Below, piece after piece: positions 1 through 7,872 of a stretch of 7,872 nucleotides of DNA. Origin of the DNA: an uncultured Thermoproteales archaeon. Its GTDB lineage: Archaea; Thermoproteota; Thermoprotei; Thermoproteales; Thermoproteaceae. Positions within the stretch are counted from its first letter, which is position 1. Each line of letters begins with the position of its first letter. The notes beneath the pieces were generated by a model that saw only the letters and a program-made list of their open reading frames with translations, made no database searches and was not told where the DNA came from. Location: positions 1-7,872 of the forward strand of contig CAMLLK010000033.1 of NCBI GenBank assembly GCA_946480885.1, read 5' to 3'. The position numbers and the translations under genes are program-made.

Positions 1-54
1 CCCCCCCCCCCCCCGCCACCCCCCCTCTTTCCCTACACGACGCTCTTCCGATCT
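1..54. other. Sequencing artefact: poly-C tract plus Illumina adapter
   Basis: Positions 25-54 are identical to the last 30 bases of the Illumina TruSeq read 1 adapter (the part ending in GCTCTTCCGATCT). Positions 1-24 are almost pure C. Read on the other strand, this is genomic insert, then the read-through adapter starting AGATCGGAAGAGC, then poly-G, which is what two-colour Illumina instruments emit once signal is lost. The true genomic sequence therefore begins at about position 55. The tract should be trimmed and not read as a repeat, a telomere or a replicon end. Confidence 0.97.
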
Positions 55-380
55 ATAGACCTGAGTACGCCAGACTGACTCTGCCCAACGCCACCGCTGT
101 AAAATTTGCAGTACAGATAAACGCCAGAGAGTTATTGTTTAACTTCGTCCCTCTTAGATGTGCATACCCAGCCCAGGCGGAGATTAGACACGTCTGTTGG
201 CAAATCTACGCCCACGCCTGGAAGCTGTGGCCAACCCTGTCCAAACTAGTGTGGGAAGACCTACCACAGCTACATAGAGACTTCTGCACAGGCGTGCCAA
301 AAGGCGAAGACTGCCGCCTATACGCAATAAGAGACGCAGAAGAAAAACACGGCCCCCTCCCAGAGAGGCCGTGGCTATGA
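55..380 (+). CDS. thyX: Flavin-dependent thymidylate synthase ThyX, C-terminal part (5' end missing)
   Basis: ThyX converts dUMP to dTMP using methylene-tetrahydrofolate, FAD and NADPH, and replaces ThyA in many archaea. The reading frame is open from the first genomic bases (first full codon at 57) to TGA 378-380, giving about 107 residues. It begins RPEYARLTLPNATAVKF and continues with QINARELL, LRCAYPAQAEIR and a C-terminal helix. This matches the ThyX C-terminal half, where an N-R-x-L segment is followed by LR-C-x-x-AQ-x-EIR; the arginines there help bind dUMP and FAD in the tetramer. The N-terminal RHR-x7-S-x-R signature lies off the left edge. The loss is an assembly break at the adapter, not a biological truncation. 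A TTG at 135 could open a shorter frame, but the family similarity starts upstream of it, so it is not the start. The stop overlaps the next gene's ATG in an ATGA, implying translational coupling. ThyX identity is from motif recall only. Confidence 0.85.
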
Positions 381-1237
381 AAGTACTTATCAGAGGCCTA
401 GAGGCGGGCTCTGCATATCTAGCATATCTACTAAGAGAGAGTGGAGTCTATGTAGAAATACAAACAGCCAGTCTCCAAGACCCAGTACTCGACGTCCCCC
501 CCTTCGATCCGGTTTTTACACTAGACTTCCTCAAAGAGGTGTTGGGAGTTGTATTTGTAGAAAAACCCACAGGCAGCTACGACGCAGTAGTTGACTCATG
601 TGACATATTCAACTTAGGCGAGTTAAAAAAGGCGTTTGAAAAGAAAAAGCCAATATACGTCATTGGCGACGCTTGGCTATCGGCGTCTATATCGCTCTAC
701 CACGGACTGCCCGTGCCGGACGTAGACATAGACCTGCCCGTGGAGAAGACAGAAAGTTTTGAAGAAGTGAATATTATGTATAGGCTGTATGTGGGGGGCA
801 ACTACGCTATCTGTGGCAGTTTTAGAGACGGCTGGGGAGACTGTCTCTACACACCCATGAGAGCGTTTGAACGTATATTCACCGCGGTGGATATATACAG
901 CGCTTTGACGGGTCTAGAGCCGCCTAAGAGAAAACTAAAACTTGAATACGCAGTGGGGAGAGATACAGCCTATGTGACAATTGGCTGTAGGCCAGAGGGG
1001 AAAGCCTCTAAGATTAACCTAGAGAGAACTTCAGTGTGGCTATACAGCGAGGGCGGGCGGCCTAGCTACGTCTATATACAAACCCCAGTGGACGACTTAC
1101 AGTGGGCCTTCGCAATGTATAACTTAGCAAGATATACTGACTCCGCCTTTCTATTCGACATGGGGGTAGCCGGCAGAGGCCCCCTCAACATCGCCTATCT
1201 AGGACATCTATTTAGAGAAAAGAGAAAAAGTTTATAA
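377..1237 (+). CDS. Unrecognised protein with degenerate Rossmann-like N-terminus, coupled to thyX
   Basis: I do not recognise this 286-residue protein. ATG 377 is preferred over GTG 371 because it overlaps the thyX stop as ATGA and has a GAGAGG Shine-Dalgarno-like stretch at 363-368, 8 nt upstream; GTG 371 would leave only 2 nt. The N-terminus, MKVLIRGLEAGSAYLAYLL, reads as beta strand, glycine turn (G7, G11), helix, as in FAD or NAD(P)-binding folds, but the turn lacks the full GxGxxG. A later KPIYVIGDAWLSASISLYHG segment recalls the second FAD-binding GD motif of pyridine nucleotide-disulfide oxidoreductases, and the C-terminal third is rich in beta strands. No redox CxxC or CxxxxC pair is visible, and there is no signal peptide or membrane segment. 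A degenerate flavoprotein is therefore a weak inference. Co-translation with thyX, a flavin enzyme, is the only functional hint. It ends at TAA 1235-1237, inside the TATA box of the RNA candidate downstream. Confidence 0.8.
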   Translation: MKVLIRGLEAGSAYLAYLLRESGVYVEIQTASLQDPVLDVPPFDPVFTLDFLKEVLGVVFVEKPTGSYDAVVDSCDIFNLGELKKAFEKKKPIYVIGDAWLSASISLYHGLPVPDVDIDLPVEKTESFEEVNIMYRLYVGGNYAICGSFRDGWGDCLYTPMRAFERIFTAVDIYSALTGLEPPKRKLKLEYAVGRDTAYVTIGCRPEGKASKINLERTSVWLYSEGGRPSYVYIQTPVDDLQWAFAMYNLARYTDSAFLFDMGVAGRGPLNIAYLGHLFREKRKSL

Positions 1238-1240
1238 ATA
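1231..1240 (+). promoter_or_regulatory. TATA box for the RNA candidate at 1259-1320
   Basis: TTTATAAATA is a near-consensus archaeal TATA element, preceded by the purine-rich stretch AGAGAAAAAG, which suits a BRE. Its centre (about 1235) predicts transcription from about 1260, the first base pairs of the folded RNA. No plus-strand protein gene starts downstream for more than 600 bases, so the promoter is best explained by a non-coding transcript. It overlaps the stop codon of the upstream gene. Confidence 0.6.
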
Positions 1241-1258
1241 TGTATAGAAATAGGTCCA

Positions 1259-1320
1259 CCGCGACGGGTCGCAGAGAGCCGTAAAATACGGCCCTGTGAC
1301 GCGGCCTGACGGCGTCTGGG
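1259..1320 (+). ncRNA. Candidate structured small RNA, family unknown
   Basis: This stretch between two convergent genes is about two-thirds G+C, well above its surroundings, a known mark of RNA genes in hyperthermophiles. It can fold into one long hairpin: CCGCG 1259-1263 with CGCGG 1300-1304, TCGCAG 1269-1274 with CTGTGA 1294-1299 (one G-U pair), and GCCGTA 1278-1283 with TACGGC 1287-1292 closing an AAA loop. This leaves a 5-nt bulge (1264-1268) and an AGA/C internal loop. An alternative is a series of small hairpins, including GCGA/TCGC at 1261-1272 and GAC/GTC at 1308-1316. A TATA box lies 25 nt upstream and T-rich sequence follows at 1321. I see no C/D boxes with guide spacing, no ACA tail, no tRNA arms, and no RNase P or SRP core. 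An atypical H/ACA-like guide, a family known from Pyrobaculum, is possible but unproven. It could also be a 3'-end structure shared by the two converging mRNAs. Confidence 0.5.
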
Positions 1321-1330
1321 TTATTGTTTT
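1321..1330 (+). terminator. Possible T-rich terminator after the RNA candidate
   Basis: TTATTGTTTT directly follows the GC-rich folded stretch. Archaeal RNA polymerase stops at T-rich runs, so this could end the plus-strand RNA at about 1320-1330. The run is short and interrupted, and it also encodes the last codons of the minus-strand eL15 gene, so support is weak. Confidence 0.3.
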
Positions 1331-1881
1331 AACTTCGGCAAAAGCGTTTTCTTTAAATATTCAATAACTTTTCTCTGCCTCTTTCTTAACCTCCTCATAA
1401 TCCTCCTCCTAGGCACTTCACTGCCACATATCTGCAAGTATAACTGGTCGCCTCTCACAGAGGGGTGGTTGCAGTCGATTAGAATTACTTCAAAATAGCG
1501 ATAGATGCCGTCGTCGGCTACCCAATAGCTATTGAGAACCTCTAGACCTGGGAACTTTCTAGCAGCTCTCTCCTCTGCCACTTGACGCCACGACTTCCAC
1601 GCAGTTATTCCATAGACGCCCATCCTCTTAGGTCTCCTACCCGAGTCAGGCCTCCGACGGTTAAAGGGACCTCTCGCCACCCTAACTCTCACAACCACTA
1701 CCCCTTGTTTCGCCTTGTATCCCAACTTTCTAGCTTTTTCAAGACGGAACGGTCTCTCTACTCTAACAACCGATGGAGATCGCCTCCACTCTATCAAAAC
1801 TTTTCTCATCAACTCTTCGTGGATAGGCCTCCCGTTTTTTCTATACCACATAGCCATGTATTTATAAGCCGAAGGCGCCAT
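1321..1881 (-). CDS. rpl15e: 50S ribosomal protein eL15 (L15e)
   Basis: eL15 is a basic protein of the archaeal and eukaryotic large subunit, absent from bacteria. The 186-residue protein starts MAPSAYKYMAMWYRKNG, aligning with the family's AYKYI..LW start, which supports ATG 1881. Further family blocks follow: WRRSP..VRVERPFRLEKA (about 32-50), ARKLGYKAKQGVVVVRVRV (about 50-68), a GRRPKRMGVYG segment (about 81-91), AEERAARKFPGLEVLNSYWV (about 102-121) and YRYFEVILID (about 127-136). The first 145 residues look canonical, while the C-terminus is unusual: it lacks the usual RGLTSAG...RGLR segment and has a very basic RRRIMRRLRKRQRK stretch and a helix instead. The gene ends where the RNA candidate ends and is divergent from the COG1325/RNase P operon, with which eL15 is often clustered in archaea. 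It is probably leaderless: a TATA element is centred 25 nt upstream of the ATG. Confidence 0.93.
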   Translation of the reverse strand: MAPSAYKYMAMWYRKNGRPIHEELMRKVLIEWRRSPSVVRVERPFRLEKARKLGYKAKQGVVVVRVRVARGPFNRRRPDSGRRPKRMGVYGITAWKSWRQVAEERAARKFPGLEVLNSYWVADDGIYRYFEVILIDCNHPSVRGDQLYLQICGSEVPRRRIMRRLRKRQRKVIEYLKKTLLPKLKQ

Positions 1882-1900
1882 AGCCGAAAATCTCAGCTAC

Positions 1901-1910
1901 CTATTTAAGT
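1901..1910. promoter_or_regulatory. Shared TATA-like element between eL15 and the COG1325 operon
   Basis: CTATTTAAGT (reverse strand ACTTAAATAG) is the only A/T-rich core in the 47-bp gap between the divergent starts at 1881 (minus) and 1929 (plus). Its centre, 1905.5, is about 24 nt from each start codon, the distance expected for leaderless archaeal transcripts in both directions. The minus-strand side has an A-rich BRE-like run (AAAAAAC). The plus-strand side lacks one, so the eL15 direction is probably stronger. Confidence 0.6.
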
Positions 1911-1928
1911 TTTTTACTTCTAGACGCC

Positions 1929-2273
1929 GTGTCGTGTAGATATATCGAAATTTCTACTATTGTACACGCCACTGAGAGTCTAGATAGAGTAGTAGAGGGG
2001 TTAAGATATTTGGGAGACTTGCCTATAGTTATTGAAATTTTAGAAGGCCACTACGGCAATGTGATATATCTACTTACCTCTTTCTTAGAAAACTGCGACG
2101 ACTTGTTGAAAAAATTGTGTAAAGCCCTCGGAGGCCAGTTGCCGGCTGTTAGAGACAAAGACGGCGTCTACTACATACGTTTAGACAAACAAGCTCTAAT
2201 ACGCGGAGTTTTTAAAGTAGGGGAACACGACGACGTAGTGAGACTTAAGATTAGGACAAAAAATGTATGTTAG
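1929..2273 (+). CDS. COG1325 RNA-binding protein (predicted exosome-associated)
   Basis: This 114-residue protein belongs to the archaeal RNA-binding family COG1325, described in the literature as a predicted exosome subunit. The signature is a near N-terminal IVHATES (residues 11-17) and the family's hallmark EGHYGN (39-44) within a small alpha/beta fold; the [17 protein letters not shown] helix (52-68) follows. It is slightly shorter than the usual 130-150 residues. GTG 1929 is chosen because it gives the full [12 protein letters not shown] strand and lies 24 nt after the TATA-like element, so the mRNA is probably leaderless. The gene overlaps the Rpp30 start by 11 bp and leads the operon COG1325-Rpp30-Pop5, an order seen in the archaeal RNase P/exosome supercluster, which strengthens all three assignments. 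Its biochemical role has not been established as far as I know; RNA binding is family-based inference. Confidence 0.85.
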
Positions 2274-2778
2274 AAAGGGGTTTGTAGAGTGGGATCTCGT
2301 AGTAGTAAGTCTAGAGACAGAGGCGTCTCTGTGGGAAGTGGGAGTCCGAGCTGCAGTGTTGAGAAAAGAGGCTGAGACTTGTCTCCTTGCCCCCTTTGTG
2401 CGTGGCGTAGATATAAAGTGGGCAGAGGCCTTCAATAGAGAGATGTTTAATAAATTGGTATATAGAGACGCCCAAGTCATTAGAGTAGACCCACGGGTAA
2501 TAATTACACGAGACCAAGTCAAGACTGCGATGAGGCGAGGCGTGTATATAGAGTTGTCTCTCAAAACGCTTATAAAAGACCTACCCCTCCTTAAAGAGTG
2601 GTTAGAGGTGTTAGAGCCAGAGGCTGTGATCTTCTCCACGTCAGTAGAGACTCCACTAGACGTAAAGTCGCCGCTTGACCTCACGGCTTTGTTAGTAGAA
2701 ATCAGCGGAGATAAAAGTTGGGCGGCGCCTATATTAAAGTCTTTAGATATACTCGTAGAACTAGTTGTTAGTAAATGA
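2263..2778 (+). CDS. rnp3: RNase P protein component 3 (Rpp30)
   Basis: Rpp30 pairs with Pop5 and activates the catalytic domain of the RNase P RNA, which removes 5' leaders from pre-tRNAs. The match is clearest in the C-terminal half of this 171-residue protein. [10 protein letters not shown] corresponds to the family's strand ending in FSLRPLL, and [23 protein letters not shown] corresponds to the ...TSSA...WDVRYPRDLISL block, followed by a final helix like that of the Pyrococcus protein. The N-terminal half is weakly conserved. The protein is some 40 residues shorter than Pyrococcus Rpp30; much of the deficit falls where the long helix after the FSLRPLL strand should be. It overlaps the upstream gene by 11 bp and the Pop5 gene by ATGA, so the three are probably one transcript. 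Gene order supports the call; from sequence alone it would be moderate. Confidence 0.85.
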
Positions 2779-3074
2779 GGTATTTAGTTATTAGGGCTGT
2801 AGACCCAGTGTCATGTTATATAAAGTTTTTAGAAAAATATATACTAGTCGGCATCTCCTCTTTAATAAATCCGCCGAAGTTTGTAGCTATATACGACGAC
2901 GTGTTGATAATTGGTGTGACTAAAGAAGTCGTCAAGACGGCTAGGGCTGTGGTGGCTCTACTAGACGGCTGTAGAGTAGTGAAGATATTGGGCACTTCTA
3001 AAAGAGCTAAGGCTGTGGCTGCGTCTATTAGAAAATTAGAAAATTATATATCTCAGACGCCATGTAAAACGTGA
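2775..3074 (+). CDS. rnp2: RNase P protein component 2 (Pop5/Rpp14 family)
   Basis: Pop5 is the partner of Rpp30 in archaeal RNase P. The 99-residue protein opens with RYLVIRAV, matching the family's N-terminal RYIAFEV strand. It continues with [47 protein letters not shown], which follows Pop5's order of a GIIR strand, a long VRAAL helix, a strand and the VSGTIKKA turn. Here the usual SGT turn is replaced by GTSKRAKA. The protein is about 20 residues shorter than Pyrococcus Pop5, mainly at the N-terminus. The ATG overlaps the rnp3 stop (ATGA), implying coupled translation of the two partners. Its stop TGA 3072-3074 lies inside the C box of the downstream guide RNA, and a TATA box for that RNA lies in its last codons. 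Confidence 0.85.
3041..3050 (+). promoter_or_regulatory. TATA box for the box C/D sRNA
   Basis: AAATTATATA lies inside the end of the Pop5 gene, after a purine-rich stretch (TTAGAAAATTAGA). Its centre, about 3046, predicts a start at about 3070-3071, the first base of the C box. The sRNA could therefore be made independently of the operon, although processing from read-through mRNA is also possible. Confidence 0.5.
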
Positions 3075-3122
3075 TGATGGGTATCAAAGTATTGACTTGT
3101 GATAGCCTCGCGACGGACTGAT
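3070..3122 (+). ncRNA. Box C/D guide sRNA
   Basis: Archaeal C/D sRNAs guide 2'-O-methylation by fibrillarin with Nop5 and L7Ae. All four boxes are in order: C box GTGATGA 3071-3077 (perfect RUGAUGA), D' box TTGA 3092-3095 (one change from CUGA), C' box GTGATAG 3099-3105 (relaxed), D box CTGA 3118-3121 (perfect). The guides are 14 nt (3078-3091) and about 12 nt (3106-3117), with a 3-nt D'-C' spacer, the compact form of hyperthermophiles. By the N-plus-5 rule the D guide pairs a U in CCGUCG(C/U)GAG. From memory this resembles conserved 23S rRNA near the peptidyl transferase centre, around E. coli position 2593. The D' guide would target UACUUUGAUACCCA; its GAUACCC core resembles the conserved 16S GAUACCC segment, but this is weak. 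The C box contains the Pop5 stop codon, and the D box touches the end of the convergent ligase gene. Confidence 0.85.
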
Positions 3123-4018
3123 CAACGTCTTAATTTCTCCAATAAATAGTCAATTATATACTCGGCTGGGTTTATGCCAGTGGCCAACTTAAACCCTTGC
3201 CAACTCATAGTGGGGTTCACCTCCAGTACGTAATAGCCCTCTGGCGTCTCAGCCACGTCGACGCCCCCATAGTCAAGGCCAAGCGTCTCCACAGCCCGCA
3301 CTGCAAGTTCTTCCAGCTCAGGCGTCAATTTAGCCGCCTCCGGCCTGGCGCCTTGTGCCACATTAGTCTTCCAACTCTCCCCCCTTCTATACTCAGCCCC
3401 AATGGCGCGGCCCCCCACTACAACTACTCTATAGTCTCCACTCCCCTTTTCTAAATATTTCTGTACATACAGCGGCTTGTTTATATTTATCAACATAGAA
3501 AATATGTGGAAAGCTACGTCGGGGTTGTCTACTAAAAACACGCCGTATCCCATAGCCCCTCTCAGTTGTTTAACTACAGACTTGCCCCACTCAGCTATTG
3601 CTCTATAGCCGGCGAACATATTCTCAGTCACTATTGTGGGAGGCACCGGTAGGCCGGCCTTTGCTAATTTTATCAAAGCGGCCATTTTGTCTCCCGCCGC
3701 CACCCACCGCTCTACTGGATTCATGACGTATATCCCCACTTCCTCTACCGCCTTGACGGCCCAGACTCTGTAGAGAAACTGTTCAAAATCTCTAAAAATG
3801 CCTAGATGTCTTAAAACTGCGCCGGGGACGTCCACCGGCGCCGGGGGGCCTCTGCCGATTGACTGTCTAACTCTTACCCCTCCGCCGATATGTATTTCTA
3901 ACATGTCGACGTATATCCTCGTCGGCGTGTGTCCCCTTTTCACAATTGCCTCCTCTAGATCAGCCACGTCGCCTGGGTTAAACTCTACTTCATACGGCCT
4001 AATAATACCTATTTTCAT
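3122..4018 (-). CDS. RimK-family ATP-grasp ligase, substrate unknown
   Basis: ATP-grasp ligases of this type activate a carboxylate as acyl-phosphate and join it to an amine, for example adding glutamate to a cofactor or protein. The 298-residue length fits RimK, LysX, MptN and CofF. Visible features: an N-terminal preATP-grasp domain (MKIGIIRPYE onward), NPVERWVAAGDKMAALIKLAKAGLPVP (100-126), the ATP-binding K150, a glycine-rich loop RGAMGYGVFLV (153-163), hinge YVQKYLE (184-190), DYRVVVVGG (195-203), substrate-side WKTNVAQGA (216-224), and metal ligands D254, E266 and N268 in a VLEVNPTMSWQGF block. All catalytic positions appear intact. It is not clearly LysX: no LysW or lysine genes are nearby, and the end resembles RimK/MptN proteins more. 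Its ATG overlaps the stop of the upstream Cys-rich protein by ATGA, so the two are co-translated. That protein may be a partner or substrate, which is inference. Confidence 0.88.
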   Translation of the reverse strand: MKIGIIRPYEVEFNPGDVADLEEAIVKRGHTPTRIYVDMLEIHIGGGVRVRQSIGRGPPAPVDVPGAVLRHLGIFRDFEQFLYRVWAVKAVEEVGIYVMNPVERWVAAGDKMAALIKLAKAGLPVPPTIVTENMFAGYRAIAEWGKSVVKQLRGAMGYGVFLVDNPDVAFHIFSMLININKPLYVQKYLEKGSGDYRVVVVGGRAIGAEYRRGESWKTNVAQGARPEAAKLTPELEELAVRAVETLGLDYGGVDVAETPEGYYVLEVNPTMSWQGFKLATGINPAEYIIDYLLEKLRR

Positions 4019-4608
4019 AAAAGATCGACCCCCCAGAGGTCTTTACACAGACCGGGCAGTAGGAAAAACGCCACGGCCTCTGGGTCTATGGCTTTTAGTT
4101 GTTTCACAGTGTTCACCACCGCCGCCATGGGCTGGCCGGTTAGTACAATTGGAGGACTGTATAACATACAGCCGTCTGGGTGTTCATAGACAGTAATCGG
4201 TTCTGGAGCCACCTCAACGCAGTGGCCCCCGCCGCAGATGTATATCCCATAAGGCCGCTGGGTTATATATCTCCCATCTCCTAATGGGACGACGGGGCCG
4301 ACGGGACAGATACACCCTCCTTTATGTACATCGTAGAGTTTTAACAAGGCCTTCTCTACTTTCTCATAGCCATACCTCCGGCCGTAGTTTATAAGAAAAG
4401 CCCACACAGGCTTTTTAAAACTCCCAGACACCTCAATGTTGAAAAATCGCCTAGCCTCCCGGGGATCTGCGCCAAAGGCTATCGCCAACGGCGCCACGTC
4501 GTATGGAGAGGCTTGGAAAGACTCCATAATTTCTAGAGATAGTTTGAGGATTTCGCCGCCGTCAGCCTTTGGGCTACATGTAGAGAATTTCTCTACTACA
4601 CATGACAC
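4015..4608 (-). CDS. Cysteine-rich protein of unknown function, operon with the ATP-grasp ligase
   Basis: I do not recognise this 197-residue protein. It has eight cysteines (3, 11, 99, 101, 125, 130, 147, 188), a high count for a cytosolic protein. Four form a compact pattern: C99-I-C101 in GGCICPVGP, then C125-GGGH-C130, which could be a zinc or Fe-S site; H129 and C147 are further candidate ligands. The first 95 residues look helical, including an EARRFFNIEVSGSFKKPVW segment, and the remainder is mixed. There is no signal peptide or membrane helix. Start GTG 4608 is chosen because TTTTAAAA is centred 23-24 nt upstream, implying a leaderless mRNA, and because no ATG in this frame precedes residue 28. 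The gene overlaps the RimK-type ligase by ATGA. It lies just downstream of sufB on the same strand (27-bp gap), so an Fe-S link is possible, but it has its own promoter. Confidence 0.82.
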   Translation of the reverse strand: MSCVVEKFSTCSPKADGGEILKLSLEIMESFQASPYDVAPLAIAFGADPREARRFFNIEVSGSFKKPVWAFLINYGRRYGYEKVEKALLKLYDVHKGGCICPVGPVVPLGDGRYITQRPYGIYICGGGHCVEVAPEPITVYEHPDGCMLYSPPIVLTGQPMAAVVNTVKQLKAIDPEAVAFFLLPGLCKDLWGVDLL

Positions 4609-4627
4609 AAGTAGAGAAAAGCCACAG

Positions 4628-4635
4628 TTTTAAAA
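4628..4635 (-). promoter_or_regulatory. TATA box for the Cys-rich protein/ATP-grasp operon
   Basis: TTTTAAAA is a palindromic A/T core in the 27-bp gap after sufB. Its centre is about 24 nt upstream of GTG 4608 on the minus strand, the spacing of a leaderless archaeal promoter. It immediately follows the sufB stop at 4636-4638, so the operon can be transcribed separately from sufB. Confidence 0.55.
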
Positions 4636-6066
4636 TTAGCCTACTTTAGAGAGGCGTCCAAACTCTAGCTCAATTACTCTTCTCAAAACTACTGCGTATT
4701 CAAAAGGCAGGTCTTTCAACACGTCTTCTACAAAGCCGAGGACTACCGCAGCCTTTGCGTCTTCTTCTGAAAAGCCCCGCGTGCGTAGATACGTCAACTT
4801 TTCTTCAGATATTGTAGACGCAGTGGCCTCGTGGGTTACCACAGCCGTTTCTTCAAACACTTGGTCATGGGGCACTGTGTACGTAGCTGAGTCTTTGTCT
4901 AAGACAAGCGAGTCGCATTGTACATGGGACTTAGAGTACTTAGCACCCCTCTGGACGTGCACAAGCCCTCTATACACCGCAACGCCGCCTTCAGCCGATA
5001 TGCTCTTATTAACCACTCTACTGCTGGTATTGGGGGCCAGGTGCCACACCTTCGCCCCATTTTCTTTCCAATAGGGCCCCTTGGCGGCTGTTATCCCCAC
5101 AATCTCTGTAGAAGAGCCCTCTCCCTTCAATACAGTAGAGGGGAATGTGTAGGTGGTCTTACTGCCGATAGAGCCCTCTACCCAGTGTACTTTCGCACGG
5201 GCCTCCGCCAGAGCTCTCTTATTATTGAAATTAATCACGTTGCGAGACCAATTCTGTACTGTAGTTATTTTCAAAGTGGCGTCTTCATGCGCGTAGCCCT
5301 CCACCATGCCGTTGTGGAAAGAGTATTTTAATAGACGCGGCGCGGAGCAGCCCTCTATCCAATGGACGTAAGCCCCTCTATCAGCTACGACTATTGAGTG
5401 CTCCATCTGCGACTCCATAGACTGGCCTATGAAGAAAAAAGTCTCTAAAGGCTGTTCTATTCTAACCCCCGGCGGAACGTAGATAAAGACGCCTCCTGAC
5501 CACAAAGCGCCGTGAAGCGCCGCGAATTTATGCTCCGGGGGGAATACTTTCATAAAATATCGCTGTACTAAATCTGGGTACTTTCTCACTGCCTCCTCCA
5601 TGGGGAGCATTACGACTCCCTTCTCTTGTAGTTTCTTCTTAAGATTGAAGTATATAATCTCGCTGTCGAATTGAGCCCCCAGGCCAAGTAAAGCCTTCGC
5701 CTCTATCTCCGGCAGGCCGAGTTTTTCATAATACTCTCTGATCTCCTTCGGCAATTGGTCCCAGCTAGAGACTGCCTCTGTGTGCGGCTTTGCGTAATGA
5801 ACCAACGCCTCTAGGTCGATCTCCTCGACAGCCCTCACCCACTTGGGCGTGGGCAGTTTTTCAAAAAGCTCCAACATCCTTAGCCTAAGTCTTCTCATCC
5901 AGTCTGGCTCCCCCTTTAGTCTACTTACTTCTTCCACCATGTCTTTTGTAATACGTCCTTTCAGCTCTACTTTGTAGTCAAATTTCTTCTCGGCGCCTAG
6001 TAACTCCTCTATTGACTCTACGTGGCTAATAGTGGAATATAGATGTTCTAATTCTTGCATGTCCAT
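4636..6066 (-). CDS. sufB: Fe-S cluster assembly scaffold SufB
   Basis: SufB is the scaffold of the SUF system on which Fe-S clusters are built, powered by SufC. From ATG 6066 the protein has 476 residues, normal for the family. It shows the N-terminal EPDWMRRLRLRMLELFEKLP region (53-72), VPPGVRIEQPLETFF (197-211), EGCSAP with C240 (E. coli C254), WSRNVINFNNKRA (273-285), QCDSLVLDKDSATYTVPH with C384 (E. coli C405), and VTHEATASTISEEKLTYLRTRG containing H412 and E413 (E. coli H433 and E434). These are the residues tied to cluster assembly, so it is SufB rather than the SufD paralogue. Upstream in-frame starts are GTG 6135 and ATG 6102. ATG 6066 is preferred because the only TATA-like element is centred near 6106, predicting transcription from about 6081, inside the longer forms. 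ATG 6102 remains possible. sufC is divergent, and no sufD is in the window. Confidence 0.96.
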   Translation of the reverse strand: MDMQELEHLYSTISHVESIEELLGAEKKFDYKVELKGRITKDMVEEVSRLKGEPDWMRRLRLRMLELFEKLPTPKWVRAVEEIDLEALVHYAKPHTEAVSSWDQLPKEIREYYEKLGLPEIEAKALLGLGAQFDSEIIYFNLKKKLQEKGVVMLPMEEAVRKYPDLVQRYFMKVFPPEHKFAALHGALWSGGVFIYVPPGVRIEQPLETFFFIGQSMESQMEHSIVVADRGAYVHWIEGCSAPRLLKYSFHNGMVEGYAHEDATLKITTVQNWSRNVINFNNKRALAEARAKVHWVEGSIGSKTTYTFPSTVLKGEGSSTEIVGITAAKGPYWKENGAKVWHLAPNTSSRVVNKSISAEGGVAVYRGLVHVQRGAKYSKSHVQCDSLVLDKDSATYTVPHDQVFEETAVVTHEATASTISEEKLTYLRTRGFSEEDAKAAVVLGFVEDVLKDLPFEYAVVLRRVIELEFGRLSKVG

Positions 6067-6101
6067 ACCGCGAATGTAAAATAAAAGCCTTTCCCAGTTC
6101 A

Positions 6102-6109
6102 TTTTTAAA
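6102..6109. promoter_or_regulatory. Shared TATA-like element between sufB and sufC
   Basis: TTTTTAAA on the plus strand (TTTAAAAA on the minus strand) is the main A/T core between the divergent suf genes. Its centre, about 6105.5, is 24-25 nt upstream of sufC ATG 6130, the leaderless spacing. The mirror prediction on the minus strand is a start at about 6081, 15 nt before sufB ATG 6066. It would lie inside the coding region if sufB began at GTG 6135. Confidence 0.55.
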
Positions 6110-6129
6110 CTGCCAAACGAAGACTGGAC

Positions 6130-6882
6130 ATGCACAGACTTGAAGTAAAAGATCTTAAAGTCGCCGTGGCGGGTAGAGAGATATTAAAGGGAGTCTCTAT
6201 CTCAGTGAAAAGCGGCGAAATTGTTGTATTAATGGGGCCCAACGGCAGTGGAAAGTCGACACTCTTCCAAGCAATTGCTGGAAATCCCAAGTACGAAATC
6301 CTAGGCGGGGATATACTACTAGACGGAGAGTCTATCTTATCCCTCTCCCCCGAGGAGCGGTTTGCAAAAGGCATATTCGTAGGCTTTCAATCTCCCGTGG
6401 CTGTGCCAGAGGTAAGATTCGCCTTTCTACTACAAGCTATGATGAACATCAAAGCTGGGAGAAAACTAACAGACCCAAATCCACAAATTCTTTCACAAGC
6501 CCAGAGGATAGCCACAGACTTAGGACTTCGTCTAGAGGTATTCAACCGCGGAGTGGGGGCCGGCTTCAGCGGAGGCGAATTTAAAAGAGCAGAAGTCCTA
6601 CAAGCACTTCTACTAAACCCAAGGTTTGTAATTCTAGATGAGCCAGATAGCGGTCTCGACATCGACGGAATTGCGGCAGTGGGGAGGGCAATTACAAAAC
6701 TCAGCTCCACCGGCTCCGGCGTCCTTATATCTACACACTACGCCAGAGTTTTGAATTTTGTAAAACCCACAAGAGTTTATGTAATTGCAGAGGGGCGCGT
6801 CGTATTAGAAGGCGATGAGAGTATTGTAAAAAAGATAGAGGAGGTGGGTTATCAAAACTACCTACAGTCAGTTGGCTCCTAA
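6130..6882 (+). CDS. sufC: Fe-S cluster assembly ATPase SufC
   Basis: SufC is the soluble ABC-type ATPase that binds SufB (and SufD) and drives the conformational change needed for cluster assembly; it is not a transporter. The 250-residue length is typical. Motifs in order: Walker A GPNGSGKST (36-44, K42), Q-loop in VGFQSPVAVPEV (Q87), a PxIP-like segment characteristic of SufC; ABC signature FSGGEFKRAEV (146-156); Walker B FVILDEPDSGLD (166-177, catalytic E171); switch histidine in ISTHY (H203). The SGGE-KR form of the signature is the SufC hallmark. There are no membrane segments. ATG 6130 follows a TATA-like element by about 24 nt, so the mRNA is likely leaderless. It is divergent from sufB, its obligate partner, with which it may share one promoter element. 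A short T-rich run (CCCCTTTTACC, about 6894-6904) after the stop may be a weak terminator. No sufD or cysteine desulfurase follows. Confidence 0.96.
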   Translation: MHRLEVKDLKVAVAGREILKGVSISVKSGEIVVLMGPNGSGKSTLFQAIAGNPKYEILGGDILLDGESILSLSPEERFAKGIFVGFQSPVAVPEVRFAFLLQAMMNIKAGRKLTDPNPQILSQAQRIATDLGLRLEVFNRGVGAGFSGGEFKRAEVLQALLLNPRFVILDEPDSGLDIDGIAAVGRAITKLSSTGSGVLISTHYARVLNFVKPTRVYVIAEGRVVLEGDESIVKKIEEVGYQNYLQSVGS

Positions 6883-6952
6883 GCGGTCAACTATCCCCTT
6901 TTACCCAGCCCTCATCATATACAGTTAATAACTAAAAGATCTTTAAAAAACA

Positions 6953-6962
6953 TTATATATAG
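6953..6962 (+). promoter_or_regulatory. Probable TATA box for the aminotransferase gene
   Basis: TTATATATAG lies in an A/T-rich stretch (about 6930-6985) between sufC and the aminotransferase, preceded by CTTTAAAAAACA, a suitable BRE region or an alternative TATA core. Its centre, about 6957, predicts a start at about 6982, a few bases before ATG 6988. The rest of the 105-bp gap after sufC shows no gene. Confidence 0.5.
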
Positions 6963-6987
6963 ATAAATTTATTTTATTTATGCCTAA

Positions 6988-7872
6988 ATGGGTTTGGCCC
7001 ATCGACCCAGATCTAGAATAGTCGTAGAGCCTCCTGGGCCTAGGGCGTTGGAGATAGTTAAACGCGACGAAGAGCTCTTAATGCAGTCTTTCGCCAGGTG
7101 GTACCCCTTGGTAATAGCTAGAGGCTACGGCCCCGTGGTAGAGGACGTAGACGGCAATTTCTACATCGACTACAACGCCGGCATCGCAGTGGCTAACGTA
7201 GGCCACAGCCACCCCAAAGTCGTAGAGGCAATTAAAAAACAGGCGGAGCTATTTCTACACTACTCTCTTACAGACTTCTATTACGAAATTGCTGTAAAAC
7301 TAGCCGAGAGGCTTGTCTCAATCACGCCTATTTCGGGTAGGAAAAAAGTGTTTTTTACTAACAGCGGCACTGAGTCTATAGAGGGAGTTTTGAAAATCGC
7401 CAGGGGGTATTTCAAAGGCCAGAGGCCCTACGTCGTGGCGTTTCTAGGGGCTTTCCACGGCAGGACCTACGGCTCTATGAGTATATCTGCCTCAAAGCCT
7501 ATACACCGACGCCACTTCTCCCCACTGCTCCCCAACGTCATCCATGTGCCGTATCCACACCCAGTTAGGTGTCCATTCAAAGCCGAGACGCTGGAAGAGT
7601 GTGGCGAATACGCAATCTCCTATCTAGAAGATTGGGTGTTTAAGAGGTTGGTAGATCCTACAGAGGTGTCTGTAGTGCTGCTAGAGCCTATACAAGGCGA
7701 GGGCGGTTACGTTGTGCCGCCAAAAAATTTCATACAGGCTCTTAGAAAAATTACATTAGAACACGGCACACTACTCACACTTGATGAAGTACAGACGGGC
7801 TTCGGCAGAACTGGCCGTTGGTTCGCCATTGAGCACTTCGGCGTGGAGCCTGATTTAATAGCCACGGCCAAG
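6988..7872 (+). CDS. Class III PLP-dependent aminotransferase, N-terminal part (3' end off window)
   Basis: This is the first 295 codons of a fold-type I, class III aminotransferase (acetylornithine/ornithine/4-aminobutyrate group), which moves an amino group to a 2-oxoacid using PLP. Visible features: RYGYGPVVEDVDGNFYIDYNAGIAV-type entry (about 45-68), GHSHPKVVEAI, the phosphate-binding FFTNSGTESIEG segment (S126-E129), AFHGRTYGSMS, LLEPIQGEGGYVVPP, and DEVQTGFGRTGRW (D266 contacts the PLP ring nitrogen). The last codon in the window is the lysine of IATAK (K295), the expected Schiff-base residue. The N-terminal VEPPGPRALEIVKRDEELLMQSF..WYP block is typical of archaeal 4-aminobutyrate aminotransferase-like proteins, so GABA or another omega-amino acid is as likely a substrate as acetylornithine; I cannot tell. 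ATG 6988 is the only in-frame ATG before the conserved block. An ATG at 6980 is in another frame and stops after 13 codons. Confidence 0.92.
   Translation, partial: MGLAHRPRSRIVVEPPGPRALEIVKRDEELLMQSFARWYPLVIARGYGPVVEDVDGNFYIDYNAGIAVANVGHSHPKVVEAIKKQAELFLHYSLTDFYYEIAVKLAERLVSITPISGRKKVFFTNSGTESIEGVLKIARGYFKGQRPYVVAFLGAFHGRTYGSMSISASKPIHRRHFSPLLPNVIHVPYPHPVRCPFKAETLEECGEYAISYLEDWVFKRLVDPTEVSVVLLEPIQGEGGYVVPPKNFIQALRKITLEHGTLLTLDEVQTGFGRTGRWFAIEHFGVEPDLIATAK

Follow-up and report, generated by a model that had tools for sequence, protein, structure and literature searches.

Gene neighborhood and features of the RNA locus

The window, i.e., the whole stretch of 7,872 nucleotides analyzed here, begins at an uncleaned contig end, with positions 1-54 holding a poly-C run followed by adapter sequence, which we take to be that of Illumina TruSeq read 1. 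Further in, a gap holding a candidate RNA lies between two convergent genes, namely an ORF on the forward strand (371-1237) and the gene for the ribosomal protein L15e on the reverse strand (1321-1881), both of which remain open up to their junctions with the RNA. The initial annotation had described a GC-rich hairpin between convergent genes at this point, and the sequence is as it stated. The features of the locus are listed below, where A1 denotes the alignment of the window RNA with nine relatives of the same type (type A, see below); the ends of the RNA, 1255 and 1320, were placed by conservation.

371..1237, + strand: gene for a conserved protein, co-directional neighbor of the RNA; no Pfam match
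1228..1320, + strand: promoter-plus-RNA cassette, apparently inverted in place relative to 9 relatives; boundaries approximate
1231..1239, + strand: TATA box TTTATAAAT, recognized by its sequence and by a register similar to that of the TATA-like elements before the orthologues
1255..1320, + strand: Pyrobac-1 RNA (type A), a likely H/ACA-like guide RNA gene; match to RF01722 over 1255-1315, with alignment A1 conserved to 1320
1259..1265, + strand: CCGCGAC, the predicted 5' guide; its complement GUCGCGG in the 23S rRNA lies two bases 3' of the uridine that aligns with E. coli U2457
1265..1272, + strand: lower (GA) stem, 5' strand, pairing with 1301-1308; Rfam match and covariation
1274..1277, + strand: GAGA, 5' side of a kink-turn-like motif, its first three letters invariant in 10/10 A1 rows
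1278..1292, + strand: apical stem-loop (1278-1283 / 1287-1292); Rfam match and covariation
1296..1299, + strand: GTGA, 3' side of the kink-turn-like motif, invariant in 10/10 A1 rows
1301..1308, + strand: lower stem, 3' strand; Rfam match and covariation
1308..1313, + strand: predicted 3' guide GACGGC, of which GACG is also found in three Thermoproteus-side relatives
1314..1320, + strand: conserved tail GTCTGGG, followed by an ACA/NCA box in the relatives and by TTATTG here
1321..1881, - strand: ribosomal protein L15e gene, convergent neighbor of the RNA; PF00827, 189.1 bits

The strong TATA box that had been reported before the hairpin is indeed present; it starts 24 nt upstream of the RNA, contains the stop codon of the ORF 371-1237 and shares its register with the relatives, as a TATA-like element is found upstream of all 10 type A copies at a distance that varies by about 4 nt (read by eye). 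The RNA is probably transcribed from a TATA promoter of its own. The T-rich sequence after the hairpin is likewise there. It is the antisense of the L15e gene end, however, and nothing in the relatives clearly corresponds to it, so that its reading as a terminator is weak.

Elsewhere in the window we observed a candidate box C/D sRNA (3071-3121, + strand) between an ORF at 2775-3074 and a RimK-like ORF at 3122-4018. Its motifs are presumably a C box GTGATGA, a C' box TGTGATA and a D box CTGA. It matches the Rfam sR5 model at 21.2 bits, below the cut-off of 40, and its D guide pairs with the 23S rRNA over 10 consecutive bases. A near-identical RNA is found in L001 and a variant in L002, close to the same genes.

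Membership in the Pyrobac-1 family and distribution of its two types

A cmscan search of the whole window returned three matches up to an E-value of 1, one of which lies above its own curated cut-off. This is a match to RF01722 (Pyrobac-1) on the + strand (1255-1315), with 52.9 bits against a gathering score of 40. Pyrobac-1 is tabulated as a Pyrobaculum motif by Weinberg et al. 2010 (PMC2864571, from the available part of that text). The description of the RNA as uncatalogued therefore has to be withdrawn. RF02802 (PyrR204, typed as an H/ACA box RNA) overlaps the Pyrobac-1 match weakly, with 21.4 bits against a gathering score of 71.

We used L15e to reach relatives of this locus and then searched 19 genomes of the family with RF01722. 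Nine of the 19 carry two copies each over the cut-off, one of type A and one of type B (18 matches), and two further genomes have one weak match each. Type A adjoins an orthologue of the ORF 371-1237 (61-67% identical) in all nine genomes and L15e in eight, no L15e being found in the 3 kb locus of the ninth (G021). The type B copies sit at other loci (L081, L086, L087, L093, L095-L097, L099 and L100) and have guides other than those of type A, with the 5' guide CCGGGACTA. In a tree of SufB, the window falls into a clade of 11 rows (97/96). Three of the other ten bear the name Pyrobaculum (G001-G003); altogether, these ten rows are the nine type A genomes and G004, which groups weakly with the window as its nearest row (86/89).

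A type A model built from A1 recovered three full-length Thermoproteus-side relatives among the 19 family genomes (G007, 41.7 bits; G028, 39 bits; G026, 33.2 bits). As read by eye, the stem is preceded by GCGAC and followed by GACG in these relatives, and the box at position 15 is ACA or AUA; neither neighbor gene was found within their 3 kb loci (L153, L154 and L155). These type A relatives extend the family beyond Pyrobaculum. The same model, run with stricter filters, gave no match in 26 further genomes of the order. Weaker matches were not counted as relatives (G021, 31.0 bits; G024, 26.7 bits, and G029, 24.2 bits, the latter two partial); the one in G021 (L157) is full-length but has different guide sequences, and is perhaps a third paralogue. 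In L005 (~6560-6620), a shortened, degenerate-looking type A copy lies after L15e and retains the tail GGTGTCTGGACA; it was missed by both RF01722 and the type A model.

Conserved structure of the RNA

Folded in isolation, the RNA reaches -31.5 kcal/mol (z -2.03), with 5 of 200 shuffles as low. This is only mildly unusual, and the case for an RNA consequently rests on comparison. We used the 10 sequences of A1 for this purpose, leaving the three Thermoproteus-side relatives out of the covariation count. Of the hairpin of up to 17 bp (5+6+6) initially proposed, the hairpin stands and the length does not: comparison backs a stem of 8 + 6 bp, in which an A.C mismatch follows the first 8 pairs. 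In shuffles that ignore the relatedness of the sequences, the observed pairing (97.1% of 138 cells) was never reached (0/500), both-side changes in 6 of the 14 stem pairs were equalled in 3/500 trials, and the covariation score of 0.332 was not attained (0/500; shuffled mean 0.198 +/- 0.026). In the count of further pair types, the alignment does not stand out from the shuffles (13 vs 11.8, 150/500). When the partners are slid by 1-3 columns, the covariation score is at most 0.078. Conservation and covariation across the relatives in A1 therefore favor an RNA.

The invariance of GAG and GUGA at the internal loop is as expected of a kink-turn, and we infer that GAGA/GUGA would fold into one. 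RNAalifold additionally proposes four lower-stem pairs (8-64, 9-63, 10-62 and 11-60 of A1), which would use up the guides; none of these is changed on both sides, and three of them fail to pair in one sequence.

Very probably, the hairpin is a genuine gene for a small RNA of the catalogued archaeal family Pyrobac-1: the earlier proposal that an RNA gene lies here under a promoter of its own has good support from the membership in RF01722, the covarying structure and the register of the TATA box. A hairpin placed between two convergent stop codons with a T-rich stretch after it might instead be a regulatory element of the neighboring mRNAs, such as a 3' UTR hairpin or a terminator common to the two genes. 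We consider this scarcely credible, given the TATA-like element upstream of each of the 10 type A copies, the opposite orientation of the same RNA here, the conservation of sequence on both sides beyond the stem, and the three Thermoproteus-side relatives, in whose 3 kb loci neither neighbor gene is found.

As to function, this small RNA is likely an H/ACA-like pseudouridine guide RNA of the Pyrobac-1 family, type A. The suggestion of an atypical guide RNA turns out to be the best functional reading, in the form of an H/ACA-like single hairpin that probably has no lower stem below the pocket. The available text of PMC4652768 treats H/ACA-like guides lacking a lower stem as an established class in Pyrobaculum, and nine annotated H/ACA-like sRNAs of P. 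oguniense are reported as transcriptionally validated in the accessible part of PMC3558965.

Predicted target of the type A guide

In the proposed mechanism, L7Ae would bind the kink-turn (GAGA/GUGA), and Cbf5, Nop10 and Gar1 would bind the hairpin. The single strands flanking the stem would pair with the 23S rRNA, the 5' guide CCGCGAC with GUCGCGG and the 3' guide GACGG(U/C) with (A)CCGGC, with one A.G mismatch. This would present the uridine that aligns with E. coli 23S U2457 (position 2579 of the 23S in L102) for conversion to pseudouridine; the portion of PMC11925731 available mentions psi2457 among the known pseudouridine sites of E. coli. The outermost stem pair 1265-1308 would need opening for this target, and would serve as guide. 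Given an H/ACA-like guide of the Pyrobac-1 family, we put the chance that the U2457-aligned uridine is its target at about even.

Target scans with a sliding junction gave many mutually inconsistent matches in the GC-rich rRNA and were replaced by a fixed geometry. An rRNA alignment for column-wise sums was dropped because it was far too wide; the sums are keyed on identical rRNA context and hence favor invariant rRNA sites. The fixed-geometry scan covered the LSU rRNA of 11 genomes and the SSU rRNA of 5, the broken SSU of G025 being left out of this and the type B scan, and G002 being in no target scan. The U2457-aligned site reached -159.8 kcal/mol summed over 8 of the 11 genomes, with the next site at -26.0; the other three (G001, G026 and G028) do not pass the -3 kcal/mol threshold. 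Among column-shuffled guide sets, 2 of 400 match this sum, a figure that is not corrected for the choice of the geometry after a looser scan, and when the 3' guide alone is shuffled, 43 of 200 trials do as well at this site. The looser fixed version, in which one guide base can be skipped, was run on 8 genomes and gave -139.9 vs -106.6 for a 16S site, with 2 of 60 shuffles as good. Across 20 neighboring geometries, a scan to which G001 contributes nothing because its 3' register was set on the wrong GACG, the U2457-aligned site was the best of all (best other, -116.1). The guides of the window RNA itself pair at this site in 8 of 8 rRNA sets. The prediction of U2457 is carried mainly by the 5' guide and by the geometry chosen after the looser scan.

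A different target for the same Pyrobac-1 H/ACA-like RNA, whether elsewhere in rRNA, in a tRNA or in an mRNA, has in our judgment somewhat less than an even chance; as this is a variant of the best explanation, the two estimates overlap. In all genomes, an A.G mismatch occupies the second position of the 3' guide, and this, along with the weak result of shuffling that guide, points in this direction, as does the 5' guide of G023, which has diverged (5' duplex -3.2). Further, the available text of PMC4652768 proposes extra-ribosomal targets for such guides. Against this, no other rRNA uridine comes near in the fixed-geometry sum or in 19 neighboring geometries. Sites of the form CCGTCTNGTCGC, which fit both guide cores perfectly, occur in 6 of 6 genomes, but among these nine sites just two (L169 and L170) are alike in context.

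Separately, we observed that the tail GTCTGGG is complementary to CCCAGAC of the 23S rRNA over seven letters; two of the three Thermoproteus-side relatives are without this tail.

With the U2457-aligned uridine, the type A members gain a concrete predicted target in the peptidyl-transferase region of the 23S rRNA. For type B, a scan of the LSU of 8 genomes and the SSU of 7 pointed to a single uridine of the 16S rRNA, which aligns with E. coli position 799, in 7 of 7 SSU sets (-228.0 vs -100.1 for the next site, with 0 of 200 shuffles as good), using a geometry that differs by one base from that of type A and was chosen after seeing the site. RF01722 lumps two paralogous guides, types A and B, told apart by their sequences and neighbors. 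This suggests that the family should be split into two guides, one for 23S U2457 and one for 16S 799 (E. coli numbering).

Inverted orientation and absence of the ACA box

The RNA is convergent to the orthologue of the upstream gene in 9 of 9 type A relatives and co-directional with L15e in the 8 of 8 where that gene is in view. Its orientation in the window is reversed with respect to both neighbors, being co-directional with the ORF 371-1237 and convergent to L15e. To judge from the upstream elements, the promoter and the RNA appear to have moved together in this flip. The degenerate-looking copy in L005 has the usual orientation, not that of the window. G004, the nearest sampled relative, with a sequence of only 1.2 million bases, has no match to RF01722 or the type A model and therefore says nothing about the timing of the flip; a tRNA follows its L15e, and its upstream gene and L15e are on one strand. 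We also noted inverted repeat arms at 1226-1250 / 1348-1372 (80%, AT-rich) as a candidate cause, and set them aside since an exchange between them would be expected to turn the end of L15e as well, and that end is intact.

At the new junction the RNA runs directly into the stop codon of L15e. In the nine relatives the pocket is followed by a box: seven of them have ACA and one has TCA at position 15, while the ninth has CCA at 14. Within positions 11-20 after the pocket, the window RNA has no ANA or NCA box, NCA being a loose pattern.

The poly-C and Illumina adapter sequence at the start of the contig raises the question of an assembly artefact. We regard this as improbable: the promoter differs in sequence from those of the relatives yet its distance to the RNA is kept, both flanking genes are open up to the junctions, and the arms of the hairpin itself are short, at 12 nt (83%). 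It is also unlikely that the inverted copy is a guide in decay, or already dead, whose hairpin has survived by chance. In favor of this reading, the window copy has no ANA/NCA box whereas all nine type A relatives do, the RF01722 score of the window RNA is below that of 7 of the 9, and the degenerate copy in the same gap in L005, together with the lack of a match in G004, suggests that loss can happen. However, the window retains intact both guides, the stem with compensatory changes of its own, the promoter register and the kink-turn-like motif, and according to the available text of PMC4652768 an ANA or NCA box is absent from 14% of Pyrobaculum H/ACA-like motifs and hence is not obligatory.

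We tentatively propose, as a possible but doubtful scenario, that a working pseudouridine guide was flipped as a promoter-plus-RNA cassette within a single intergenic gap, that the ACA box was lost in forming the new junction, and that the RNA would still guide modification of 23S U2457. If this is true, the flipped copy would show, as a natural test, that the ACA box is dispensable to H/ACA-like RNPs of Pyrobaculum. More generally, this ACA-less copy offers a natural variant for asking what minimal RNA is needed by the Pyrobaculum pseudouridylation complex.

Comparison with known guide RNAs

The window RNA resembles RF01722 (Pyrobac-1) in its full-length match, its structure, its clade and the locus of the type A members. 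It differs from that family in lying on the opposite strand relative to both neighbors and in having no ACA-type box, and its guides fit only one of the two paralogous types. RF02802 (PyrR204) has the same architecture, although the score of the window RNA is far under the gathering score of that model. The Pyrobaculum RNAs sR203-sR210, as far as the available text of PMC4652768 describes them, resemble the window RNA in the hairpin with a kink-turn-like motif, in the two single-stranded guides, which are predicted here, and in the probable absence of a stable lower stem. In the type A relatives the ACA/NCA box lies 14-15 nt from the stem, which is the distance given in that text, and the window copy, being without this box, is like the minority of such motifs reported there to be without one.
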